Shown here: positions 1 to 64,000 of the stretch, in pieces
Layout: each line of letters opens with the position of its first letter
Position numbering within the stretch: position 1 is the stretch's first letter
Notes under the pieces: model-generated
Told to the model about the DNA's origin: nothing
Seen by the model: only the letters and a program-made list of their open reading frames with translations
Database searches by the model: none
From: Pseudomonas sp. R5-89-07
Lineage (GTDB): Bacteria > Pseudomonadota > Gammaproteobacteria > Pseudomonadales > Pseudomonadaceae
DNA length: 64,000 nt
Reading direction: 5' to 3'
Assembly (NCBI RefSeq): GCF_003851685.1
Contig: NZ_CP027727.1
Location: 5,890,001-5,954,000, forward strand
Program-made: the position numbers and the translations under genes

Positions 1-799
1 TACCACGTTCGCCAGACCGGCGATCAAATCGATGCATCCACAGGCTGGGTTTGTTGGCTTCTTCCAGCGCCAGCCCGTGGGTGGCGACTGTCTCCATGCC
101 AAGGGCCTGGACAGCCTTGTAGTAGTGGTACTCGCTTCTCAGAATGTCTTGATCGTTGTGGGTGGCCTGGTTACGCGCGAACTTGATAAACCAATGCTGG
201 GCGACGGCATTGTCATCTAGAACAGCGTCAGGGTAGAGCAGGCCATCGATCCCCTGCACCATCAACAGTTTTGGCGCTTCGCCGCCTGCGCCAGTGGCTC
301 CGCCGATGGCCGCGCCCTGTTCATAGGCATATTCCAGGAAGCTGTTATCCCGATTGACCACTTCATGACGAGCAAACCCTAGCGCAACGCCACCGCTTGC
401 TGCTTCTACGGATTCCTTTACCCGCATATTTCCGACAGGTGCTGGTGTGCTGCGTCCGAGCAAAAACAAATCGGCATTAATACCCTCGGGCTTTTCATGA
501 CCTATACGCCTGATCAAAGAACGCTTGGCTGCCCCCGCCGGGACGATGTCATGCAAAAAGGCAGGCGCTGATGGGAGCGATGCAACATTCCAATCCAGTG
601 GATACCGGGCACTCACGGACATCGAAAAAGGTAACTGAATATCTTCCAGATGATCGACAAGGTAATCCTGCCGGTAATGAAACCTGCAAGGCCCCTCAAG
701 CCCCCTTTGAGGTTCAGGAAACTCCAGCCGCATGGCGTCACGCCAATGACCCGCAGTGAATATCTGTAGCGTCAGGCTGTAAGTAAGTTCAGTTCGCAT
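1..799 (-). CDS. HipA-family kinase/toxin, cut off by the window edge
   Basis: The minus-strand frame from the ATG at 799 stays open to base 1, so only the first 266 or so residues are visible. HipA proteins are serine/threonine kinases that act as toxins (the classical target is a glutamyl-tRNA synthetase) and are neutralised by the HTH protein HipB. The segment GGATGAGGEAPKLLM is the glycine-rich loop and strand seen in HipA kinases, and WFIKFARNQATHNDQDI followed by an EYHYYKA helix is also typical. The catalytic and Mg-binding motifs would lie beyond the left edge. No hipB-like ORF lies upstream between 800 and 1109, so the antitoxin is downstream (outside the window), fused, or missing. 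Two TGCA-flanked palindromes about 75-125 bases upstream are candidate operators. Family call is firm; toxin activity is inferred. Confidence 0.8.
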   Translation of the reverse strand, partial: MRTELTYSLTLQIFTAGHWRDAMRLEFPEPQRGLEGPCRFHYRQDYLVDHLEDIQLPFSMSVSARYPLDWNVASLPSAPAFLHDIVPAGAAKRSLIRRIGHEKPEGINADLFLLGRSTPAPVGNMRVKESVEAASGGVALGFARHEVVNRDNSFLEYAYEQGAAIGGATGAGGEAPKLLMVQGIDGLLYPDAVLDDNAVAQHWFIKFARNQATHNDQDILRSEYHYYKAVQALGMETVATHGLALEEANKPSLWMHRFDRRSGERG

Positions 800-870
800 C
801 AAACACCTGCCGAGCGAGGTAGCTTCGCTGCAATATAGTGCATACAGCTCCTCTGTGAAGGCCTATTTAT

Positions 871-923
871 GCATTAAAATGCAGTTATTGACCTGAAACC
901 CAACAATAACTGCAATTTAATGC
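871..923. promoter_or_regulatory. Large inverted repeat upstream of hipA-like gene, candidate operator
   Basis: Bases 871-890 (GCATTAAAATGCAGTTATTG) and 904-923 (CAATAACTGCAATTTAATGC) are inverted copies with one mismatch, separated by 13 bases. Each arm contains its own smaller TGCA-N6-TGCA palindrome. Toxin-antitoxin promoters usually carry such paired operators. The repeat also lies between the divergent hipA-like gene and the autotransporter gene, so it could serve either. The rest of 800-1108 shows nothing else I can identify. Confidence 0.5.
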
Positions 924-1108
924 AGCTGTCCATTATCGGATCTCGACTGATAAGCGTCACAATCAAAAACAGGCCCGCCAGCACAAGCCTCGTTTTTTAT
1001 CGCGCCGCAGAAGAGACATGTCCCGCACAGCAGTGACCCGCGACCTGACAGTTATCGCGGGGTCATCTCGCTAAATTTTCCGCCTCGTCAAACTGAGGTT
1101 GGAATTCC

Positions 1109-2449
1109 ATGCCAGTTCTACAAAAAACACGCGTGATGGCGGTCGCCCTGCTCGCCGCGCTCGCCAGTATTCAAAACGTGCACGCTCGGGGAGATATGCC
1201 GCCCGAGCAACCCCAAACCAGTTTCAAGCCTTACTACCCACAGCTGCCGGGGTTCGAGCTGGACCTGAACGATTACGCCCCGCCAGCCCCCATCCCCGTC
1301 CCGACCCATTTTTATCTGGCATCCGGGGCCACTTCCTACAACGGCCTGCAGTTTGCCCAAGGCATCGACACCCAGTTGGCGGCGCTGCGCGACTCCGGTG
1401 GCTTGACCATCGAACAGAAAAATCAGCTGCGTGAACTTCAATTGCTGTTGGCCAGCCAACCCAGCGGCGAACTCGGCGCCGCCCTGGAGCAATTGGCCGG
1501 CAGCCAGAACGCCAACCTGGCCGCTGCCACGCAAAAGAGCAGCGGGCAGGTCAGCGCCGGCCTGTTGTCGGCGCTGCGTGGAATGCCAGACCAGGAGGAA
1601 GGCCGCTTCTGGGTCCAGGGCCTGGGGCACAGCAGCAACCTTGCGGGGCTGGAAGGCAGCCAGAACGTGAAACAAGGCCTGCGCGGCTTACTGATCGGCG
1701 CCGACTGGTCGCTGGATTCGGCCTGGCGGATGGGCGTGGTAGGCGGCCGCTCTTCAAGCACTCAAAACGCGAAACGCTTTCGGGCCACGGTAGACAGCTG
1801 GCATCTGGGCGGCTATGCGGTGCGCCAGGACGGCCCGCTGGCCTTGCGGCTGGGAGCGATCCACAGTCGTCATGATGGCAATAACCAGCGCAACATTGAC
1901 ATCGCCTTCCTTGATTACCAGCAGCAACTGAAGGGACGTTACAGCGCCCAGAGCCAAAACGCATTCGCCGAAGCGGGCTATAAGTTTGGCAATGACACCT
2001 TCAACGCCGAACCGTTTGCCAGCGTCGGCTACCAGCGTTATCAGCGTAATGGCTTCAAGGAAACCGGCGGCGAGGCGGCGTTGAATGTCGGCGCGCAAAC
2101 CCAAGAGAACTTCAACAGCACGCTAGGCGTGCGCCTGGCGACAGCGCATCGCTTCGACAATCAGATGAGCCTGACGCCGCATTTGAGCGCCCAATGGAAA
2201 CACCTTTATGGCGATGTGAGCAGCCACGTTCATCAATCATCGCGCCTGATCGGCCTGGACGGCACGGACGGTCTCGACAGCCAGTTCACTATCCGGGGCG
2301 CCGCGCTGGACCGTGACAGCCTGGGGCTGAGCGCCGGCCTGGATCTGGCGCTGTCGTCCCAACACACCCTGGGCCTCGCCTATACCGGGGAAGCCGGCAG
2401 CAGCAGCCGCAGCCAGGGTTTGACAGGCCATTGGCGGATGGAATTCTGA
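1109..2449 (+). CDS. Autotransporter outer-membrane beta-barrel domain protein
   Basis: 446 residues. The N-terminus (MPVLQKTRVMAVALLAALASIQNVHA) is a signal peptide. A short, low-complexity passenger/linker of about 130 residues with AALEQLAGSQNANLAAAT-like helical sequence follows, and then a roughly 280-residue beta-barrel of alternating aromatic/Gly strands ending in HWRMEF, the terminal phenylalanine needed for BAM-dependent insertion. This is the typical type V barrel with almost no passenger; related Pseudomonas proteins are annotated as autotransporter-domain proteins of unknown function. The start is chosen for the signal peptide and a GAGG about 11 bases upstream. It stands alone, divergent from the hipA-like gene. 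Confidence 0.8.
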   Translation: MPVLQKTRVMAVALLAALASIQNVHARGDMPPEQPQTSFKPYYPQLPGFELDLNDYAPPAPIPVPTHFYLASGATSYNGLQFAQGIDTQLAALRDSGGLTIEQKNQLRELQLLLASQPSGELGAALEQLAGSQNANLAAATQKSSGQVSAGLLSALRGMPDQEEGRFWVQGLGHSSNLAGLEGSQNVKQGLRGLLIGADWSLDSAWRMGVVGGRSSSTQNAKRFRATVDSWHLGGYAVRQDGPLALRLGAIHSRHDGNNQRNIDIAFLDYQQQLKGRYSAQSQNAFAEAGYKFGNDTFNAEPFASVGYQRYQRNGFKETGGEAALNVGAQTQENFNSTLGVRLATAHRFDNQMSLTPHLSAQWKHLYGDVSSHVHQSSRLIGLDGTDGLDSQFTIRGAALDRDSLGLSAGLDLALSSQHTLGLAYTGEAGSSSRSQGLTGHWRMEF

Positions 2450-2501
2450 TGCCAACCTGCTGAAACCCGCGAGGCAGCCGGCTTGATCGAAAATTGCAGG
2501 C

Positions 2502-2528
2502 AAAAAAAAGGAGGGCACCTGCCCCCCC
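2502..2528 (-). terminator. Rho-independent terminator of the pyc operon
   Basis: On the minus strand a GC-rich hairpin (GGGGGGC-AGGT-GCCCTCC) is followed by eight T. It lies about 30 bases past the stop codon of the carboxylase B subunit at 2559 and marks the end of the leftward operon. Confidence 0.8.
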
Positions 2529-2558
2529 GAGGATTAAGCGGTAGTGTCGAAGGCTGTA

Positions 2559-4367
2559 TCAGCCTTCGATTTCAATCAGGATTTCGCCAGGGTTCACCCG
2601 GTCGCCCTTGGCCACGTGCACGGCGCTGACCTTGCCGGCAATCGCGGCCTGCACTTCGGTTTCCATCTTCATGGCTTCGGTGATCAGCACGGCCTGGCCG
2701 GCCTTGACCACGTCGCCTTCCTTGACCAGCACGTCGACGATATTGCCCGGCATCGCCGTGCTGACATGGCCCGGCTCGGTCGCGTGCTTGCGCTTGCTGC
2801 CGCCGCTGCTGACAAACTCGTTGAGCGGTTCGAACACCACTTCTTCCGGCATGCCATCAATGGACAGGTAGAAGTGACGCTTGCCTTCGGCTTTCACACC
2901 GACACCGGTGATATCCACGCGGTAGCTTTCACCGTGCACATCGATGACAAACTCGGTCGGCACGCCTTCGCCACCGGCACGGGCCACGCCACCGGCTTCC
3001 GGGATCGGCAATAGCACTTCGGGCGCCAGGGTGCCGGCGTCGCGCTCTTCGAGGAACTTGCGGCCGATGTCCGGGAACATCGCGTAGGTCAGCACGTCTT
3101 CTTCGGACTTGGCCAACGCACCGATTTCACCGCGCAGCTTGGTCATTTCCGGCTTGAGCAGGTCGGCCGGACGCACGTCGATCACCTCTTCGCTGCCGAT
3201 GGCCTGGCGCCGCAATTTTTCATTCACCACGCCCGGCGCCTTGCCGTAGCCGCCTTGCAGGTAGAGCTTCACTTCGTTGGTGATGGTCTTGTAGCGCTCG
3301 CCGGCCAGCACGTTGAAAAACGCCTGGGTGCCGACGATCTGCGAGGTCGGGGTGACCAGCGGCGGGAAACCCAGGTCTTCGCGCACGCGGGGGATCTCGG
3401 CGAGCACTTCGCTCATGCGGTTCAGAGCGCCCTGCTCTTTCAACTGGTTGGCCAGGTTGGAAATCATCCCGCCGGGCACCTGGTTGACTTGCACACGGGT
3501 GTCGACGGCGGTGAATTCGCTTTCGAACTGGTGGTATTTCTTACGCACGGCGTAGAAGTACAGGCCAATTTCCTGCAGCAGTTCCAGGTCCAGGCCGGTG
3601 TCGAATTCGCTGCCCTTGAGGGCGGCAACCATTGACTCGGTGCCCGGGTGGCTGGTGCCCCAGGCGAAGCTGGAGATGGCCGTGTCGATGTGGTCGGCGC
3701 CATTTTCGATGGCCTTGAGTTGGCACATCGCGGCCAGCCCGGCGGTGTCGTGGGAGTGGATGAAAATCGGCAGGTTCTGCTCGGCTTTCAAAGCCTTGAC
3801 CAGTTCACCAGTGGCATAGGGCGTCAGCAGGCCGGCCATGTCCTTGATCGCGATGGAGTCGCAGCCCATGGACTCAAGCTGCTTGGCCTGGGCCACGAAC
3901 GCTTCGACGGTGTGCACCGGGCTGGTGGTGTAGGCGATGGTGCCCTGGGCGTGCTTGCCGGCAGCTTTGACCGCTTCGATGGCCACGCGCAGGTTACGCA
4001 CGTCGTTCATGGCATCGAAGATGCGGAACACATCGATACCGTTGACGGCGGCCTTGGCGACAAACGCTTTGACCACGTCGTCGCTGTAGTGACGGTAGCC
4101 CAGCAGGTTCTGGCCACGCAGCAGCATTTGCAGACGCGTGTTGGGCAACGCGGCGCGCAGCTGGCGCAGGCGCTCCCACGGGTCTTCCTTGAGGAAGCGC
4201 ACGCAGGCGTCGAACGTCGCGCCGCCCCACACTTCCAGCGACCAGTAGCCGACTTTGTCGAGCTTGTCGCAGATCGGCAGCATGTCGTCAGTGCGCATGC
4301 GGGTCGCCAGCAACGATTGGTGAGCGTCGCGCAGGATGGTGTCGGTAACAAAGATCTTCTTGCTCAT
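2559..4367 (-). CDS. pycB: Pyruvate carboxylase subunit B / oxaloacetate decarboxylase alpha-type carboxyltransferase
   Basis: 602 residues from MSKKIFVTDT. The N-terminal HMGL-like carboxyltransferase barrel has the signature TDTILRDAHQSLLATRMRT and carries the metal and pyruvate site. A conserved carboxylase domain follows, and the C-terminus is a biotinyl domain with the EAMKMET motif whose central lysine is biotinylated. With the A subunit encoded immediately upstream (stop and start separated by 11 bases), this is the two-subunit pyruvate carboxylase of pseudomonads, which makes oxaloacetate from pyruvate for anaplerosis. Automated annotation often calls it oxaloacetate decarboxylase alpha, but no beta/gamma membrane subunits are present here. 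An in-frame ATG at 4382 exists, but GAGG sits 9 bases before 4367. Confidence 0.9.
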   Translation of the reverse strand: MSKKIFVTDTILRDAHQSLLATRMRTDDMLPICDKLDKVGYWSLEVWGGATFDACVRFLKEDPWERLRQLRAALPNTRLQMLLRGQNLLGYRHYSDDVVKAFVAKAAVNGIDVFRIFDAMNDVRNLRVAIEAVKAAGKHAQGTIAYTTSPVHTVEAFVAQAKQLESMGCDSIAIKDMAGLLTPYATGELVKALKAEQNLPIFIHSHDTAGLAAMCQLKAIENGADHIDTAISSFAWGTSHPGTESMVAALKGSEFDTGLDLELLQEIGLYFYAVRKKYHQFESEFTAVDTRVQVNQVPGGMISNLANQLKEQGALNRMSEVLAEIPRVREDLGFPPLVTPTSQIVGTQAFFNVLAGERYKTITNEVKLYLQGGYGKAPGVVNEKLRRQAIGSEEVIDVRPADLLKPEMTKLRGEIGALAKSEEDVLTYAMFPDIGRKFLEERDAGTLAPEVLLPIPEAGGVARAGGEGVPTEFVIDVHGESYRVDITGVGVKAEGKRHFYLSIDGMPEEVVFEPLNEFVSSGGSKRKHATEPGHVSTAMPGNIVDVLVKEGDVVKAGQAVLITEAMKMETEVQAAIAGKVSAVHVAKGDRVNPGEILIEIEG

Positions 4368-4378
4368 TCTTATAATCC

Positions 4379-5794
4379 TCACAGGCCTGCGTGGGCGGCG
4401 ATGGCGGCGGCGATGGCCAGGGCCAGCTCTTCGGGTTTGCGCTTGATCGAGTAGTTGGTCAGCTCAGGGTGGCTTTCCACAAAGCTGGTATTGAACTGGC
4501 CGCTGCGGAATTCCGGGTTGCGCAGGATTTCCTGGTAGTAAGCGGCGGTGGTCTTCACGCCTTGCAGGCGCATGTCGTCCAGGGCACGCAGGCCGCGGTC
4601 CATGGCTTCTTCCCAGGTCAACGCCCACACCACCAGTTTCAGGCACATGGAGTCGTAGAACGGTGGGATGGTGTAGCCGGTGTAGATCGCCGTGTCTGTA
4701 CGCACGCCGGGGCCGCCGGGGGCGTAGTAACGGGTGATTTTGCCGAAACTTGGCAGGAAGTTGTTCTTCGGGTCTTCGGCGTTGATACGGAACTGCAACG
4801 CGAAACCACGGTGCTGGATGTCTTCCTGCTTGACCGACAGCGGCAGGCCCGAGGCGATGCGGATCTGCTCGCGGACGATGTCGATCCCGGTGATTTCTTC
4901 GGTGATGGTGTGTTCCACCTGCACCCGAGTGTTCATCTCCATGAAGTACACCTCGCCCTCGGCGAGCAAAAACTCCACGGTACCGGCGTTCTCGTAGCCC
5001 ACCGCCTTGGCCGCGCGCACCGACAGATCACCGATATAGGCGCGCTGTTCCGGGGTGAGCTGGGGGCTGGGCGCGATTTCGATGAGCTTCTGGTTGCGAC
5101 GCTGGATCGAGCAGTCGCGCTCGAACAGGTGCACCACGTTGCCAAAGCTGTCACCGAGGATCTGCGCTTCGATGTGCTTGGGGTTGACGATGCATTTTTC
5201 CAGGAACACTTGCGCCGAACCGAAGGCCTTGGTGGCTTCGGAAATCACGCGGGGGAAGGCTTGTTCGAGTTCTTCGCGGCTGTTGCAACGGCGAATACCG
5301 CGCCCGCCACCACCGGACGTGGCCTTGAGCATCACCGGGTAACCGATACGGTCGCCTTCGGTGAGCGCTTCGTGGATGTCGGCGACGTTGCCTTCGGTGC
5401 CCGGCGTGACCGGCACGCCGGCCTTGATCATGCTGCGACGGGCTTCGGTCTTGTCGCCCATGCGGCGAATCACTTCTGCCGACGGGCCGATGAACTTGAT
5501 CCCACGTTCGGCGCAGATGTCCGCCAATTCGGCGTTTTCCGACAGGAAGCCGTAGCCGGGATGCAGCGCATCGCAACCGGTTTCCACGGCCAGGTTCACC
5601 AGCTTGCGCGGGTTCAGGTAGCCGGCCAGGGGCTCGGCACCGATGCTGTGGGCTTCGTCGGCACGCTTGACGTGCAACGCGTGGCTGTCGGCGTCCGAAT
5701 AAACCGCGACCGAGCGAATGCCCATCTCGGCGCAGGCACGCACGATTCGTACGGCAATTTCACCACGGTTGGCGATCAGGATCTTTTTTATCAC
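4379..5794 (-). CDS. pycA: Biotin carboxylase subunit (pyruvate carboxylase subunit A)
   Basis: 471 residues. MIKKILIANRGEIAVRIVRA is the biotin-carboxylase N-terminus. The ATP-grasp glycine loop GGGGRGIR, the EMNTRVQVEHTITEE catalytic segment and the C-terminal biotin-carboxylase domain are all present. It carboxylates the biotin on the B subunit using ATP and bicarbonate. It resembles AccC, but its linkage to pycB and divergence from a LysR gene match the pycAB-pycR arrangement of P. aeruginosa (PA5435-PA5437). First gene of the leftward operon; its promoter lies in 5795-5990. Confidence 0.9.
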   Translation of the reverse strand: MIKKILIANRGEIAVRIVRACAEMGIRSVAVYSDADSHALHVKRADEAHSIGAEPLAGYLNPRKLVNLAVETGCDALHPGYGFLSENAELADICAERGIKFIGPSAEVIRRMGDKTEARRSMIKAGVPVTPGTEGNVADIHEALTEGDRIGYPVMLKATSGGGGRGIRRCNSREELEQAFPRVISEATKAFGSAQVFLEKCIVNPKHIEAQILGDSFGNVVHLFERDCSIQRRNQKLIEIAPSPQLTPEQRAYIGDLSVRAAKAVGYENAGTVEFLLAEGEVYFMEMNTRVQVEHTITEEITGIDIVREQIRIASGLPLSVKQEDIQHRGFALQFRINAEDPKNNFLPSFGKITRYYAPGGPGVRTDTAIYTGYTIPPFYDSMCLKLVVWALTWEEAMDRGLRALDDMRLQGVKTTAAYYQEILRNPEFRSGQFNTSFVESHPELTNYSIKRKPEELALAIAAAIAAHAGL

Positions 5795-5922
5795 TTGAAA
5801 ATTCCCTTGAGCCGATTGCTGCGTTCTTCGACCCGATGTAGCCGGGTCGGCGCGTGACCAAATGTTTCATGACAGTCGCGAGACACACACTATGCGCACT
5901 TGAGAATTAACAAAAATCAATA

Positions 5923-5963
5923 ATAGTTGGGCCGTGTATAAGTAAAGACTTATAGTTGGCCGG
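5923..5963. promoter_or_regulatory. Probable LysR-type operator between pycA and pycR
   Basis: The divergent intergenic region holds a perfect inverted repeat TATAAGT-AAAG-ACTTATA (5937-5954), flanked by two direct copies of ATAGTTGG followed by CCGG-like bases (5923-5934 and 5952-5963). LysR regulators usually bind interrupted dyads (T-N11-A) in the region shared with a divergent target. The role is inferred from position and symmetry. Confidence 0.5.
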
Positions 5964-5990
5964 ACGAACACCGGCGCGAGGAGTTATTAA

Positions 5991-6965
5991 ATGCGTAAGT
6001 CATTGATGCGTATGACATTGCGTCAGCTGCAGATCTTCAATGAAGTGTGTGATTTGCGCTCCTACAGCCGGGCAGCCGAGGAAATGTCCCTCACCCAACC
6101 TGCCGTCAGCCTGCAAATTCGTCAGCTCGAAGAGCTGCTCGGCCAGCCGTTGTTCGACTATGTCGGCAAAAAGCTCTATATGACCGAGGCCGCCGAAGCA
6201 TTGCAGCGGGCCAGCCGAGACATTTTCGGACGCCTGGAAAACCTCGATATGCAGCTGTCGGACATGCAGGGCTCACTGCAGGGCCAGTTGAAGCTGGCGG
6301 TGGAATCCAGCGCCAAGTACTTCGTGCCGCACCTGTTCGCCGCCTTCAAGCGCCAGCACCCGGAAGTGCAATTGCACCTGACCGTGGTCAATCGCGCCCA
6401 GGTGATCCGCCGGCTTTCGGACAACCGTGACGACCTGGTGATCATGTCCATGGTGCCGCAGGACATGGGCCTGGAGTTCCTGCCATTCCTGAACAACCCG
6501 ATTGTCGCCGTGGCGCTGCCGGATCATCCCTTGAGCCTGCAAGGGCCGCTGCGCCTGCAGGATCTGGAACCCTACACGCTGCTCATCCGCGAACCGGGAT
6601 CCGGCACGCGGCTGGCCTGCGAAGAGTATTTCAAGGAAAAACGCGTGCACTTCACCCAGACGGTAGAAGTGGCCTCGGCCGAGGCGCAGCGTGAGTGCGT
6701 GGTGGCAGGGTTGGGCGTGGCCCTGCTGACGCGCCACGCCCTGAACCTGGAACTGGCCACCGGCGGGCTCAAGGAGCTGCCGGTGGAAGAACTGCCGCTG
6801 TACCGCAGTTGGTGCCTGGTGCAAGCCAAAGCCAAGCGACTGTCACCGGTGGCCCACGCGTTCCTGGGCTTTATTCGCAGCGAACGGGTGCAAATCAGCG
6901 CGCTGGCTGAGCGCTTCGCTGGGCAGCCAAGGGTGCCTGCCAATGGAGTTCCGGGTAGTCACTGA
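5991..6965 (+). CDS. pycR: LysR-family transcriptional regulator, PycR-like
   Basis: 324 residues: an N-terminal winged HTH (LRQLQIFNEVCDLRSYSRAAEEMSLTQPAVSLQIRQLEELLG) and a periplasmic-binding-protein-like effector domain from about residue 95. It is divergent from pycAB as in P. aeruginosa, where the PA5437 product PycR regulates pyruvate carboxylase genes and virulence traits. Strong ribosome-binding site GCGAGGAG before the ATG. The 3' end overlaps the convergent small gene at 6895-7092 by about 70 bases. Confidence 0.85.
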   Translation: MRKSLMRMTLRQLQIFNEVCDLRSYSRAAEEMSLTQPAVSLQIRQLEELLGQPLFDYVGKKLYMTEAAEALQRASRDIFGRLENLDMQLSDMQGSLQGQLKLAVESSAKYFVPHLFAAFKRQHPEVQLHLTVVNRAQVIRRLSDNRDDLVIMSMVPQDMGLEFLPFLNNPIVAVALPDHPLSLQGPLRLQDLEPYTLLIREPGSGTRLACEEYFKEKRVHFTQTVEVASAEAQRECVVAGLGVALLTRHALNLELATGGLKELPVEELPLYRSWCLVQAKAKRLSPVAHAFLGFIRSERVQISALAERFAGQPRVPANGVPGSH

Positions 6966-7092
6966 TGCTCTGCTGCAGTTGGCGCTGGTCGCAGCGGTCT
7001 TCGATTGCGCGACGGAACGCCATGCGGCGCTGGTCTTCCTGCTGACGACGGGTCTTGACGGTGCTGTTGCTGTCTTCGTAGGGCCGGGCCAT
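6895..7092 (-). CDS. PA3496-family small protein
   Basis: 65 residues, MARPYEDSNSTVKTRRQQED then QRRMAFRRAIEDRCDQRQL. The highly charged KTRRQQEDQRRM-FRRAIED core identifies the short conserved Pseudomonas family annotated as PA3496-family putative envelope integrity protein. No signal peptide or membrane segment. Its C-terminal part lies antisense to the last 23 codons of pycR, so the two genes converge and overlap. Confidence 0.7.
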   Translation of the reverse strand: MARPYEDSNSTVKTRRQQEDQRRMAFRRAIEDRCDQRQLQQSISDYPELHWQAPLAAQRSAQPAR

Positions 7093-7194
7093 TTGGAGTC
7101 TCCCAATGCGAGTACGGGGAGTACAGGATGGCCGCGAGGGATGACGGGGCGATGACAGCCTGATGAAGATTGCGGGGATGCGGCAGTTTGAATT

Positions 7195-7220
7195 GTGGGA
7201 GGGGGCTTGCCCCCTCCCAC
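7195..7220. repeat. REP palindrome (GTGGGAGGGGGC type)
   Basis: A perfect GTGGGAGGGGGCTTGC / GCCCCCTCCCAC palindrome, i.e. a single REP unit. It sits between two minus-strand genes and may also act as a terminator or transcript-stability hairpin. Confidence 0.85.
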
Positions 7221-7240
7221 ATTTGTTCTGTGTACAGCGC

Positions 7241-8107
7241 TTAATCGTCGAGGGCTTTGACCGACTTGGGCGACAACCTGAGGCTGCGCAAACTGCGCTT
7301 CACGCTCTTGAGGTGGTTGACCAGGCTTGGCCCTCGGGCCATGGCGACACCCATCGCCAGTACGTCGATTACCACCAGGTGCGCAATGCGCGAGGTCAGC
7401 GGCGTGTAGATCTCGGTGTCTTCGTGTACGTCGATCGCCAGGTTCACCGTGGACAGTTCCGCCAACGGCGTCTGGCTCGGGCACAAGGTAATCAGCGAAG
7501 CGCCGCTTTCACGTACCAGGTTGGCGGTGATGAGCAGGTCTTTGGAGCGACCGGACTGGGAAATACAGATGGCCACGTCGGTGGGTTTCAAGGTCACCGC
7601 CGACATCGCCTGCATGTGCGGGTCGCTGTAGGCCGCAGCGGTGAGCAGCAGGCGGAAGAATTTATGCTGGGCATCGGCCGCTACCGCGCCGGAAGCGCCG
7701 AAGCCATAGAACTCGACGCGCTGGGCCTGGGACATCGCGGTCACGGCCTTTTGCAACTCCACCGGATCGAGCTTCTCGCGCACTTCCATCAGGGTATGCA
7801 GGGTGGTGTCGAAGATTTTCAGGCTGTAATCGGCGACCGAGTCGTCTTCATGGATCGCAAACTGGCCGAAGCTCGCACCCGCGGCCAGGCTTTGCGCCAG
7901 TTTGAGTTTCAAGTCCTGGAACCCGGAGCAACCGATGGCGCGGCAGAAGCGCACGATGGTCGGCTCACTGATGCCCACGCTGTGGGCCAGGTCGGCCATG
8001 GAACTGTGCATCACGGCCGCAGGGTCAAGCAGCACGTGATCGGCAACCTTGAGTTCCGATTTGCGTAACAGGTGGCGCGACTGGGCGATATGTTGCAACA
8101 GGTTCAA
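7241..8107 (-). CDS. MurR/RpiR-family regulator, HexR paralogue
   Basis: 288 residues: an N-terminal RpiR HTH (SELKVADHVLLDP to SEPTIVRFCRAIGCSGFQDLKLKLAQS) and a C-terminal SIS sugar-phosphate-binding domain (from about residue 120; FYGFGASGAVAADAQHKFF and SQSGRSKDLL loops). HexR senses KDPG and represses Entner-Doudoroff and glucose genes. In P. aeruginosa the equivalent position next to pycR is PA5438, a HexR paralogue next to a second zwf; here no zwf follows, and the next gene is a GGDEF/EAL protein. A perfect HexR-like palindrome lies 45 bases upstream, suggesting autoregulation. Confidence 0.8.
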   Translation of the reverse strand: MNLLQHIAQSRHLLRKSELKVADHVLLDPAAVMHSSMADLAHSVGISEPTIVRFCRAIGCSGFQDLKLKLAQSLAAGASFGQFAIHEDDSVADYSLKIFDTTLHTLMEVREKLDPVELQKAVTAMSQAQRVEFYGFGASGAVAADAQHKFFRLLLTAAAYSDPHMQAMSAVTLKPTDVAICISQSGRSKDLLITANLVRESGASLITLCPSQTPLAELSTVNLAIDVHEDTEIYTPLTSRIAHLVVIDVLAMGVAMARGPSLVNHLKSVKRSLRSLRLSPKSVKALDD

Positions 8108-8151
8108 AGGGCAGGACTCTTGTTATTGGCAGACGCCAGGGATGTAGCAAG

Positions 8152-8170
8152 CTTGTAGTTATACTACAAG
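8152..8170. promoter_or_regulatory. HexR/RpiR operator palindrome
   Basis: CTTGTAGT-TAT-ACTACAAG is a perfect 8+3+8 palindrome. The published HexR consensus is TTGTAATTAAATTACAA-like (TTGT-N8-ACAA). It lies 45 bases upstream of the HexR-like gene, where it would block its promoter. Confidence 0.75.
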
Positions 8171-8269
8171 AATTGCCGTTTTGCCCGCCTGATGCAGCAC
8201 TAAATCGCCTCGCCCCCCTCTGAAACTAAGGGTAGAGGCTTTGTAGCCATAGGGACGCACCTCGCGTCG

Positions 8270-11143
8270 TTAAGAAAAATCCGGATTTTTTCGTAACAAA
8301 TCTGCCAGCCCCTCAGCGTGCATCGGCCGGCTGATCAGATAGCCCTGCACCTCGTCGCAACCTTCGGCCCGCAGGAAGTCCAGCTGCTGCTGGTCTTCCA
8401 CGCCTTCGGCCACCACCTTGAGCGCCAACCCGTGGGCCATGGCGATGATCGCTCGGGTAATAGCGGCATCCTCACGCCCCTGGCCAAGGCCCCGGATAAA
8501 GGTCTGGTCGATCTTCACGTAGTCCACCGGAATACGCTTGAGGTAGCTGAGGGACGAATAGCCGGTGCCAAAATCGTCGATGGCTAGCTTCACGCCCAGG
8601 TCGCGCAACTGCCGGAAGGTGACAATGATGTGCTCGACGCTGTCGAGCAGCTGGCTTTCGGTCAGCTCCAACTCCAGGTATTGCGGGTCCAGCCCGGTCT
8701 CTTCCAGCACCTGGCGCACCAGGCTGACCAACTTGCCCTGGCGCAACTGGTGCACCGACAGGTTCACCGACACCCGAATCGGCGCCAGCCCCTGACGCTG
8801 CCACTCACAGGCCTGCCAGCACGCCTGGCGCAACACCAACTCACCCAGCGGCACGATCAGGCCGGTTTCTTCGGCCAGGCCGATAAAGTCCCCCGGCGGT
8901 ACCAGGCCCCACTGCGGATGATCCCAACGAACCAGTGCCTCGACAGCATTGAGCTTACCGCTGGCCAGGCACAGTTTGGGTTGGTAGAACACCGCGAGCT
9001 GGCGCTCGTCGATGGCTTTGCGCAGTTGGTTTTCCAGCTGCAAACGCTCCAGGGTGCTGGCTTGCAGGCTGTCGGTGTAGAACTGGAAATTATTCCCACC
9101 CAGGTGCTTGGCGTGCTGCATCGCCATGTTCGACTGGCTGACCAGCGCGGAAATTTCCCGCGCATTATCCGGCAGCAGGCTGACGCCCATGGAAGCGCTG
9201 ACCACCAGCTCATGCCCCTCCACCGTCACCGGCACGCGCAGCTTTGCCAGCAGCCGCGTCGCCACACGCGCCAGGCTCGACAAGTTGCCGTAGGCGTCAA
9301 ACAACACAGCGAATTCATCCCCGGACAGGCGCGCAATGGTGTCGGCTTCCGGCAGCGCGTTGATCAGCCGACGCGCCATTTTCTGCAATAGCTGGTCAGC
9401 CACTTCATGGCCAAGGCTGTCGTTGAGCAGCTTGAAACGGTCGAGGTTGATGTGCAGCAGCGCCAGGCTGCGCCCACCCTGGCGCACGCGCTGATGAGCT
9501 TCGCGCAGCCGTTCGCGAAACAGCGAACGGTTAGCCAGGCCCGTCAACTCGTCGTAATGGGTGAGGTAGCGCATGCGCTCCTCGGACTCGCGCCGCGCGG
9601 ATAGATCGGCGAAAAAGCCGACAATATGGCTGACGTTGCCGCGAACATCGCGTACCACGCTCAATTGCAGCCACTGCGGGTACAGCTCGCCGTTCTTGCG
9701 CGTTTCCACCAGCTCACCCTGCCAGGTGCCGTGGCTGAGCAGCGCCTGGTGAATCACCGGAAAGTGACGCCGGGCATCGCGACTGCAGGGTAACTCCACG
9801 ACGTTGCGGCCGAGCATGTCGTCGATGTCAAAGCCGGTGACGCGGCTGAACGCCTGGTTGACGGCGATCAGCGCGTAGTTCGGGTCGAGAATCACGATGC
9901 CTTCGCTGGCCGCCTCGAACACCGTCGAGGCGAGCCGTTGTTGTTCTTCCACGGCTTTGCCGGCACTGATGTCGCGGCGTGTGCCGAGCATCCGGATAAC
10001 CCGCCCGCTGGGCGAACGCTCTACCGCCCGCCCACGGTCCTCGATCCACACCCAGTGCCCGTCGCCATGGCGTATGCGGTACTCGACCTGATAATCCTCG
10101 CTGCGGCCTTTGAGATGCTCCACCAGCGCATGCTTGAGCAGCGGCAGGTCGTCGGGGTGCAGACGCGGCTTGAGGTGGCTGAGCATCGCGGTGACAAATT
10201 CGGGTTCCAGGCCGAACAGTTCCTTGAGCTGAGTGTGGTGCACCTCATCGGTTTGCAGGTTCCAGTCCCACAAGCCCAGTTCACTGGCTTGCAGCGCCAT
10301 GGCCAAGCGCGCCTCGCTTTTATTCAGGGCAAGGCTGGCGGCGTCCAGCTCCTGGCTGCGCAGCGCCACACGGTCTTGCAGGCCAACCTGGGCTTCACGC
10401 AACTCCTGTTCGACCTGGCGTCGCTGCTCGACTTCGCGCATCAATTCCTGATTCAACTGCTCGCTGCGTTGCTGCGCCTGTTGCAAATGCTCGATCAAGG
10501 CCTGGTTCTGGAAGCGTCGCAGCAGCCCGCGCTGGATCAGGCGGTTGACCTGCCACGCCACCACACTCAAGGACGCCAACAGGATCAGACCAAGCACGCC
10601 CCAGCCCTGCTGCTGCGAGCTACCATTCCAGAACAGATAGACGATAACCGGCAACAGACACGGCAAGGCGAAGGACAAAAAGGCCCAAAGGCTGACGGCA
10701 TACGCCACGCTGGCCGACAATGTCGCCGCGCCGATCAGGCCGAACACCCAGGCCTGCTGCATGAAGCTGTCGGTCGGTGCCAGGGCGATGGCGGCGGCCG
10801 ACAGGGTCAGGCCGCTGACCGCCGAGCCGAGCATGAACATACGGCGCCAGACGGGTTGAGCCTGACGGCTGGGCATCGCCGAATCAAAGGCTGCCACCTG
10901 GATGACCCGCATCGCCACCAGGGCCAGCAACCAGACCAGCCAGATGCTGTCGAGCAGGTATTGCTTGGGGTTCCACAGAAGCCAGGCGCACACCAGGCCA
11001 TTGACCAGCATCAACAGGGTCGGCAGCAGCGAGCCCTGATACAGCAGGCGTGTACGCTCGACCGCCATCTCGGTGGCGTAATGTTTGCGGATAACCTGCG
11101 CTGGCGCCGCCGCGGGGCCGAACAAGTCAGTGTTAAAGGTCAT
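8270..11143 (-). CDS. Membrane-anchored PAS-PAS-GGDEF-EAL cyclic-di-GMP enzyme
   Basis: 957 residues from MTFNTDLFGP. The N-terminus has about five or six hydrophobic segments (residues 40-210), then a coiled coil (about 225-300), two PAS/PAC domains (about 310-550), a GGDEF domain whose active loop reads ARLSGDEFAVLF (SGDEF, an accepted variant), and a C-terminal EAL domain with EALVRW, the NLS motif and DDFGTGYSSL loop that keep phosphodiesterase residues. It therefore probably degrades, and may also make, cyclic-di-GMP in response to a signal sensed by the membrane or PAS part. The frame stays open far upstream antisense to uvrD, but the protein clearly begins at 11143. It matches the PA5442 position next to uvrD. 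Confidence 0.85.
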   Translation of the reverse strand: MTFNTDLFGPAAAPAQVIRKHYATEMAVERTRLLYQGSLLPTLLMLVNGLVCAWLLWNPKQYLLDSIWLVWLLALVAMRVIQVAAFDSAMPSRQAQPVWRRMFMLGSAVSGLTLSAAAIALAPTDSFMQQAWVFGLIGAATLSASVAYAVSLWAFLSFALPCLLPVIVYLFWNGSSQQQGWGVLGLILLASLSVVAWQVNRLIQRGLLRRFQNQALIEHLQQAQQRSEQLNQELMREVEQRRQVEQELREAQVGLQDRVALRSQELDAASLALNKSEARLAMALQASELGLWDWNLQTDEVHHTQLKELFGLEPEFVTAMLSHLKPRLHPDDLPLLKHALVEHLKGRSEDYQVEYRIRHGDGHWVWIEDRGRAVERSPSGRVIRMLGTRRDISAGKAVEEQQRLASTVFEAASEGIVILDPNYALIAVNQAFSRVTGFDIDDMLGRNVVELPCSRDARRHFPVIHQALLSHGTWQGELVETRKNGELYPQWLQLSVVRDVRGNVSHIVGFFADLSARRESEERMRYLTHYDELTGLANRSLFRERLREAHQRVRQGGRSLALLHINLDRFKLLNDSLGHEVADQLLQKMARRLINALPEADTIARLSGDEFAVLFDAYGNLSSLARVATRLLAKLRVPVTVEGHELVVSASMGVSLLPDNAREISALVSQSNMAMQHAKHLGGNNFQFYTDSLQASTLERLQLENQLRKAIDERQLAVFYQPKLCLASGKLNAVEALVRWDHPQWGLVPPGDFIGLAEETGLIVPLGELVLRQACWQACEWQRQGLAPIRVSVNLSVHQLRQGKLVSLVRQVLEETGLDPQYLELELTESQLLDSVEHIIVTFRQLRDLGVKLAIDDFGTGYSSLSYLKRIPVDYVKIDQTFIRGLGQGREDAAITRAIIAMAHGLALKVVAEGVEDQQQLDFLRAEGCDEVQGYLISRPMHAEGLADLLRKNPDFS

Positions 11144-11226
11144 AGGCAGTGTTCTTATAATGGTGAGCCCGAAACATCGACGGAGCATACACAAGCAAGC
11201 GCCTGGACCAAACCGCCCCAGGCCAT

Positions 11227-11269
11227 AAAAAACACCCGTCGGCTGAACGCAAAGCGTTGTTCCAGACGG
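11227..11269 (-). terminator. Intrinsic terminator-like hairpin upstream of the GGDEF/EAL gene
   Basis: On the minus strand an imperfect stem (CCGTC...AACGC-TTT-GCGTT...GACGG) is followed by GTGTTTTTT. It lies about 85 bases upstream of the GGDEF/EAL start and in the same orientation, so it would end a transcript starting in 11280-11410. It may be a small RNA terminator or a leader attenuator. Confidence 0.5.
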
Positions 11270-11410
11270 CTTGAACGAGACGCCACGCGGGCTGTGACGC
11301 ATGACTAACCGGTCATCCGCACTCTGCAGAATGTTTGCCCCCGTTGGTTTTGTGTCGACCACCTGGCATTGGGATTTGCCCGTCTCCCCCCAGCACCCTA
11401 GAATGCGCCG

Positions 11411-13594
11411 ATGCGCGATGATCTCTCCCTTTTGTTGAATTCCCTCAACGATGCCCAACGCCAGGCCGTAGCGGCCCCCGTTGGCCGTCAGTTGGTCCTG
11501 GCCGGTGCTGGCTCCGGTAAAACCCGAGTGCTGGTGCACCGTATCGCCTGGTTGATCCAGGTCGAGAACGCGTCCCCCCACTCCATCCTGTCGGTGACCT
11601 TCACCAACAAGGCCGCGGCCGAGATGCGCCATCGCATCGAGCAGTTGATGGGCATCAGCCCGGCCGGCATGTGGGTGGGCACCTTCCACGGCCTGGCGCA
11701 CCGCCTGTTGCGGGCGCACTGGCAGGAAGCGGGGCTGAGCCAGACGTTCCAGATCCTCGACAGCGACGACCAGCAACGTCTGGTCAAGCGAGTGATCCGC
11801 GAGCTGGGCCTGGATGAACAGCGCTGGCCGGCGCGCCAGGCCCAGTGGTTCATCAACGGCCAGAAGGATGAGGGCCTGCGCCCGCAACATATCCAGGCCA
11901 GCGGTGACCTGTTCCTGGCCACCATGCGCAGCATCTATGAAGCCTACGAGGCGGCCTGCCTGCGCGCCGGCGTGATCGACTTCTCCGAGCTGCTGTTGCG
12001 CGCCCTTGACCTGTGGCGCGACAACCCCGGCTTGCTGGCCCATTACCAGAAGCGCTTCCGGCACATTCTGGTGGACGAGTTCCAAGATACCAACGCCGTG
12101 CAGTACGCCTGGTTGCGCCTGCTGGCCAAGGGCGGCGACAGCCTGATGGTGGTGGGTGACGACGACCAGTCGATCTACGGCTGGCGCGGCGCGAAAATCG
12201 AGAACATCTACCAGTACTCCGAAGACTTCCCGGACGCGGTGACCATCCGCCTCGAGCAGAACTACCGCTCCACCGCGGGTATCCTGAAGGCCGCCAACGC
12301 CTTGATCGCCAACAACACCGGGCGCCTGGGCAAAGAGCTGTGGACTGATGGCGGCGAAGGCGAAGCGATCAACCTGTACGCCGCGTTCAACGAACACGAT
12401 GAAGCGCGCTACGTGGTGGAAACCATCGAGAGCGCGCTGAAAACCGGCCTGGCACGCAGTGATATCGCCATTCTTTACCGCTCCAACGCCCAGTCGCGGG
12501 TATTGGAAGAAGCCTTGTTGCGCGAGCGCATCCCTTATCGCATCTATGGCGGCCAGCGCTTCTTCGAGCGTGCGGAAATCAAGAACGCCATGGCCTACCT
12601 GCGCTTGCTGGAAGGTCGCGGCAACGATGCGGCGCTGGAGCGGGTCATTAATGTCCCGGCCCGTGGCATCGGTGAAAAAACCGTCGAGGCCATTCGCGAG
12701 CACGCCCGCCATGCCGACGTGTCGATGTGGGAGGCCATGCGCCTGCTTATCGCCAATAAAGGCCTGACGGGCCGCGCAGCCGGCGCATTGGGTGTATTTG
12801 TCGAGTTGATCGAGAATCTCGCGGCCAAATGCGCGGAAATGCCTCTGCACTTGATGACTCAGACCGTGATCGAACAGTCCGGCCTGATCGCCTACCACGA
12901 GGCGGAGAAAGGCGAGAAAGGCCAGGCCCGCGTAGAAAACCTTGAGGAACTGGTCAGCGCCGCCCGCGCCTTCGAGAACACCGATGAAGATGAAGAGCTG
13001 ACCCCGCTCGCCGCCTTCCTCGGCCATGCGTCGCTGGAGGCCGGCGATACCCAGGCCGACGAGCATGAAGACAGCATCCAGCTGATGACCTTGCACAGTG
13101 CCAAGGGCCTGGAGTTCCCGTATGTGTTCCTGGTGGGCATGGAAGAAGGCCTGTTCCCCCACAAGATGAGCCTGGAAGAACCTGGCCGCCTTGAGGAAGA
13201 ACGCCGCCTGGCTTACGTGGGCATTACCCGGGCGATGCAGAACCTGGTGATGACCTATGCCGAGACCCGACGCCTGTACGGCAGCGAGACCTACAACAAG
13301 GTGTCGCGCTTCGTACGTGAAGTGCCGAAGGGGCTGATCCAGGAAGTGCGCTTGTCCAACAGCGTCAGCCGCCCGTTTGGCGGCGGCCAGCAGCAGAACT
13401 CCAGCACCCTGTTTGCCGGCTCCGCGATTCCGGAAACCGCGTTCAGCCTGGGCCAGCAGGTCCGGCATGCCATCTTTGGGGAAGGCGTGATCCTCAACTT
13501 CGAAGGCGCCGGCGCCCAGGCACGGGTGCAGGTCAACTTCGCCGAGGGCAGCAAGTGGCTGATGATGGGCTATGCGAAGCTTGAGGCGGTCTGA
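11411..13594 (+). CDS. uvrD: DNA helicase II UvrD
   Basis: 727 residues. Superfamily 1A helicase with all motifs: Walker A LAGAGSGKTRVL (about 31-42), Ia SVTFTNKAAAEMRHR, Walker B LVDEFQDTN, motif III VVGDDDQSIYGWRGA, motif IV EQNYRSTAGIL, V TLHSAKGLEFPYVFLVGMEEGLFPH, VI LEEERRLAYVGITRA. It unwinds DNA 3'-5' in nucleotide excision and mismatch repair. The C-terminal Tudor-like segment (QQVRHAIFGEGVILNFEGAG) that contacts RNA polymerase is present. Length and order are normal. Confidence 0.95.
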   Translation: MRDDLSLLLNSLNDAQRQAVAAPVGRQLVLAGAGSGKTRVLVHRIAWLIQVENASPHSILSVTFTNKAAAEMRHRIEQLMGISPAGMWVGTFHGLAHRLLRAHWQEAGLSQTFQILDSDDQQRLVKRVIRELGLDEQRWPARQAQWFINGQKDEGLRPQHIQASGDLFLATMRSIYEAYEAACLRAGVIDFSELLLRALDLWRDNPGLLAHYQKRFRHILVDEFQDTNAVQYAWLRLLAKGGDSLMVVGDDDQSIYGWRGAKIENIYQYSEDFPDAVTIRLEQNYRSTAGILKAANALIANNTGRLGKELWTDGGEGEAINLYAAFNEHDEARYVVETIESALKTGLARSDIAILYRSNAQSRVLEEALLRERIPYRIYGGQRFFERAEIKNAMAYLRLLEGRGNDAALERVINVPARGIGEKTVEAIREHARHADVSMWEAMRLLIANKGLTGRAAGALGVFVELIENLAAKCAEMPLHLMTQTVIEQSGLIAYHEAEKGEKGQARVENLEELVSAARAFENTDEDEELTPLAAFLGHASLEAGDTQADEHEDSIQLMTLHSAKGLEFPYVFLVGMEEGLFPHKMSLEEPGRLEEERRLAYVGITRAMQNLVMTYAETRRLYGSETYNKVSRFVREVPKGLIQEVRLSNSVSRPFGGGQQQNSSTLFAGSAIPETAFSLGQQVRHAIFGEGVILNFEGAGAQARVQVNFAEGSKWLMMGYAKLEAV

Positions 13595-13609
13595 AACGAC
13601 GGTAGGTGA

Positions 13610-13629
13610 CGAGGGAGCTTGCTCCCTCG
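13610..13629. repeat. REP palindrome (GAGGGAGCTTGC type)
   Basis: CGAGGGAGCTTGCTCCCTCG is a perfect palindrome 15 bases after the uvrD stop. It belongs to a second Pseudomonas REP group and may act as the uvrD transcript 3' hairpin. Confidence 0.75.
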
Positions 13630-13840
13630 CCACGTCAAGCCCACCACACGAAACACCGCGTAACATGAAGATTATAGGCTCGCCCTTGTTTTAGACGAGC
13701 GCGGGCCAATATCTGTAATACGTCCTACAGACCATTCTGAATCGGTCCTACGCAAAAGCCCGAAACATTATGCCGCTAGCCACTGTCACGACACCTGTGC
13801 AACATGGCGCGCGTGCAATCCACAAATGGGAATTCCCTTT

Positions 13841-14710
13841 ATGAAACGTTTTCTTAGCATCGCCATGGCGTTGTGCATCGGCTTGACGATGAGCCTCGAC
13901 GCCAACGCCAAACGCTTCGGTGGCGGCAAGAGCATGGGCTCGGCACCGACTCACCAGACTAGCCAGATGGCTCCATCCGCCGGTGCCGGCGGTGCTGCAG
14001 CTACCGCAGGCGCAGCCGGTGCCGCGGGCGCTGCTGCCAAGGCCGGCGGTGCTTCGCGCTGGTTGGGCCCGCTGGCCGGCATCGCCGCCGGTGGCCTGCT
14101 CGCCTCCATGTTCATGGGCGGCGGCTTCCAGGGCATGCAGATCTTCGACATCCTGATCCTGGCGGTTATCGCCTTTGTGATCTTCCGCTTTATCGCTGCC
14201 CGTCGCCGCAAGCAGCAGGAGCACCTGGCTCCGGCCGGCGCGCCGATGCAGCGTGAAGTGTTCGAGCAAAAACCGGCCATGGGTTCGATCTTCGGTGGTT
14301 CGGCAGCCCCTGCCGCCGCCCGTCCGGTGATCAACGCACCGGCCTGGTTCAACGAAGAACGTTTCGTCGAAGCGGCCCGCAACCACTTCCAGTCCCTGCA
14401 GCAGCACTGGGACGCCAACGAAATGGACAAGATCGCCGAGTTCGTGACCCCGCAACTGCTGGACTTCCTCAAGCGCGAACGCGCCGACCTGGGTGACGGC
14501 TTCCAGTCGACCTATATCGACGACCTGCGCGTACAGCTGGAAGGTGTGGATGATCGCGCCGACAAGACCATCGCCACCCTGACCTTCAGCGGCGTGTCGA
14601 AGACCTCGCGTTTCGACCAGGGCGAAGTGTTCAGCGAAAGCTGGAACATGGAACGCGCCCAGGGCGACAACCAGCCATGGCTGGTCGCCGGTATCCGCCA
14701 GAACGGCTGA
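13841..14710 (+). CDS. Tim44-like domain protein with signal peptide
   Basis: 289 residues from MKRFLSIAMALC. A signal peptide (to about residue 23, ANA-KR) is followed by a Gly/Ala-rich linker (about 35-75), two hydrophobic stretches (about 78-125, including MQIFDILILAVIAFVIFRFIA) and a C-terminal Tim44/MrpL45-like domain (about 165-285; WFNEERFVEAARNHFQSLQQHWDANEMDKI). In bacteria these are membrane proteins of unknown role, and the mitochondrial relative recruits Hsp70 to the import channel. An upstream in-frame ATG at 13826 adds five residues that would precede the signal peptide. Followed by a clear terminator. Confidence 0.8.
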   Translation: MKRFLSIAMALCIGLTMSLDANAKRFGGGKSMGSAPTHQTSQMAPSAGAGGAAATAGAAGAAGAAAKAGGASRWLGPLAGIAAGGLLASMFMGGGFQGMQIFDILILAVIAFVIFRFIAARRRKQQEHLAPAGAPMQREVFEQKPAMGSIFGGSAAPAAARPVINAPAWFNEERFVEAARNHFQSLQQHWDANEMDKIAEFVTPQLLDFLKRERADLGDGFQSTYIDDLRVQLEGVDDRADKTIATLTFSGVSKTSRFDQGEVFSESWNMERAQGDNQPWLVAGIRQNG

Positions 14711-14740
14711 AACCTGCACGTTTGAGCAAGCGGTAACAAA

Positions 14741-14766
14741 AACCCCGGACATGTCCGGGGTTTTCT
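14741..14766 (+). terminator. Rho-independent terminator after the Tim44-like gene
   Basis: A perfect CCCCGGACATGTCCGGGG stem followed by TTTTCT, 30 bases past the stop codon. Confidence 0.9.
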
Positions 14767-14845
14767 ATTTCACGGTTGCACTTATAGCGAGCTACTGTAT
14801 AAAACGCCCCTATAAACCGCGCCATCTAGCAAGAGGATCCCGGCC

Positions 14846-15253
14846 GTGGAAGAAATCATCGAACAACTGCGTGAAGCCAACGAACCGGTCCCGGTTCCTT
14901 TGGAGCTACCTGACGAAGACCAGCTGGTGGAAATCGAGGAACAACTGTTCATCGACATCCCGTTTGTATTCCGCGAATTCCTGCTGACCGTCAGCGACGT
15001 GGTGTACGGCAGCCTTGAGCCGGTGACTGTCACCGACCCGCAATCCCACACCTATCTGCCGGACGTTGCCGCCAACGCCTGGGATGCCGGTGTTGACCGC
15101 AGCCTGATCCCGATCTGCCAGGACGGCGATGACTACTACTGCGTCGAAGAAGACGGCACCGTAGTGCTGTGGTCTGCCGAGGAAGAGCTGGTCCAGGAAG
15201 AAACCTGGGAATCGGTGTGGCACTGGGCACGGGACGTCTGGCTGGAAAGCTGA
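14846..15253 (+). CDS. SMI1/KNR4 (SUKH) family protein
   Basis: 135 residues, very acidic. LELPDEDQLVEIEEQLFIDIP-FVFREFLLTVSDVVYGSLEPVTV is the SMI1/KNR4 fold, and the late VVLWSAEEE and WHWARDVWLES segments fit as well. Many SUKH proteins are immunity proteins to nuclease toxins, but this one stands alone beside housekeeping genes with no toxin nearby, so a general cellular role is as likely. RBS AAGAGGATCC precedes the start; the chosen start may be a GTG, with the first ATG-like alternatives giving similar lengths. Confidence 0.7.
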   Translation: MEEIIEQLREANEPVPVPLELPDEDQLVEIEEQLFIDIPFVFREFLLTVSDVVYGSLEPVTVTDPQSHTYLPDVAANAWDAGVDRSLIPICQDGDDYYCVEEDGTVVLWSAEEELVQEETWESVWHWARDVWLES

Positions 15254-15260
15254 GGCCTTT

Positions 15261-15359
15261 GTAGGAGTGGAGCTTGCTCGCGAGAAACCTGAGGGCGCCA
15301 GTGGGTGTCAGGTTTTCCGCGTTATCGTTAACGATCTTCGCGAGCAAGCTCGCTCCTAC
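15261..15359. repeat. REPIN (TAGGAGNGAGCTTGCTCGCG type)
   Basis: Two inverted REP units, GTAGGAGTGGAGCTTGCTCG at the left and CGAGCAAGCTCGCTCCTAC at the right, about 50 bases apart, as in REPINs. The right arm overlaps the stop codon region of the convergent antiporter gene (stop 15356-15358). Confidence 0.85.
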
Positions 15360-17113
15360 TGCGTATCCTTGTGGTTATCCAGGGTTTCCAGCAAGGCAAC
15401 CTGCATCCTCGTATGCACGCGGATGAACCAGCGCCAAAGCACAGCCGCCACCGCCGCCGTGACCACCGCGATGAGCACCAGCAGCTTGTTGGTCGGTAAG
15501 ATGCTGGCCGACAAGGCTGCCAGCAGCAGGAAGATCACCAACAGCGACAAGATTGGAATCAACTCTGCAATCACCCGCCGCACACGCTGGGTATGCCGCC
15601 CCGCCATCTCCGGCTTGACGCTCATCTCGGCCAGCAGCATCGACAACGCCTTGAGCTTGCGATACGCCGCAATCAGGAACGGCAATGACAACAGCAGCGC
15701 CCCGCCCCAGATCAACGCCTTCTGCCAGCTTGGATCGCTGATCCAGCCTTCCAGATACCCTCCGATGCGCGCCGCGAAAAAGCTTCCTGCGAAAAAGATC
15801 GCGATCACCAGCGCCAGGTTCACCCCCACTTGCAGAAGGATCTTGCGGATCATCGCCGCCAGCATGGCGCCTTCGCCTTGAGGCTGGATACTGCGCAGCC
15901 ATTCGCCGTACATCCCGAATACCCGGCCCATGCGTTGGGGCATCACAGCGGCGATTTTCAGCGACAGCGGGTCGGCAGCGCGGATCAGGTAGGGGGTGAG
16001 CAAGGTCGTGATTGCCGAAACCGCCACGGCCACCGGGTACAGAAAATCGCTGGTGACCTGCAGGGTCATCCCCAGCGCCGCGATGATGAAAGAGAATTCG
16101 CCAATCTGTGACAGCCCCATGCCCACCCGCAGCGACGTGCGGCCATCGTTGCCGGCGATAAATGCGCCCAGCCCGCAAGACAGCATCTTGCCCAGCACCA
16201 CGGCCACGGTGATCACCGCAATCGGCCAGGCGTACTGCAGCAAGATCTGGGGGTCGATCATCAACCCAATGGCCACAAAGAAGATCGCACTGAACATGTC
16301 GCGAACCGGTTCGATCAAGCGCTCGATCTTAATCAGTTGGCGCGATTCGGCCATGATCGCGCCGATCAGGAACGCCCCCAGCACCATGCTGTATTCGAGC
16401 TTGACCACCAGCAGGCAGAAGCCGAAACACAGGCCCAGTACGGTAATCAGCAGCATCTCGTTGCTTTCGAATCTGGCGACATAAGCCAGCAGGCGCGGCA
16501 CCAGCAAAATGCCAATCACCAGGGCAACAATCATGAACAGCGACAGCTTGCCCACCGTGGAAAACACCTCGCCGGAACTGACCGTACCACTGACGGCAAT
16601 GCTCGACAGCAGGGCAATGATGCCGATCCCCAGGATATCCTCGACGATCAGTACGCCGAATATCAGCTGGGCGAAACGCTGGTTTTTCATCTTCAGGTCA
16701 TTGAGGGCCTTGACGATGATGGTGGTAGAGGAGATCGCCAGGATCGCGCCGAGGAACAGTGAATCCATGGTGTTCCAGTCGAACCACTGGCCAATCTCGT
16801 AGCCGATCCAGATCATCAGGATGATTTCCAGGAACGCCGCGATAAACGCCGTGGCACCGACCTTGAACAGCTTGCGCAGGCTGAATTCCAGGCCCAGGCA
16901 GAACATCAGGAAGATCACCCCAAGCTCAGCCAGGGTCTTGATCGTGTCTTCATCGTGAATCAGGCCGAACGGCGGTGTGTGCGGGCCGATAATGAAGCCG
17001 GCGACGATATAGCCCAGCACCACCGGCTGCTTGAGGCGGTGAAACAGAATGGTGACTACTCCCGCCACCAGCATGATCACGGCCAAGTCCTGGATAAAGC
17101 TGATGGCGTGCAT
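15356..17113 (-). CDS. CPA2-family monovalent cation:proton antiporter (YbaL/KefB-like)
   Basis: 585 residues from MHAISFIQDL. About 12-13 hydrophobic segments. The N-terminal KQPVVLGYIVAGFIIGPHTPP and the core KMKNQRFAQLIFGVLIVEDILGIGIIALL carry the conserved E/D residues of Na/H and K/H exchangers. Unlike KefB/KefC it has no C-terminal Rossmann (TrkA-N) domain; the last part holds extra membrane segments and ends WFIRVHTRMQVALLETLDNHKDTQ. It probably exchanges K+ or Na+ for H+ across the inner membrane. The frame is open upstream to 17260, but family alignment favours the start at 17113 with GGAG-like bases upstream. Confidence 0.8.
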   Translation of the reverse strand: MHAISFIQDLAVIMLVAGVVTILFHRLKQPVVLGYIVAGFIIGPHTPPFGLIHDEDTIKTLAELGVIFLMFCLGLEFSLRKLFKVGATAFIAAFLEIILMIWIGYEIGQWFDWNTMDSLFLGAILAISSTTIIVKALNDLKMKNQRFAQLIFGVLIVEDILGIGIIALLSSIAVSGTVSSGEVFSTVGKLSLFMIVALVIGILLVPRLLAYVARFESNEMLLITVLGLCFGFCLLVVKLEYSMVLGAFLIGAIMAESRQLIKIERLIEPVRDMFSAIFFVAIGLMIDPQILLQYAWPIAVITVAVVLGKMLSCGLGAFIAGNDGRTSLRVGMGLSQIGEFSFIIAALGMTLQVTSDFLYPVAVAVSAITTLLTPYLIRAADPLSLKIAAVMPQRMGRVFGMYGEWLRSIQPQGEGAMLAAMIRKILLQVGVNLALVIAIFFAGSFFAARIGGYLEGWISDPSWQKALIWGGALLLSLPFLIAAYRKLKALSMLLAEMSVKPEMAGRHTQRVRRVIAELIPILSLLVIFLLLAALSASILPTNKLLVLIAVVTAAVAAVLWRWFIRVHTRMQVALLETLDNHKDTQ

Positions 17114-17393
17114 GGCGAGGGGCTCCTTGAAATGGCTGGCGCTTTTCCGACTTACCACCTGCGCAGCCGCTGAGAGAAAAGTCTGCCGTAATCGTAAGAA
17201 ATGCCCCGAGATGGGCTTTTGAAGGTTAACACCGCGACTTCCGCCAGAAAGCCGGTGCAATATATGGAAACAGATCGGCCCAAGCGTGACGGCAAGCCGC
17301 CCGCCGGCGTCCCGTTAAGGATGGCGCTGCAAAGCCCCCAGCACCCGCAGAGGTGCCCTACCCCAACCAATGCCTACAACCCGTGAGTGTGCT

Positions 17394-17879
17394 ATGGAAC
17401 CCGGAAACGCCCAGCTGTCGATGACGGTATTGATGACCCCTGACATGGCCAACTTCTCAGGCAATGTCCACGGCGGCACACTGCTCAAGTACCTCGACGA
17501 AGTGGCGTACGCGTGCGCCAGCCGTTATGCCGGCCGTTATGTGGTCACGCTGTCGGTGGACCAGGTGATTTTCCGCGAGCCGATTCATGTCGGCGAGCTG
17601 GTGACCTTTCTCGCGTCGGTCAACTACACCGGCAACACCTCGATGGAAGTAGGCATCAAGGTGGTGACCGAGAACATTCGTGAACGCTCGGTGCGTCATA
17701 CCAACAGCTGCTTTTTCACCATGGTGGCGGTGGACGACCAACGCAAACCGGCCGCCGTACCGCCCTTGCAGCCGCAGAACAGCGAAGACAAGCGCCGCTT
17801 CGTGCAGGCCCAGCAGCGTCGGCAGATACGCCAGGAACTGGAAAAGCGCTACCAGGAAATCAAGGCCGACGCGCCCTGA
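17394..17879 (+). CDS. Acyl-CoA thioesterase, YciA/hotdog family
   Basis: 161 residues from MEPGNAQLSM. Hotdog-fold thioesterase: TPDMANFSGNVHGGTLLKYLDEVAYACASRYAG holds the catalytic Asn/His-Gly-Gly-x5-D region, and VVTLSVDQVIFREPIHVGELV the central strand. Hydrolyses acyl-CoA to free fatty acid and CoA. An in-frame ATG at 17370 would add eight poorly conserved residues. The basic C-terminal helix (RRFVQAQQRRQIRQELEKRY) is usual in the Pseudomonas proteins. Confidence 0.85.
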   Translation: MEPGNAQLSMTVLMTPDMANFSGNVHGGTLLKYLDEVAYACASRYAGRYVVTLSVDQVIFREPIHVGELVTFLASVNYTGNTSMEVGIKVVTENIRERSVRHTNSCFFTMVAVDDQRKPAAVPPLQPQNSEDKRRFVQAQQRRQIRQELEKRYQEIKADAP

Positions 17880-17902
17880 TTCAAGTTCTGCAAACCCAAA
17901 AT

Positions 17903-17989
17903 GTGGGAGGGGGCTTGCCCCCGATAGCGGTATTTCAGCCAAAGAGATGGCGGCTGATATATCGCAATCGGGGGCAAGCCCCCTCCCAC
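17903..17989. repeat. REPIN (GTGGGAGGGGGCTTGC type)
   Basis: GTGGGAGGGGGCTTGCCCCC at the left and its inverted partner ending CCCCCTCCCAC at the right, about 45 bases apart, between convergent genes. Confidence 0.9.
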
Positions 17990-18005
17990 ATTGGGTTTTG
18001 TGTAG

Positions 18006-18878
18006 TTACAGGCTGATCGGTGTCGCCTCGAAACGCACGCGGGGATGGGCAATGCGATCCTGCGCCCGCACCAGTTCCAGTTCGTAACTGGCGCAGGCCT
18101 GGGTTTCCAGCAGCACTTCGTGCACCGCCGCCGCGGTGAACTCGAAAGCCGCCACCAGGCTATCGCCCAGCAGCACTCGCGCCAGGAACAACCCCGACGT
18201 CAGGTCACCCACCCCCACCGGCTGGCGCGGGAATGCCAGCAACGGCCGCCGCAAGTGCCAACTGCCATCGGCCGTCACCAGCAACATCTCGAAGCCGTCC
18301 GGCAATTTGCCCGGGTAATCCAGATGCTTGACCAGCACCGCCTTGGGCCCGCGTGTCAGCAAGGCCTTGGCCATCGCCAGGCAATCGAGCAGCGATTGCG
18401 GCTTGCGCCCGGCAAAGCTGTCCAGTTCCAGTTGGTTGGGGCACAGGAAATCGGCAACAGCCGCCGCCTCGTTGAGCAGGAAATCACTGACTTCCTGCGG
18501 CACGATGCAGCCCTTTTCGGGATGGCCCATCACTGGGTCGCACAGGTACATCACCTTGGGATTGAGCGCCTTGATGCGCGCCACGCCGGCAAGAATGGCA
18601 CGCCCCTGCTCCGCACTGCCGAGGTAGCCGGATAGCACCGCATCACAGTTGCCCAGCTCGCCGATCGCCGCGATGCCCTCTATCAATGCCGGAATTTGCT
18701 GCGGCGCCAGCACTTCGCCCGCCCAGTGACCATACTGTGTGTGGTTGGAGAACTGCACCGTGTTGAGCGGCCATACATTCACCCCGACCCGCTGCATGGG
18801 GAACACGGCGGCGCTGTTTCCGGCATGGCCAAAGACCACATGAGACTGGATCGCAAGCAGATGGGGTGTACGTTTCAT
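18006..18878 (-). CDS. pdxY: Pyridoxal kinase PdxY
   Basis: 290 residues from [29 protein letters not shown], matching the PdxY N-terminus. Ribokinase-like fold: substrate Ser/His early, [14 protein letters not shown] in the middle and the anion-hole motif [12 protein letters not shown] near residue 225, which is where PfkB-family kinases place their catalytic Asp. Phosphorylates pyridoxal to PLP in vitamin B6 salvage. A longer start at 18893 is possible but family length favours 18878. Confidence 0.9.
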
Positions 18879-18995
18879 GCAGGAGATTTCCATAAAGCCG
18901 TTGAAATTCTGGCCGCGCAGTATGCGACTAAACGCAACCTGTACGACAGACCGGCGACACAGTTAAGCTGCGCTCACTTTGTTGGAGTTCATGGA

Positions 18996-19391
18996 ATGCT
19001 GACCCTGGGAAACATCTTCGTCTTGATGCTGCTGGCGACCGGCGCCGCTTGGGTCTGGCACAACCATGGCCTGCGCGAGCGCGCGCTGGAGCGGGTCAAG
19101 CAACACTGCGCCAAGCTCGACATCGAACTGCTCGACGGCGCGGTGGCCTTGAAGCGCATCGGTTTCGTGAAGGATGCCAAGGGTCGGCGACGGTTGGCAC
19201 GCGTTTACAATTTCGAGTTCACCGTGACGGGCGAGGCTCGCCACAGCGGGACCATCACCCAGTTCGGCGCCCACAGCGCACAGATTGAACTGGCGCCCTA
19301 CCCGTTCGAGGCCAAGGAACCACTGCCCAGCGCCGAGGTTATCGAGCTGAGCCAGTGGCGACAGGACCACGCAACCAAGAACCGTCAGTAA
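18996..19391 (+). CDS. DUF3301 family protein, single-pass membrane
   Basis: 131 residues. An N-terminal hydrophobic anchor (MLTLGNIFVLMLLATGAAWVW) is followed by a soluble domain with the DUF3301 pattern (RERALERVKQHCAKLDIELLDGAVALKRIGF and RVYNFEFTVTGEARHSGTITQFG). Function unknown. Its last seven bases overlap the convergent CobW gene. In related Pseudomonas it also lies beside a CobW gene. Confidence 0.75.
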   Translation: MLTLGNIFVLMLLATGAAWVWHNHGLRERALERVKQHCAKLDIELLDGAVALKRIGFVKDAKGRRRLARVYNFEFTVTGEARHSGTITQFGAHSAQIELAPYPFEAKEPLPSAEVIELSQWRQDHATKNRQ

Positions 19392-20347
19392 CGGCAGGCC
19401 GCCAGTGCAGCCTGCAATGCCGCCACGTCCTGTGGCGCGCTGAAGATCAACTCGATACGTGAATCACGACGCCATTCACTTGGCTGCCAGGTCAGCAGGC
19501 TGTTATCCACAGCGTTGGCGGACACCCAGGCGTCACGGCTGTGGATAACCAGTTTGGCGCGACGCCAGTGCAGACTTTTCAGCCACTGGCTCAAGCGCTG
19601 CTGGTCAAATTGCTGGCTCGGATGCCAGCGCCAACCGATGCTCCAGCCCCCCTCCTGGGCCTGGCTCAGGCAGATGGGCAGTGTGGGGTCGCTCCAAACC
19701 GTCGGCATTGGCGCCGAACCATTGGGCACTGCGAAGTTATCCACAACCCCGCCAGCCTGCGCTTTCAGGCCAGGTAGCTGTTCAATGGGCAACTGGGCCT
19801 GGCGCGTCCAATACAATGCGTAACCCGTTAACTGCTGTTGGATGGCTTGGCGTTGCAGCGCATCCAGCGTCTCGTCCTTGTTCAACACCAGCAGGCCGGC
19901 ACTGGCCAGCGCCTCCTGCTGGGCCTGTGGCAAGGGTTTGCCCGCTGCCAGGCCCTGGGCGTCCAGCACCAATACGCAAGGCTGAACCGCCAGCACGCCT
20001 TGCCATGGCGCTTGACCCAATTGTTTGAGTAACTGCGCCGGATGCCCCAGGCCCGACGGCTCGATAAACAGCCGATCCGGCCTGGCCTTGCGCAATAACC
20101 GACCCAGGCCCACCTGGAACGGCGCGCCGTTCACACAACACAGGCAGCCACCCGCGACTTCGCCCAGGGCAATGCCATCGTCATCTTGGGTGAGCAAGGC
20201 AGCGTCCAAGCCGATCTGGCCGAACTCGTTGATCAGCACCGCCCAGCGCTCGTTGGCCGGGCGTTGGGTAAGCAGGTGTTTGATCAGGCTGGTCTTGCCG
20301 GCGCCCAGGGGCCCGGCAATCACGTGAGTGGGAATATTCTGCAGCAT
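19385..20347 (-). CDS. COG0523/CobW-family GTPase (metallochaperone)
   Basis: 320 residues from MLQNIPTHVIAGPLGAGKTS. Walker A GPLGAGKTS (about 11-19), the metal-binding GGCLCC motif (about residue 69-74), and IEPSGLGHP for the switch region. The C-terminal CobW_C domain is short. COG0523 GTPases deliver zinc or other metals using GTP. It is the third gene of a leftward group headed by zigA and the Zur box at 22291, suggesting induction in zinc starvation, as for the P. aeruginosa PA5532-PA5535 block. Confidence 0.8.
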   Translation of the reverse strand: MLQNIPTHVIAGPLGAGKTSLIKHLLTQRPANERWAVLINEFGQIGLDAALLTQDDDGIALGEVAGGCLCCVNGAPFQVGLGRLLRKARPDRLFIEPSGLGHPAQLLKQLGQAPWQGVLAVQPCVLVLDAQGLAAGKPLPQAQQEALASAGLLVLNKDETLDALQRQAIQQQLTGYALYWTRQAQLPIEQLPGLKAQAGGVVDNFAVPNGSAPMPTVWSDPTLPICLSQAQEGGWSIGWRWHPSQQFDQQRLSQWLKSLHWRRAKLVIHSRDAWVSANAVDNSLLTWQPSEWRRDSRIELIFSAPQDVAALQAALAACRY

Positions 20348-20391
20348 GGGTGGCATCATTCAGACCGTCTGGAGCGCTTGATCCTACGCGT

Positions 20392-21036
20392 TTATGCCAG
20401 CCAATCCAGCGTGAGAATCAAGCGACGTTCATTCGCTTTCAGTGCCGGCGAGCGATGAATGAGGCCATGGTTTTCATTGCCATGCCATTTTGTGCCCTTG
20501 AGCAGGGCCACTTCACCACACAGGATCTGCTCGATGCGTTCGGTGGGTTCGGCGTCAGCCTGGCTCAACCGGCGCCGGTCCATGACGCCTTCGCGCAGCC
20601 ACTGGCTGCCGACGCCGGCATAGGTGGTGATCAGCCGCACAGGCACATGGTCGACATGAAAACGCGGGCACATGGCCTTGTCCAGCAGGCGCAAACGCAC
20701 ACCGATGCGCTTGGCGCCCAGCAGGCAGGCAAACGCGCTGACCAGCCAGGACACATCGGCGATAAAGCCATCATAGCCCTCCAGATCGCGGCAACCGGAG
20801 GCCAGACCCTGCAGGTTCGGCGCGCTGTCTTCGCTGCCCAATTCGATGACCCGCGCTTCGGCCAGCGGCTCGTCGAGCGCTACCATCAAGGCGCCGAACT
20901 CGGCGATATGCACCGGTAATTGGCGCTGCCACAGCGCAAGGTTCACACCGTCGTCGAGGATGTCAGACAGCGCCAGCGGGGTTTCACCACGGGTTTGGCG
21001 AATCACGGGGCGCAGGGGAATCACCGGGGCCAGCAT
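20392..21036 (-). CDS. DUF1826 domain protein, zinc-starvation cluster
   Basis: 214 residues. The DUF1826 pattern includes WLVSAFACLLGAKRIGVRL, then CPRFHVDHVPVRLITTYAGVGSQWL, and the C-terminal LLKGTKWHGNENHGLIHRSP. The conserved Cys/His residues (C-x2-FHVDH) resemble a metal site. Genes of this family are repeatedly found next to COG0523 GTPases in Zur regulons. The start codon touches the stop of zigA (shared base 21036), so translation is coupled. Molecular function is unknown. Confidence 0.75.
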   Translation of the reverse strand: MLAPVIPLRPVIRQTRGETPLALSDILDDGVNLALWQRQLPVHIAEFGALMVALDEPLAEARVIELGSEDSAPNLQGLASGCRDLEGYDGFIADVSWLVSAFACLLGAKRIGVRLRLLDKAMCPRFHVDHVPVRLITTYAGVGSQWLREGVMDRRRLSQADAEPTERIEQILCGEVALLKGTKWHGNENHGLIHRSPALKANERRLILTLDWLA

Positions 21037-22244
21037 CAGGCGGCTGCCTCTTCATACCAAGGGCCAAAGGGGTCGACCCATTGGCGCCAAGCGTCGACAC
21101 CCAAGGCCATTTCCGCGTCAGTGAGCAGGCACTGGTCCAGCTCGGCGCGCATTGTCGCGAAGTCGATGTTCTGCCCGATAAACACCAGTTCCTGACGGCA
21201 ATCACCGGTGCTCGGTTGCCAGTTTTCCATAATCGCCGCGACACTTTCCGGGTCTTGCGGCCATTCACTTTTGGGCACGAAACGCCACCAGCGCCCGGCA
21301 AAACCATGGCGCATCAAACCGCCGGCCTGGGACCAACTGCCGGCGTCCCGATGTTTGCTGGCCAGCCAGAAGAAGCCTTTGGAACGCAACAGTTTGCCGT
21401 TCACCCAGGGGCGGTCGATAAAGTCGAAAAACCGTTGTGGGTGAAAGGGGCGGCGCGCACGGTAAACGGTAGAGGCAATGCCGTACTCTTCGGTCTCCGC
21501 CACGTGTTCGCCGCGCATCTCCTGCAACCAGCCCGGGGCCTGGGCGGCGCGTTCGAAATCAAAGCGACCGGTATTAAGAATCTTGTCCAGCGGCACTTGG
21601 CCCATGACCATTGGGATGATCTGCGCCTGGGCATTGAGGCGCTCAAGGATTGCCATCAGCTCTTCGCGCTCGTGGCTGCTGATCAGGTCGATCTTGCTGA
21701 TCAAAATCACGTCGGCGAATTCGATCTGTTCGATCAACAGGTCGGTGATCGAGCGCTCATCCTCTTCGCCCAGGGTTTGCCCGCGTGAGGCCAGGCTTTC
21801 TGCGGCCTGATAGTCGAGCAGGAAATTCACGCCGTCGACCACCGTAACCATGGTGTCCAGGCGTGCAATGTCCGCCAGGCTTTGCTCGTTTTCATCGCGA
21901 AAGGTGAAGGTTTCAGCCACCGGCAGCGGTTCGGAGATGCCGGTGGATTCGATCAGCAGGTAATCGAACCGACCTTCCCTGGCGAGCTTGCCGACCTCTT
22001 CGAGCAAATCCTCACGCAAGGTGCAGCAGATGCAGCCGTTGCTCATTTCCACCAGTTTTTCTTCGGCGCGATTGAGCGTGACGTCACGCTGGACCTCACT
22101 GCCGTCGATGTTGATTTCGCTCATATCGTTAACGATCACCGCAACCCGCAGGTTTTCGCGGTTGCGCAGCACATAGTTGAGCAGCGTGCTTTTACCGGCG
22201 CCGAGAAAGCCGGACAACACGGTAACGGGTAGACGATTGGGCAT
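21036..22244 (-). CDS. zigA: Zinc-inducible GTPase metallochaperone ZigA
   Basis: 402 residues from [20 protein letters not shown]. Walker [10 protein letters not shown] (about 12-20), the zinc-binding [13 protein letters not shown] (CxCC at about 70-80), [18 protein letters not shown], and a full CobW C-terminal domain with WxSxAGG-like segment. It delivers zinc to client enzymes when zinc is scarce. First gene of the leftward operon zigA-DUF1826-CobW, with a Zur box 47 bases upstream. Confidence 0.85.
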
Positions 22245-22290
22245 CAGGTCGATCTCATCTGGCTGCCCGGTCAAGCCAGGCTTTGTTTTA

Positions 22291-22305
22291 TGTTATAGTA
22301 TAACA
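22291..22305. promoter_or_regulatory. Zur box controlling zigA operon and the divergent secreted protein
   Basis: TGTTATAGTATAACA, a perfect 7+1+7 palindrome that matches the gammaproteobacterial Zur consensus (TGTTATANTATAACA core). It lies 47 bases before zigA on the minus strand and 79 bases before the secreted-protein gene on the plus strand. Confidence 0.9.
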
Positions 22306-22383
22306 GTACAAACAAGCCAATCTCTCTTGTTCCTGGCGACGAAGGGCGCAATGCTTGATCACCTTCCAGCCCTGAGAAAGCCG

Positions 22384-22752
22384 ATGAAACGCCTTTGCTA
22401 CGTCCTGTTATTGGCAGCGGCAGGACCTGCCTGTGCGCAACCCCCAAGCCTGTTGGCCAACTGCACGCGCAGCGCCAACCTGCTGGCCTGCGTGGACCCG
22501 CTGGGCAACGCCTATAGCGTGGCGACAGTGGGCAGCACCACGTATCTGCGCGGGTTCGAAGTGATCGGCAAACGTTATTGGGCACAAACCAACAGCCGTT
22601 ATGGGCAACTGACGTTCTTTACCGGGTTGGCGTCGGACGGTGAGGCCTGGGTCGGCTACACACGGCGCGTGGGCTGGACCACCCTCAACCGGTTCTCCAG
22701 TTCGGGTGGAGCCAGCGCCAAGTTCACCTGCAGCCGAATCACTGGCTGTTAG
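22384..22752 (+). CDS. Small secreted cysteine-containing protein of the zinc-starvation cluster
   Basis: 122 residues from MKRLCYVLLLAAAGPACAQ, a signal peptide cleaved after ACA. The mature part has four cysteines (NCTRS, LACVD, FTCSR, TGC) probably in two disulfides, and a compact region YSVATVGSTTYLRGFEVIGKRYWAQTNSRYGQ. I do not recognise a domain. It occupies the place of the hypothetical gene between zigA and the amidase in the P. aeruginosa block (PA5537 position). It is divergent from zigA and reads away from the shared Zur box. Its stop overlaps the amidase stop by three bases. Confidence 0.6.
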   Translation: MKRLCYVLLLAAAGPACAQPPSLLANCTRSANLLACVDPLGNAYSVATVGSTTYLRGFEVIGKRYWAQTNSRYGQLTFFTGLASDGEAWVGYTRRVGWTTLNRFSSSGGASAKFTCSRITGC

Positions 22753-23960
22753 ACCTGGCCATTCTTCCGCTCCTGCACCCAGGCCATGTAGCTGTTCATC
22801 GGCGGGTTCTTCTCGAAGTATTTTTTCAGCCCGTCGAACAAGCCATCCGCCACCGCCTGTTGATGACGCGCCGTCACCAACCGCTGGGCGTCCTGGGTGT
22901 TGGAGATAAACCCGGTCTCGACCAGGATCGACGGCACGTCCGGCGATTTGAGCACCGCGAAGCCGGCCTGCTCCACGCGCTTCTGATGCAGGCTGGTGAT
23001 GTTTTGCAGGCTGCCCAACACCGAGCTGCCCAGTTGCAGGCTGGAGGCGATGGTGGCGTTCATCGACATGTCCAGAATCACCCCCGCCAGCATTGGGTCT
23101 TTGTCCTTCAGGTTGAGCAACGTGGTGGCGCCCAGCAGATCCGCGCCGTTCTCACGCTGCGCCATGAAGCGCGCAGTGGCGGAGGTGGCGCCGCCCTCGG
23201 ACAACGCATACACCGAGGCCCCCGACGCGGTGAGCCTGGGGGCGGCGTCGGCATGTACCGAGATGAACATGTCGGCTTTGTGCTGGCGGGCGATGTCCAC
23301 GCGCTTGCGTAGCGGCACGAAGAAGTCATCGTTGCGCACCAGCTTTACGTCGAAGCCTTTTTCGCGCTTCAACCGCTTGGCCAGCAGTTGAGCAATCGAC
23401 AGCACCACGTCTTTTTCCCGCTGGCCCTTGGAGCCGATAGCACCGGGGTCCTTACCGCCGTGGCCTGGGTCGACTACCACGATGATGTCGCGCTTGGGAT
23501 GAGTCTTGTCCACCGGCGCGATCAATGGCGCAGGCTCGGCGGCGATCTGGCGAGGCGCGTGTGTGGCGCTGGTCAGGTCAAGCACCAGGCGATGGCCCTG
23601 ACCGTCCTGGGGCGGTAACAGGAAACTGTTGAGCTGCATCGGCGCAGCCAGGTCCAGCACGATGCGGGTATCGTTCTTGCCGAAATGACCGGAGCGAATC
23701 GAGGTAATCCCACTGTTCTTCAGCACCAACTGGGAAAAGTCGCCACTGAGCCCCGCGCCGCTCAGGTCGATGATCACGCGTTCAGGAGCGGCCAGTGAAA
23801 ACGTCTTGTATTGCACTGGACCGCTGAGGTCGAACACCAGCCGCAGCTTATCGTCCGAACGCCACAGCCGCGCATTGCGGATCTGCGTGGCGTACGCCCC
23901 CAGCGGCAAGGCGAACAAGGGGCTGACCAGCAGCAGGTTGAGGAGCTGACGTCTGTGCAT
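22749..23960 (-). CDS. N-acetylmuramoyl-L-alanine amidase (AmiC-type, AMIN + Amidase_3)
   Basis: 403 residues. Signal peptide with a twin-arginine-like MHRRQLLNLLLVSPL start, then an AMIN domain (about 25-135; RNARLWRSDDKLRLVFDLSG), then a zinc-dependent Amidase_3 domain beginning VVVDPGHGGKDPGAIGSKG with the later SVHADAA and VETGFISN zinc/catalytic motifs. It cleaves peptides from MurNAc during septum splitting. Its start lies 84 bases from the Zur box at 24044, on the other side from folE2, so it probably is a zinc-starvation paralogue like PA5538 amiA. Confidence 0.85.
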   Translation of the reverse strand: MHRRQLLNLLLVSPLFALPLGAYATQIRNARLWRSDDKLRLVFDLSGPVQYKTFSLAAPERVIIDLSGAGLSGDFSQLVLKNSGITSIRSGHFGKNDTRIVLDLAAPMQLNSFLLPPQDGQGHRLVLDLTSATHAPRQIAAEPAPLIAPVDKTHPKRDIIVVVDPGHGGKDPGAIGSKGQREKDVVLSIAQLLAKRLKREKGFDVKLVRNDDFFVPLRKRVDIARQHKADMFISVHADAAPRLTASGASVYALSEGGATSATARFMAQRENGADLLGATTLLNLKDKDPMLAGVILDMSMNATIASSLQLGSSVLGSLQNITSLHQKRVEQAGFAVLKSPDVPSILVETGFISNTQDAQRLVTARHQQAVADGLFDGLKKYFEKNPPMNSYMAWVQERKNGQV

Positions 23961-24043
23961 GACCTATACCGCGAATTGAGGGAGCGTCCCTGCTCGACGT
24001 GACTGAAGAAAGGTGGGTGCAGAAATTTCATCGTGGATTCTAT

Positions 24044-24058
24044 TGTTATACTATAACA
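24044..24058. promoter_or_regulatory. Zur box controlling folE2 operon (and probably the amidase)
   Basis: TGTTATACTATAACA, again a perfect palindrome of the Zur type, lying 32 bases before the folE2 start and 84 bases upstream of the divergent amidase. Confidence 0.9.
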
Positions 24059-24089
24059 TGTCGAATTATTTCCAACGATGGACCTGCTT

Positions 24090-24980
24090 ATGAATGCGCT
24101 GACTCTGCCGGATATCGCCGCGCAGGCTTCACGCCAGGCCTTGCCACTGGATTGGGTCGGCATGTGCGGCATTGCCTTGCCTGTGTTGTTCGATGGCCAA
24201 CGTCTGCCCGCCACCGCCGATGCGGGCGTAAGCCTGGACGATGGCGCGGCCCGTGGCATTCATATGTCACGCCTGTACCTGGCCCTGGAGATGTTCGACC
24301 AGCAACCGCTTACGCCTGCACTTCTGCGTAATGTACTGCAGCGGTTTCTCCACACACATGAAGATTTATCTAACAACGCCTATCTGCGTATTCACACCGA
24401 TCTGCTGTTGAAACGGCCTGCCCTGGTCAGCGCTTTGGACGGTTGGAAGCGTTACCCGGTGAGCATCGAGGCGCGTCTGGAAAACCAGATGTTCCACGTG
24501 GAACTAAAAATTGACGTTACTTATTCCTCAACCTGCCCTTGCTCCGCCGCCCTTGCCAGGCAGTTGATTCAGCAGCAGTTTCTTGCCGATTTCGCTAACA
24601 AATCGTTGCAGCATGCAGAAGTACTGACCTGGCTCGGCAGCGCCGACGGCATTGTCGCCACGCCCCACAGCCAGCGCAGCAGTGCGCAGTTACACGTGCA
24701 GATTCAGGGTGACGAACTGCCAATACTTGAACTGATCAACAATGCCGAAGCCGCGCTCGGCACCGCCGTGCAAACCGCGGTGAAACGGGCAGACGAACAA
24801 GCCTTCGCCCTGGCCAATGGGCAGAACCTGATGTTCTGCGAAGACGCCGCGCGCCGCCTGAACCTCGCCTTGAAACGCTCGGATGCGGTCAACGCCTTCC
24901 ACCTCAAAGTGATCCACGCCGAAAGCCTGCACGCGCACGATGCCGTGGCTGAAAGCCGCTGGACGAGACCTGCCACATGA
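24090..24980 (+). CDS. folE2: GTP cyclohydrolase FolE2 (type IB, zinc-independent)
   Basis: 296 residues from MNALTLPDIAAQ. The FolE2 signatures are present: DLSNNAYLRIHTDLLLKRPALVSALDGWKRYPVSIEARL, then the catalytic-cysteine segment YSSTCPCSAALARQL, and the C-terminal RLNLALKRSDAVNAFHLKVIHAESLHAHDA. FolE2 starts folate synthesis from GTP and can use Mn or Fe instead of the zinc that FolE needs, hence its Zur control. An in-frame ATG at 24078 is the alternative start. Its stop overlaps the next start (ATGA), so it heads a six-gene operon to 29299. Confidence 0.9.
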   Translation: MNALTLPDIAAQASRQALPLDWVGMCGIALPVLFDGQRLPATADAGVSLDDGAARGIHMSRLYLALEMFDQQPLTPALLRNVLQRFLHTHEDLSNNAYLRIHTDLLLKRPALVSALDGWKRYPVSIEARLENQMFHVELKIDVTYSSTCPCSAALARQLIQQQFLADFANKSLQHAEVLTWLGSADGIVATPHSQRSSAQLHVQIQGDELPILELINNAEAALGTAVQTAVKRADEQAFALANGQNLMFCEDAARRLNLALKRSDAVNAFHLKVIHAESLHAHDAVAESRWTRPAT

Positions 24981-25645
24981 TCACCTGCAACGCATTGCGC
25001 TGGGGCGCTCCGGGCCAACCGCTCACCCCTGCGGTGGATTTCATTTTGGAAAAAGGCAGCCTCACCGGCGTCATCGGTCCCAACGGCTGTGGCAAGAGCA
25101 GCCTGCTCAAAGTCATTGCCGGCCTGCAAAAGCCGCTGACTGGGAAAGTCAGCGTCGACGTGCCACGCCGTGGCGGCCTGGCGTTCCTGCCCCAGCAGCA
25201 ACACCTGGACCGGCAGTTTCCCATCAGCCTGCAGGAACTGGTCGCCGCCGGCTTCTGGGGCACCCAGCTCACACCGCAGCAACGCAGCGAGCGCCTGCGC
25301 GCCGTGCTGGAAGACTGGTGCCTCGGCGGCCTGGAGCAGCGCCCGCTAATGGCCCTGTCCGGCGGCCAACTGCAACGCGCCCTGCTCGCGCGCATGAGCC
25401 TGGCCGACTCACCGATCCTGCTGCTCGACGAGCCCCACGCGGCGCTCGACGAAGAAGGCCAGGCGTTGTGCTGGAAACACATTCACGCCTGGCATGACGA
25501 AGGCCGCACGCTGATGGTGGTCTGTCATGACCTGGCGTCGGTGCGCCATCACACCCCGCATGTGCTGCACATCAAAAGCACGGGCTGCGCACTGGGCTCG
25601 AGCAAAGAGCTGATCCGCCCCCAACCGCAAATGCAGGTGGCCTGA
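24977..25645 (+). CDS. Zinc/metal ABC transporter ATP-binding protein (ZnuC-like)
   Basis: 222 residues: Walker A GPNGCGKSS (about 35-43), Q-loop FLPQQQHLDRQFPI, signature LSGGQLQRALLAR, Walker B ILLLDEPHAALDEE, H-loop VVCHDLASVRHH. It powers uptake of a metal by the permease and binding protein that follow. Genes overlap (24977-24980 and 25645), so translation is coupled. Probably a second zinc importer besides ZnuABC, expressed only with folE2. Confidence 0.85.
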   Translation: MITCNALRWGAPGQPLTPAVDFILEKGSLTGVIGPNGCGKSSLLKVIAGLQKPLTGKVSVDVPRRGGLAFLPQQQHLDRQFPISLQELVAAGFWGTQLTPQQRSERLRAVLEDWCLGGLEQRPLMALSGGQLQRALLARMSLADSPILLLDEPHAALDEEGQALCWKHIHAWHDEGRTLMVVCHDLASVRHHTPHVLHIKSTGCALGSSKELIRPQPQMQVA

Positions 25646-26511
25646 TGCACTTTGCTGCCCACTTGTGGATGCCCTTTGTCGATTTCGTCTTCATGCGCCG
25701 CGCGCTGATCGGTGGCTTGGTACTCGCCTGCAGCACCGCGCCGCTGGGCGTGTTCTTGATCCTGCGACGCATGAGCCTGATTGGTGATGCCGTGGCCCAC
25801 GGCATTCTGCCTGGCGCCGCTTTGGGCTTCTGGTTCGCCGGGTTGAGCCTGCCGGCGTTGACCATCGGCGGCCTGGGTGCGGGACTGAGCATGGCCGGGC
25901 TGTCCGCCTGGATCACCCGCCGCACCGGCCTGCGTGAAGACGCCAGCCTCGCCGCCATCTACCCCATCTCCCTCGCCGCCGGCGTGTTGATCCTCGGCAT
26001 CGCCGGCAAGCGTCTGGACTTGTTGCACCTGCTGTTCGGCTCCGCCCTGGCGGTGGATGAAACCACCCTCACCGGCATGCTCTGGGTCTCCGGTTTCAGC
26101 CTGATCGCCATGGCGCTGATCTACAAGCCGCTGCTGCTCGACACCCTCGACCCGCTGTTCCTGCAAACCGTCAGCCGCCTCGGCCCGCTGGCCCACGGGT
26201 TGTTCCTGACCCTGGTGGTGCTGAACCTGGTCATCGGTTTCCAGGCCATCGGTGCCTTGATGGTGGTGGGCTTGATGATGCTGCCGGCCATCGCTTCGCG
26301 CTTCTGGAGCCGACGCTTGCCGGTGCTGATCGCGGTATCGGCGGTGCTGGGATGCCTGTCGGTGTGGCTGGGTTTGTTGCTGTCGTTCTACTACTCACTG
26401 CCCAGCGGCCCGGCCATCGTGCTGGTGGCGGGCGGCGGGTATTTGCTGTCCGTGGCCTTCGGTCCGGTGCACGGCTTGCTGCGCCGCCCGCCCTTGCTTA
26501 CATCCCAATGA
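25645..26511 (+). CDS. Zinc/metal ABC transporter permease (ZnuB-like)
   Basis: 288 residues with about eight membrane segments; FMRRALIGGLVLACSTAPLGVFLILRRMSLIGDAVAHGILPG is the ABC-3 family N-terminal region. GFQAIGALMVVGLMMLPAIASRFWSRRL is its conserved late loop. The start shares the stop base of the ATPase gene. Confidence 0.85.
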   Translation: MHFAAHLWMPFVDFVFMRRALIGGLVLACSTAPLGVFLILRRMSLIGDAVAHGILPGAALGFWFAGLSLPALTIGGLGAGLSMAGLSAWITRRTGLREDASLAAIYPISLAAGVLILGIAGKRLDLLHLLFGSALAVDETTLTGMLWVSGFSLIAMALIYKPLLLDTLDPLFLQTVSRLGPLAHGLFLTLVVLNLVIGFQAIGALMVVGLMMLPAIASRFWSRRLPVLIAVSAVLGCLSVWLGLLLSFYYSLPSGPAIVLVAGGGYLLSVAFGPVHGLLRRPPLLTSQ

Positions 26512-26522
26512 GGTGTCTTCCG

Positions 26523-27401
26523 ATGCGCGCTCTACTCGTGCTGTTCAGTCTGCTGTTGCCGCTGTCGATGGCCCAGGCCGCCGATAAACTCCAGGTGGTC
26601 ACCAGCTTCAGTATTCTCGATGACATCACCCACCAGATCGGTGGCGACCACATCCAGATCAGCAACATGGTCGGCCCGGACGCCGACGCCCACACCTACG
26701 AACCCACCCCCGACGACGCCAAGGCGTTGCTCAAGGCCAGGCTCATCATCAAGAACGGCCTGGGCTTCGAGCCCTGGCTGGACCGCCTGGTGACCAGCAC
26801 CGAAACCAAGGCCACGGTGGTCACTGCCAGCAAAGGCGTGATCTCCCACACCATGGACGAGGACGGCGAAACCATTCCCGACCCACACGCCTGGCACAAC
26901 CTGGCCAACGCCGAAATCTACGTCAACAACATCACCAAAGCGCTGGTCACCGCCGACCCGGCCAACCAGGCGGATTACCTGCGCAACAGCCAGGCCTACC
27001 TCAAGGAAATCCACCGCGTGCTGGCCGAAGCCAAGGCCAAGTTCGGCGCCCTGCCCGCAGGCAACCGCCGTATCGTGACCTCCCATGACGCCTTCGGTTA
27101 CCTGGGCCAGGCCTATGGCATTCAATTCCTGGCGCCTCAGGGTCTGTCCACCGAGCGTGAGCCGTCAGCCGCCGAAGTGGCCGCGCTGATCACCCAGATT
27201 CGCAAGGACAAGGTCAAGGCCGTGTTCATGGAGAACATCAAGGACTCGCGCCTGCTCAAGCAAATCGCCGACGAAAGCGGCGCGCAGATTGGCGGCACGC
27301 TGTACTCCGACGCCCTCGCCGCCGAAGGCCCGGCCAGCACCTTTATCGGGCTGTTCGAATACAACCTCAACACCCTGTGCGCGAGCTTAAGCAAACCATG
27401 A
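26523..27401 (+). CDS. Zinc/manganese ABC transporter substrate-binding protein (ZnuA-like cluster A-I)
   Basis: 292 residues from MRALLVLFSLLLPLSMAQAADK, a signal peptide. Metal ligands seen are DAHTYEPTPDDAK (His), IPDPHAWHN (His), SHDAFGYLGQAYG (His) and the late TLYSDALAAEGP (Asp), as in cluster A-I binding proteins. The His-rich loop of canonical ZnuA is missing. GAGG 9 bases upstream supports this start. Ends by overlapping the carbonic anhydrase start (27398). Confidence 0.85.
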   Translation: MRALLVLFSLLLPLSMAQAADKLQVVTSFSILDDITHQIGGDHIQISNMVGPDADAHTYEPTPDDAKALLKARLIIKNGLGFEPWLDRLVTSTETKATVVTASKGVISHTMDEDGETIPDPHAWHNLANAEIYVNNITKALVTADPANQADYLRNSQAYLKEIHRVLAEAKAKFGALPAGNRRIVTSHDAFGYLGQAYGIQFLAPQGLSTEREPSAAEVAALITQIRKDKVKAVFMENIKDSRLLKQIADESGAQIGGTLYSDALAAEGPASTFIGLFEYNLNTLCASLSKP

Positions 27402-27958
27402 TCCGCAAGAACCCTTCGGGCGATCTGCCGGTGATTGCCGAATCGGCCTACGTCGACAAAACCGCGATCATCTGCGGCAAGGTGATCATCGGCGAAAACG
27501 TATTTGTCGGCCCCTACGCCGTGATCCGCGCCGACGAAGTCAACGCCAGCGGCGCCATGGACCCGATCACCATCGGTGCCAACTCCAACATCCAGGACGG
27601 CGTGGTGATCCATTCCAAATCCGGCGCCGCCGTGACGATCGGCGAGTTCACCTCCATTGCACACCGCTCCATCGTCCACGGTCCCTGCACCGTGGGCGAC
27701 CGCGTGTTTATCGGTTTCAACAGTGTGCTGTTCAATTGCGTGGTGGGCGACGGCTCGGTGGTGCGGCACAACTCGGTAGTGGACGAGCGCGACCTGCCCG
27801 CTGCCTTCTACGTGCCCTCCACCACCCGCATCGGGCCCTCCACCGACTTGTCGCAGTTCGCGCCAGTGAGCGTCAGCGCCTCGGAGTTTTCCGAAGACGT
27901 GGCCCGCACCAATGTCGACCTGGTGCGCGGTTACAAAGCCCTGCAAAACGAGTTCTGA
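27398..27958 (+). CDS. Gamma-class carbonic anhydrase family protein
   Basis: 186 residues from MIRKNPSGDLPVIAESAYVDKTA. Left-handed beta-helix hexapeptide repeats (VIIGENVFVGPYAVIRADEV etc.). Candidate metal ligands are three histidines in VIHSKSGAAV and SIAHRSIVHGP, arranged as in gamma-CA/CamH proteins. It probably hydrates CO2, and a gamma-class enzyme that can use iron or cobalt would cover for zinc beta-class enzymes in zinc starvation. Equivalent to the PA5540 cam gene of P. aeruginosa. Confidence 0.8.
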   Translation: MIRKNPSGDLPVIAESAYVDKTAIICGKVIIGENVFVGPYAVIRADEVNASGAMDPITIGANSNIQDGVVIHSKSGAAVTIGEFTSIAHRSIVHGPCTVGDRVFIGFNSVLFNCVVGDGSVVRHNSVVDERDLPAAFYVPSTTRIGPSTDLSQFAPVSVSASEFSEDVARTNVDLVRGYKALQNEF

Positions 27959-27961
27959 AGC

Positions 27962-29299
27962 ATGAGCCGCCTATTGATTCGCAATGCCAGACTGGTCAAT
28001 GAGGGCCAGGAGTTCGATGCGGATGTGCTGGTGGTCAGTGGCCGCATCGAGAAGATTGCCAGCAGCATTGAACACGCAAACGAACCGGTGGAGATCGACG
28101 CTCAAGGCCAATGGTTGTTGCCAGGAATGATCGATGACCAGGTGCACTTTCGCGAACCCGGCGCACCGGACAAAGGCAGCTTCTACAGCGAGTCCCGCGC
28201 AGCGGTGGCCGGTGGCATTACCAGCTTCATAGACATGCCCAATACCCAACCGGCCACGTTGAGCCTGGACGCCCTGGCCGATAAAAAGCGCCGCGCCGCG
28301 TTGCACTCGGTGGCCAACTACGGCTTTCACTTTGGCGTGAGCCACGCCAACCTCGACACCGTCGCGGCCCTCGACCCGCGCGACGTGGCAGGAGTCAAAG
28401 TGTTCATGGGCGCGTCCACCGGCGATATGCTGGTGGATGACCCGCAGACGCTGGAGCGCCTGTTTGCCGAAGTGCCAACGATCCTGCTGGCTCACTGCGA
28501 ACACACACCGAGCATCCAGGCCAACGAACTGCGCCTGCGTGACCGCTTCGGCGAGCGCATCCCCGCCGTGGCCCATGCGCTGATCCGCGATGCCGAGGCG
28601 TGCTATCGCTCCTCATCGTTTGCCGTGGAATTGGCCAAGCGCCATGGAACGCGCTTGCACGTGTTGCACCTGACCAGCGCGCGGGAATTGGCCTTGTTCG
28701 AAGACAAGCCGCTGTCGGAAAAACACATCACCGCCGAAGTCTGCCTGCACCACTTGCTGTTCGACGACCGCGACTATCAGCGCCTCGGTCATCAGATCAA
28801 ATGCAACCCGGCGATCAAGACCCGCGCCGACCGCGACGCGCTGCGCCTGGCTTTATTGAGTGATCGTCTGGATGTGATTGGTAGTGACCATGCGCCGCAT
28901 ACCTGGGCACAAAAGCAGTTGGACTATCGCCAGGCGCCGGCGGGTTTGCCCTTGGTGCAACATGCGCTACCGGCGTTGCTGGAACTGGTGGCAGATGGGC
29001 TGCTGCCGCTGACCACACTGGTGGCCAAAACCAGTCATCGCGTCGCCGACCTGTTTGCCATTCCGGATCGAGGTTATCTGCGCGAGGGGTATTGGGCCGA
29101 CCTGGTACTGATCAAGCCCGAGCCTGCCGGCAAACCCGTGAGCAGCCAACCGATCCTGGCCCGTTGCGGCTGGACGCCTTTTGCCGAGCGCAGCTTTCGC
29201 CACAGCGTCAGCACTACCCTGGTGTCGGGCCACCTGGCGTGGCACAACGGCCAGGTGGTCGACAGCTGCCAGGGCCTGCCCCTGCATTTCCTGCGTTAA
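27962..29299 (+). CDS. Dihydroorotase paralogue (PyrC2/PyrQ), zinc-starvation copy
   Basis: 445 residues. Amidohydrolase fold: GMIDDQVHFREPG near residues 55-67, SFIDMPNTQP, GVKVFMGASTGD with the lysine usually carbamylated, LLAHCEHT and LHVLHLTSA histidines, and IGSDHAPHT with the catalytic Asp. The first His of the HxH metal pair is Gln60 here (D-D-Q-V-H), so the metal site differs from standard dihydroorotases. It likely backs up pyrimidine synthesis when zinc is short. Last gene of the folE2 operon, three bases after the carbonic anhydrase stop. Confidence 0.8.
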   Translation: MSRLLIRNARLVNEGQEFDADVLVVSGRIEKIASSIEHANEPVEIDAQGQWLLPGMIDDQVHFREPGAPDKGSFYSESRAAVAGGITSFIDMPNTQPATLSLDALADKKRRAALHSVANYGFHFGVSHANLDTVAALDPRDVAGVKVFMGASTGDMLVDDPQTLERLFAEVPTILLAHCEHTPSIQANELRLRDRFGERIPAVAHALIRDAEACYRSSSFAVELAKRHGTRLHVLHLTSARELALFEDKPLSEKHITAEVCLHHLLFDDRDYQRLGHQIKCNPAIKTRADRDALRLALLSDRLDVIGSDHAPHTWAQKQLDYRQAPAGLPLVQHALPALLELVADGLLPLTTLVAKTSHRVADLFAIPDRGYLREGYWADLVLIKPEPAGKPVSSQPILARCGWTPFAERSFRHSVSTTLVSGHLAWHNGQVVDSCQGLPLHFLR

Positions 29300-29817
29300 G
29301 CGCGGGGTTTGACGGTACCGCAGTTATTACCCAGCCACTGCGCGTGGGTGTCCAGGCTGCCCTTTTGCTGGATGCCGGTGGCATTGAAGGTGCCGTTGAC
29401 GGTGGTGGTGAATTCCTTCTGGCTCTGGAAGGTCGCCACGCCCGTGCCCTGGGCTTTCGGGCAGCTGAAGCGGAATTTCCACTGGTTGCCGGTCTTGTCG
29501 GTCACTTCCTGTTTGCAACCCGATTGCGGGTCAGTCAGGGGGATGGAGTCGGAAGCGACCTGGGCTGGCGTGAGGCACACCTGCACGCCTTTACCGGCCA
29601 TGGTGATGCCCTGCTTTTCCAGCATGGCACGCTGTTCAGGGGTCATCTGTTGCTTGAGCTGGCCGAGGATCAGCGACAGGTCCGGCAGATCCTGGTTGTC
29701 GACTTTCATATTGCTGGTCGTCAATTCCCACAAGCCCGGCGCCAACATCTGCGCCTGTGCCACCACCGGCAGCGACAAACCAACAACCATGGACAAACAG
29801 AGCAGACGAGCATTCAT
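29296..29817 (-). CDS. DUF3617 domain secreted protein
   Basis: 173 residues from MNARLLCLSMVVGL, a signal peptide ending AQAQ. DUF3617: MLAPGLWELTTSNMKVDNQDLP, then QVCLTPAQVASDSIPL and a cysteine pair SGCKQEV / KFRFSCPKAQG. Secreted, function unknown. GGAG upstream of this ATG supports it over the one at 29835. Converges with and overlaps the dihydroorotase by four bases. Confidence 0.8.
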   Translation of the reverse strand: MNARLLCLSMVVGLSLPVVAQAQMLAPGLWELTTSNMKVDNQDLPDLSLILGQLKQQMTPEQRAMLEKQGITMAGKGVQVCLTPAQVASDSIPLTDPQSGCKQEVTDKTGNQWKFRFSCPKAQGTGVATFQSQKEFTTTVNGTFNATGIQQKGSLDTHAQWLGNNCGTVKPRA

Positions 29818-29947
29818 CGGGTAACTCCTGGGCAATAGTGGGCGTTAGACGCCGCAAAGGCGCCAGTGTTGCACGGCAAATAAAATAGCGACATTCACGA
29901 TGGAACATGGTCTGTTAGGCACTGGATTGCCTGGAGTGATGTCGTTC

Positions 29948-31387
29948 ATGGATTTTTTTGGCCCGCACCTGCTCGCCTACTTCATTGCCACGCTGCATTT
30001 TCTCGGGAGCCTCGCCGCCATCCATGCGGTACTGACCGTCAGGACCGCCCAAGGCTCGATTGCCTGGGCGCTGTCGCTGATGTTCATGCCTTATCTCACG
30101 CTGATTCCCTACCTGATTTTTGGCCGCAGCACCTTCGATGCCTACATTCAGGCGCGGCGCCAGGCCAACCAGGAAATGCACACGGCAATCGCCGAATTGA
30201 ATTGGCGCCCCTGGGTCGAGGAAGCGCTGGCCGCGCGCAACTCCAGTGCCTACGCCTCGTTGCGCGCCATGCCCAAACTGGGCCGCATGCCCTGCCTGGC
30301 CAACAACCAGGTACAGTTGCTGATCAATGGCGATGCCACCTTCAGCGCCATCTTCGAAGCCATCCGCAACGCGAAAACCGCGGTGCTGTTCCAGTTCTTC
30401 ATCATTCATGACGACGAGCTCGGCCGCCAACTGCACAGGTTGCTCAGCGCAAAAGCGGCCGAAGGCGTGGACATCTACGTGCTCTACGACCGCATCGGCA
30501 GCCACGCCCTGCCCCATCACTACGTGCAATCGTTGCGCGACACCGGGGTCAAGGTCAAAGCCTTCGCCACCCGCAGCGGCTGGCTGAACCGTTTCCAGGT
30601 CAACTTCCGCAACCACCGCAAGATCGTGGTGGTGGACGGCATCACCGGGTTTGTCGGCGGGCATAACGTAGGTGATGAGTACCTCGGCAAAAAGCCGCCC
30701 TTGGCGCCGTGGCGCGACACCCACGTGCAGGTCAGCGGCCCGGTGGTCGCGTGCTTACAGGAGTCGTTCGCCGAGGACTGGTTCTGGGCCGCGCGGGAAT
30801 TGCCGCCGCTGATCCTGCCGGACGCTTATCCGGAAGATGGCGTGCTCTGCCAGTTGCTCGCCAGCGGCCCGGCGGATCCGTATGAAACCTGCTCGCTGTT
30901 TTTTGTCGAGGCCATTCATGCCGCGACCGAACGCGTATGGATCACCAGCCCGTATTTCATCCCCGACGAAGCGGTGTTCGCCGCCCTGCGCCTGGCTGTC
31001 TTGCGCGGCGTGGATGTGCGTGTGCTGCTGCCCTCGCGACCGGACCACCGCATCGTGTATGCCGCCTCCAGCCTCTACGCGATCGAAGCAGTACGCGCCG
31101 GCGTGCGGGTGTTCCGCTACATGCCCGGGTTTGTGCATCAAAAGGTGGTGTTGGTGGACAGCGAAATCAGCGCCATCGGCAGCGCCAACATGGACAACCG
31201 TTCATTCCGGCTGAATTTTGAAGTGATGTTGCTGACGGTCGACGAGGCCTTTGCCAAACAGGTGGAGCAGATGCTGCTGGACGACTTCGCCCTGGCCCAT
31301 GAAGTGAGCCAGGAAGAAAGCCGTGAAACCCGGCGCCTGCAGCAACTGGGCATGCGCGTGGCGCGCTTGATCTCGCCGATTCTCTAA
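29948..31387 (+). CDS. cls: Cardiolipin synthase
   Basis: 479 residues from [12 protein letters not shown]. Two N-terminal membrane segments and two phospholipase-D HKD motifs: [17 protein letters not shown] (about residues 220-235) and [24 protein letters not shown] (about 395-420). Makes cardiolipin from two phosphatidylglycerols at the inner membrane. Upstream ATGs at 29900 and 29939 are in frame; 29948 gives the usual length and a GGAG 11 bases before it. Confidence 0.9.
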
Positions 31388-31411
31388 CAGGCGCCAAGCC
31401 CTGGCTTCACT

Positions 31412-31507
31412 GTAGGAGCGAGCTTGCTCGCGAAAAACGTCCAGGCAACGCGTTCACCCTGAATAAACTCGCAGCCCAGAGTTCTTCGCGAGCAAGCTCG
31501 CTCCTAC
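31412..31507. repeat. REPIN (TAGGAGCGAGCTTGC type)
   Basis: GTAGGAGCGAGCTTGCTCGC at the left and the inverted copy ending GCTCGCTCCTAC at the right, about 55 bases apart, downstream of cls and convergent with the CFA gene. Confidence 0.9.
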
Positions 31508-31544
31508 AAAAAGCAGGGCGAGCCTCCTCTCTCATCAAGCGGTT

Positions 31545-32729
31545 TCAGCGGTACAGATCTTCCCGCGTCCACGGCAGTTCATGGCTGCCATCGGCATGGG
31601 GTTTCACCGCCAGGATCTGGTGCAGGTTGATCCAGCCCCGCGCAAAGGCGTAGGCGCACCCTGCCAGGTACAGCCGCCAGATACGCAACGCATGCTCCGG
31701 CACCATTTTCGCCGCCGCTTCGAGGTTGTCCTCCAGCCGCTCGCTCCAATGGTCCAGCGTACGGGCGTAGTGCAGGCGCAAGCTTTCGACATCCACCACT
31801 TCCAGTCCGACTTCGCTGATTTCGGCCGTCATCATCGCCAGGTGCGGCAGCTCGCCGTTGGGGAAAACATAGCGCTCAATAAAATCCCCGGCGCCACGGC
31901 CCACGGGACGGCCATCGGTGTGTTTGGCGGTGATGCCATGGTTCATCACCAAGCCGCCTTCACGTACTGCGCCGTTAAGAATCTGACAGTATTGCGCCAG
32001 ATTGGCGTGGCCAACGTGCTCGAACATGCCCACGCTCACCACTTTGTCGAAACGACCGTCCTGAGGCAGGTCGCGGTAGTCGAGCAGTTGCAGGTCGACC
32101 TGATCCTCCAGGCCTTCGGCTTTCACCCGCTCCTGGGCCAGGGCCAGTTGTTCCTTGCTCAAGGTAATCCCGAACACCTTGACCCCGAATTCCCGCGCCG
32201 CAAACCGCGCAAGCCCGCCCCACCCGCATCCCACATCGAGCAGATACTCACCCGGCTGCAGCCGCAATTTGCGACACAGATGGCGAAATTTGTCTTGTTG
32301 GGCCTGGTCGATGGACTCGCTGCCGGTTTCGAAATAACCGCAGGAGTACGCCATGTCCTGGTCCAGCCATAGCTGGTAGAACTCGTTGGACAGGTCGTAA
32401 TGGTAGGAAATGGCCGCCGCGTCGGTCGCCTTGTCGTGGATCGAGCGCACCGGACGAGGGCCATCGTCGTCGTCGATCAAGGCGTGACTTAACTCGTCAC
32501 ATACCCTGATCACCTCGGCGATAGAGCCTTCCAGCTCCAGTTTGCCCTCGACGAAGGCTTCGCCCAGTGAATCGAGCGTGGGATGGGTCAGCTGTGTGAC
32601 GACCGTAGGGTCCTTCACCACGATGGTCACACTGGGCTCGGGGCCCAGGTTGAATTCATGGCCGTCCCAGAGTCGAAGACGCAGCGGTAGCTGAAGATTC
32701 TGTAAGGCCGGTGGAAGTTGCGCGAGCAT
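31545..32729 (-). CDS. cfa: Cyclopropane-fatty-acyl-phospholipid synthase
   Basis: 394 residues. The SAM-binding region LLDVGCGWGGLARFAAREFGVKVFGITLS (about 175-205) and the conserved YSCGYFETGSESIDQAQQDK and GMFEHVGHANLAQYC segments fit CFA synthases, which add a methylene bridge to unsaturated acyl chains of membrane lipids using SAM. Some Pseudomonas carry two such genes; which copy this is cannot be told from the sequence alone. Confidence 0.9.
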   Translation of the reverse strand: MLAQLPPALQNLQLPLRLRLWDGHEFNLGPEPSVTIVVKDPTVVTQLTHPTLDSLGEAFVEGKLELEGSIAEVIRVCDELSHALIDDDDGPRPVRSIHDKATDAAAISYHYDLSNEFYQLWLDQDMAYSCGYFETGSESIDQAQQDKFRHLCRKLRLQPGEYLLDVGCGWGGLARFAAREFGVKVFGITLSKEQLALAQERVKAEGLEDQVDLQLLDYRDLPQDGRFDKVVSVGMFEHVGHANLAQYCQILNGAVREGGLVMNHGITAKHTDGRPVGRGAGDFIERYVFPNGELPHLAMMTAEISEVGLEVVDVESLRLHYARTLDHWSERLEDNLEAAAKMVPEHALRIWRLYLAGCAYAFARGWINLHQILAVKPHADGSHELPWTREDLYR

Positions 32730-32815
32730 GAGTAGTCCCCCCTTGTTTCAGACGTCTGCTGTGAGGGTAGACCATCCAAAATAAAGTAGGAAGCTATCGA
32801 TTAAATAACTGCCCG

Positions 32816-33604
32816 CTAAGAAGCCCGACGCTCGAGCAACCCGTCCTGGATCCACTGTTTCAACCACGTGGCCGCTTGCAGTGGTGCCCCCTCTCCATAA
32901 GTGACTGCCAACTCGATGCACAGTTCTGAAAAGTTCCAGCCAGTGGTGATCATGCCTGTCAGCGCGTGGGCTTCAGCAGGTTCCAGACTGCGGTAATGAC
33001 ACAGGTTCTGATGGCGCCACACCAGGCAGACCTGCGCCGGGTCCAGCGCCTGACTGCCGGGAAAGTCTGATTCATCCTTGTGGGCCCGCCAGATATTCAC
33101 CGTATTGAAACGGCACGCCAAGTAATGGACGGAAGGCACCAGCGATACGCGTAATCCCGGCCAATCCTCAGGCGCCAGTTGCGCCATGTGATCGAGGCTC
33201 AGCGGCTCGCCCGCAGGCGCATCGAATGCCAGGGTGAACGCCCACTCCAACTGCGCCAGTTCCGCCAGCGGGGCACTTTGGTCGGCCACCAGATACTCAA
33301 GGATAAAGGCGGCGAAACGTTCACCCAGCCAACGCAGGCTGTAATGCTGCGAGGGATAACGACGAATGTACGCCTGGCTCAGCGCGGCAAATTCCTCGTC
33401 CCCCAACCAGTACCGGATGGCGCCGAAGTCATGCCGCAGCACTTCCTGCAGTCGGGACAGGTAGGCGTTGTGATAAATCGCCAGGCCCGTGTCCACATTC
33501 AGCGTCGGGCCGCCGAGCAAGGTGTCGGTAAAGCCACGGTTGGCGGCGCAGTTTTCCGACAACAGCTGCGCCTCGAAGGCCAGTTGCCAATCGATCAGAC
33601 GCAT
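32816..33604 (-). CDS. bufC: Bufferin/HvfC-type partner protein (DUF2063 domain)
   Basis: 262 residues from MRLIDWQLAFEAQLLSENC. N-terminal DUF2063-type domain (VDTGLAIYHNAYLSRLQEVLRHDFGAIRYWLGDEEFAALSQAYIRRYPS), then a C-terminal helical region. Such proteins form a complex with the DUF692/MNIO enzyme and present the precursor peptide. The start overlaps the end of the MNIO gene by 10 bases. Third gene of the leftward bufA-bufB-bufC operon. Confidence 0.8.
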   Translation of the reverse strand: MRLIDWQLAFEAQLLSENCAANRGFTDTLLGGPTLNVDTGLAIYHNAYLSRLQEVLRHDFGAIRYWLGDEEFAALSQAYIRRYPSQHYSLRWLGERFAAFILEYLVADQSAPLAELAQLEWAFTLAFDAPAGEPLSLDHMAQLAPEDWPGLRVSLVPSVHYLACRFNTVNIWRAHKDESDFPGSQALDPAQVCLVWRHQNLCHYRSLEPAEAHALTGMITTGWNFSELCIELAVTYGEGAPLQAATWLKQWIQDGLLERRAS

Positions 33605-34443
33605 GACGCTCTCCTCGCCAAAGCCGTGGCCCCCAATTCGCGGGCCTTGCCCAGTTCGGCCAGCAGTTCTTCGAATGGCGGAAAATGGTCGTCGCGCTCC
33701 AGCAGCGTCGACACCGGCCCCACCCGCTCCAAAGTGCGCTGATAGAGCGCCCACACTGGATCGCACACCGGGTGATCGTGGGTATCGACCACGTAGTCGC
33801 CATAGTCCATATGCCCCGCCAGATGCAGCTGGCGAATGCTCTCAGGCGGCAGGTTCTGGATAAACGTCCAGGCATCAAAGCCATGATTGCGCGAGCTGAC
33901 GTACACATTGTTCACGTCCAGCAGCAATTGACATCCGGTCAGATGTGCCAGGGCGCTGAGAAACTGCCACTCGGTGAACTCATCGGCCCTGGAGCGCACA
34001 TAGCTGGAGACATTTTCCAGCACCAGCGGCCGTTGCAACACGTCTTGCACCTGCCGTACACGAGCGGCCACGTGGTACAGGCTTTCTTCGGTGTACGGCA
34101 GGGGCAGCAGGTCATGCAGCTGGTGTGCGCTGCCACGGCTCCAGCACAGATGATCGGAAACCCACGCCGGCTGGATGCGCTCGGCAAGCTGTTGGATCTG
34201 TTTGAGGTAGTCGGTATCGATGGCGTGGGGCCCGCCAATCGACAGGGACACGCCGTGCATCACCAGGGGATAGCGTTCGGCTATCGCGTCCAGGTAGTAC
34301 AAGGCTTTGCCGCCCTGCACCAGGTAGTTTTCGGAGATCACTTCGAACCAATCCACCGCAGGGGATTGCGCGAGGATCTGCTCGTAGTATTCGTTGCGTA
34401 GTCCCAGGCCGTAACCCAGGGAAGGGAAAGAACTGGCCATCAT
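33595..34443 (-). CDS. bufB: MNIO (DUF692) peptide-modifying iron oxidase, BufB/HvfB type
   Basis: 282 residues. TIM-barrel DUF692 family: LGYGLGLRNEYYEQIL, DWFEVISENYLVQGG, MHGVSLSIGGPHAID, WVSDHLCWSR, LVLENVSSYV, LLLDVNNVYVSSRNHGFD, LHLAGHMDYGDYVVDTHDHPV supply the His/Asp/Glu ligands of the multinuclear iron site. MNIO enzymes convert precursor cysteines to oxazolone-thioamide or thiooxazole groups that bind copper. It lies between the cysteine-rich precursor gene and the DUF2063 partner. The start is the first of two Met codons. Confidence 0.85.
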   Translation of the reverse strand: MMASSFPSLGYGLGLRNEYYEQILAQSPAVDWFEVISENYLVQGGKALYYLDAIAERYPLVMHGVSLSIGGPHAIDTDYLKQIQQLAERIQPAWVSDHLCWSRGSAHQLHDLLPLPYTEESLYHVAARVRQVQDVLQRPLVLENVSSYVRSRADEFTEWQFLSALAHLTGCQLLLDVNNVYVSSRNHGFDAWTFIQNLPPESIRQLHLAGHMDYGDYVVDTHDHPVCDPVWALYQRTLERVGPVSTLLERDDHFPPFEELLAELGKARELGATALARRASCV

Positions 34444-34500
34444 GCGCTCCTGGAAAGTGTCCGCAGCAGCGGGGCCGCTGCGGTTGCACTCGCGTGTCGG

Positions 34501-34752
34501 TTACTCGCCGACTTTGCCACCGGCCTTGGCGCACTCAGCCTTGCTCATGGCCTTGAAGCCGTGGCCTTTGCACACCGCCTGGCCTTTGCAGGCATTTTCA
34601 GCGGTCTTGCAATCGTTCATGCCTTTGCAGGAGGTTACGCCGTAGCAATGAACCGGAGCGTCGGCGGCCTGTACCTGGGTGGTGACGCCGGCGAACATGG
34701 AAGCAGCAGCGATAGCCAGGGCAGCACCGGAAACGGCGTTTTTGATATTCAT
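34501..34752 (-). CDS. bufA: Bufferin precursor peptide, BufA2 family
   Basis: 83 residues from MNIKNAVSGAALAIAAASMF, a signal peptide to about AQAA-D30. The mature part has six cysteines (36, 42, 48, 55, 61, 74), three of them in CKG motifs (C42, C55, C61), typical of BufA2-type metallophores. The cysteines are presumably modified by BufB and the product, exported to the periplasm, sequesters copper. The longer frame from 34812 would put 20 odd residues before the signal peptide, so the ATG at 34752 is chosen. Confidence 0.8.
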   Translation of the reverse strand: MNIKNAVSGAALAIAAASMFAGVTTQVQAADAPVHCYGVTSCKGMNDCKTAENACKGQAVCKGHGFKAMSKAECAKAGGKVGE

Positions 34753-34816
34753 TGTGTAGTCCTCAACGGTCAGTGGTGGTGTCGGTCTGAACGGATTGTC
34801 CAGTCTCGACACACCA

Positions 34817-34845
34817 CTAGAGTGAGGTGCCCTTTTAGCGTTACA
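34817..34845 (-). promoter_or_regulatory. Possible ECF-type promoter of the bufferin operon
   Basis: On the minus strand TGTAACG (34845-34839), a 16-base spacer and CTCTAG (34822-34817) lie 65-95 bases before bufA. The TGTAAC element and spacer fit ECF sigma promoters, which control several bufferin operons, but the -10 is a weak match. Confidence 0.3.
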
Positions 34846-34869
34846 GCCCTGTACAAAGATTTCCGAAAA

Positions 34870-36756
34870 TTATTCGTCAAGCTTCAACAGCGGCTCCTGA
34901 AAGCGCAGCAACCGCCCGGCATTACCGAGCACCAGCAAGGTACTGAGGTTGTGCAACACCGCAGCGATCATGGCGCCGGCCGCGCCCAGCCAGCCGAAAG
35001 CGGCGAACACCACGATAGCCAGCGTCCAGCCCAGGCCGATGATCACGTTGACCTGCAAGGTGTGCCGGCACTGGCGACTCAGGCGCACGCAGGTGCCCAG
35101 GCGGCGCAGGTCGCTGCCGATCAGCACCACGTCTGCCGAGGCCAGGGCGATATCGGCACCGCCCGCGCCCATTGCCACGCCGACCACCCCGGCTTTGAGC
35201 GCCAGGGAGTCGTTGATCCCGTCCCCTACCACCATTGGCCGGAAACCGCTGCCGATCTCCCCCAGCACACGGTTGAGTTTGTCTTCCGGCAGCGCTTGGG
35301 CCTGGACTTCAGCGATGCCCACGTTCACGGCCAGGCTGTCGGCCACGCTCTGGCGGTCGCCGGTGAGCAGCAGTTGGCGGCCCAGCCCCAGGTCGCGCAA
35401 TTCTTGCAGGGCCTGGCGAGCTTCCGGTTTGACGCTATCGGCCAACAGCAGCCAGGCCAGGAACTGTCCGTTCAGCGCCAGCCCGGCAATCGGGCCGTCG
35501 TGGTGCGGAACGGCAGCCGTGACGATACCCAGTTGCCCGAACAGTTCGGGGCGACCCAACGCCGCTTCGCCCTGTTCAGTGTGCGCCACCACACCGAGCC
35601 CCTGGCGCTCGCGGATATCGGTCAGCGCCACCCGCTGTTCCTGTGTCGCCAGCCCCGCCAGCGCACGGCTGACCGGGTGGCTGCTGGCCGAACCGAGGCT
35701 GGCCGCAAGGTTGAGCAACGCCTGGCGATCGGTAGATGCAGCTTCGATGGACTGCAAGCGCAAGGTGCCGAAGGTCAAGGTACCGGTCTTGTCGACCACC
35801 AGTGAGGTGAGGTCCGCCAGCTCTTCCAGAAACGCCGAGCTGCGGATTAGAATCCCGTGCCGTGCCGCCACCGCAATCCCGGCAATCGCCGTGGCCGGTG
35901 CCGACAACACCAACGCACACGGACACGCCGCCACCAGCACCGCAAGCATCGCCTGGGCGTCGTTGGTGACAAACCAGGTGACCGCCGCCAGTAACAGCAC
36001 CAGCACCATGTAGCTGCCGGCATAGCGCTCCAGCAACCGGGTGATCGGCGGTTTGGAACGCTCGGCGTTCTGCATCAGCGCGATCACCTTGCCCAAGGTC
36101 GACTCATTGCCCGTGCGCGTTACTTCAAGGCGCAGCAGGCCGTCCAGGTTGATCGCCCCGCCAAACACCTGGACGCCCGCGCTGGCTTCCAGGGGCACCG
36201 ATTCACCGGTGATCGGCGCCGTGTCCAGGCTGGCCTGGCCCGACAGCACCACGCCATCGGCAGGCACGCGGTCGCCGGCGCGCACTTCGACCACATCGCC
36301 AGTGTTCAGCGTGCTGTTATCCACTTCCACAATGCTGCCGTCGGCCTGTACCCGGCGTGCATGGCTACGAGTGAGCTTGCCCAGCGCATGGATCGCCTCC
36401 TGGGAGCCGATCACGCTGCGCTCTTCGAGCACGTGCCCGAAAATCATGATGATCGGCAGCAACGCGGCGGTGAGCAGATCGCCCGTGGCCCAGGCGCCGA
36501 TCATCGCCAGCGCGATCAACTGGTCAGTGATGCCATGCAGGCTCGGGTAGCGCAGGCTGTACCAGGCCGACCGCATGACCGGCACGGCCACCAGCAGCGA
36601 GGCCACACCGAGCAGCAGTTGGCTGACCCCGCCCTGGTCCGCCGCCAGCCAACGCCACGCCAGGCCCAATAGCAGTAAGCCCAGGGCCAGCATGGCCAGG
36701 GTCAGTTGCCGGGCGGCGCTGCGCTGCTCGGCGGAAGTCAGCATGGGTGCGCTCAT
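34870..36756 (-). CDS. Heavy-metal P1B-type ATPase, HmtA-like
   Basis: 628 residues, no N-terminal HMA domain. About eight membrane segments; the intramembrane metal motif is CPC (AACPCALVLSAP), with TGES in ITGESVPLEA, the phosphorylation motif DKTGTLTFG, nucleotide-binding SSHPVSRAL and the hinge GDGINDSLAL. Encoded last in a leftward operon with three SPFH proteins. P. aeruginosa HmtA (PA2435), a Zn/Cu importer, has a similar setting, and the Zur-like box at 40718 suggests zinc uptake rather than efflux. Export is the alternative; substrate cannot be decided from the motifs. Confidence 0.8.
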   Translation of the reverse strand: MSAPMLTSAEQRSAARQLTLAMLALGLLLLGLAWRWLAADQGGVSQLLLGVASLLVAVPVMRSAWYSLRYPSLHGITDQLIALAMIGAWATGDLLTAALLPIIMIFGHVLEERSVIGSQEAIHALGKLTRSHARRVQADGSIVEVDNSTLNTGDVVEVRAGDRVPADGVVLSGQASLDTAPITGESVPLEASAGVQVFGGAINLDGLLRLEVTRTGNESTLGKVIALMQNAERSKPPITRLLERYAGSYMVLVLLLAAVTWFVTNDAQAMLAVLVAACPCALVLSAPATAIAGIAVAARHGILIRSSAFLEELADLTSLVVDKTGTLTFGTLRLQSIEAASTDRQALLNLAASLGSASSHPVSRALAGLATQEQRVALTDIRERQGLGVVAHTEQGEAALGRPELFGQLGIVTAAVPHHDGPIAGLALNGQFLAWLLLADSVKPEARQALQELRDLGLGRQLLLTGDRQSVADSLAVNVGIAEVQAQALPEDKLNRVLGEIGSGFRPMVVGDGINDSLALKAGVVGVAMGAGGADIALASADVVLIGSDLRRLGTCVRLSRQCRHTLQVNVIIGLGWTLAIVVFAAFGWLGAAGAMIAAVLHNLSTLLVLGNAGRLLRFQEPLLKLDE

Positions 36757-37787
36757 TGCTCGGCTCCCTGAATGATCAAACGGGAGTCGTCTTTCGGATC
36801 GACCGTGGTCACCGAGCCGGCCTGGCCCAGAATCTTCGGCAGGCGCTCACGGTACAGGCGCAGCAGCAAGCCGGGGTCGTTGACTTGCGCCAGGCTGGCG
36901 ACGGTGGCGGTTTGCGCCTGGGCACTGGCCAGACGCTCGCTGGCCTGGGCATGGGCCACCTGCACCTGGCGGTCGGCCTCCTGGTTGGCGGTTTGGGTGA
37001 GTTTTTCCGCATCGGTACGCGCGTTGGCCACCGCTTTGTCGGCTTGCTGGCTGGCGGTAAGTACCGCGTTGAACGCGTTCACCGCCGGGCCCGGCAGGCT
37101 CGATTGCACATCGACCCGGGTCACTTCGATGCCCAGCCCCAGCCCACTGGCGGTCAGTTGCGCCAAGCGCTGGTTGATGCCTTGCACCAGGTCGCCGCGC
37201 AGCCGTTCGCGGCGCTCGGCGGCGCCGTTATCAGCGCCGATCAGCTCGGGGCGCGCCACCAGGATGGTGTCCAGGTCCCGCGCCGCCGTCAGTGCGACGG
37301 CACTGCGAGTCACCAGGCGGTCCAGCGCGGGCAGCACATGCTCGCCCTGCAATACAAAGGCGTAGGGCTCGGTGACCTTGTAGAACACCCGCACATCCAG
37401 CTGCACAATCCCGGCATCACCGGTCAGCAAATAACCGGAACCGGCCAGCGTGTCGCTCAAGGGGGTGGCGAAACTGGCTACACGATCAGCCTGTACCGCC
37501 GCCTCTGAACGCAACAGGTTTTCTACCCGACGCTCGATCACCCGGTCTGCCGCTGGCAGCAACACCACCTGTTCGAAAGGTTGCGGCCAGGCCAGCAGCA
37601 GCCCGGCATTCTGGAGGCGGTCAAGGGCGCCGAAGTGCAGCACCATGGCGCGGTTCTGCGGGTCGATCTGGCGCACATTGGAAAACGCCCAGGCCAACGC
37701 CGCCAATACAGTGACCGCGTACAGCGCCAGGAAGGTCAGGCGCCCGGCCTGGATCCATGGGCTGTCCGGGCTGTCACGCTCGCTCAT
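36753..37787 (-). CDS. SPFH/HflC-HflK-like membrane protein (third of three)
   Basis: 344 residues. One N-terminal membrane segment (LTFLALYAVTVLAALAWAF), a Band-7/SPFH domain (NVRQIDPQNRAMVLHFGALDRLQNAGLLLAWPQPFE on), then an Ala/Gln-rich helical arm (ANQEADRQVQVAHAQASERLASAQAQ). Overlaps the ATPase gene by four bases and the preceding SPFH gene by four. SPFH proteins form large ring-shaped microdomains; the set probably scaffolds the ATPase. Confidence 0.75.
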   Translation of the reverse strand: MSERDSPDSPWIQAGRLTFLALYAVTVLAALAWAFSNVRQIDPQNRAMVLHFGALDRLQNAGLLLAWPQPFEQVVLLPAADRVIERRVENLLRSEAAVQADRVASFATPLSDTLAGSGYLLTGDAGIVQLDVRVFYKVTEPYAFVLQGEHVLPALDRLVTRSAVALTAARDLDTILVARPELIGADNGAAERRERLRGDLVQGINQRLAQLTASGLGLGIEVTRVDVQSSLPGPAVNAFNAVLTASQQADKAVANARTDAEKLTQTANQEADRQVQVAHAQASERLASAQAQTATVASLAQVNDPGLLLRLYRERLPKILGQAGSVTTVDPKDDSRLIIQGAEQ

Positions 37788-38773
37788 GGTTGAACATCCT
37801 TGGGCCCATCCACCAGCGCGCGAAACGGTGCGGCATCGGTGCGCAGGATGATCTTGGTGCCCGGCGTCACCACGGTACCCAAGGTATCCAACGAGCGCAG
37901 CAGGTTGTACAGCTGTGGATTACCCGCGTAGGCACGGCCATAAATCTGCGCTGCTTCAACCCGCGACTGGGCTTCGATATCAGCGGCTTTCACGGTGGCA
38001 TCGGCTTGCACGATGCGGGCATCGCGTTCGGCCGCCGAGCGGATCTGCGCCGCCTCGCGCTTGCCCACGGCGGTGCGCTCGGTGGCGATGGTTTCGCGTT
38101 CGGCGCGCATGCGGTCGACCGTGGCGGTGAGGGTCACCGAGGGCAATGTCAGCCGCTCAATGCCCACCTGGGCCACGCGTACGCCATAGGTGGCGAGCAA
38201 TTGCTGGTCGATCTGCTGGCGCAGCTGGGCTTCGAAATCGGCGATGCGCACCTGGCTAGCGTCGGTGTTGATCAGGCTGGACAGGTCGAAACTGGCCGCC
38301 GTGGTTTCCAGCGCCGAGCCGACGAAGGTGCGGATCTGCCGCGCCGCTTCATCCGGCTGGTTCTGCACCGCGCGCATGAAGCGCTGCACGTTGTCGGTAT
38401 CGCCCTGCACCTGCCACGCCACGTAGGCCTGCACGATGATCCGCAGGCCATCGCGTGTGCCCACATCCTGCAAACCGCTGGAGGTGGTGCGCAGGCGCAG
38501 ATCAACCGGGATCGCCGCTTCAAACGGCGCCGGCCAGCGCCAGCCCAGGCCCGGTTCCAGCAGCACCCGCACCGGGTTGCCGAAGCGGGTAATCACCGTG
38601 GCCTCGCCGGAGCGCACCTGCACCAGGCTCGCCGCCGCGATGGCAAACAGCACGAGCACTACTGCCCAGGCCATGCGCCGCCAGGGAAAAGGGCTTTCGA
38701 CCTGTTCGTCACCATGATGGTGATGGTGACCGTGATGATGGTGATGACCGTGATCGTGAGAATGAGCGCTCAA
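37784..38773 (-). CDS. SPFH/HflC-like protein with His-rich N-terminus
   Basis: 329 residues. The N-terminus holds His-rich clusters (HSHDHGHHHHHGHHHHHG at about residues 4-21), a likely cytoplasmic metal-binding tail, then a membrane anchor (MAWAVVLVLFAIAAASLV) and an SPFH domain with EATVITRFGNPVRVLLEPGLGWRWPAPFEA and a coiled-coil arm. The His tail next to a metal ATPase supports a metal-handling role. Confidence 0.75.
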   Translation of the reverse strand: MSAHSHDHGHHHHHGHHHHHGDEQVESPFPWRRMAWAVVLVLFAIAAASLVQVRSGEATVITRFGNPVRVLLEPGLGWRWPAPFEAAIPVDLRLRTTSSGLQDVGTRDGLRIIVQAYVAWQVQGDTDNVQRFMRAVQNQPDEAARQIRTFVGSALETTAASFDLSSLINTDASQVRIADFEAQLRQQIDQQLLATYGVRVAQVGIERLTLPSVTLTATVDRMRAERETIATERTAVGKREAAQIRSAAERDARIVQADATVKAADIEAQSRVEAAQIYGRAYAGNPQLYNLLRSLDTLGTVVTPGTKIILRTDAAPFRALVDGPKDVQP

Positions 38774-38785
38774 CAGACAGACTCC

Positions 38786-40690
38786 TTATTGAACGGCTTT
38801 ACGCGGCACCGAGGGATCGGCCGGCAAGGTAAAAGATCGCAGATCGATCGTCGGTGCGCTGTCGGCGCCCAGGCGATGATCCAGAATAAGCAGTTTGGCG
38901 TGGGCCAGGCCCTGGCTGAGTTGGCCCAGGTACTGCTCCAGCACGAAGGCGCGGCCCGCCGTGGCATAGGCTTTTTGTTCGGCAACGAACCGCAGGTTCG
39001 CCGCTTGGGCACCGGCATTCACTTCGCGCGCGGTGGCCTGGGCCTGGTCGCGGGCCGTGCTGGCTTGCAGCAACGCCTGGTTGGTTTGCTCGCTGGCCGC
39101 GCCGCGCTCGCGAGCGATCAATGCCTGGGCACCGATCTGCGCAGCTTGCACGCCGTGGTAGGCATTGGCGGCGCCGGCCGGTGGGTGGATCGCCTCGACG
39201 ACCGTGGCGAGAATTTCCACACCGCTGTCGAGCTTCTGCAGGTCCGCTTGCACGCTGCGGCCAATTTCATCAGCAAGGCGGGTGCGCTGCTCGCCGAGTA
39301 ATTCATCCAGGGTGCGCGAGGCAAAGTCGTGCACCAGAATCCGGCTGGCGGTGCTGCGGATCAGGGTCGGCACATCGGCGCTGTTGTAGGTGGCGGCCAG
39401 CGCGGCGTGGTCCGTCAGGCCGATGCGGTAGACGAAGCGCACGTCCATATTGACGATCTGGAAGCTCTGCTTGTCGCCGCTGCTGCTGGCGATGACCTGG
39501 GATTTGTCATTCACATGGCTGGCGTCCCACAGGCGGTTGGCGATCGAAGGCGCCGGGCCTTCGGCACTGGCCAGCGCGGTTGCGGCGCTTTCGCTGACGC
39601 TGGTCGCCAGCTCGTGCACCACGCCGTTCTCCACGTTCAACACGCGGCCCAGCGGCCAGGGCAACCCGGCGTGCAGGCCCGGGCCGAACACTTCGACCGG
39701 TTTGCCGAAACGCTCATATATCCCACGGCCCTGCAGCGGGACTTCATGCACGCCGGTCAGCGCCCAGCCGACCGCGAGCACCACCAGCAGCACCGGCAGG
39801 AACGCACGGCGCATGTAGGTAAATGCCCAGATCTGGCGCAGGTCGATGCCGAAGCGGTTGTGCAATTCATGCTGCAAAGCCTGCAAAGGTTGCGGCGGCC
39901 AACGCAGCAGGCCGGCGACAAAACTCTGCGCCATCAGGCGCGGTTCAACGCGCGGCTGGCGCGGGCTGAACAGTGACAACACGCCACGCAGCAGAAACTC
40001 CAGCGCCACCAGTGCTGGCAACAGGCCGATGAGTGTCGCCAGCCGCAGCGGCCACACCGATTGGGCGCCGGCAAACAACAGGCACACCGCACTGACCACC
40101 AGGCAAATGATTGTTACCCGGCTCAACTGCGCCAGTTGCGCGGCTTCCGGCCATTGCGCGGCCGTTTCCTGGGCCATGCGCCGCTCGAACACCAGCAACC
40201 CGAACGCCAGCGCCAACCCCAACGCCGCGCCGATGCTGGCGGATTGACCGACGGCCGCAGCAGGAAGCGCCAGGTTCCAGAATTGGACGACGCTGATAAG
40301 CGCCAGCAATGACCAACCGCACAGCCACAACACCGGCGCGCCGATCTGCTTGCCAATGCGCTCCACCAGACGCCCGTAGCGGCCCGTATCGGCCACCGGC
40401 GCTTCAATCGCCGGTTCTTCCAACACTTGGGCACGCCAATCGGCGACCCACCACGCCGATTGCAACCCGGCGACCAGCACGAACAAGGCCGACGAGCAGT
40501 TGACCAACACCACCGGCCAGATCGATTCAGGTGCAAACAGCGCCACAAATAGCGCCAGCACCCAACCGGTAATGGCCAGGGCCGTCAGGCTGATGCCGGC
40601 TTGCCGCAATCGACGGGCATGGAACAGCCCCTGCTGAAAACGCGGCAGGCCTTCAACCGAAGCGCCGTCAGCTTCTAGATCCACTTGCAT
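38786..40690 (-). CDS. Large SPFH/HflK-like protein with multiple membrane segments
   Basis: 634 residues from MQVDLEADGASVEG. The N-terminal half holds about six hydrophobic segments (between residues 30 and 330), the C-terminal half an SPFH domain (LQGRGIYERFGKPVEVFGPGLHAGLPWPLGRV) and a helical arm (NQALLQASTARDQAQATAREVNAGAQ). It heads the operon of three SPFH genes and a P1B ATPase. The frame is open to 40867, but that stretch overlaps a REPIN. Confidence 0.75.
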   Translation of the reverse strand: MQVDLEADGASVEGLPRFQQGLFHARRLRQAGISLTALAITGWVLALFVALFAPESIWPVVLVNCSSALFVLVAGLQSAWWVADWRAQVLEEPAIEAPVADTGRYGRLVERIGKQIGAPVLWLCGWSLLALISVVQFWNLALPAAAVGQSASIGAALGLALAFGLLVFERRMAQETAAQWPEAAQLAQLSRVTIICLVVSAVCLLFAGAQSVWPLRLATLIGLLPALVALEFLLRGVLSLFSPRQPRVEPRLMAQSFVAGLLRWPPQPLQALQHELHNRFGIDLRQIWAFTYMRRAFLPVLLVVLAVGWALTGVHEVPLQGRGIYERFGKPVEVFGPGLHAGLPWPLGRVLNVENGVVHELATSVSESAATALASAEGPAPSIANRLWDASHVNDKSQVIASSSGDKQSFQIVNMDVRFVYRIGLTDHAALAATYNSADVPTLIRSTASRILVHDFASRTLDELLGEQRTRLADEIGRSVQADLQKLDSGVEILATVVEAIHPPAGAANAYHGVQAAQIGAQALIARERGAASEQTNQALLQASTARDQAQATAREVNAGAQAANLRFVAEQKAYATAGRAFVLEQYLGQLSQGLAHAKLLILDHRLGADSAPTIDLRSFTLPADPSVPRKAVQ

Positions 40691-40717
40691 CCACTCAACG
40701 CCCGCTTGTACATAATT

Positions 40718-40732
40718 CGTTACGATATAACA
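40718..40732. promoter_or_regulatory. Degenerate Zur-like box upstream of the SPFH-P1B ATPase operon
   Basis: CGTTACGATATAACA matches 11 of the 14 fixed positions of TGTTATANTATAACA; the right half-site is perfect. It lies 28 bases before the start codon of the operon's first gene, much like the folE2 box (32 bases). Confidence 0.55.
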
Positions 40733-40779
40733 CGGAGCGTGAAATTTTTGTTCGCTTTTGGCTGCAGTGCCGATCCCCT

Positions 40780-40867
40780 GTGGGAGGGGGCTTGCCCCCG
40801 ATAGCGGTGGATCAGCCAGCACCTTTATCAACTGACCCTGCGCCATCGGGGGCAAGCCCCCTCCCAC
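40780..40867. repeat. REPIN (GTGGGAGGGGGCTTGC type)
   Basis: GTGGGAGGGGGCTTGCCCCC at the left and its inverse ending CCCCCTCCCAC at the right, about 45 bases apart. Confidence 0.9.
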
Positions 40868-41001
40868 ATTTGTCTTCCGGCCTGTCCTGAATTGTGACTA
40901 ACCCCCTATAAACACGAGACATCACTGGTGCACGTCAGAATTAATCGGCACACTCCAGAACAGTTTTTCGCGGCTCTACGGACAAGGAAGCGTCACCCTT
41001 C

Positions 41002-41625
41002 ATGATCTCCATTTATCAGCTCAAACCGCGCTTTCAAAACCTGCTGCGTCCCCTCGTGCAGCGCCTCTATGACAACGGCACCACTGCCAACCAGATCACC
41101 GTACTGGCCGGCGTGATTTCGGTGCTGGTGGGCCTGCTGATCGCCGCCTTCGCCCAGCACCTCTGGCTGTTTGCGCTGATCCCGCTGTGGATGATTGCGC
41201 GCATGGCGCTTAACGCCATCGACGGCATGCTCGCGCGGGAATTCGGCCAGCAATCCCGTCTGGGCGCCTACCTCAATGAATTGTGCGATGTGATCGCCGA
41301 CAGCGCGCTGATTCTGCCGTTTGCGCTGATCCCCGGCGTAAGCCTGGCGCCTGTGCTGCTGGTCACCCTGCTCGCGGTGTTCAGCGAATACGCCGGCGTG
41401 CTGGGGCCGATGGTGGGTGCATCGCGCCGCTATGACGGGCCGATGGGCAAAAGCGATCGAGCCTTCGTGCTTGGGGTGCTGGCCACGGGCGTGGCGCTGG
41501 GCTGGCTCGGCGCCGGTTGGGTCGACACGGTGATGTGGCTGGTCGCCGCGCTGCTGGCGTACACCCTGGTCAACCGGGTGCGTCAGGGCCTCAAGGAACA
41601 CTCAGAAACCTCACCGATTGCATAA
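41002..41625 (+). CDS. CDP-alcohol phosphatidyltransferase family protein (YnbA-like)
   Basis: 207 residues, about five or six membrane segments. The CDP-alcohol motif reads DGMLAREFGQQSRLGAYLNELCDVIAD, i.e. D-G-x2-A-R-x8-G-x3-N-x3-D: one Asp of the standard motif is Asn. It would condense a CDP-activated lipid with an alcohol. First gene of a six-gene rightward operon resembling ynbA-ynbC-ynbD-x-plsC-ynbB. Confidence 0.8.
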   Translation: MISIYQLKPRFQNLLRPLVQRLYDNGTTANQITVLAGVISVLVGLLIAAFAQHLWLFALIPLWMIARMALNAIDGMLAREFGQQSRLGAYLNELCDVIADSALILPFALIPGVSLAPVLLVTLLAVFSEYAGVLGPMVGASRRYDGPMGKSDRAFVLGVLATGVALGWLGAGWVDTVMWLVAALLAYTLVNRVRQGLKEHSETSPIA

Positions 41626-41636
41626 GGATGCTTGCG

Positions 41637-43385
41637 ATGCGCGAACAGCAACAACACAGCTTCAGCACCCATGACGGCGTCGAGCTGTTTTACCGGCACT
41701 GGCCGGCCACGACAGGCGCCGGGCCGCGCAAGGCTGTTGTGCTGTTCCACAGAGGTCATGAGCACTCAGGGCGTATCGCACACCTTGTGGATGAACTGGG
41801 CCTGCCCGACTTCGACTTCTTCGCCTGGGACGCCCGTGGCCACGGCCAGTCCCCCGGCGAGCGCGGCGACAGCCCCAGCTTTGCCACCAGCGCCCGCGAC
41901 GTGCAGACCTTCCACGACCACATAGGCGCCTCCTACGCTATCGCAGAGGACAACATTGCCGTGGTCGCCCAAAGCGTCGGTGCGGTGATTGCGGCCACCT
42001 GGGTGCATGATTACGCACCGAAGATCCGTGCCCTGGTGCTCGCCTCCCCTGCCTTCAAGGTCAAGCTGTACGTGCCTTTCGCCCGCCCGGGCCTGGCACT
42101 GATGCGCAGGTTTCGCGGCAACTTTTTCGTCAACAGCTACGTCAAGGCCAAGTTCCTCAGCCATGATCCCGAGCGCGTGGCGTCCTACGACAGCGATCCG
42201 CTGATCACCAAGGCCATCTCGGTGAATGTGCTGCTGGGCCTGTACGAAGCGGCTGACCGAGTGGTCGCCGACGCCCAGGCGATTCAGGTGCCAACCCAAT
42301 TGCTGATCTCCGGCTCCGACTTCGTGGTGCACCGCAAACCCCAGCAGCAGTTTTTCGACCGTCTCGGCAGCCTGAAAAAAGAGCTGCATATCCTCCCGGG
42401 TTTCTTTCACGACACCCTCGGCGAACGTGACCGCGTGCTGGCCGTCAACAGCGCCAGGCGCTTCATCCTGCAGAACTTCGAGCAGCCGCTGGACCGCGCC
42501 TCCCTGCTGGCCGCCGACAAACTAGGCGCCACCTGCGCCGAATCCGAGGCCCTCGCCGCACCGCTGCCGCGCAATTCCCTGCGCGACCTGTACTGGCGCA
42601 TGACCCGTGCCAGCATGGGCCTGGGCAAGAACCTGTCGGAGGGGGTGAAACTGGGCTTCGACACCGGTTTCGATTCCGGCAGCACCCTGGATTACGTGTA
42701 CCGCAATACGCCCACCGGCAAAGGCGCGCTGGGGCGGATGATCGACACCAACTACCTCAACTCGATTGGCTGGCGCGGTATCCGTCAGCGCAAGCTGAAC
42801 GTCGAAGAACTGCTGCGCCTGGCCATGGCCAAATTGCGCGCGGACGAGCGCGAAGTGCGTATCGTCGATATTGCGGCCGGCCATGGCCGTTACATCCTGG
42901 AGGCGTTGCAGGGTGTGTCGCCGCTGCCGGAATCGATCCTGCTGCGCGACTACAGCGACATCAACGTGCGCGACGGTGGCGCCTTGATCCGTGAGAAAGG
43001 CTTGGGCGATATCGCCCAGTTCGTCAAAGGCGATGCGTTCGACCGGGATAACCTGGCAGCGCTGGAGCCGAAACCGACGCTGGCGGTGGTGTCCGGCCTC
43101 TATGAATTGTTTGCCGATAACGCCATGGTCGGCGGTTCGTTGGCGGGCCTGGCCGAAGCGGTGGAGCCCGGCGGTTATCTGGTCTATACCGGCCAGCCGT
43201 GGCACCCGCAGCTGGAACTGATCGCCCGCGCCTTGACCAGCCACCGCCAGGGCCAGGCCTGGGTGATGCGTCGGCGCAGCCAGGCGGAAATGGACCAGCT
43301 GGTGGAGGCGGCGGGCTTTCGCAAGATCACCCAGCGCGTGGATGAATGGGGCATTTTCACGGTGTCCCTGGCGCAGAAGATCTGA
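41637..43385 (+). CDS. Alpha/beta hydrolase fused to SAM-dependent methyltransferase (YnbC-like)
   Basis: 582 residues from MREQQQHSFSTHDG. The N-terminal half is an alpha/beta hydrolase (VVLFHRGHEHSGR oxyanion region, DARGHGQSPGERGDSP, nucleophile region VVAQSVGAVIAATW, late FFHDTLGERDR His). The C-terminal half is a class I methyltransferase (VRIVDIAAGHGRYILEALQG). The same fusion is seen in E. coli YnbC. Substrate unknown, presumably the lipid made by its neighbours. AAGGA 8 bases before 41637 favours that ATG over 41628. Confidence 0.8.
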   Translation: MREQQQHSFSTHDGVELFYRHWPATTGAGPRKAVVLFHRGHEHSGRIAHLVDELGLPDFDFFAWDARGHGQSPGERGDSPSFATSARDVQTFHDHIGASYAIAEDNIAVVAQSVGAVIAATWVHDYAPKIRALVLASPAFKVKLYVPFARPGLALMRRFRGNFFVNSYVKAKFLSHDPERVASYDSDPLITKAISVNVLLGLYEAADRVVADAQAIQVPTQLLISGSDFVVHRKPQQQFFDRLGSLKKELHILPGFFHDTLGERDRVLAVNSARRFILQNFEQPLDRASLLAADKLGATCAESEALAAPLPRNSLRDLYWRMTRASMGLGKNLSEGVKLGFDTGFDSGSTLDYVYRNTPTGKGALGRMIDTNYLNSIGWRGIRQRKLNVEELLRLAMAKLRADEREVRIVDIAAGHGRYILEALQGVSPLPESILLRDYSDINVRDGGALIREKGLGDIAQFVKGDAFDRDNLAALEPKPTLAVVSGLYELFADNAMVGGSLAGLAEAVEPGGYLVYTGQPWHPQLELIARALTSHRQGQAWVMRRRSQAEMDQLVEAAGFRKITQRVDEWGIFTVSLAQKI

Positions 43386-43387
43386 GC

Positions 43388-44686
43388 ATGCGCGAACCCG
43401 GCCTGTTCAAACCCGCGCTGCTGTGGCTGCTGCTGTTGGCGCCGCTGTTTTTCAGCACCTACGGCCTCGCCACCTGGGTGACCAACCAGCGCAGCGACGT
43501 GGGCACGCTGGTGTTCGGCTGGGAAACCCATATGCCGTTCTGGGCCTGGACCATCGTGCCCTATTGGTCCATCGACCTGCTCTACGGTTTTTCCCTGTTG
43601 CTGCCGAGCACCCGCCACGAACTCAGGCAACACGCCCTGCGCCTGCTGACGGCCCAAGTGATTGCCGTCAGTTGCTTTCTGATCTGGCCGCTGCGCTTCA
43701 CCTTCGAACGGCCAGAGCTGGATGGTGTGTTCGGCTGGTTGTTCGCCGTACTGGCCGGCTTCGACAAGCCATTCAACCAGGCGCCTTCCCTGCATATCGC
43801 GCTGCTGGTGATCCTGTGGGTCATGTACCAGCGCCATACCCAGGGCTTCTGGCGCTGGGTGGTACACGGCTGGTTTGCGCTGATCGGTGTTTCGGTACTG
43901 ACCACTTATCAACATCACTTTGTCGACTTACCCACAGGCGCCCTCGCAGGTTGGTTGTGTGTGTGGCTGTGGCCGGTGGAACACGCGAGCCCGCTGCTCA
44001 GCGCGCGACTGACGCAGGACCGCAAACGCGGTTGGCTGGGCGCACGCTATGGCCTGGGCGCGCTGGCGATGGTGTTGCTGGCGCTGACCCTGGGCGGCTG
44101 GGGGTTATGGCTGCTATGGCCGGCGGTGTCCCTCGCGCTGGTGGCAGCCAATTACTGGCTGCTTGGCGCCGAGGGTTTCCAGAAACGCAACGATGGCCGG
44201 CTGACGCCTGCGGCGCGCTGGCTGTATGCACCCTACCTGGCCGCCGCCTGGATCAATTCGCGGCTGTGGACGTGGCGCCATCCACAGCCCGACCTGATTG
44301 TGGATAACGTTTGGCTAGGGCGAATTCCTGCGCGGAGCGAGCAGCAACCATTCACGGCCATCGTCGACCTCTGCGCCGAATTGCCGATTCATCCACAGGG
44401 CCGTGCCTATCAGTGCATGCCTGTGCTGGACTTGATTGCGCCAACCGCCGCCGAATGCCGGCAAGCCGCCGAAGCCATCGAACGCTTGCGCTCGAATGGC
44501 CCGCTGCTGGTGTGCTGCGCCCTGGGCTACTCGCGCAGCGCAACGGCCATTGCGGCCTGGCTGTTGCACAGTGGGCGCGCGACGACGGTGGATCAGGCGC
44601 TGACTATTATTCGTACAGCGCGGGCCCGTGTGGTCCTGCATCCCGCACACCGTTTAGCTTTGGAGGGTTTGCCCCATGCCCGCTGA
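43388..44686 (+). CDS. PAP2 and dual-specificity phosphatase membrane protein (YnbD-like)
   Basis: 432 residues. About eight membrane segments with PAP2 motifs (NQAPSLHIALLV and YQHHFVDLPTGALAGWL), then a dual-specificity phosphatase domain ending VCCALGYSRSATAIAAWLL, a Cx5R active site. It would remove phosphate from a lipid phosphate. Starts two bases after the previous stop and overlaps the following gene by 11 bases. Confidence 0.8.
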   Translation: MREPGLFKPALLWLLLLAPLFFSTYGLATWVTNQRSDVGTLVFGWETHMPFWAWTIVPYWSIDLLYGFSLLLPSTRHELRQHALRLLTAQVIAVSCFLIWPLRFTFERPELDGVFGWLFAVLAGFDKPFNQAPSLHIALLVILWVMYQRHTQGFWRWVVHGWFALIGVSVLTTYQHHFVDLPTGALAGWLCVWLWPVEHASPLLSARLTQDRKRGWLGARYGLGALAMVLLALTLGGWGLWLLWPAVSLALVAANYWLLGAEGFQKRNDGRLTPAARWLYAPYLAAAWINSRLWTWRHPQPDLIVDNVWLGRIPARSEQQPFTAIVDLCAELPIHPQGRAYQCMPVLDLIAPTAAECRQAAEAIERLRSNGPLLVCCALGYSRSATAIAAWLLHSGRATTVDQALTIIRTARARVVLHPAHRLALEGLPHAR

Positions 44687-45119
44687 TATGGAGTTGCAAG
44701 TGGTCGCCAGCCTGCTGCGCCGTGGACGTTCGCTGGACCAGTTATCCACAGGGCTGACACTGGTGGGCGTGCTGTTCGGCCTTATCCAGTTGTTGATGCC
44801 GAGTGTTTCAATCATCTGCCTGCTGCTTGCCTTGTGGATGATCATCCTCGGGCTTTTGCAGAAATACTGGGCGCTGCGTGTTGCGTTCGACGCCGACTTG
44901 TTTGCCGTGCTGGCCCGCGACACCGAGCGCACGGCCGACCTCGACCAGGCCCTGCAAACCCTTGGCCTGCAATCGCCCAAGCGCGCCGGCCGGCCGTGGG
45001 CCGAACGCCGTCGTGGTGCACTTAAACTGCTGCGCAAGCAAGCCTGGTTACTCGGCGCCCAAGCGCTGCTGACCCTGGGCGTGATCCTTGCCAGCCCTTG
45101 GCTACCTTTCGCCGGATAA
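44676..45119 (+). CDS. Small membrane protein of the ynb-like operon
   Basis: 147 residues with two central hydrophobic segments (LTLVGVLFGLIQLLMPSVSIICLLLALWMIILGLL) and one at the C-terminus (LLGAQALLTLGVILASPWLPFAG), soluble part in between (FAVLARDTERTADLDQALQTLGLQ). No recognised domain. Position inside the operon and overlap with its neighbour mark it as a real gene. Confidence 0.65.
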   Translation: MPADMELQVVASLLRRGRSLDQLSTGLTLVGVLFGLIQLLMPSVSIICLLLALWMIILGLLQKYWALRVAFDADLFAVLARDTERTADLDQALQTLGLQSPKRAGRPWAERRRGALKLLRKQAWLLGAQALLTLGVILASPWLPFAG

Positions 45120-45128
45120 GGAATTCCC

Positions 45129-45749
45129 ATGTTCGAACCCGTAGTCGCCACGCTGATTACCTCCATGGCCCGCACCGTTACAGGCGCCCGCAGCCTGTGG
45201 CTGGGTTGCGCTCCGGTGCCGGTGCAACGCATCTATTTCGCCAATCACAGCAGCCACGGCGACTTTGTGCTGGTGTGGGCCTCATTGCCGCAGAACCTGC
45301 GCAAATTCACCCGCCCCGTGGCCGGCAGCGACTACTGGAACAAGAGCGCGCTGCGCCGCTACATCATCAACCGTGTGTTCAACGGCGTGCTGATTGACCG
45401 TGAGCGCAAGGAGCCTGTGGATAACCCCCTGCAGCCGATGCTGGCCGCGCTGGAAGGCGGCGACTCGCTGATCATCTTTCCCGAAGGAACGCGCAACCTG
45501 GAGGACGGCTTGCTGCCGTTCAAAAGCGGCCTGTACCACTTGGCAAAAAGTTACCCACAGGCCGAGCTGGTTCCGGTGTGGATAGCCAATCTCAACCGCG
45601 TCATGCCCAAAGGCCGCGTCCTGCCATTGCCCTTGTTATGCACCACCAGCTTCGGCGCGCCACTGCACCTGGAAGAAGGCGAAGACAAAACCGCGTTTCT
45701 AGCCCGCACCCGCGACGCCCTGCTCGCCCTCGCCCCGGAGCATTCCTGA
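45129..45749 (+). CDS. Lysophospholipid (1-acylglycerol-3-phosphate) acyltransferase, PlsC-like
   Basis: 206 residues. The H-x4-D catalytic motif is NHSSHGDFV, the phosphate-binding motif FPEGTRN (IIFPEGTRNLEDG). Acylates lysophosphatidate or a related lysolipid. Ten bases after the membrane protein gene and one base before the cytidylyltransferase gene. Confidence 0.85.
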   Translation: MFEPVVATLITSMARTVTGARSLWLGCAPVPVQRIYFANHSSHGDFVLVWASLPQNLRKFTRPVAGSDYWNKSALRRYIINRVFNGVLIDRERKEPVDNPLQPMLAALEGGDSLIIFPEGTRNLEDGLLPFKSGLYHLAKSYPQAELVPVWIANLNRVMPKGRVLPLPLLCTTSFGAPLHLEEGEDKTAFLARTRDALLALAPEHS

Positions 45750-45750
45750 G

Positions 45751-46683
45751 ATGGATAGCCAAACCTTGATGTTATTCGGCGGGATCGGCGCGATTCTGGT
45801 GACCGCCTCCCTGATCGGCCTGATCCTCAAGCTGCGCACCCGTGGCACACCCAATGCAGTGATCAACAATCTCAACGCCCGCATCAACGCCTGGTGGGTG
45901 ATGGTGCTGGTGATCGGCATTGCCTTCTGGCTTGGCACCGGCGCGGTGATCCTGCTGTTCTATGCCGTGTCGTTCTATGCCTTGCGCGAATTCCTCACCC
46001 TCACACCGACCCGGCGCAGCGACTACCCCGCCCTGGTAGCAGCGTTCTACCTCGCCCTGCCTCTGCAGTACGTGCTGATCTACGCCGACTGGTACGGGCT
46101 GTTCTCGATCTTCATCCCGGTCTACGTGTTCCTGCTGCTACCGATACTCGCCTCGCTGGGCGGCGACAGCACCCACTTCCTGGAGCGCGCATCGAAGGTG
46201 CAATGGGGGCTGATGATCGCGGTGTTCTGCGTGTCGTTCGTCCCGGCGCTACTGACCCTGGACATCCCGGGCTATGAGGGCCGCAACCTGCTGCTGATCG
46301 CCTATCTGGTGATCGTGGTGCAACTGTCGGACGTGCTGCAGTACGTGTGCGGCAAGCTGTTCGGCAAACACAAGATCGCACCCAACCTCTCGCCGTCCAA
46401 AACCGTGGAAGGTTTTGTCGGCGGGATCCTGTTGTCGTCCCTGATCGGTGCAGCGTTGTGGTGGACCACACCGTTCAACCCCTGGCAGTCGTTCTTGATC
46501 GCGCTGTTGATCAACCTGCTGGGGTTTGCCGGTGGCATCGTGATGTCGGCGATCAAGCGCGATCGCGGCGTAAAGGACTGGGGGCATATGATCGAAGGCC
46601 ACGGCGGCATGCTGGACCGACTGGATTCGGTGTGCTTCGCGGCGCCGATCTTCTTCCACCTGGTGCGTTACTGGTGGACCTGA
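45751..46683 (+). CDS. Phosphatidate cytidylyltransferase family protein (CdsA/YnbB-like)
   Basis: 310 residues, about eight membrane segments. The C-terminal CDP-diglyceride synthase signature reads SAIKRDRGVKDWGHMIEGHGGMLDRLDSVCFAAP, and SDVLQYVCGKLFGKHKIAPNLSPSKTVEG is the substrate region. Makes CDP-diacylglycerol. As last gene it would supply the CDP-lipid used by the first gene's product. Confidence 0.85.
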   Translation: MDSQTLMLFGGIGAILVTASLIGLILKLRTRGTPNAVINNLNARINAWWVMVLVIGIAFWLGTGAVILLFYAVSFYALREFLTLTPTRRSDYPALVAAFYLALPLQYVLIYADWYGLFSIFIPVYVFLLLPILASLGGDSTHFLERASKVQWGLMIAVFCVSFVPALLTLDIPGYEGRNLLLIAYLVIVVQLSDVLQYVCGKLFGKHKIAPNLSPSKTVEGFVGGILLSSLIGAALWWTTPFNPWQSFLIALLINLLGFAGGIVMSAIKRDRGVKDWGHMIEGHGGMLDRLDSVCFAAPIFFHLVRYWWT

Positions 46684-46718
46684 TCTCCAGCCCTCTCAAG
46701 ACCAACGAAGCACAAAAT

Positions 46719-46806
46719 GTGGGAGGGGGCGTGCCCCCGATGGCAGAGTAACAGTCACCGGACGGGTTGGCTGATACACCGCAATCGGGGGCAAGCCCCC
46801 TCCCAC
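46719..46806. repeat. REPIN (GTGGGAGGGGGC type)
   Basis: GTGGGAGGGGGCGTGCCCCC (one change in the loop) and an inverted partner ending CCCCCTCCCAC, about 45 bases apart, after the ynbB-like gene. Confidence 0.9.
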
Positions 46807-46932
46807 ATTGGTTTTGTGGTGCTTTCCGGGTCACTTGGTACACAGTTCATAAACCGTGCTTCCACGCTTGGCCTATTGCGGCGGGGTTCGGTTGATCCCA
46901 GGATTCAGCCAGCCCCCTCATGGAGTCGAATC

Positions 46933-47817
46933 ATGTTTGCTGGTTTCCAGAAACAACAGCGCCAGGTCAATGGCCTGAACATCAGCTACCGCATCGGTGG
47001 CACCGGTCCGGCGCTATTGCTTTTGCACGGCCACCCTCAGACCCACGTCATCTGGCACAAGGTCGCCGAACGGTTGGCCGCTGAATTTACCGTGGTCGCC
47101 GCTGATTTGCGTGGCTATGGCGATAGCGACAGGCCGGTTGCCGATGCGCAGCATTCAAATTATTCAAAGCGTGAGATGGCGCTTGATAGTGTTGAGTTGA
47201 TGAAGTCGCTGGGCTTTGAGCAGTTCAGCGTGCTTGCCCATGATCGTGGGGCGAGAGTGGCGCACCGCCTGGCCCTCGACCATCCCCGCGCGATCAAGCA
47301 AATCGTGCTGCTGGATATCGCCCCTACCCTGTCGATGTACACACAAACGAACGAAGCCTTCGCCCGTGCCTACTGGCACTGGTTTTTCCTCATCCGGCCG
47401 GCGCCGTTGCCGGAGAGCCTTATCGAGGCCAACCCCGAGCTCTATCTGCGCAGTGTGATGGGCAGCCGCAGTGCTGGCCTGCAGCCCTTCACCGCAGAGG
47501 CATTCGGCGAGTACCTGCGATGCCTGCAACTGCCCGGCAGCGCACGGGGCATTTGCGAGGATTACCGCGCCTCGGCGGGTATCGACCTGGAACATGATCG
47601 CGTGGATATCAACGCCGGCAACCAGCTAACGCAGCCGCTGTTGGTGCTATGGGGCGCCGAAGGCACCGTGGGGCGCTGTTTCGATCCGCTCACGGAATGG
47701 CGGCAGGTAGCAACCGATGTACGCGGCAAAGCGTTGCCTTGCGGCCATTACATCGCTGAGCAAGTGCCAGAGTTATTGCTTGAAGAAGTACTGAGCTTTT
47801 TCGCAAGACCGATGTAG
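46933..47817 (+). CDS. Alpha/beta hydrolase, haloacetate-dehalogenase-like
   Basis: 294 residues. HGHPQTHVIWHKVAERL and ADLRGYGDSDRP are typical of fluoro/haloacetate dehalogenases, as are HDRGARVAHRLALDHP (nucleophile D104 with R105 and R108 binding carboxylate) and AYWHWFFLIRPAPLPE (His-Trp halide pocket). The late catalytic His is in PCGHYIAEQ. It would hydrolyse a haloacid such as haloacetate; other ester or acid substrates are possible. Eighty-seven bases upstream of a DctA-type carrier. Confidence 0.75.
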   Translation: MFAGFQKQQRQVNGLNISYRIGGTGPALLLLHGHPQTHVIWHKVAERLAAEFTVVAADLRGYGDSDRPVADAQHSNYSKREMALDSVELMKSLGFEQFSVLAHDRGARVAHRLALDHPRAIKQIVLLDIAPTLSMYTQTNEAFARAYWHWFFLIRPAPLPESLIEANPELYLRSVMGSRSAGLQPFTAEAFGEYLRCLQLPGSARGICEDYRASAGIDLEHDRVDINAGNQLTQPLLVLWGAEGTVGRCFDPLTEWRQVATDVRGKALPCGHYIAEQVPELLLEEVLSFFARPM

Positions 47818-47904
47818 CCAAGCCACTGGAAAAACCGCCTCGCAGGCACAGCCAGTGCCTTCGAGCGCTTTTGCTCGCCCGAAAAAAGCCTGGAGATAAT
47901 AACA

Positions 47905-49209
47905 ATGACAATAAGAAAACTGCTGAGAACGCTCTATGTACAGGTGATTATCGCCATTGTCTTGGGCATTGCCGTTGGTCATTACTGGCCCCAGGTAGGG
48001 GTCGACCTCAAACCCCTGGGTGACGGTTTTATCAAACTCATCAAAATGATCATCGGCCCGATCATTTTTTGTACGGTGGTATCGGGTATCACCAGCATGC
48101 ACGACGTCAAGCAGGTGGGTCGCGTCGGCGGCAAGGCGCTGCTGTACTTTGAGGTAGTGTCCACCGTAGCGTTGATGATCGGGCTGCTTGCTGCGCATCT
48201 GATACGCCCTGGCGCGGGGTTCAATATCGATGTAAATACCCTCGACAGCTCGGCGATCGCCGGCTTTGTGGGGCAGGCCGAACATGGCGAAGGCATTGTC
48301 GGCTTTCTACTTCACGTGATCCCTACGACCTTCTTCAACGCCTTTGCGCAGGGCGAAATACTGCCGGTACTGTTCGTTTCGATCCTCTTCGGTGTGGCGC
48401 TGGTCATTGTTGGCGAGAAAGCGCGCCCGCTGGTGAACGTGATTCACCAGGCCAGTGAGGTGTTCTTTCGTATTGTCGGCATGATCAGTCGCGTTGCGCC
48501 CATTGGTGCCTTCGGGGCTATCGCGTTCACCATTGGCAAATACGGGTTGGGCGCACTGCTGCCGCTGCTGAAACTGGTGGGCACTTTTTACATCGCAGGC
48601 CTGTTCTTTGTGGTGGTTGTACTGGGCAGCATCGCTCGCTGTGCCGGGGTAAATATCTTCAAGCTACTGGGCTACATCAAGGCCGAACTACTGATCGTGC
48701 TGGGCACCAGTTCCTCGGAATCGGCGCTGCCGCAGATCATTCAGAAACTCGAGAGCCTGGGCGCTTCCAAGGGCGTCGTGGGCATCGTGGTGCCCACCGG
48801 GTATACGTTCAACCTGGACGGCACCAACATTTACATGACGCTCGCCGTGCTGTTTCTGGCTCAGGCCACCAACACCGATTTGAGCCTGGAGCAGCAGCTC
48901 ACCTTGTTGGCGGTGGCCATGCTGACGTCCAAAGGCGCAGGGGCGGTGGTCGGTGCGGGCTTCGTAGCCCTAGCTGCCAGCCTGGCCGTAGTGCCTACCG
49001 TGCCAGTGGCCGCCATGGTGCTGATTCTGGGTGTTGACCGTTTCATGGCTGAGTGCCGCTCACTGACCAACATCATAGGCAACGCGGTAGCGGCACTGGT
49101 GATCGCCGCTTGGGAAGGAGAACTGGACCGGCGTCTGCTCGCGCCAGTGGCGACAAAGCGCAGCGTGCCCGCTGTGCTGAATCAGCCGGAGCACGTCACC
49201 GCCGACTAA
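47905..49209 (+). CDS. C4-dicarboxylate:cation symporter, DctA family
   Basis: 434 residues, DAACS family: [19 protein letters not shown], the serine-rich hairpin [40 protein letters not shown] and the late [19 protein letters not shown] substrate region. Imports succinate, malate, fumarate or related acids with protons or sodium. Lies between the hydrolase and LysR genes, so probably a dedicated paralogue for this cluster rather than the main dctA. Confidence 0.85.
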
Positions 49210-49318
49210 GCGCATGAGTGGGCGCATGAATGGGCGCAACAGCCGTCCTTCCAGGCGATGTTATCCTCGCGGTTCACGCCGCCACGTAGCTCTTTTGATG
49301 ATCTACAAGAAAGACTCG

Positions 49319-50212
49319 ATGCCCCTTCCCGAAGACCTGCGGGTGTTCCTGACCGTGATCCGCAAGGCCAGCTTTGCCGCGGCCGCCGATGAGCTTGGCG
49401 TGTCGGCGGCTTACGTCAGCAAGCGTATCCAGATCCTCGAAAATACCCTGGCGACACGTTTGCTGCACCGTACCAGTCGACGTGTCACGCTGACCGACGA
49501 TGGCGAGCGGGTAAAGGACTGGGCGGCGCGCATTCTGGAGGACTTCCAGCACCTGGCCGATGAGTTGGTCGACGCCCATGACAGCCCGCGTGGCCGATTG
49601 CATATCTGCAGCAGCTTCGGCTTTGGCCGCAATCACGTGGCACCTGCCCTGGCGCTGCTGGCTGATCGTTACCCTGAGTTGGAAATCCGCCTGGACCTGT
49701 TCGATCGGGTGGTGGATATCGTCAGCGAAGGGTTCGACCTGGAAATTCGTGTCGGCGACGACATTCCCGGCCAGCACATCGGCCGTCAACTGGTCAGCAA
49801 CCGCCGCATTTTGTGCGCCGCCCCCAGCTACCTGGAACGCCACGGGGCACCCACACAGTTGAGTGACCTCGAGCACCATGAATGCCTGGTCTTGAAGGAG
49901 CGCGACAACGCCTTCGGCGTCTGGGTATTGGAGCGCGACGGCAAGCAGGAGAGCGTGCGGGTGGGAGGGCCGTTGTCATCCAACAGCGGCGAGATTGTCT
50001 TGCAGTGGGCGTTGCACGGGCGGGGAGTGCTGCTGCGTTCGCTGTGGGACGCCAAACCGTTGCTCGAACAGGGCGAGCTGGTCCAGGTACTGCATGACTA
50101 TGGGCAAAGCGCCAATGTGTGGGCCGTCTACCCCACGCGGCTTGCTCACTCGGGAAAGCTGCGGGCCTGTGTCGAATTTCTGCAGGCGCACTTTGCAGGG
50201 TTGTCGATTTGA
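49319..50212 (+). CDS. LysR-family regulator (DmlR/TtdR-like)
   Basis: 297 residues from MPLPEDLRVFLTVIRKASFAAAADELGVSAAYVSKRIQILE, the pattern of the DmlR/TtdR subgroup that controls malate/tartrate genes. Effector domain from about residue 90. An ATG at 49298 would add seven residues. Convergent with the LeuCD-like genes; probably regulates the cluster. Confidence 0.8.
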   Translation: MPLPEDLRVFLTVIRKASFAAAADELGVSAAYVSKRIQILENTLATRLLHRTSRRVTLTDDGERVKDWAARILEDFQHLADELVDAHDSPRGRLHICSSFGFGRNHVAPALALLADRYPELEIRLDLFDRVVDIVSEGFDLEIRVGDDIPGQHIGRQLVSNRRILCAAPSYLERHGAPTQLSDLEHHECLVLKERDNAFGVWVLERDGKQESVRVGGPLSSNSGEIVLQWALHGRGVLLRSLWDAKPLLEQGELVQVLHDYGQSANVWAVYPTRLAHSGKLRACVEFLQAHFAGLSI

Positions 50213-50272
50213 GCCAAGCAAGGCGCACAGGTTCGTGCGCCAGCCAGCACGGCTATCGAGACGGCCATCTCG

Positions 50273-50887
50273 TCACGACAGCCATGGGTTAGCAGCCAGG
50301 TACTCGCGCTCGAACGCCCGAATTTCATCGCTGCGCTGCAAGGTACTGCCAATGGCATCCAGGCCGAGTAACAGTGCGGTTTTGCGCAGGGTATCGATCT
50401 GGAAGGGAACCACTTCGCCGCCGTGCAGCAGGATGGTTTGTTCGTTCAGGTCGATTGAAATCTCAGCCATCTGTGGCTGCCCGACTATCTCGCCGATGCG
50501 CTGCACGGTGGCGGCTTCAAGGCTGATCAGCAGCACACCGTTACGCTGGCAGTTGTCGTAAAAAATACCCGCGAAGCGGCTGCCGATCAGCGCGCGAATG
50601 CCCCTTTGCTTGAGGCCCCAGACCGCATGCTCGCGACTGGAACCGCAGCCAAAGTTGGGGCCCGCCACCAAAAAGCATGCGCTCTGCCAGGGGGGCATAT
50701 TGAGCACAAAGGCAGGGTCTGGCTGCCCTGACGGCAAAAAGCGCACGTCATGAAACAGCCCCTGTTCCAAACCATTGCGGTCAATGCCCTTGAGAAACTG
50801 CTTGGGCATGATCACGTCGGTGTCGATATTGGCCGCCAACATCGGCGCCGCTGTGCCGGTGACGTGGGTAAAGGAATGGTTGCTCAT
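50273..50887 (-). CDS. LeuD-type hydro-lyase small subunit (paralogue)
   Basis: 204 residues from MSNHSFTHVTGTAAPMLAANIDTDVIMPKQFLK. The aconitase swivelling domain has GPNFGCGSSREHAVWGLKQRGIRALIGSRFAGIFYDNC. Overlaps the large subunit stop (ATGA, 50884-50887). The pair may dehydrate/hydrate isopropylmalate, citraconate, maleate or a related acid. Confidence 0.8.
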   Translation of the reverse strand: MSNHSFTHVTGTAAPMLAANIDTDVIMPKQFLKGIDRNGLEQGLFHDVRFLPSGQPDPAFVLNMPPWQSACFLVAGPNFGCGSSREHAVWGLKQRGIRALIGSRFAGIFYDNCQRNGVLLISLEAATVQRIGEIVGQPQMAEISIDLNEQTILLHGGEVVPFQIDTLRKTALLLGLDAIGSTLQRSDEIRAFEREYLAANPWLS

Positions 50888-52305
50888 ACGCGCTCCCCGA
50901 TTTGCCGAACATCCGTCAGATGCCCGCTTATTGCAGCGGCTGCCACCATTGCCGGACTCATCAGGTGCGTACGTGCCCCGGCGCCCTGGCGGCCTTCGAA
51001 ATTGCGGTTGGTGCTGGAGGCGCAACGGTCTCCGGGCGCGAGCACGTCGTCGTTCATGGCCAGGCACATGGAGCAGCCCGATTGACGCCATTCGAACCCC
51101 GCATCCCGAAAAATAGCGGCCAAGCCCTCAGCCTCGGCCTGATCGCGCACTTCGGTGGAACCCGGCACGACCATCGCACGCACGTGCGGGGCCACGCGTC
51201 TGCCGCCGATTACGCGGGCGGCATCGCGCAGGTCTTCGATACGGGCATTGGTGCACGACCCGATGAACGCATGGCTGATCACCACTTCATTCAGAGGCGT
51301 GCCCGCCTTGAGCCCCATGTAGGCCAGGGCACGCTGCATGTCCCGGCGCAGAATCAGGTCGCTGACCTGCAGCGGGTCTGGAACGCGCCCGTCAATAGCG
51401 ACGACCTGATCAGGGCTCGTGCCCCATGTGACCATCGGCAGCAGCGTGCTGACGTCCAGCGTAACCTCATGATCGAACACGGCACCCTCGTCGCTGTGCA
51501 AGTTGCGCCACACGGCCACTGCTCGGCGCCATTGCTCGCCTTTGGGCGCGCGCGGCTTACCCTCGAGGTAGTCGAACACCTTCTGGTCCGGCGCCATGAA
51601 CGCGCCACGCGCGCCGGCTTCAACAGCCATGTTGCAGATGGTCATGCGCGCCTCGACGCTCAGGGCATCAATGGTTGAACCGACAAATTCGATAGCGAAC
51701 CCCGTGGCCCCGGAGGCGCCGATTTGGCCGATCAGGGCCATGATGATGTCCTTGGATGTCAGGCCCGGCGACAAGGCGCCCACGACCCTGACCCGCATGG
51801 TTTTCAGGCGTTTGTAGACCAGGGTTTGCGAGGCCAGCAGGTGCTCGATTTCCGACGTGCCGATGCCAAACCCGAAGGCACCGAGGGCGCCATACGTGGT
51901 GGTGTGACTGTCACCCGCCGCAATCACCATCCCTGGAAGGATGAACCCCTGTTCGGGCGCGATAACGTGCTCGATACCCTGACGCTTATCCAGAATATCC
52001 AACAGCTCGATACCGAAATCCTGACAATTGCGCGACAGGTAGGAGACTTGCCGTGCCCCCCCCGCATCGGGCATCACGGCGGTACGTTCAGGCGCGGTGG
52101 GGTTCACATGATCGACGACCGCCAACGCCGTTCCAGGACGCCATACCTGGCGCCCGGCTTCACGCAGACCACTGAACGCCTGCGGGCTGGTGTATTCGTT
52201 GATGACCTGACGATCGATGTACAACAGGACATGGCCCTGCTCGTCCAGCGAGCAGACCGTGTGCGCATCGATGTGCTTTTGATAGAGGGTTTTGGGGCTG
52301 CTCAT
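50884..52305 (-). CDS. LeuC-type hydro-lyase large subunit (paralogue)
   Basis: 473 residues. Aconitase-family catalytic subunit: VDHVNPTAPER, GDSHTTTYGALGAFGFGIGTSEIEHLLASQTL, and the [4Fe-4S] cysteines in SCTNARIEDL and SGCSMCLAMNDD. Leucine synthesis normally has its leuCD genes beside leuB; here they lie beside a DctA carrier and a DmlR-like LysR, so this looks like a catabolic copy (maleate/citraconate hydratase is one possibility). First gene of the leftward pair. Confidence 0.8.
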   Translation of the reverse strand: MSSPKTLYQKHIDAHTVCSLDEQGHVLLYIDRQVINEYTSPQAFSGLREAGRQVWRPGTALAVVDHVNPTAPERTAVMPDAGGARQVSYLSRNCQDFGIELLDILDKRQGIEHVIAPEQGFILPGMVIAAGDSHTTTYGALGAFGFGIGTSEIEHLLASQTLVYKRLKTMRVRVVGALSPGLTSKDIIMALIGQIGASGATGFAIEFVGSTIDALSVEARMTICNMAVEAGARGAFMAPDQKVFDYLEGKPRAPKGEQWRRAVAVWRNLHSDEGAVFDHEVTLDVSTLLPMVTWGTSPDQVVAIDGRVPDPLQVSDLILRRDMQRALAYMGLKAGTPLNEVVISHAFIGSCTNARIEDLRDAARVIGGRRVAPHVRAMVVPGSTEVRDQAEAEGLAAIFRDAGFEWRQSGCSMCLAMNDDVLAPGDRCASSTNRNFEGRQGAGARTHLMSPAMVAAAAISGHLTDVRQIGERV

Positions 52306-52424
52306 TAAGCGTTCTCACTCACGGGGACACCTTCGACAGGATAGGGACCGGGGAGTGGTCATCAAGAGCATCTCTGGAATACATGGCTCTACAGTTCGTG
52401 TATCACCGACGGGCCAAATCCCCC

Positions 52425-52514
52425 TAGGAGCAGATTGCTGGCGAAGGACGTAACGCGCAGAGATTGGTGCTATGTGGCGTTCTCAGGTTTTTCGCGAGCA
52501 AGCTCGCTCCTACA
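52425..52514. repeat. REPIN with decayed left arm
   Basis: The right arm (TTCGCGAGCAAGCTCGCTCC then TACA, ending 52514) is intact; the left arm at 52425 (TAGGAGCAGATTGCTGGCGA) has several changes from TAGGAGCGAGCTTGCTCGCG. It explains most of the 230-base gap upstream of leuC. Confidence 0.7.
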
Positions 52515-52535
52515 GTAAATGCGGCTGCGGGCTCT

Positions 52536-52901
52536 TTAAGCGATGATTTCGACGTAGCTCGACTCCCCGCCTCCCGTCGCACCCGATAGCCAGCCCCAAA
52601 CGAAACTCAGCGTCGTGCGCCCGGCGTGATCCACGCCTACCGTGCCACGTGACCACCCCGCGAGCAGTTCACCTTCCAGGGTTACGCACTGAAATAGCAG
52701 CTCGATGGTCTCTGCACCGCTCACCCGCCCGACCTGCGTGCCCGCGCGAATTCGGCCACCCTGGTAAGTGCTCGAAATCACGCCGTCTTCGATTTGGTAA
52801 TGAAACACGGTGCCGGTGCCGGACAACCCTCGGGCGTTGTCCGCGACCGCAAACCGACGATTGTGCAAACGTGCGTGGACAGTAGCAGAAGGGTGTTGCA
52901 T
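52536..52901 (-). CDS. Small hypothetical beta-rich protein
   Basis: 121 residues from MQHPSATVHARLHNRRFAVA. A single compact domain of beta strands (TGTVFHYQIEDGVISSTYQGGRIRAGTQVGRVSGAETIELLFQCVTLEGELLAGWSRGTVGV) ending GGGESSYVEIIA. The pattern resembles a family that databases label, probably wrongly, as N-acetylglutamate synthase. Function unknown. AAGGA lies upstream of the ATG; the ORF is open further upstream through the terminator and repeats, which is not credible coding. Confidence 0.65.
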   Translation of the reverse strand: MQHPSATVHARLHNRRFAVADNARGLSGTGTVFHYQIEDGVISSTYQGGRIRAGTQVGRVSGAETIELLFQCVTLEGELLAGWSRGTVGVDHAGRTTLSFVWGWLSGATGGGESSYVEIIA

Positions 52902-52937
52902 CGGTACGCATCCTTGAATTAGGCGAATCCAAAACGT

Positions 52938-52968
52938 AAAAAAGGGGCCGTTGAAAACAGCCCCTTTT
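52938..52968 (-). terminator. Rho-independent terminator at the edge of the Tn7-like element
   Basis: On the minus strand AAAAGGGGC-TGTTTTCA-ACGGCCCCTTTTTT forms a hairpin with a T run. Its own gene would lie to the right, where there is now transposon DNA. The hairpin therefore looks like the terminator of a target gene separated from it by the insertion. Confidence 0.6.
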
Positions 52969-53105
52969 GATCCTACTGAATAAAGTCTGTCGGATCGAGC
53001 CCAGCAATTACGGGGGCTAGCCGATGGGTTTATCAGGAATAAAGTCTGTCGCAACACCATTTTTATGAGGTGGTGTCGTTAGACCTACTAAATAAAGTCT
53101 GTCGG
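52968..53105. repeat. Left end of a Tn7-like transposon, three TnsB-type binding sites
   Basis: AATAAAGTCTGTCGG or AATAAAGTCTGTCGC occurs three times in direct orientation, starting at 52979, 53038 and 53091 (spacings 59 and 53). The first and third copies share a CCTACT upstream. Tn7 end repeats contain the motif ACAATAAAGTCTTAAACTG, and its end reaches its first repeat after 11 bases, which here would put the terminus at TGATCC (52968). Three separated sites is the left-end pattern of Tn7. A TnsC-like gene at the right edge supports this. Confidence 0.65.
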
Positions 53106-53760
53106 AAGCATGCAAGCTATTGATTTCAGATAGTTTTTTATCTAAAACCGCAAATTCGCCGAGCGCAAGCACAATGGAGCTCCGACGATCGAGATTCCGT
53201 CGCGGCGTCGGATGTCCGATGGAAAAACCACTCCTTCCGAAAGTAACGCACCTTTATAAAGCGCACAGCCAACACGGTCCAGGTGAGCACCTTTCAGGTC
53301 ATATGAGAGGTACGCCAATGCTGGGTTAGGAACGGTCCAGTTATTTCCGCTGATGGGACAGTGCGATCATCTACTGGAGAGGAATCACATCGAATGTTGA
53401 TCACCCTCAATTCTGTAATCGAACAGCAGTCATCTTAGCCCTTTGCTGCTCGCTGACCACAGACTGCTAATCTATTCGAGTATGGATTTGGGTTTAGAAC
53501 TGAGCCCGCTCGTTGTCGCGGTCGGGTACCGTACCCCAATTTGGAGGTGCGTCAGCCTTGAGCTGGCAAGCGGATAAACTCGGCATAGACCTCAACTAGA
53601 GGACGGCGGATGCAAACCCGCCTCTTACTCAATCTGCTATTTGGGCATCAGCAAGGTGATTATCCAAGCCAAACCGCAAGAGGTAGCGCTTGCTGTCATT
53701 TTGCCGATATTATGCCGACACACCAGCAAAATGCCCTCAAAATGACAGCGAGTATCGTCC
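53106..53760. other. Gene-poor stretch inside the transposon left end
   Basis: No convincing gene. Short frames at 53120 and 53610 lack ribosome sites and codon bias. Small hairpins are present (GGGTACCGTACCC near 53526; GGCGGATGCAAACCCGCC near 53606). The last part holds the inverted repeat described next. Confidence 0.5.
53692..53749. promoter_or_regulatory. Inverted repeat operator before the RHH-HTH regulator
   Basis: GCTGTCATTTTG (53692-53703) and CAAAATGACAGC (53738-53749) are perfect inverted copies; a third half-site GCAAAATG lies at 53726-53733. It ends 12 bases before the regulator's start codon, so autoregulation is likely. Confidence 0.6.
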
Positions 53761-54657
53761 ATGGCCAGATTAAGCGTTCGCGACTTTCCTGATAACTTGC
53801 ACCAGCTGCTGCTCCAGTCAGCTGCCAGGCATGAACGCTCGCTAGAGGGGGAAACCCGGTTTGGCCTCGCGCGCTACCTTGAATCTCTCAAAGCGGCCGA
53901 GCCTGAGGCGGCCTCCTTGTGTGAAATTTGGCAGCGCTCTACAGGCCAGCGCTTGCAAAAGCTATTTGCGCGCTTGCGCGAAGACAACGTTTTTTCCTGG
54001 GGCGAGCGCAGCGATTTACCTCACTTGGCCCTAGCCTTGGGGGAACCGTCGCCGGCAACGCTGATGAACTGCATCGACGGTCGTGAAGCGCTGCCATTTG
54101 ATCTGGCGAAACGTATCGCCGAGCGCTACGGGTGCAGTCTGGAGTGGCTTATCAACGGCTCTAGCTCTATGTTTCCATACCCAGAAATTGGCGGGGACTA
54201 TCGCGAGTTTTTCGAGCCAGCTATCAGGGACACCGGTATCAATATTAAGCTGGTCCGGCTCTGCACCCCTGAGGATGCCGAAGGTAATTTAAGCCGGCAT
54301 GACGGTACCTTGCTGATGTTCAGATGCAAGGACGACAAACTAAGCATTGCCGCGGGGTATAGCGGTCGCTTTTATCTAAATGGTCGTATGGGTGGTGGTG
54401 GCCATAGCTGCCTAGAAGGTTTCGTCAACTTTCTTAATGAGAATCAAAACTTGCAATTCAACGAATACAACTGTGAGGCGCCGATTGACGAATCTGCGAT
54501 GTGGGACCACCACCCCAATTACTACCTTGATCTCAAACATTGCAGTCAGGCGTCTTGGCTATACCCACTGCGCGCTGGTAGATCGCCTTCCAGCATTGAC
54601 TGGATGCAGCAGCACACTTTTATGACTCCAAAGCAAAGCGAGCAGCTAATTTCATAA
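53761..54657 (+). CDS. Regulator with RHH-like N-terminus and HTH, unknown C-terminal domain
   Basis: 298 residues. MARLSVRDFPDNLHQLLLQSAARHERSLEGETRFGLARYL has the pattern of FitA/Arc-type ribbon-helix-helix antitoxins. The middle (LPHLALALGEPSPATLMNCIDGREALPFDLAKRIAERYGCSLEWLING) looks like an XRE-type helix-turn-helix. The C-terminal 140 residues are unrecognised (YREFFEPAIRDTGINIKLVRL ... GGGGHSCLEGFVNFLNENQNLQF). Inverted repeats immediately upstream suggest autoregulation. First cargo gene at the left end. Function is inferred as transcriptional control. Confidence 0.55.
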   Translation: MARLSVRDFPDNLHQLLLQSAARHERSLEGETRFGLARYLESLKAAEPEAASLCEIWQRSTGQRLQKLFARLREDNVFSWGERSDLPHLALALGEPSPATLMNCIDGREALPFDLAKRIAERYGCSLEWLINGSSSMFPYPEIGGDYREFFEPAIRDTGINIKLVRLCTPEDAEGNLSRHDGTLLMFRCKDDKLSIAAGYSGRFYLNGRMGGGGHSCLEGFVNFLNENQNLQFNEYNCEAPIDESAMWDHHPNYYLDLKHCSQASWLYPLRAGRSPSSIDWMQQHTFMTPKQSEQLIS

Positions 54658-54754
54658 GAAAGGCTCAGCTGCTGGGCATTGGCATGGCCCTTAACCCCCG
54701 GCTGAATGCCCCAGTTAGGAATGAGGCATGTCTTGGGAATAATAGGGAGCCAAG

Positions 54755-56017
54755 ATGAATCTTTGTGAGTGTTTTAGGTGTATCACCTGCGGGACTGAAA
54801 TCGACTGTCGGATAGGGATGTCAAATCGTGACGTCCAACCCTTCCAGTTCGCCTGCCCCAAATGTGAGGAAAGGATTTCATTTGTATTCGGGCAAGCTGA
54901 CGCCGAACTGCAGGGGGCTGAGAAGGTCGAGGGTTTTGAGGCTCCATTCAAGGGTGAAAAGCCTTTCGTAGACCTCCACCTAGATTTTCCTGTCTATGTT
55001 GGGAAGTACAAGATGGGGATGACTACGTTTCTTCGTGTGACTCAAGAGCTCGGTATGGGAGCGTACTCACATCTTAATCAGCGACTGCATATGCTGAATT
55101 ACCTCCATCCAGTTCAACGAGATCTGTTCAGCCTCATTACCCAGTACAAAAGAGGTGATCTTGATAGTTTTGAAAAAGTTTGTGCAAGGATTCCAGGAGT
55201 AACTTTAACATCCAGAAAGAAGCAAGATGTTTTGGCAGCACTGTATTCTGCGACTTCAATAATGTCCTCGCCATTTACAATACATGAGCATAACGCTGAG
55301 ATCAGTGATGTGGCTCCTAAAATTTATTACTGGCTACTTGACAATCACCGCGACAAAACCATTGAGTTCATCGACAGTATTTTGAGCAATGGCTTCCTTA
55401 AGAATTTACACAACGACTGCCTGTCTTTATATCCAAAATTAGTTTCGATGGACCTCGCGTTTCGGCCCGCCCTCTTCTATGACTACGCAGATACAGAAGA
55501 GTTGGGTGATATTCCAGCCAGGATGTCGACTGCAGACTTTGAAACTTGCAATAATTTTTACAAAGACCTTGCTGAAGTATTCTCACGTCAAATAACACTT
55601 ATTGCTGGTATCAACAATCTACTGAAACGTGGTGACTGCAACCAGTTCGAACCATCTTTAAAGCATACCAAAAAGGGTATTAGGCCCGGGCTGGAAAGCC
55701 TTGACGCCTTTGCCAACGTCGACCTGGGCAACAAAATCGATTTTATAGACAAATCATTTTATGCAATAGACCTCGATGCCATCGATAACAAACTTAGGAA
55801 TGCGATCGCTCACTACAAGTATGACTACAAGGAATCAAGTCAACGCATCACGTATTATCCGAGCAAGGAAGGCATGAGCCGGGAGAAGTGCTATGAAATC
55901 CAATTCATGAGTTTCATTAGAAAGTCACTGCTCCTATTCAGAGAGGTTCATAGTGTGAACCACATTATTAAGGCGACGCTTTTTCTATGTGTCTTGGTAT
56001 TGAAAAAGGACATATAA
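54755..56017 (+). CDS. Zinc-ribbon and HEPN-like hypothetical protein (candidate defence effector)
   Basis: 420 residues. The N-terminus has a zinc ribbon with C9-x2-C12 and C34-x2-C37 (FRCITCGT, FACPKCEE). A long helical middle follows. Near the C-terminus LRNAIAHYKYDY (R348-x4-H353) matches the R-x4-6-H signature of HEPN RNases, and VFSRQITLIAGINNLLKRGD may belong to the same helical bundle. HEPN proteins in cargo are often abortive RNases. AT-richer than its neighbours. No partner gene is evident. GGGAG five bases before the ATG. I do not know the family. Confidence 0.55.
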   Translation: MNLCECFRCITCGTEIDCRIGMSNRDVQPFQFACPKCEERISFVFGQADAELQGAEKVEGFEAPFKGEKPFVDLHLDFPVYVGKYKMGMTTFLRVTQELGMGAYSHLNQRLHMLNYLHPVQRDLFSLITQYKRGDLDSFEKVCARIPGVTLTSRKKQDVLAALYSATSIMSSPFTIHEHNAEISDVAPKIYYWLLDNHRDKTIEFIDSILSNGFLKNLHNDCLSLYPKLVSMDLAFRPALFYDYADTEELGDIPARMSTADFETCNNFYKDLAEVFSRQITLIAGINNLLKRGDCNQFEPSLKHTKKGIRPGLESLDAFANVDLGNKIDFIDKSFYAIDLDAIDNKLRNAIAHYKYDYKESSQRITYYPSKEGMSREKCYEIQFMSFIRKSLLLFREVHSVNHIIKATLFLCVLVLKKDI

Positions 56018-56176
56018 AAGGCAGGAGGTTATTTCGCATTACTGGCGAGAGTATAGCTCACTGTCGTAAGGGGTAGGTCGTGGGTAGCCGTCTCGTGCTA
56101 CGCCCACGCCATATGACGCGAAACTGGCCCTGATCAAACCGATGAGGGCTGGCCCACGAAACTCACGAATGCACCT

Positions 56177-56207
56177 CCAACCAAGCGTGGCTTGGTTGGC
56201 CCCTTTT
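56177..56207 (+). terminator. Strong hairpin after the zinc-ribbon/HEPN gene
   Basis: CCAACCAAGC-GTG-GCTTGGTTGG followed by CCCCTTTTCG, 160 bases past the stop. It can terminate rightward transcription and lies 42 bases past the end of the convergent helicase gene. Weaker hairpins occur between 56080 and 56150 (CGTGGGTAGC ... GCTACGCCCACG). Confidence 0.55.
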
Positions 56208-56248
56208 CGATTCCCCTCAACAACTACCGGATTGCCCTAAGTCATGAC

Positions 56249-57679
56249 TTATGCTGGCAAGTGTCGAACTGTCCCGATGATGGTGAGAGATTTCGCTCCT
56301 CGGGTCATCGCGACGTACAAATCCTTCGCATCAAGCGAGTCGGCATCAAGAATGACGGCGTGGTCATACTCAAGGCCTTTAACCAGCAACGTAGTACCAA
56401 TCAGCTTGCGGTGGTTGATCGGTCGGCCCGAATGCCTCATCTCACGCTGATAAAGAATGCCAGCCTCAACGAGCGTCGTGGCTTGACCATCAATATGAAT
56501 CTTGAGCACGTTCAAGAAACGATAGAGTAAGTCACGGCGATAGGCTGATGTTTCGGGGTTGCTCTTCAACGTTTCGAAGAAGGCCTTAAGATGGCTGCTG
56601 GACGGGTCAGTCAGATAGTCATTTGCAGCTTGAAGGACCAAAGGGTATTTAGTGGTCCTGCGCAGCTTGGTTACTTCGCCTCGCCTAGTTCCGGCCGTCA
56701 ACGCACTGGGTACACCAGTGAGGCATTTCATCGCAAATTTCACTACAAGGAGAAACCCCGCCTGAACAGTCTTGACGGCAACAAGCTTTTTGATAAACGA
56801 ATGCAGATCTTTACCTTCGATTTCCTCGATTGAGGAAAAACGTCCGGCCATGGTTTTCGCCAAGAGGTGAGTTTTATTCTTGGACTGGCTGTCCCCGCCG
56901 TGCAGAGCGATGACGCTCTCATTATTGTTCAGCATCCCACAAAGCGCCGTGTACTGTTTAGCGGCGAGGTACTCGGGCTGGGTGTAGGTACGAATCACGC
57001 TCGGTGGTAGCTGGGCCAGCAAATCAATCTTTTGGCCTAGCTCGATCTTTCGCCTCACATTTTTGAGCCATTCGCCAAGTTCCGGACTCTTCGCCTTGAC
57101 CCACCGCCAAGGGACCTCCAGCTGTCCCAAGCAATCAAATTTGGGGTAGACGCTGACTTCCCAATCAACGGGCTTGCCATCGTCAAAATCAAATATGGAT
57201 TGGAGGGGGTCTCCCAACAGTCGGCTTGGAAGAAACTCTGCCAGGTTGCAGACGAGATCATGTTGTACGTCGGAGCAGTCCTGGTACTCGTCGACGTAGA
57301 GACCTATGTAGCTGGACGACACGGCCTCACGAATGAACCTCTTTCCGAGCAAATGGGAGCAGCACTCGTACAACTTATTCCACTGCTTGCTGGTCGGGTT
57401 TTCAATTTTCCAACCAGATGCTTTCGGGTACGCCAGACAGAGTCGAAGTGCCCAGCTAGCAATCGTATCGACCTGGAACTGGGAAGCACGAACGCCCAAG
57501 TCCGCCATTTTGGTTTTTATCGAATTCACGCCGGCAAAAGTGTGCGTCAGGATAAGCTGCCGGCCACCTGACGCTCGCACCGCCATTGCGATGAGATGAG
57601 TTTTTCCAAACCCCGCAGGCGCGATTACATAACCTTTGGAGGTACAGTCGTTGAGCTTGATTGCGAGGTCTTCAGACAC
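56249..57679 (-). CDS. UvrD-like superfamily 1 helicase, GajB-type
   Basis: 476 residues. Walker A APAGFGKTH (about 20-28), a second motif LILTHTFAGVNSIKTKM, Walker B YIGLYVDEYQDCSDVQHDLV, motif III LLGDPLQSIFDF, and late motifs KGLEYDHAVIL and LYVAMTRGAKSL. It is shorter than UvrD (no 1B/2B bulk), matching Gabija GajB (about 490 residues). Its start overlaps the end of the OLD nuclease gene by eight bases, so the two are translationally coupled. In Gabija, GajB senses or works with nucleotide depletion and stimulates the GajA nuclease. Confidence 0.75.
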   Translation of the reverse strand: MSEDLAIKLNDCTSKGYVIAPAGFGKTHLIAMAVRASGGRQLILTHTFAGVNSIKTKMADLGVRASQFQVDTIASWALRLCLAYPKASGWKIENPTSKQWNKLYECCSHLLGKRFIREAVSSSYIGLYVDEYQDCSDVQHDLVCNLAEFLPSRLLGDPLQSIFDFDDGKPVDWEVSVYPKFDCLGQLEVPWRWVKAKSPELGEWLKNVRRKIELGQKIDLLAQLPPSVIRTYTQPEYLAAKQYTALCGMLNNNESVIALHGGDSQSKNKTHLLAKTMAGRFSSIEEIEGKDLHSFIKKLVAVKTVQAGFLLVVKFAMKCLTGVPSALTAGTRRGEVTKLRRTTKYPLVLQAANDYLTDPSSSHLKAFFETLKSNPETSAYRRDLLYRFLNVLKIHIDGQATTLVEAGILYQREMRHSGRPINHRKLIGTTLLVKGLEYDHAVILDADSLDAKDLYVAMTRGAKSLTIIGTVRHLPA

Positions 57680-59378
57680 GCTTCGCCCACTCCCAAAGCC
57701 TTCCCAACTCTAAGGCGAGATTTGTTTTGCCGAATCCGGGATCGTTGAAAGCGGTACTCACCGCCTTGAACCACAGGTCGCCTCTAGTAGTATCCTTGAA
57801 CCATCCCGCGCTCTTTGCTGCAGCACCAATTGCAGTCCGCAGCTTGGGGCTATCCCGCCACTCGCTGATGTCAGGGTCCAAAACGTCCTGATACTGCGAT
57901 CGCACTTGATCGTATACCGGGTAGAAGAGTTCGACTTGGGCGAGCGTCAAGCTGGCAACTACGGAAGCCCAGGGCAGATCCACAAAAGCCCGCTCCTCAA
58001 GCGAAAGTTTGTCGTTCCAGACGTAGGTGGGAATTCCTATTGCAACAAGCCCAGCAGCATCAGCGGCTGAGAACTGCTTCTCGGCATCGCCATCAGCTAG
58101 TGCCGACACGTCATAGCCAAGCTTTTTAAAGGCAATAGCCATGCCCTTCACTTTGCTGGCTCCCTTAGCGTCTAGCAACGCCACACCGTGATATGACAAT
58201 GGATCTTGCCCATTTTCGAGTTGGTGATCGTCTAAGCCCCTTATGAAACCTACCTCGGTAGCGCCTTCACATACGACAACCTTTTTGGCCAAGAAAGCTT
58301 CAGCGCTAGAGCGAATCTTACCCTGAACCTCATGCTCTTCGAGGCCCTTCTCGGCAGCGGAGACGATCGTCACGACCCCGCCCTTGCTGTGGACGATATG
58401 AAGGTCCTGCACCGTGAGCTCGCGAAGCACCATGGGCGAATGGGTAGTTAGGAAATACTGCCCGCGTTTGTCCTCCCTGATGTGCTTGATGAGACGCGTA
58501 ATGCGATGGGGCTCGAGGCCGAACTCCAACTCATCGAACAAGGTGATATGGCCATCCTCCAGGCCCGCTTTCTGGATTCCACACTGAAGCATCCGGCGAG
58601 ATCCCAGACCTAACTGGCGCAATGGGATTTCGCCGTCATGCAGGGAAAGACCGCCGACTTTCAGGTTGATGGACGCCAAGTCAAGATGGGCCTTATAGGC
58701 ATCAAGTACAGGGACACCTAAGAGCTTCGCAATCTCTTGCGATTTGGTTGCTGCAGTGTCGAAGTTTGTCAGGGAGACAGCCCGGTCGACATCGAGCGAA
58801 CTCCTGGCAGTCCTCGATGCATTGGCCAATAACTCGCTCAAGCTCTGCGCCGCAGTAAGCTTGGCAAGTGCAGTTCCGTTTGCCCAGGAAAGCTCTCGTT
58901 CGCTGAAAACGCCGATGAGGCCAACCCCGACCTTGTTTCTATCTGCCTGTTTAAAAGGCACCCCGTCAGGGTTGCGATCGCACACCACAGCCCATTTCGG
59001 CTCCAAGTCCTTCTCAACGGTTAGCCGGGCGGTCAATACGCTTTCCAGATGATCATCTGGCTCATCAAGCAGCTTTTGAGCTGCCGCATCCCAACCCCGG
59101 AGGTACAACCCATATTTATTAAGGGCAGAAAAGTCTGCGGCCAAATGCCCGATCGTAATCTCGATGATGATGGGGTCAGCGATTTTGCACTGGTAAAAAT
59201 CTGAGTCGCTGAGGGCCAGATTCCACTGGGGATGGAATGTGTAACGGATGGCCTCCAAAATTGTGGACTTGGAGGAGTCACCTTTACCTATGAGACAAAA
59301 AATGTCAGCGGTTGGCACATTCCAATCAAGCGTTTTCACTCCGCGGAAGTTCTTGATCACGATCTTTCTGATTTTCAC
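57672..59378 (-). CDS. OLD-family ATP-dependent endonuclease, GajA-type
   Basis: 568 residues (GajA of Gabija is about 578). N-terminal ABC-type ATPase: MKIRKIVIKNFRGVKTLDW, Walker A GKGDSSKST (31-39, with Ser in place of the usual second Gly), signature-like LGSRRMLQCGIQ, Walker B ITLFDELEFGLEPH, H-loop FLTTHSPMVLREL. C-terminal Toprim: VVVCEGATEVGFIRGL (Glu) and VSALADGDAE (D-x-D). GTG start with AAGGA 10 bases upstream. Likely nicks phage or plasmid DNA. Preceded by a structured segment with a small ORF. Confidence 0.75.
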   Translation of the reverse strand: MKIRKIVIKNFRGVKTLDWNVPTADIFCLIGKGDSSKSTILEAIRYTFHPQWNLALSDSDFYQCKIADPIIIEITIGHLAADFSALNKYGLYLRGWDAAAQKLLDEPDDHLESVLTARLTVEKDLEPKWAVVCDRNPDGVPFKQADRNKVGVGLIGVFSERELSWANGTALAKLTAAQSLSELLANASRTARSSLDVDRAVSLTNFDTAATKSQEIAKLLGVPVLDAYKAHLDLASINLKVGGLSLHDGEIPLRQLGLGSRRMLQCGIQKAGLEDGHITLFDELEFGLEPHRITRLIKHIREDKRGQYFLTTHSPMVLRELTVQDLHIVHSKGGVVTIVSAAEKGLEEHEVQGKIRSSAEAFLAKKVVVCEGATEVGFIRGLDDHQLENGQDPLSYHGVALLDAKGASKVKGMAIAFKKLGYDVSALADGDAEKQFSAADAAGLVAIGIPTYVWNDKLSLEERAFVDLPWASVVASLTLAQVELFYPVYDQVRSQYQDVLDPDISEWRDSPKLRTAIGAAAKSAGWFKDTTRGDLWFKAVSTAFNDPGFGKTNLALELGRLWEWAKRV

Positions 59379-59399
59379 CAGCCAGCATCCTTCTGAACG

Positions 59400-59489
59400 T
59401 CATCTATGAGTAACGGCGAAACGCAGTTGTAGCGCCTCACCTGGCTCCCAGGAATGCAGCGGGAGTGGCCATTCGCCGTTACTCATCAT
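59400..59489 (-). CDS. Candidate 29-residue ORF upstream of the OLD nuclease gene
   Basis: Reads MMSNGEWPLPLHS then WEPGEALQLRFAVTHR, with AGGA seven bases before the ATG and its TGA 21 bases before the GTG of the nuclease gene. The ATG and the stop fall in the two arms of the inverted repeat 59406-59486. It could be a leader peptide coupling translation, or chance. No homology is recognised. Confidence 0.3.
   Translation of the reverse strand: MMSNGEWPLPLHSWEPGEALQLRFAVTHR
59406..59486. repeat. Perfect 15-base inverted repeat with structured loop between the nuclease genes
   Basis: ATGAGTAACGGCGAA (59406-59420) and TTCGCCGTTACTCAT (59472-59486), 51 bases apart. The loop contains further pairing (CCTGG-CTC-CCAGG; CTCCC...GGGAG). 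In RNA this makes a long stem directly before the OLD nuclease gene. It may be an operator, a leader, or an RNA component. Bases 59490-59639 show nothing more. Confidence 0.6.
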
Positions 59490-59639
59490 AGATACATCCT
59501 GCGAGTCGGGGGAACTGATCGTAATAATTCGTTTGGGATCGTGTTAGCTCGCATGCTTTACCGACACCAGCTCTATGTATCTGAATTTCTTGAGCCGCTT
59601 TCGTTGCATCAAGCTCGGCTTGGAGCGTCCTCGCAATTC

Positions 59640-61250
59640 CTAAGCAGGTGAAGACCTCTGTTCCACGCGGGCTCGCTTTCTTTCTCGTTCGGCTTTCCTT
59701 GCAGCTCGGTCCCTGCTCAACTCAACCTCTCTCATGGGATGGTTGATGAAGTGCTGTTCGTAGGTACGGATCAGACCAGCATCGTGACTTGCCATAACCT
59801 GCTCGAAAACGTAATCCGCGTTCCTGGCGACGATTTCGTACTTATCGGTTTCAAGGTTTCTATTTGAGATCAGTAACAGCGCCTCGGGAGTGAAATTTCC
59901 GCTGCTCCAGATTTCAAACCGCTGCGGCAGGTATCCCCATTCGGAATGATGCTTAGCCACTTCGCGGAGTACGGGAATGCGCTTGTCGAGCCATTTGGCG
60001 ACTTCTGCGTCATCTACATTGCCCAAGGGATGTACTCCCTTGCACTCGATGAACACCACGTCTTGATACCTCCTGACTACCAAGACGTCAATTTCGGCCT
60101 GCCGGCCAAGGCTGTCCTTAACCTTCCTGTTCACTTCAGGATCGCCGCCCGGGAACGTGGACTTGGCAATGTGAGCAACTGCAAACTCAAACAAACTTCC
60201 TCGCAAAGTAGACCCGGCGCCCTCTATCCGCGAAAGCACGTTGAAAACCTGATCCAGTGACTCAGGGCTGTCCAAGAGCTTGGCCGTGTTTTCGAGTAAT
60301 GAGCACAGGCTCTTCAGAGCTCTGGCTACCTCCAGGCCGAAAAGGCTTTCGGTAGTGGCAGGAATGATGCCCTCTGCTTTTAAGAGCGAGAACGCTTCGG
60401 TGGAAAACTCTTCAGCTACAAAAACCTGGAGACAGCGGCTTACCTTTGAAAGGCTGCGCAGCGTCACGCATTTTTTGACGAATGCACTCAGTTCCTCCGC
60501 AGTTACCCGTCCATTCAAAGCAATGTCGCAGACAAAAAATCCGCCCTTAACGCCGGCAGCCTCAGAATACGAACGCATCGGAAACAGAAATGATGGACCC
60601 GCCATATCCCACTGAAACGTACCTACCTGCGGCATCTTCTCTAGCCCATCGTCCTCACGGGTTTTGACGGCCTCGTAGCTCACCAGCCCCAATTTTCGTG
60701 CCCAGTCCTTTACCGCGATCAGCGCCAGTCGCTCTGCAATGTTTCGAGCCTTGAGTTTGGCCAGCGTGATCCCGTCCTGGAGGGGCATTTCTTGATCGCA
60801 TCTCACGACGCATGTATCCCCTCCCGGCAGTGCTACCTCCTTGACCAGACTCGCGCTGATCAACCGTTCAAGCAGACTTTCGGCCGAGACGTGTTTCAAC
60901 TGAGCTACCGGCGCTCCACAGGCGATAAGGAAATGAGACCGCAGCATGAAGTTAGAGCGCATTTTCAAGGCTTGGAGGGCTGAGTAGTAGGCGCTATTCG
61001 TCTGCTGAAGAGCATCAATCAGATTGGAAAAAAATTTCCGCGAGCCGTAATCGGATCGTAGATACACAAAGCGGGCACGGTGAGGAAAGATTAGGTGGCT
61101 CAGCTTTCTCATATCTTCACAGCCCCGCTCGACCCGCTTGCGAGCGGCCGTAGGAGCCAGGTTGTATTGAGATTCCAGGATCTTCGCGAGCTCACTGCTC
61201 AGCATCGGGCCGTTCTTAGCCAGAATTTTCGCTACCGCATCCTTCGCCAT
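59640..61250 (-). CDS. Winged-helix plus PD-(D/E)XK-like nuclease, hypothetical
   Basis: 536 residues. The N-terminus (MAKDAVAKILAKNGPMLSSELAKILESQYNLAPTAARKRVERG) looks like a winged helix. At about residues 380-405 DSLGRQAEIDVLVVRRYQDVVFIECKG has the D...E-x-K spacing of restriction-type nucleases (EIDVLVV, FIECKG). The C-terminal tail is very basic (SRDRAARKAERERKRARVEQR). Unknown family. Encoded upstream of, and in the same direction as, the GajA-like gene, 261 bases apart, so may be part of the same defence system or a separate one. Confidence 0.6.
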   Translation of the reverse strand: MAKDAVAKILAKNGPMLSSELAKILESQYNLAPTAARKRVERGCEDMRKLSHLIFPHRARFVYLRSDYGSRKFFSNLIDALQQTNSAYYSALQALKMRSNFMLRSHFLIACGAPVAQLKHVSAESLLERLISASLVKEVALPGGDTCVVRCDQEMPLQDGITLAKLKARNIAERLALIAVKDWARKLGLVSYEAVKTREDDGLEKMPQVGTFQWDMAGPSFLFPMRSYSEAAGVKGGFFVCDIALNGRVTAEELSAFVKKCVTLRSLSKVSRCLQVFVAEEFSTEAFSLLKAEGIIPATTESLFGLEVARALKSLCSLLENTAKLLDSPESLDQVFNVLSRIEGAGSTLRGSLFEFAVAHIAKSTFPGGDPEVNRKVKDSLGRQAEIDVLVVRRYQDVVFIECKGVHPLGNVDDAEVAKWLDKRIPVLREVAKHHSEWGYLPQRFEIWSSGNFTPEALLLISNRNLETDKYEIVARNADYVFEQVMASHDAGLIRTYEQHFINHPMREVELSRDRAARKAERERKRARVEQRSSPA

Positions 61251-61605
61251 TTCGCCTCCGTAATGCCTATGTCACACAGCGCTATTTATATAACTTGTAA
61301 ACAAGTGCCGTTCTGCTTGCTGTTTGTATTCTATGAAAAGCCCAATTTACAAGGTCTTCCTGGAACCGAGTCAGCGGAAAACCAGAAAAATGTCACAATA
61401 GTCGAATCTTGGGCGCCTGCAAGGTGTTGCTTTAGACGCCCGGAGCCAGGTGAAGGGCCGACATGTGGCCCGATGATCAATGTCGCCTTTCTATCGAGGG
61501 AGCAAGATGCAGATCGGCCTGTTTTGTTCTTAGACCAACCCTAGAGAGCTAAACTGAAGATCTGCGGAGCAGGAGCTGCTGCGCGATGATTCAGAGGGCC
61601 TCAAT
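61251..61605. other. Intergenic stretch between nuclease gene and BPSL0761 gene
   Basis: Mostly AT-rich promoter-like DNA with no convincing gene. It contains the palindrome at 61293-61306 described next; past it I see nothing notable. Confidence 0.5.
61293..61306 (-). promoter_or_regulatory. Promoter-overlapping palindrome of the nuclease gene
   Basis: ACTTGTAAACAAGT is a perfect 6+2+6 palindrome 43 bases before the nuclease start. On the minus strand a TATATAAAT -10 like element lies directly next to it, so a repressor bound here would block the promoter. Confidence 0.5.
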
Positions 61606-61893
61606 ATGACCATGCCGAATGAACGTACCCGGGCTGTCATCCAAACGGGAGAGTTTCTGCTCGAGCTATCCCGAGATTCCTCGTTACCAGAACGGATACG
61701 CCGTGACGCCAAGTTTCTCCTGCGTCATTACCCAGACCAGTTCCAGATGCTCCTTGCTGGACGGATTGAAGAATCATCAGATTCTGACGTATCCCCATCA
61801 GGTCCAGTCTTCAGTTCCTCAATCGAGAGCAGCTATCACTCCCCGATCGTTTACGCTGCAGACGCGAAAAAGTCAGATGAACAAATGGGATAG
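61606..61893 (+). CDS. BPSL0761-family protein
   Basis: 95 residues: MTMPNERTRAVIQTGEFLLE then SRDSSLPERIRRDAKFLLRHYP. The PxERTRA...FL..LS.D..LP..IRR.A..LLRHYP pattern defines the small BPSL0761 family, common in mobile islands. Function unknown. Overlaps the following sirtuin pseudogene by 17 bases. Confidence 0.7.
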   Translation: MTMPNERTRAVIQTGEFLLELSRDSSLPERIRRDAKFLLRHYPDQFQMLLAGRIEESSDSDVSPSGPVFSSSIESSYHSPIVYAADAKKSDEQMG

Positions 61894-62639
61894 AGCCGTC
61901 GTAGCTTTGGCCGTCGCTCGAAAAGTCGTGTTTTTCGCCGGCGCAGGCATCTCTGCTGCAAGTGGAATTCCAACATTTCGCGACAAACTCATAGGCCTTT
62001 GGGAGAAACACGACCCCGAAAGATTGGAAACGGTACAGGCTTTTCGGGAGAACCCTCAACTGGTTTGGGGCTGGTATCTGTGGCGGCGCTCCCAAGCTGG
62101 CCAGGCCCAACCAAACGCCGCTCATCTTTCGATTAGTCGACTGGCGGCCACCGGCAAACAGGTTTCGGTCATAACTCAGAATATCGATGACCTGCACGAG
62201 CGCGCGGGGTCTCAGAACGTCGTGCATTTGCACGGCAGCTTGATGAATCCGATCTGTTTTGCCTGCTAGCGTCCGGCGGTAATCACAACTGATCAGCTTC
62301 AGGTTTGTGCAGAAGGAGAATGGGTAGAGCCGCCCCCGGTGCACACGGTGCAATGGGAAACTCCGACCTGGAATTGTGTGGTTTGGAGAGGATCTGCCTG
62401 CTGGAGCCTGGAAAGCAGCTATGGCCGCCGTCAGGAATTGCGACGCCCTGATCTCCGTGGGGACTTCAGGAGTCGTCAGGCCTGCGGCGGATATTCCTGA
62501 AATCGCACTGTCATCTGGCGCGACAGTTATCCACGTCAACATTGCAGACGTTTGCCTGAGGTCCCCAAATGAATTGATGCTGATAGGCGCGGCCGCGCAG
62601 GTGTTGCCTGAACTATTGCAGGCGACACCCTCGAGATAA
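61877..62639 (+). pseudogene. Broken sirtuin (CobB/SIR2-type NAD-dependent deacylase)
   Basis: The N-terminal half from ATG 61877 (VVFFAGAGISAASGIPTFRD, TQNIDDLHERAGS, VVHLHGSLMNPICFAC) ends at TAG 62267-62269, where relatives have Gln (CAG). The remainder continues as RPAVITTDQLQVCAEGEWVEPP, then a run of C near 62333 (5 C where 4 restore frame) shifts the frame; after removing one C the reading is RCTRC...NGKLRPGIVWFGEDLP, VGTSGVV, ending PSR at 62639. The Zn cysteines and NAD motifs are recognisable. It thus carries one nonsense and one +1 frameshift. A sequencing error is possible for the latter. Confidence 0.75.
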
Positions 62640-62683
62640 AGCTGGCAGCAGCTCAGCAGGATGTGCGAAGGCTTTCACGGCGC

Positions 62684-64000
62684 TTACTTTGCAGGCCCTC
62701 GCGGCTTTGGCGCCCCTTTGGATTCGAATAGCAGTCGGCTGTACGCATCCTCCAAGCCCTCCCGAGTTTGCTTGGGTAAGGCTGGTTTTTTTTCACGCAC
62801 GGGCTTCGAAGACGGATTGGAAGGTGAACCTGGCGGATGGAGCTGTTCGAAAGTCTTACGCTCCTCGGCTGTCAGGGATGAAACAAAAACCTTCTCGCTC
62901 ACCCGTGCAGCTCGATCGTCCTTGGTGAAGCTCAAGACGTTGGAAGGCAACGGTACCGGGAACGGACAACGGAGGTCAGGCCTGGCTCCGGTTTTATTCT
63001 TATGAATGCTGAGGCGAGCTAGCTCCTCGATATCGTCCCTACTGCTGGAGTACGAGGCTGAAAGGTAAGCATTGTTGACGTCCTCCAAAGTAATCGTATG
63101 GCGACGGGCCGCACGGGCTTCGAGATACGCCACCTTGATCAGTTGAACCGCCAGACGCTTTATACCGAACGTCCAGCGATACAGCTCATGTACAAGGGCG
63201 GCCGGATCTGCGGATACGCGTCGTCCACTCACCCGGATGCATTCTCGAACATATTCCTCCCAAGCTTTCGAGTCAGGATGGTCCGGCAGCATGACGCGGA
63301 GGTCGGATAGAAGCCGTTGCTTGTCCTCACTGTTTCTTGTCAGCAGTTTGTGGCCCAAGCTGTAGTTCGCCACATAGATCATCGGAATCCCCAGCCCGGC
63401 CACGGTGAGGAGAATATCCGTGACCCGGGCTACGCCTTGACCAGTGCTCTGATGCTGCATCTCTTCGAGCATCATTAGTGATACACCGTCACGATTGACC
63501 CTACGCCGGCACTCCGTCAGCAGCTTTGATGTGTTCGCTCTAACTCCTGCCGCGTCGCCGCCGAGGAAGTCTTCCAACAACTGCCTGCCGCCAGCCTTCC
63601 CCCTTGCGCTGGCGTACCAGTACGAGATTAAGGTATGCGGTTCATGGTAATGAGCCGATGCATAAGGAGCAGGTCCAGGCATTACCTTCATCAGCGCTCT
63701 AATAGTTTGGCTCTTCCCAATGCCAGCAAGGCCGGTAAGGCAAGTAGGGAACGCCTCCTCCTCAGGGGGGTGATACAGCCGCCGCTGATATTGCTGGTCA
63801 GTGGAAAAGCTCTCGGCCGAAAAGCTGCGCGCACGGTCAACGCTGTCTTTGATGAAGTCCAAAGAAAACTGGTTGGGAAGGAAAATCGTCTTCAGGGCCT
63901 CCGACAAACGCTCAGCGGCCAATGCGGGGCTCAACTCCTCAAGACCGGTCACCGGATCAGGATGCACTGTAACCAACCGCCGGATATCAGCCAGCGTGTC
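62684..64000 (-). CDS. TnsC/TniB-like transposition AAA+ ATPase, cut off at the right edge
   Basis: At least 438 residues; the frame is open to base 64000 (…DTLADIRRLVTVHPDPVTG), so the start is outside. Walker A CLTGLAGIGKSQT, Walker B SLMMLEEMQHQ, sensor-like VANYSLGHKLLTRN, then a lid domain (WTFGIKRLAVQLIKVAYLEARAARRHTITLEDV) and a basic Pro-rich tail (PKQTREGLEDAYSRLLFESKG). This matches TnsC of Tn7-like transposons, the regulator between target selector and TnsAB. tnsB and tnsA should lie further right. No tniQ/tnsD is seen downstream in this window. Confidence 0.7.
   Translation of the reverse strand, partial: DTLADIRRLVTVHPDPVTGLEELSPALAAERLSEALKTIFLPNQFSLDFIKDSVDRARSFSAESFSTDQQYQRRLYHPPEEEAFPTCLTGLAGIGKSQTIRALMKVMPGPAPYASAHYHEPHTLISYWYASARGKAGGRQLLEDFLGGDAAGVRANTSKLLTECRRRVNRDGVSLMMLEEMQHQSTGQGVARVTDILLTVAGLGIPMIYVANYSLGHKLLTRNSEDKQRLLSDLRVMLPDHPDSKAWEEYVRECIRVSGRRVSADPAALVHELYRWTFGIKRLAVQLIKVAYLEARAARRHTITLEDVNNAYLSASYSSSRDDIEELARLSIHKNKTGARPDLRCPFPVPLPSNVLSFTKDDRAARVSEKVFVSSLTAEERKTFEQLHPPGSPSNPSSKPVREKKPALPKQTREGLEDAYSRLLFESKGAPKPRGPAK

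Follow-up and report, generated by a model that had tools for sequence, protein, structure and literature searches.

A Gabija pair and an unnamed, predicted winged-helix nuclease carried by one Tn7-like transposon in Pseudomonas

Gabija is described, in the available part of the relevant report, as a system of two proteins that assemble into a 4:4 complex (PMC10681800). For GajA of B. cereus, the accessible portion of another report names E379, D511, and K541 as required for cutting and H320 as involved in nucleotide inhibition (PMC8136825). OLD/Gabija is already known as cargo of Tn7-like elements, with 338 transposons given in Table 1 of Benler et al. (2021, PMC8649781). The part of the text of that paper used here does not mention the additional gene that is the subject of this report, which we call P3.

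The window, by which we mean the entire stretch of 64,000 nucleotides from Pseudomonas sp. R5-89-07 that was analyzed, contains three minus-strand genes that a first-pass annotation had described as an overlapping GajA/GajB-like pair in Gabija order with an extra gene upstream. The open reading frames have the positions, sizes, and strand claimed for them: P3 (59640..61250, 536 aa), GajA, an OLD-type ATPase-TOPRIM protein (57672..59378, 568 aa), and the UvrD-like GajB (56249..57679, 476 aa). The reading frames of GajA and GajB share 8 nt (57672-57679), and P3 lies on the upstream side, its end separated from the start of GajA by a gap of 261 bp on the same strand (59379..59639). The 67 bp upstream of P3 (61251..61317, minus strand) are kept together with P3 in another genome (match to locus L059 over window positions 59670-61317) and possibly represent a promoter region; a promoter scan returned no sites.

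The pair was recognized as Gabija by its PADLOC matches, 668 bits for GajA (PDLC04168, residues 1-566) and 540 bits for GajB (PDLC04173, residues 9-474), and by Pfam domains that score over their cut-offs, namely AAA_15 (63.2 bits) and OLD-like TOPRIM (33.8 bits) in GajA and UvrD-helicase (36.5 bits) in GajB. An ABC-type ATPase and a TOPRIM nuclease domain are both present in GajA, and the UvrD-like GajB is encoded directly behind it, as Gabija requires. Both proteins are far from the solved B. cereus proteins (phmmer, 26 bits for GajA and 24 bits for GajB). In the weak 26-bit alignment, the range of which excludes D511 and K541, residues K37, H313, and E371 of the window GajA align with K35, H320, and E379 of the solved GajA, and the TOPRIM residues E371, D429, and D431 are invariant across 14 diverse GajA proteins. 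Near end-to-end matches, overlapping genes in GajA-GajB order, and the retention of alignable catalytic positions are shared with Gabija (PDLC04168/PDLC04173), and by sequence the pair is complete and ordinary. Unlike the usual Gabija, it has an unrelated mobile gene, P3, upstream. By analogy with the published B. cereus system, GajA and GajB would form the known complex, and this may cut or nick invading DNA once phage replication lowers nucleotide levels.

P3 had been proposed to combine a winged helix with a PD-(D/E)XK-like motif, and AlphaFold2 models, fold matches, and invariant residues bear this out at the level of prediction. The models support a winged-helix-like fold at the N terminus (approximately residues 1-65) and a canonical PD-(D/E)XK fold toward the C terminus (approximately 341-496), and a PD-(D/E)XK-like middle domain is predicted at approximately 172-308. 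Residues E355, D388, E402, and K404 of the C-terminal domain are invariant in 68 aligned sequences, as are E173, D215, D242, and K260 of the middle domain. With its predicted fold and its E/D/ExK residues, the C-terminal domain qualifies for the PD-(D/E)XK superfamily. Neither Pfam nor NCBIfam gave a match to P3 over a curated cut-off, the matches in PADLOC were weak, and a sequence search of the PDB gave a sole row with E = 0.93. Some likeness to NERD (PF08378) is seen in a weak match at residues 351-422, in the PF08378 tag on 3 among 120 listed relatives, and in the annotation of some plasmid relatives as "NERD domain-containing protein", but P3 of the window stays under the NERD cut-off (16.0 vs 22.1 bits needed). 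Fold matches include AF1548 (1y88), NucS/EndoMS, MspJI/AspBHI, and Card1/Can2, each listed match spanning a single domain. Among the matches listed, none spans a winged helix plus two nuclease-like folds; the aligner compared only the candidates of Foldseek, and a better whole-chain relative may exist.

Based on these models, P3 is predicted to represent an unnamed family in which a winged helix is combined with two folds of PD-(D/E)XK-like type. It would bind DNA via the N-terminal winged helix and cleave it at the C-terminal site formed by E355, D388, E402, and K404. The middle domain may be a second cutting site, which could allow a single chain to break both strands, or it may only hold DNA. 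DNA cutting and a role in defense are likely for P3.

The location of the three genes inside a mobile element, as originally suggested, was confirmed by delimiting a Tn7-like element through its ends and tns-type genes. This element of ~29.3 kb extends from about window position 52973 to 82280, and both ends were found. The left end (52979..53104, plus strand) contains three copies of the 14-base repeat AATAAAGTCTGTCG, at 52979, 53038, and 53091, and the right end, beyond the window, contains two inverted (minus-strand) copies at window coordinates 82241 and 82261 (5972241 and 5972261 of the genome, G000); these are exactly the five exact copies present in the 6-Mb genome. A gene for a TnsC-like AAA ATPase (62684..64000, running to 64036, minus strand; AAA match under the cut-off) is followed, past the window edge, by a gene of 677 aa in the TnsB position, which had no match in the databases searched, a gene weakly matching TnsA, and a TnsD/TniQ gene over the cut-off for both TnsD (118 bits) and TniQ (44.9 bits). 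The TnsD/TniQ gene, the TnsC-like ATPase, and the repeated, inverted end sites together identify the element as Tn7-like, and GajAB and P3 are cargo of this one transposon. In G341, a genome of the same genus, the same element ends surround an 11.1-kb stretch that contains GajAB and P3 and in which none of the three tns-position genes has a relative.

Comparisons with related DNA indicate that GajAB and P3 are two modules joined at 59558-59670, at the gap between GajA and P3 (blastn). GajAB DNA is 84-87% identical over 56209-59558 in four genomes without P3 DNA (G031, G292, G119, and G299), and this conservation takes in up to ~180 bp upstream of GajA and ends at 59498-59558. P3 DNA is 78% identical over 59670-61317 in G053, which is without GajAB DNA at that place. 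Among the regions compared, both modules occur together only in G341, as one 99% identical block (54692-61490). A search of 398 genomes of the same genus found nine GajA genes with at least 70% identity, one of them partial. P3 is present beside two of these nine, that of the window (G000) and its near-copy in G341, and absent from six, and in G292 the corresponding slot next to GajAB holds a diverged P3 relic of 58 residues (38% identity). Eight P3s in these 398 genomes cover most of the query, three of them with Gabija within 10 kb (G000, G341, and G219). Pairwise identities of P3 and GajA were correlated when near-copies were kept (14 loci, Mantel r = 0.70, p = 0.0006) and not when the two near-copies were removed (12 loci, r = 0.10, p = 0.20); the correlation arises only through near-copies.

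P3 is rare, occurring in 2 of 398 Pseudomonadota genomes, one of which is that of the window. A genome scan confirmed 82 relatives, and the best 80 were kept and correspond to 79 distinct loci, eight of them with a P3 frame shorter than 480 aa. Flanks of up to 10 kb were taken on each side; 31 loci have less than 9 kb on a side, and in the other 48, termed complete here, each flank reaches at least 9 kb. Gabija occurs in the neighborhood of P3 in 16 of the 79 loci, a number that includes L122 (only GajB, at a contig edge) and L113 (broken GajA), and in 13 of the 48 with complete flanks. A further candidate, L075, was not counted, its match being weak and failing against the PADLOC Gabija models. 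Within the available flanks, 63 of the 79 loci have no Gabija, and among the 48 with complete flanks, 35 have none within ~10 kb. Plasmid records contain P3 relatives in 357 of 72,556 cases, 193 of these 357 being typed as conjugative, and the GajAB pair is absent from all 19 plasmid P3 regions inspected, for which flanks of 3.6-10 kb per side were sought (shorter where a record ended) and some of which are closely related to one another. On one 3.6-kb plasmid, the other listed genes are for replication only, and P3 was also found inside a conjugation gene cluster. The plasmid region L157 carries one UvrD-type gene without GajA. As far as Gabija is concerned, the nuclease gene thus stands by itself at most sites (63/79, 35/48, and 19/19 plasmid regions). 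Conservation of P3 next to GajAB, which the first-pass annotation had suggested checking, holds for a minority of loci: P3 is near Gabija in 16/79 and directly behind GajB in 10/79, and 6 of 9 close GajABs are without it.

In these ten loci (L098, L110, L114, L120, L122, L126, L131, L133, L143, and L144), GajB is the immediate upstream neighbor of P3 on the same strand, at a distance of 167-355 bp. According to our reading of a quick P3 tree, they occupy seven places, and between these lie P3s that have no Gabija next to them and of which some possibly reflect losses; the well-supported branches of the tree force at least four changes among the labeled rows. Where Gabija is an immediate neighbor of P3, the order is GajA-GajB-P3 in 10 of 11 loci, or 7 of 8 lineages, L113 being convergent. 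Upstream same-strand positions otherwise account for 32% of slots (p = 0.0001, and about 0.002 by lineage). This repeated same-strand order led us to reject the simplest version of the view that P3 and Gabija are chance neighbors. Among the GajA proteins scanned near P3, the best-matching PADLOC models number seven, including one closely related pair: PDLC04168 (window and L143), 00099 (L110, L114, and L118), 00073 (L120), 00092 (L121), 00093 (L098), the related 00095 (L095), and 00101 (G219). The window has the opposite order, P3 before GajA. Because of this reversed order and the module junction between the genes, other loci exemplify the GajA-GajB-P3 arrangement better than the window does.

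As a matched control, we used 40 loci of the Cap4 nuclease, from Pseudomonas only and with 9.6-kb flanks, scanned with the same HMMs. These are 40 of 41 Cap4 places over the cut-off, with one broken gene and one cut flank (39 complete). Loci with only GajA or only GajB were dropped on both sides (control L164, L165, L173, L187, L193, and L199; P3 L075 and L122). A GajAB pair was present within 10 kb in 15/79 P3 loci vs 4/40 Cap4 loci (p = 0.29), and with complete flanks in 13/48 vs 4/39 (p = 0.06), or 11/46 when near-copies were counted once (p = 0.15). Proximity within 10 kb alone is not clearly above that of another defense nuclease. An earlier Cap4 control (1/51 within 10 kb, p = 0.0025) was discarded as biased, the window GajA used as the query having missed other subfamilies such as that of G219. 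Immediate adjacency was observed in 11/79 P3 loci (the ten and L113) vs 0/40 (p = 0.015; by lineage 8/76, p = 0.049), and with complete flanks in 9/48 vs 0/39 (p = 0.004; near-copies once 7/46, p = 0.014). All four Gabija-bearing control loci have at least one gene between Cap4 and Gabija. Cap4 genes usually sit in their own operons, which makes the control weak for adjacency; moreover, it comes from one genus and thus differs in its taxa from the P3 set.

Other defense genes were also seen around P3. Of 117 other immediate neighbors of at least 150 aa at the 63 loci lacking Gabija, at most three belonged to any one PADLOC model, and among 60 further genes of at least 400 aa within 5 kb, the LmuB and mad8 models reached up to three and a type I restriction model one; both tallies refer to the first 25 models listed and count PADLOC models, not systems. 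An AbiE cluster is close by in 5 of the 79 cases (one member per cluster scanned). Gabija, with 16 of 79 vs 5 for AbiE, is the commonest defense neighbor of P3 among those noticed.

Overall, the window contains a Gabija pair and a separately mobile P3 that is probably a stand-alone DNA-cutting defense nuclease, both being Tn7-like cargo. We favor an independent nuclease because 63/79 loci and 35/48 with complete flanks are without Gabija, as are all 19 plasmid regions, and because six of nine close GajABs are without P3. The position behind GajB would then reflect a preferred co-carriage of two complementary defenses, perhaps with read-through from the Gabija operon. The first-pass annotation had left the choice between a third component, a regulator, and an independent nuclease; the last of these is now preferred, and P3 as a fixed or obligate third Gabija gene is ruled out by its distribution, the module junction, and the lack of co-diversification beyond near-copies. 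A helper role retains a minor probability because P3 directly follows GajB in 10/79 loci, in an order unlikely by chance. Here P3 would be an optional third component, a nuclease assisting many Gabija subfamilies and likely cutting or degrading GajA-nicked DNA. The range of seven GajA models argues for this idea. Recurrence on the same strand at gaps of 167-355 bp in seven places of the tree, the fixed orientation in 7/8 lineages, and the excess of adjacency over the control also argue for it and, together with the rank of Gabija among the noticed neighbors, the relic in the slot of G292, and the Mantel correlation with near-copies kept, count against an independent nuclease. We nevertheless regard the helper role as rather unlikely in view of the 35/48 complete-flank loci without Gabija within ~10 kb, the six close GajABs without P3, the absence of co-diversification beyond near-copies, the reversed order and module junction in the window, and the weakness of the Cap4 control for adjacency.

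Also conceivable, though doubtful, is that P3 acts as a portable "GajC", an add-on with two nuclease domains recruited repeatedly behind GajB in very different Gabija subfamilies that would turn GajA-nicked or GajA-marked DNA into double-strand breaks and would also work alone on plasmids. The plasmid records, many of them conjugative, the 3.6-kb plasmid, and the conjugation gene cluster, along with a 10-kb proximity to Gabija not clearly above the control (p = 0.29; p = 0.06), are consistent with a plasmid or mobile-element gene that acts in competition, exclusion, or maintenance, has no anti-phage role, and shares islands with Gabija simply as mobile cargo. The other defense genes near P3 on chromosomes and the fixed order behind GajB speak against such a gene and make it improbable. 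Finally, the predicted N-terminal winged helix and the position upstream of GajA in the window would suit a P3 that regulates GajAB transcription and whose nuclease fold is dead, but E355, D388, E402, and K404 show no variation across 68 sequences, P3 usually occurs without Gabija, and in the ten adjacent loci it lies downstream of GajB, so that we consider a regulator very improbable.

P3 of the window, a member of an unnamed family, scores under every curated cut-off in the Pfam and NCBIfam releases scanned. Our literature searches, with bioRxiv and most subscription journals outside their scope, recognized no publication describing the P3 family or a third Gabija gene. P3 is either a widespread unnamed defense gene or an optional Gabija module: against the description of Gabija as two proteins in the available part of PMC10681800 stands a nuclease gene that is repeatedly found behind GajB and yet also alone on a 3.6-kb plasmid. 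No P3 was found in 50,697 phage records, which is uninformative on its role either way, and among viral contigs, three stretches fit a pattern and none was a relative. In a Foldseek comparison of P3 with viral models, the top matches were short and of nuclease type.

In the same-genus genome G299, GajAB is preceded by a subtilase gene whose 3' end is matched by about 165 bp of the window (53371-53536); this stretch is likely a relic of older cargo. A relative of the subtilase gene is present in another same-genus genome, G292, together with AAA and AbiEi-like genes. The two frames at window 61619-62639 represent one split Sir2/CobB-type gene. G299 has a counterpart of this region with 90.5% identity, and there too it adjoins the same TnsC-like gene as in the window. 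Convergent with GajB lies a 420-aa gene (window 54755-56017) with no curated matches above the cut-off. It accompanies the same GajAB in G341, and is linked to the same GajAB in G292, but split in two.

In several same-genus genomes, the ends of a Tn7-like family are marked by a 14-base repeat, located at 52979-53104 in the window and also in L154, L051 (937-1061 and 12006-12039), L055 (3025-3150) and L052 (15714-15839). G341 carries an 11.1-kb version of the element without relatives of the genes in tns position.

One Alkalimonas genome contains three identical copies of P3 (L107, L108 and L109). The same gene for a 1,098-aa protein lies beside all three, making this a multicopy mobile block. 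Four enterobacterial plasmids (L007, L066, L067 and L069) share a block comprising an HEPN-type gene, a 259-aa gene, a P3 relative and a DUF4238 gene, some of which are shortened in L066 and L069. On a 3.6-kb plasmid (L068), the listed genes are only replication genes and a P3 relative. In three same-genus genomes, an unnamed protein of 257-258 aa adjoins P3 or a P3 relic (L060, 8607-9380; L061, 8230-9006; L053, 11827-12603).
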